From Anaerolineaceae bacterium (GTDB lineage: Bacteria > Chloroflexota > Anaerolineae > Anaerolineales > Anaerolineaceae): a stretch of 5,096 bases of DNA. Where the stretch lies: contig PMIV01000017.1 in the NCBI GenBank assembly GCA_003158355.1, positions 1 through 5,096 of the forward strand. Reading direction: 5' to 3'. The position numbers and the translations under genes were made by a program. Below, piece after piece: positions 1-5,096 of the stretch; position 1 is the stretch's first letter; every line of letters starts with the position of its first letter. The notes under the pieces are model-generated. The model worked only from the letters and a program-made list of their open reading frames with translations. It did not search any database and had not been told where the DNA came from.

Positions 1-45
1 GAGCACAACGATGGGATTAGCAATCGGTCTATCCGTTTGATTCAT
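1..45 (-). CDS. 5' end of a gene leaving the window, possibly PqqD-like (RRE) peptide-maturation protein
   Basis: Partial gene; only the first 15 codons are present (MNQTDRPIANPIVVL). The start is well supported: GGAGGG lies on the minus strand at 60-55, nine bases before the ATG at 45-43. From memory, the pattern P-x-A/R-N-P-x-V-V-L near the N-terminus is typical of small PqqD-family proteins, including those of radical-SAM peptide cassettes, which bind the leader of a precursor peptide. The position immediately downstream of the cysteine-repeat precursor at 257-499, on the same strand, fits that role. Fifteen residues cannot prove a family, so the functional call is inference; the existence of a gene start here is much more certain than its identity. 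Confidence 0.5.
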   Translation of the reverse strand, partial: MNQTDRPIANPIVVL

Positions 46-48
46 GAA

Positions 49-159
49 TTATTTCCCTCCGTTATAACCAGTGGCAATAACGCCACCTGAAAATTCACCC
101 AAAAGGTGAATCCGATCACCTGTCAGCAATTGACTCAGTCCACCATCCCCTCTTCCCAT
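49..159 (-). CDS. possible 36-aa small ORF overlapping the next gene's RBS
   Basis: An ATG-initiated frame on the minus strand encodes 36 residues ending in the glycine-rich tail SGGVIATGYNGGK. Its last codons contain the GGAGGG ribosome binding site of the gene starting at 45, and its TAA ends three bases before that ATG, an arrangement that would permit translational coupling. Against it: there is no Shine-Dalgarno before its own ATG, it has no cysteine, it does not resemble the precursor upstream, and two inverted repeats lie inside it. It could be a second short peptide, the tail of a decayed precursor copy, or chance. Confidence 0.2.
   Translation of the reverse strand: MGRGDGGLSQLLTGDRIHLLGEFSGGVIATGYNGGK
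71..86 (-). repeat. small inverted repeat between precursor and next gene
   Basis: GTGGC (71-75) and GCCAC (82-86) form a 5-bp stem with a 6-base loop. It lies in the transcribed spacer between the RiPP precursor and the downstream gene. It has no T-tract and is weak on its own. Together with the neighbouring 93-111 hairpin it could slow 3' decay or fold the leader of the downstream gene. Confidence 0.3.
93..111 (-). terminator. hairpin, possible weak attenuator after the RiPP precursor
   Basis: ATTCACC (93-99) and GGTGAAT (105-111) form a perfect 7-bp stem with a 5-base loop. Read on the minus strand the hairpin is followed by TTTTC, counting T's that overlap the stem end, so it could act as a partial terminator. 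RiPP clusters often have a leaky terminator between precursor and maturation enzyme genes so that precursor is made in excess. The stem is AT-leaning and the T run is short, so strong termination is unlikely. Confidence 0.35.
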
Positions 160-256
160 AATATTTTCGGTCTGGACACATCAGTTGCATCGAAAACAGC
201 GAGAGAAAGTTTGGTTTATAACCCGGTCTATTCCATGCTGCGGATCCAAGAAATTT

Positions 257-499
257 TTATGTATGAAGAGAGCCGCCACCAGTGCAAGCACTGATTGGTG
301 AAACACCAAATGATGTACAAGCAGCTCCAGCAAGGGAGCCACCTGTGCAAGCAGCTTCTGCAGTGTTGCCGGCTGTACAATAACCCAGACTTGCACTTGA
401 ACCGGCAGCACAATAACCTGTTCCTTGGGCTAGCTTGCCCAAGGGAACAATGGCAGGAGCCTCATATTTTGGTTTCTTTGTGATTTTTTGACCTGACAT
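257..499 (-). CDS. candidate RiPP precursor with five-cysteine tandem-repeat core
   Basis: 80-residue peptide. The ATG at 499-497 is preceded by AGGATG with a 7-base spacer. Residues 1-28 form a lysine-rich leader (KKPKYEAPAIVPLGKLAQG). Y12, P15, I17 and G21 match the Y-x2-P-x-L-x3-G pattern known for leaders bound by RRE domains in lasso and other RiPPs. From residue 29 the peptide becomes a low-complexity Gly/Ala/Ser/Thr core with cysteines at 30, 41, 51, 61 and 72, spacing 11, 10, 10 and 11. Each unit starts C-(A/T)-x-G or close to it, then about seven small residues; the fourth unit is looser (CTSFG). Two units are preceded by GY, the others by AA or SA. This regular spacing suggests repeated thioether or other Cys-based modification, which is inference. 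No maturation enzyme is visible; the gene starting at 45 on the same strand is the likely partner. A non-RiPP cysteine-rich small protein is the alternative. Confidence 0.72.
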   Translation of the reverse strand: MSGQKITKKPKYEAPAIVPLGKLAQGTGYCAAGSSASLGYCTAGNTAEAACTGGSLAGAACTSFGVSPISACTGGGSLHT

Positions 500-1182
500 T
501 AAGCCACATCCTAAAAAACTATTTCTTTCAATGTATTCGAGAATAGCCTTTATTTATTATTAAGTGTTTAAATCGCTTCCCTATATCAATTTACTTAACT
601 TTAAATTTATCACCTAAATATCAAGAAAGACATTATTCCAACTTTATTTTATGCAAATAGAACTATATACGTCCTATATATGAAGTATAAAATATCTTAA
701 AAACGGTTATCTGGTCCGAATCAAACTTTTGTGCATGAGCATAAAATTGAAGAGCGAAAAGAAGAAAATATCCCTGGGAGAAGAACCGACAAAAAAGACT
801 TGTATCGCCCTGTGCCAATCCCAGAGAAGCTGCTCAATCAGCCAAACTGGTCCGAATAATGTTTTTACCCCAGGCGCTTCCTGGCGCGATCGTTTGCGGC
901 ACACGGTCCGAGAAGCAACTAAAAAACCTGGATTTGGAATCAACGGAATCCACCGCCTCCATGCTAATTTTCGAATTAATGAGACCTATGCGAGTTGAAG
1001 TGGTATATAAGTATTCGTTGATGGGATTTGCGAAAGCATTAGTAGGCCGATAATGAAGTATTGGATGTCGATTTCACCTTCTAATATACTAATTTAAAAA
1101 TGCAGATGTTTAATTTTGGCGAAATTTACACAGAACCGGCATCCTTCAATAATTTCAATTTCGAACTCTCGGGCCAATTCTA
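500..1182. other. long AT-rich divergent intergenic region without convincing genes
   Basis: No frame here combines a ribosome binding site, plausible composition and a recognisable product. The left part, about 510-710, is very AT-rich and should hold the minus-strand promoter of the precursor. A TTGATA-like element (complement of 584-589) and a TTAATA (complement of 558-563) are present but 20 bases apart, so I do not call a promoter. About 770-960 is less AT-rich and has open frames on both strands of roughly 80 codons, none with a Shine-Dalgarno or recognisable motif; it may be decayed coding DNA. The heptamer GGTCCGA occurs at 713, 849 and 905. No tRNA, rRNA, IS end or CRISPR repeat was seen. 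Confidence 0.5.
711..857 (+). repeat. 11-base direct repeat pair bracketing 125 bases
   Basis: CTGGTCCGAAT occurs exactly at 711-721 and again at 847-857. A third, shorter match (GGTCCGA) lies at 905-911. The 125 bases between the first two copies show no terminal inverted repeats, so this is not an obvious transposon with target-site duplication. The copies could be binding sites or a remnant duplication; chance is also possible in a region this size. Confidence 0.35.
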
Positions 1183-1211
1183 TTGACAGAACAAAACCCG
1201 TAAAGTAATAT
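1183..1211 (+). promoter_or_regulatory. sigma-70-type promoter for the hisD leader
   Basis: A perfect -35 TTGACA (1183-1188) is followed after 17 bases by TAATAT (1206-1211), which matches four of six -10 consensus positions. The usual distance places the start of transcription near A1218, with A1221 as another purine option. Both fall at or within three bases of the ATG of the His-rich leader peptide, so the first message would be leaderless or nearly so. The element sits just upstream of the attenuator that precedes hisD, which supports it. Confidence 0.65.
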
Positions 1212-1220
1212 TGTCCCATT

Positions 1221-1274
1221 ATGCAATTCATCCTGTTGGCTCATCTTCATCAGCATTATATTCAACACCCCTAG
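1221..1274 (+). CDS. hisL: His-rich leader peptide of the hisD attenuator
   Basis: Seventeen-codon peptide MQFILLAHLHQHYIQHP ending in TAG. Histidine is encoded at codons 8, 10, 12 and 16 (CAT at 1242, 1248 and 1254; CAC at 1266), four of the last ten codons. In enterobacterial his operons such a peptide senses charged tRNA-His: ribosomes stalling at His codons allow an antiterminator to form. Here it lies between a good promoter and a terminator directly ahead of hisD, and its 3' end overlaps segment 1 of the competing RNA structures. It has no Shine-Dalgarno; the predicted transcription start is at most about three bases before the ATG, so translation would be leaderless. The symbol is used by analogy of function, not sequence homology. 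Its small size leaves some chance of coincidence, but position, His content and hairpins agree. Confidence 0.72.
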   Translation: MQFILLAHLHQHYIQHP

Positions 1275-1280
1275 AGTGTT
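1264..1280 (+). promoter_or_regulatory. attenuator 1:2 hairpin
   Basis: AACAC (1264-1268), which contains the last His codon, can pair with GTGTT (1276-1280) around a 7-base loop that holds the leader stop codon. In the classical attenuation model this is the pause or 1:2 structure. It uses GTGTT and so competes with the antiterminator segment 1278-1284. The stem is only 5 bp and modest on its own. Confidence 0.45.
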
Positions 1281-1348
1281 TCGGTGGGCGCAGGGCTGCG
1301 CATTTCTAACTAAGTGAACCAAAAAAACTTATAGAATCCCTCCGAAAC
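1278..1348 (+). promoter_or_regulatory. predicted antiterminator (2:3) pairing ahead of hisD
   Basis: GTTTCGG (1278-1284) is exactly complementary to CCGAAAC (1342-1348). The pairing can be extended by AGGG (1292-1295) with CCCT (1338-1341) across a 7-base bulge, or by GGG (1286-1288) with CCC (1338-1340) across one U-U mismatch. Any of these uses the left arm and loop of the terminator hairpin at 1335-1359 and so excludes it. The enclosed DNA includes a separate small hairpin at 1288-1301 (GCGCA/TGCGC, 4-base loop), which is compatible with the 7-bp core pairing but overlaps both extensions. Folding energies were not computed. Confidence 0.55.
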
Positions 1349-1367
1349 CCGGAGGGATTTTCATTTT
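1335..1367 (+). terminator. Rho-independent terminator (attenuator 3:4) just before hisD
   Basis: AATCCCTCCG (1335-1344) and CGGAGGGATT (1350-1359) form a perfect 10-bp stem, six pairs of which are G-C in the upper part, with a 5-base loop. It is followed by TTTTCATTTT counting the T's at the stem end. It ends 16 bases before the hisD ATG and cannot be the terminator of an upstream plus-strand gene because none exists, so an attenuator role is the natural reading. The A-run at 1321-1327 would also allow function on the minus strand. Confidence 0.8.
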
Positions 1368-1383
1368 CAAACAGGAGCCGCTC

Positions 1384-2739
1384 ATGTTTTCGATCATGGA
1401 TGTACCTACTGCCAGGCAAACCATATTAAAGCGTATCGCTTTGGATGAGACCAAGGTCCCAGAAAGCCTGCTGGCCAGGCTGGCGGAGACTTTCGGCGAA
1501 CCGGTAATCCCGGCTGAAGCCGTGCGCCGTATTTTGCAGGATATTCGTACTAATGGCGACAAGGCACTGCGCTCGTGGACGCTGCGGTTGGACCAGGTGG
1601 ATCTGCAGCAGGCATGCATTCCGCAGCAGAAGGTCCAGGCTGCCCTGGCCGGGATAGATCCGGCTCTACGCGCGGCTTTACAGGAATCGGCCAGCCGTAT
1701 CGAACAGTTTTATCGCAAGCAGCCCGCCGTATCCTGGATTGATCAAACAATGGGCGGTACGCTGGGTCAGGTGCTGCGGCCGATCGATCGAGTAGGTTTT
1801 TACATCCCAGGCGGCACGGCGCCGTTACCCTCCACTGTGTTGATGTCGGTGATTCCGGCTCGTGTTGCCGGGGTGCGCAGCGTGGTAGTGGTCACTCCGC
1901 CGGCACGAGGCAGTGGAGAGGTGAATCCGGTCATTCTGGCAGCGGCAGCCATTGCCGGTGTGGACGAAGTCTATGCGGCTGGCGGTGCCCAGGCGATAGG
2001 TGCACTGGCTTATGGAACCGAAAGTATAGCGGCAGTGGATAAGATCGTCGGGCCGGGCAATTTGTTCGTCACCCTGGCCAAGCAGCAGGTGTTTGGCCGG
2101 GTGGGCATCGACGGACTGGCCGGGCCGACCGAAACAATGGTGATCGCGGATGAAAACGCCAACCCGGCCTGGGCGGCTGCCGATCTGCTGGCACAGGCGG
2201 AGCACGATGTGCTGGCGTCGGCCATTTTACTGACCCCCTCGCGTAAACTTGCCGAACAGGTGCAGATCGAGATCGCCGCCTGGCTGGCCGGCAAAGACGG
2301 GGCTGACCTGAGCCGCAGGGAGATCATCGCTCAGTCGCTGCAGGCGCGCGGCGGCGCAGTGATCACCCGCGATATTGCCGAAGCAGTTGATCTGGCCAAT
2401 GCTTATGCACCGGAGCACCTCAACCTGGCCGTTAAGGACGCCTGGAGTTGGCTGGATAAGGTGCAGAACAGCGGGGGAGTGTTTCTGGGCGAGACCTCTT
2501 GCGAGGTGATGGGCGATTATGTGGCCGGCCCCAGCCATGTAATGCCCACAGGTGGCTCAGCCCGCTTTGCCTCTCCGTTGAATGTGTGGGACTTCTTGCA
2601 CATTATCAGCGTGGTCGGGTTGGATGAGCCTACCGCAGCCCGGTTGGGGAAGCAGGCGGATATTCTGGCGCGAGCCGAGGGCTTGAATGCACATGCCCTG
2701 GCTGGGGCATTACGCACACAGAACCCCGAAAAAGAGTAA
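1384..2739 (+). CDS. hisD: histidinol dehydrogenase
   Basis: 451 residues, full length for the family (about 430-440 usual). HisD is a cytoplasmic zinc enzyme that oxidises L-histidinol to L-histidine in two NAD-dependent steps, the last reactions of histidine synthesis. Visible signatures: [21 protein letters not shown] at 223-243 shortened here to its core GPGN and FGRVGID, then D-G-L-A-G-P-T-E at 243-250. The zinc ligands correspond to Q271, H274, D378 and H437, and the catalytic Glu-His pair is E344-H345 in APEHLNL; H385 in AGPSH is also kept. The start at 1384 has AGGAG at 1373-1377 with a 6-base spacer; M5 is a less likely alternative. It is preceded by a His-codon attenuator, which agrees with a biosynthetic role. 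No other his gene is adjacent. HisD-like dehydrogenases of sulfonate catabolism (HpsN) are the main alternative, made less likely by the attenuator. Confidence 0.93.
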
Positions 2740-2742
2740 TTT

Positions 2743-2763
2743 TAGGATGACTATCCTATTTTT
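2743..2763 (+). terminator. weak terminator-like hairpin after hisD
   Basis: TAGGAT (2743-2748) and ATCCTA (2753-2758) form a perfect 6-bp stem with a GACT loop, followed by five T's. It starts three bases after the hisD stop. Only two of six pairs are G-C, so partial readthrough into the importer genes is likely. I saw no clear promoter in the 49-base gap between hisD and the next gene, which supports at least some cotranscription. Confidence 0.5.
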
Positions 2764-2788
2764 AATAATTCATTGAGGAGAAACGAAA

Positions 2789-3751
2789 ATGAAGAAGAGC
2801 ATCACAATTTTATTGGCGGCAATGTTAGTTTTACTGGCGCTGGCGGGTTGTTCCAAGACCCCAGCGGAGGCGCAGAAGGTACGCATTGGTACCCAGCCCT
2901 GGATTGGATACGGTCCGTGGTGGATCGCCCAGGATCAGGGCTTGTTCAAGAAATACGGGCTGGATGTGGAACTGGTGGATTTTGTAGAAGACAAGGAAGT
3001 CAACGCGGCCTTTGCCAGTGGTGAAATGAACGCTGCCAACCTGGCCACTCACACGGCCATCAAACTTTACAGCACCGGATTGGGGTTGAAGGTAGTGATG
3101 TTGGAAGATACCTCGACCAAAGCGGATGCCATTCTGGCAGGTGAAGGGATCAAATCGATCACGGATCTCAAAGGAAAGTCAGTCGCCTATGAAGAAGGTA
3201 CCACCAGTGATCTGCTGTTGAACTATGCCCTCAGCCAATCCGGTATGAGCCTGACCGATATTAAGCCTGTACCCATGCCGGCATCAGATGCGGGCACTGC
3301 GCTTATGACCGGTAATGTTCCGGCGGCTGTGACTTATGAACCCTATATCAGTGAAGTGCTTAAAGGGGACAGTAAGCTGAGTGTCATCTACGAAGCCGGT
3401 GAAAAACCGGGTTTGATCTCGGATGTGCTGGTGGTCAATGCCAAATGGGCCGAAGCAAACCCCGAAACCGTCAGCAAGCTGCTCAAGGTTTGGGATGAAG
3501 CACTGGATTATTACAAAAAGAACCCAACTGCCGCGCAGGCCATTATCGCCAAAGCGGTAGGCAGCGCCCCGGAAGATCTGGTCACTGCTTTTGATGGGGT
3601 ACAGTATTACGGCGCCGCAGATAACAAAACTGCTTTGACCGGCACTTTCGCAACCACCATTCAGGATGTGGCCAAGGTTTCCAAAAGCATCGGGCTTTTT
3701 GATACGATCCCCGATCTGAGCAAACTGGTCGATGCCAGTTACCTGAAATAG
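2789..3751 (+). CDS. NitT/TauT-type ABC transporter substrate-binding lipoprotein
   Basis: 320 residues, normal for the nitrate/sulfonate/taurine/thiamine-precursor (NMT1/THI5-like, SsuA/TauA) binding proteins. The N-terminus is a lipoprotein signal: KK, a hydrophobic stretch at 5-19 and lipobox L18-A-G-C21, so the mature protein would be tethered by lipid at C21 outside the membrane. Family features follow: V31-R-I-G and W38-x-G-Y-G-P-W-W-I-A at 38-47, GLFKKYGLDVEL at 51-62, SGEMNAA at 78-83, the second-lobe segment YEEGTTSDLLL at 134-144, and YEPY at 183-186. GAGGAG at 2775-2780 with an 8-base spacer fixes the start. It is the first gene of an importer set with permease and ATPase. The ligand cannot be assigned; such proteins bind sulfonates, nitrate, pyrimidine or thiamine precursors, riboflavin-like and other small molecules. 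Proximity to hisD suggests a link to histidine or nitrogen metabolism, which is only inference. Confidence 0.88.
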   Translation: MKKSITILLAAMLVLLALAGCSKTPAEAQKVRIGTQPWIGYGPWWIAQDQGLFKKYGLDVELVDFVEDKEVNAAFASGEMNAANLATHTAIKLYSTGLGLKVVMLEDTSTKADAILAGEGIKSITDLKGKSVAYEEGTTSDLLLNYALSQSGMSLTDIKPVPMPASDAGTALMTGNVPAAVTYEPYISEVLKGDSKLSVIYEAGEKPGLISDVLVVNAKWAEANPETVSKLLKVWDEALDYYKKNPTAAQAIIAKAVGSAPEDLVTAFDGVQYYGAADNKTALTGTFATTIQDVAKVSKSIGLFDTIPDLSKLVDASYLK

Positions 3752-3754
3752 AAT

Positions 3755-4594
3755 ATGGAAAATACACCAATTGCAAAAGAAATGACTTTCAAGGAGCCGC
3801 GGCACCAGCGGCTCCTTGAACTGCGCAGTGAGATACCGGCGCGAATCTACTGGGGCGCCGGCGCGGCTTTTTTCGCCCTGGTATTAATCCTCTGGCTGCT
3901 GCTGACTTCATTTGGGTTGGTACCGGCGCTCTTTCTGCCGGGGCCGCAGGCCGTCTGGAGGGAGTTTATCCGCCAGGTTAGCACAGGGATCCTGCTGCAG
4001 GATGCCAGTGCCAGTTTGTACCGTATCATGCTCGGCTGGATCATCTCCACCCTGTTCGCGGTTCCCATCGGCATTATGATGGGCAACTTCAAGTTCTTTG
4101 AGGGCATGCTCGAACCTTTTATCGACCTGATGCGCTACATGCCGGCAGTGGCATTCGTTCCGCTCACCATTCTGTGGGTGGGCGTGGGCGACAGCCAGAA
4201 AATATTGATCTTGTTCATCGGCACGTTCTTTCAGGAAGTGCTGATGATCATGGATAACGTCAAGGGGGTGCCGCGCGAACTGATCGAGGTCAGCTCCACC
4301 TTTGGTCTTTCCCGTTTCGAGATACTGCGCGACGTGATCTTGCGCTACGCCATGCCGGGTATCTGGGATACTTTCCGCATTACCCTGGGCTGGGCCTGGA
4401 CTTATCTGGTAGTGGCTGAACTGGTGGCGGCGAACGTCGGGTTGGGATACCGCATCATGCGCGCCCAACGCTTTTTACAGACGGAATCCATCATTCTGGG
4501 AATCATCGTTATCGGTTTGATGGGTCTGGTCACGGATATGTTATTTAAACTGGCCTATCGCCGTATGTTCCGCTGGATGGATCGCAAAGGATGA
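3755..4594 (+). CDS. ABC transporter permease, NitT/TauT (SsuC/TauC) type
   Basis: 279 residues, typical length. It forms the membrane channel of the importer. A cytoplasmic N-terminus of about 32 residues leads to roughly six membrane segments near 34-54, 90-110, 122-142, 148-168, 208-228 and 246-266. FLPGP at 60-64 is the usual LPxP-like element after the first helix, and the EAA-type coupling loop, which docks on the ATPase, lies around 178-203 (E178, G184, P201). The start is three bases after the binding-protein stop, with no visible Shine-Dalgarno, so translational coupling is likely; M10 (3782) is an alternative start. Both candidate starts precede a 13-bp perfect hairpin at 3788-3820. 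The family is clear; the substrate is not. Confidence 0.9.
   Translation: MENTPIAKEMTFKEPRHQRLLELRSEIPARIYWGAGAAFFALVLILWLLLTSFGLVPALFLPGPQAVWREFIRQVSTGILLQDASASLYRIMLGWIISTLFAVPIGIMMGNFKFFEGMLEPFIDLMRYMPAVAFVPLTILWVGVGDSQKILILFIGTFFQEVLMIMDNVKGVPRELIEVSSTFGLSRFEILRDVILRYAMPGIWDTFRITLGWAWTYLVVAELVAANVGLGYRIMRAQRFLQTESIILGIIVIGLMGLVTDMLFKLAYRRMFRWMDRKG
3788..3820 (+). repeat. 13-bp perfect hairpin inside the permease start region
   Basis: TTCAAGGAGCCGC (3788-3800) and GCGGCTCCTTGAA (3808-3820) are exactly complementary with a 7-base loop. The hairpin covers about codons 12-22 of the permease and is followed by the 8-base palindrome CTGCGCAG (3821-3828) rather than a T-tract, so it is not a standard terminator. 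It could block 3' exonucleases and stabilise the binding-protein message, or lower permease translation, both of which would favour excess binding protein. This is inference from structure and position. Confidence 0.7.
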
Positions 4595-4598
4595 AGCA

Positions 4599-5096
4599 AT
4601 GAATATTCCGGCATTAGAACTGGATCAAATCTGGATAAAATTTTCACCGGCCCGCCAGGCTGAAGTGGTGGCAGTGGAGGGGGCTTCGCTTTCGGTTGCC
4701 GAGAACGAGTTCGTTTCACTCATCGGTCCTTCCGGCTGCGGAAAATCCACCCTGCTCAACCTGATTGCTGGATTCGAAGAACCGACCGCGGGGGAGATCA
4801 CACTAGACGGAGCGCGGGTGGAAGGGCCGCATTATGATCGGCTCATGCTGTTCCAGGAGCATGGGCTGTTTCCCTGGCTCAACGTCATCGAGAACGTGCT
4901 CTTCGGCCTGAGACGCCAGTTCCGCTTCAAGCCCAAAGCGCGCCGGCAAAAGGCCCGGCAATTCCTCCAGATGGTCCATCTCGACCAGTTCGAAAAGGCG
5001 CCCATTCATGAACTGTCGGGCGGCATGAAACAGCGGGTGGGCTTTGCCCGCGCACTGGTGGTCGAGCCGGAGGTGCTCTTCATGGACGAGCCTTTC
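4599..5096 (+). CDS. ABC transporter ATP-binding protein, NitT/TauT (SsuB/TauB) type, 3' end missing
   Basis: Partial gene, open to the window end; 166 codons are present of a usual 250-270. It powers the importer by ATP hydrolysis on the cytoplasmic side. Visible motifs in order: Walker A GPSGCGKST (43-51), Q-loop glutamine Q86 in LMLFQEHGLFPW, ABC signature LSGGMKQR (139-146), and Walker B VLFMDEP (159-165), with the catalytic glutamate E164. The H-loop lies beyond the window. The start ATG at 4599 has AAAGGA at 4586-4591 with a 7-base spacer and follows the permease stop by four bases, so the genes form one operon. The phrase F-Q-E-x-x-L-F-P-W is typical of this importer class. The substrate is not determined by this subunit. 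Confidence 0.9.
   Translation, partial: MNIPALELDQIWIKFSPARQAEVVAVEGASLSVAENEFVSLIGPSGCGKSTLLNLIAGFEEPTAGEITLDGARVEGPHYDRLMLFQEHGLFPWLNVIENVLFGLRRQFRFKPKARRQKARQFLQMVHLDQFEKAPIHELSGGMKQRVGFARALVVEPEVLFMDEPF

What the first reader, a model, noticed from the sequence alone, without database searches (positions are those of the whole stretch)
1183..1383. Histidine leader-peptide attenuator in front of a lone hisD
The sequence shows, in order, a promoter, a 17-codon ORF with four His codons, alternative hairpins, and a strong terminator ending just before the hisD RBS. This is the organisation established for enterobacterial his operons, but the peptide is not a His run; the His codons are spread out. 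If the host is a Chloroflexota member, as the proteins suggest, I know of no well-described his leader peptide there.
Basis: partly seen in the sequence, partly recalled or inferred. Interest (0 to 1): 0.75.

Follow-up and report, generated by a model that had tools for sequence, protein, structure and literature searches.

The report
Leaderless histidine attenuator before hisD
In an uncultured Anaerolineales bacterium the gene for the last step of histidine synthesis, with transporter genes behind it, follows a tiny histidine-rich reading frame and a terminator hairpin that are predicted to act together as a histidine-sensing on/off switch, a layout that recurs in relatives and that likely starts translation at the very first bases of the message.

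Summary
Promoter (1183-1211), 17-codon ORF with four His codons (1221-1274), antiterminator arm (1278-1288) and terminator (1334-1360) lie in order before hisD. With the window, 19 loci in 11 genera of two Anaerolineales families share the layout. Of 22 terminator-bearing hisD upstream regions, 17 hold a His-rich small ORF; the next amino acid reaches 8. In a folding model (18 loci) the terminator arm is captured when a ribosome stands at His codons (mean 0.74) and mostly freed at the stop (0.21); shuffled spacers lose most of this difference, although 10 of 18 loci, the window included, are weak singly. Further: (1) the leader start lies 6-12 nt behind the -10 box without a Shine-Dalgarno, so the leader is predicted to be leaderless. 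(2) The host's main his operon, on another contig and without hisD, has its own leader of this kind; 14 of 19 hisD-leader genomes have both. (3) hisD is followed by an SsuA/NMT1-type ABC transporter, probably co-controlled. (4) 0 of 60 hisD loci elsewhere in the phylum show it. It works like the enterobacterial his attenuator but matches no Rfam family. Histidine response, transcription start and translation are untested. A new variant of a known kind.

The parts
1183..1211 (+). sigma-70-type promoter: -35 TTGACA 1183-1188, -10 TAATAT 1206-1211; expected transcription start about 1218
   Evidence: TTGAC[AGT]-17/18-TAnnnT just before the leader in 17 of 18 relatives (L132's contig does not reach it); start site inferred from spacing
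1221..1274 (+). leader peptide ORF MQFILLAHLHQHYIQHP, His codons 1242, 1248, 1254, 1266; start 9 nt after the -10 box, no Shine-Dalgarno (predicted leaderless)
1239..1245 (+). possible protector arm (1) pairing with 1283-1289, overlapping the first His codon; extended by 1229-1236 with 1290-1297
   Evidence: MFE folds; conservation not tested
1278..1288 (+). antiterminator arm (2): GTTTCGG pairs CCGAAAC 1342-1348, GG 1286-1287 pairs CC 1339-1340, T1285 x T1341 mismatch
1288..1301 (+). small hairpin GCGCA-GGGC-TGCGC inside the antiterminator
   Evidence: fold
1334..1344 (+). terminator 5' arm (3), partner of both the antiterminator arm and the 3' arm
1350..1367 (+). terminator 3' arm (1350-1360) and U-rich tail to 1367
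1384..2739 (+). hisD, L-histidinol dehydrogenase (RBS CAGGAG about 1371-1376, outside the terminator stem)
   Evidence: TIGR00069 503 bits, cut-off 243.8; nearest solved structures are histidinol dehydrogenases, DHPS dehydrogenases far lower; only hisD match in the genome
2789..3751 (+). SsuA/NMT1-type ABC transporter substrate-binding lipoprotein, probably in the hisD operon
   Evidence: TIGR01728 179.1 bits, cut-off 163.5; a homologue follows hisD in 8 relatives' loci
3755..4594 (+). ABC transporter permease
4599..5096 (+). ABC transporter ATPase, cut by the contig end

Best explanation
The stretch 1183-1383 is a promoter, a 17-codon reading frame with four His codons, an antiterminator arm and a terminator before hisD, and it is predicted to be a histidine-responsive, ribosome-mediated transcription attenuator whose leader peptide likely is translated from a leaderless message. 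Inferred mechanism: RNA polymerase starts near 1218, so the leader AUG lies within about 3 nt of the 5' end and a 70S ribosome would load without a Shine-Dalgarno. When charged tRNA-His is scarce the ribosome stalls at the His codons (1242-1268); arm 1278-1288 is free and captures the terminator's 5' arm (1339-1348), so polymerase runs on into hisD and the transporter genes. When tRNA-His is charged the ribosome reaches the stop codon (1272-1274) and covers that arm, the terminator 1334-1360 forms and transcription ends near 1361-1367. Shown by sequence and comparison: the parts, their order, their recurrence, and, over the family, pairing beyond shuffles and swaps. Predicted only: start site, translation, termination, histidine response, and co-transcription of the transporter.
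For: Recurrence: of 147 distinct Anaerolineales hisD upstream regions held, 22 had a terminator by my scan; 17 of these 22 had a small ORF with at least 3 His in 8 codons (next best amino acid Ile, 8 of 22), and for at least 4 in 8 His 10 against at most 2 for any other. With L177 (terminator missed by the scan) and L204 (two His) the set is 19 including the window, 11 genera, 2 families. Pairing (18 loci, L132 left out): in 17 of 18 at most 29 of 300 shuffled spacers pair as well with the terminator arm (L140: 95 of 300), the window 3 of 300; own pairs mean -15.9 kcal/mol against -12.0 swapped, 0 of 20000 permutations as good. Ribosome-position model: terminator arm captured 0.74 at His codons, 0.21 at the stop; with spacers shuffled the mean difference is 0.12 against 0.53 observed, highest of 60 null replicates 0.29. 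A second leader in the same genome before hisG (MIINQSLHLNHHAYPPGKGLEVG, terminator), and hisG leaders in 14 of the 17 hisG regions lying apart from hisD that I read. Leaderless: the leader start lies 6-12 nt after the -10 hexamer in 18 of the 19 loci, all whose contig reaches the promoter (hexamers chosen by best score over about 230 nt, not by nearness to the start); anti-SD energy mean 0.28 before leaders, -7.2 before hisD, stronger at hisD in 18 of 18.
Against: No expression data. Singly, 10 of 18 loci have more than 3 of 60 shuffled spacers with as large a His-stop difference, the window among them (5 of 60), and the window's capture at the stop is still 0.41 with a 12-nt footprint. The host hisG leader's duplex is no better than shuffles (115 of 300). 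Loci are related, so the combined p-values overstate. In the swap test the own arm is the best partner in only 6 of 18. The generic terminator scan did not list the hairpin. The His codons of the window are spread, not a run. The contig is 5 kb in a MAG of 84% completeness and 3.9% contamination. A ribosome-free window transcript is predicted to read through (0.71), so the default without translation would not be termination here. The transporter also follows leader-free hisD in three loci (L134, L135, L157).
Confidence: 0.85

Rival explanations
1. A constitutive terminator and a chance His-containing ORF: the hairpin simply lowers expression or insulates hisD, without histidine sensing.
For: Window by itself: 11 of 5000 shuffles give four His in ten codons, modest folding z, 5 of 60 in the ribosome model.
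Against: The His-rich frame recurs specifically with terminators in relatives and a second time in the same genome before hisG; the promoter lies between leader and the upstream region, so insulation from upstream transcription would not need a terminator placed after it.
Confidence: 0.06
2. A T-box or other tRNA/metabolite-binding leader for histidine, in which the His codons are incidental.
For: T-boxes control his genes in Firmicutes (PMC9413887, passages) and T-box motifs are reported in Chloroflexi (PMC3766115, passages).
Against: No Rfam family, T-box included, at gathering score in 78,579 bases of 20 loci; in the window only sub-threshold Phe_leader and rnk_pseudo; the leader of about 150 nt is filled by ORF and hairpins.
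Confidence: 0.03
3. A translated upstream ORF that acts by translational coupling or reinitiation on hisD rather than by transcription termination.
For: Effects of short upstream ORFs on the next gene are discussed for mycobacteria and for leader genes in general (PMC4633059, PMC4833913, passages).
Against: The leader stop lies 109 nt before hisD in the window and 67-142 nt in relatives; hisD has its own Shine-Dalgarno outside the hairpin; hairpin plus U-rich tail has the form of a terminator.
Confidence: 0.04

Closest known systems
Enterobacterial his operon attenuator (Rfam RF00514 His_leader)
   Same: His-codon leader peptide, antiterminator/terminator logic, histidine genes downstream
   Different: No match to RF00514; predicted leaderless start; 17 codons with spread His codons instead of the 18-residue peptide with seven consecutive His given for the enterobacterial operon (PMC3896937, passages); split his genes with two leaders; transporter behind hisD
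His-leader attenuators of Firmicutes (B. cereus group, Eubacteriales, Erysipelotrichales: PMC9413887, passages; hisS/hisZ leaders of bacilli: PMC2965389, passages)
   Same: Short ORF with 3-5 His codons, attenuator and terminator hairpins before his genes
   Different: Other phylum; the passages I saw do not mention a leaderless layout; no sequence comparison made
Leaderless polycysteine ORF attenuators of mycobacteria (Canestrari et al. 2020, not read, as cited in PMC9031893; candidates in PMC4633059, passages)
   Same: Leaderless short ORF rich in the sensed amino acid before operon genes
   Different: Cysteine, mycobacteria; described in the passage seen as regulating translation of downstream genes
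Sinorhizobium meliloti trpL (rnTrpL; PMC7298713, passages)
   Same: Leader transcript starts at the AUG of the leader ORF; transcription attenuation
   Different: Tryptophan, Alphaproteobacteria

Membership tests
Ribosome-mediated (leader-peptide) transcription attenuators | short ORF enriched in codons of the amino acid made by the downstream genes | tested here: met
   4 His of 17 codons before hisD; His ORF in 17 of 22 terminator loci against at most 8 of 22 for any other amino acid
Ribosome-mediated (leader-peptide) transcription attenuators | intrinsic terminator between leader ORF and first gene | tested here: met
   1334-1367, though not listed by the generic scan; functional termination not tested
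Ribosome-mediated (leader-peptide) transcription attenuators | mutually exclusive antiterminator exposed by a ribosome at control codons and covered at the stop | tested here: met
   computational and at family level; 10 of 18 loci weak singly, window 5 of 60
Ribosome-mediated (leader-peptide) transcription attenuators | readthrough rises on starvation for that amino acid | not testable with these tools
   needs experiment
Rfam RF00514 His_leader | covariance-model score at or above gathering | tested here: not met
   no match in the window at E up to 1 nor in 20 loci at gathering
T-box (RF00230) | T-box covariance model match | tested here: not met
Leaderless mRNAs | start codon at or within a few nt of the 5' end, no Shine-Dalgarno | tested here: inconclusive
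   -10 box ends 6-12 nt before the start in 18 loci, no SD; 5' ends not mapped
HisD (L-histidinol dehydrogenase), against HisD-like DHPS dehydrogenase | equivalog-level HisD score | tested here: met
   TIGR00069 503 bits; PDB HisD 363 bits against 214 for DHPS dehydrogenase

The most novel reading that the evidence does not exclude
Leaderless amino-acid-sensing leader peptides are a general control mode of amino-acid genes in Anaerolineales: besides two His attenuators, this one genome carries leaderless-type short ORFs with terminators before lysW (Arg/Lys codons), a MetQ-type transporter gene and an aminotransferase gene (Cys/Met codons), and the His attenuator marks the SsuA/NMT1-type transporter behind hisD as a histidine or histidinol importer.
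Probability: 0.4. Interest if true: 0.66.

Novelty: new variant of a known kind. Interest (0 to 1): 0.5.

Why it matters
Leader-peptide attenuation of histidine genes is described for Proteobacteria and some Firmicutes. None of my ten literature searches (open-licence papers only, seen as listings and passages) showed a described case in Chloroflexota; a 2010 comparative survey of attenuators (Lopatovskaya et al.) was not looked up by id and I saw only its reference, so it could contain one. A leaderless version ties translation start to the very 5' end of the message and offers a simple system to study 70S leaderless initiation coupled to transcription in another phylum. Thermanaerothrix daxensis GNS-1 carries both the hisD and the hisG leader, so the switch is testable in a named strain. 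It also gives a rare clue to the substrate of an SsuA/NMT1-type transporter.

Tried and rejected
Rfam search of the window at E up to 1 and of 20 loci at gathering gave no member. A sulfopropanediol-type dehydrogenase was considered because the transporter is SsuA-like, and rejected by scores. The first leader search ran some loci on the wrong strand; it was repeated with orientation. 'Antitermination higher at His than at stop in 18 of 18' is partly built in, because covering more RNA removes partners; the shuffled-spacer control keeps the family-level result but leaves 10 of 18 loci weak singly (L001, L131, L133, L137, L139, L143, L144, L172, L175, L204). The hisG set had no such control. 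Several His-rich ORFs (L005, L156, L161, L162, L163) share an RR/HH-rich, upstream-gene-like pattern without terminator and were left out of the set. Spread: 0 of 60 hisD upstream regions from other orders (8 same class) and classes (52 same phylum), and 0 of 74 loci outside Anaerolineae, have terminator plus His ORF (loci with under 100 nt upstream are skipped by the script); the 60 are a choice from the matches printed, and hisD is often inside an operon, so leaders before other his genes were not tested there. In the Anaerolineales set 108 of 128 other loci have an open frame of at least 70 codons ending within 100 nt of hisD, against 4 of 19 leader loci. Absence of HisA/F, HisB and HisG matches over cut-off in G023 and G306 hinted at hisD-only genomes, but both are 88% complete, so I did not build on it. 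Structure prediction was not used.

Full report
What is there. The window is a whole contig (G000:C7, 5096 bases) of a 2.7-Mb Anaerolineales MAG, 84% complete. hisD (1384-2739) is a true histidinol dehydrogenase (TIGR00069 503 bits) and the only match in the genome. After gaps of 49, 3 and 4 nt follow an SsuA/NMT1-type binding protein, a permease and an ATPase. Upstream lie a TTGACA-17-TAATAT promoter, the ORF MQFILLAHLHQHYIQHP, and the hairpin GAATCCCTCCG-AAACC-CGGAGGGATTT followed by TCATTTTC.

Is it more than chance? For the window alone, moderately: 11 of 5000 shuffles reach four His in ten codons, folding z is -2.73, and the antiterminator pairing is matched by 3 of 300 shuffled spacers; the generic terminator scan did not list the hairpin. 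The weight lies in comparison. From 33 of 61 genomes with a hisD match and 171 of 400 Anaerolineales genomes (sets overlap) I held 147 distinct hisD upstream regions after removing six duplicates; unprinted matches and a number of partial or weaker hits were not fetched. A terminator was scanned in 22; 17 of the 22 hold an ORF with at least 3 His in 8 codons, against 8 of 22 for the next amino acid; with at least 4 in 8 the figures are 10 and 2. Among the 125 without a scanned terminator 6 have such a His ORF; one, L177, has a terminator that the scan missed, the other five (L005, L156, L161, L162, L163) look like readings of an upstream coding gene and were left out. With L177 and with L204 (two His) the set is 19 loci: L001 (window), L002, L004, L006, L016, L131, L132, L133, L137, L139, L140, L142, L143, L144, L172, L175, L177, L204, L213. 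L177 has the same sequence as L049, Thermanaerothrix daxensis GNS-1. L203 has a GTG frame with two His in the same position (read by eye) and is not counted.

Leader peptides. Examples: MKPVLFAHLHHHRLFTLDTFRRAH (L002), MKSNLFAHLHHHRANTHETFRRAL (L133), MTTFNQMHHHHGECPQT (L004), MTANARNHHHHTNFNPLTSEDWSFV (L016), MRTFRLHHHHSTTPSTGRVV (L139), MPFKMFFHRHHAHHEPARKLRVAAPGIL (L177). The window's LLAHLHQHY lines up by eye with LFAHLHHHR of L002 and L133; its spread His codons are a member of a series that includes true runs.

Leaderless layout. In the 18 of 19 loci whose contig reaches the promoter (not L132), the -10 hexamer ends 6-12 nt before the leader start (with the second ATG taken in L172 and L213); a start at the usual distance would leave 0-6 nt of 5' UTR, 3 nt in the window. 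Pairing to the anti-Shine-Dalgarno averages 0.28 kcal/mol before leaders and -7.2 before hisD, stronger at hisD in 18 of 18. This is an inference from spacing. Leaderless genes were detected in 4 of 12 Chloroflexi genomes in one survey (PMC3160421, passages).

Switch. The terminator's 5' arm and loop pair with an arm after the His codons. Over 18 loci (L132 left out) duplexes beat shuffled spacers (at most 29 of 300 as good in 17 of 18; L140 95 of 300) and swapped partners (0 of 20000 permutations, though the own arm ranks first in only 6 of 18). In a model that removes RNA under the ribosome and folds the nascent chain to the terminator loop, the 5' arm is captured with mean probability 0.74 when His codons are in the A site and 0.21 at the stop. 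Because covering RNA tends to lower pairing in any case, I shuffled the spacers: the mean difference falls from 0.53 to 0.12, the highest of 60 null replicates being 0.29. Singly, 8 of 18 loci have at most 3 of 60 shuffles as large; the window has 5 of 60. In the window the MFE fold is the antiterminator at each of the four His codons and is lost at the stop codon. A protector pairing 1239-1245 with 1283-1289 appears in the folds that end before the terminator or include all of it. In most loci, the window included, ribosome-free RNA up to the loop still favours the antiterminator (mean capture 0.51, window 0.71, but 0.01-0.29 in L006, L137, L143, L144, L175, L177, L213), so a ribosome reaching the stop, rather than a protector hairpin, seems to be what permits termination in those.

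The regulon. HisA/F, HisB and HisG matches of the host are on contig C100, hisD is not. The region before hisG there has TTGACA-18-TAAGAT, 9 nt, then MIINQSLHLNHHAYPPGKGLEVG and a terminator. Of 19 genomes whose hisG regions I read, 14 have such a leader before hisG (G000, G025, G348, G350 with GTG start, G018, G144, G241, G252, G258, G177, G209, G260, G278, G126); 2 (G024, G317) have hisG right behind the leader-bearing hisD, G024 with a further His-rich ORF (MKTKIQSIHHMHAHSANI) between the two genes, not followed up; 3 (G401, G210, G270) have none. So 14 of the 19 hisD-leader genomes have both leaders; of the other five, G024 and G317 are as just said, G401 has hisG without a leader, and G023 and G306 gave no hisG match. 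The ribosome model gives higher capture at His than at stop in 14 of 14 hisG leaders, without a shuffle control, and two duplexes, the host's own among them, are no better than shuffles (L254 115 of 300, L261 92 of 300). The transporter follows hisD in the window and in L111/L002, L113/L004, L131, L132, L133, L134, L135 and L157. Of the 15 leader loci whose downstream side was compared, 6 have it (window, L002, L004, L131, L132, L133; several others had only 1.5 kb of flank); L134, L135 and L157 have the transporter without the leader, so the two are not strictly tied.

Spread. No terminator plus His ORF in 60 hisD loci from elsewhere in the phylum or in 74 loci outside Anaerolineae.

Relation to what is known. 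It works like the enterobacterial his attenuator, but it is not an Rfam His_leader. His attenuators are also reported for Firmicutes (PMC9413887, PMC2965389, passages); one survey saw no conserved RNA element before histidine operons of Actinobacteria (PMC1262725, passages). Leader ORFs at the 5' end of the transcript are known for S. meliloti trpL (PMC7298713) and mycobacterial cysteine ORFs (as cited in PMC9031893). Searches joining Chloroflexi, Chloroflexota, Chloroflexus or Anaerolineae with attenuation, leader peptide or leaderless terms (20 of 29 papers listed in the last) showed no description of one in the listings and passages I saw; Lopatovskaya et al. 2010 was seen only as a reference. 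Hence: a new variant (predicted leaderless, Chloroflexota, split regulon with transporter) of a known kind.

Noticed in passing
L277 (G000:C44:1361-1401, minus strand): Leaderless-type promoter and ORF MLCKSALLRARRTPPITSKKDGSVRFK plus terminator before lysW (over its NCBIfam cut-off) and a lysX-like ORF (named by eye); model capture of the terminator arm 0.8 at the Arg codons, 0.3-0.5 near the stop, no shuffle control: looks like an Arg/Lys attenuator.
   Followed up: partly
L295 (G000:C292:16656-16693) and L286 (G000:C207:12006-12043): Two leaderless-type ORFs, MLILNRKSQTCMCSCMMMRRRW... before a MetQ-like lipoprotein gene and MKNFQIREMLCMCLCTMAKRW... before a partial aminotransferase gene (both below the curated cut-offs), with terminators and a shared CMC.C..M..RW-like pattern: possible Cys/Met attenuators.
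   Followed up: partly
L282 (G000:C178:31039-31078): Leaderless-type ORF MRDNSRPFKINNKSEASTTSDKNLIFISTF running into a terminator before a dihydroorotase-like gene (named by eye from its first residues).
   Followed up: partly
G000, whole genome: TTGACA-N16-18-TAnnnT-N6-11-ATG occurs 23 times against 1 for the reversed pattern, which suggests real leaderless promoters.
   Followed up: partly
window 257-499, minus strand: 80-residue ORF KYEAPAIVPLG...GYCAAGSSASLGYCTAGN... with regular Cys-containing repeats, like a modified-peptide precursor; four homologues besides itself, no NCBIfam or Pfam match.
   Followed up: partly
G210 and G270 (L134, L135, L259, L260): Same genus as G401: hisD with the transporter but no His leader or terminator before hisD, and no His leader before hisG, so the device seems lost or replaced there.
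   Followed up: no
L272 (G024), between hisD and hisG: A second His-rich ORF (MKTKIQSIHHMHAHSANI) between hisD and hisG of a genome that also has the hisD leader.
   Followed up: no
genus of the host (G001-G015): 13 of 15 same-genus genomes, of 68-100% completeness, have no hisD match, so the window's hisD may have been kept or gained sporadically.
   Followed up: no
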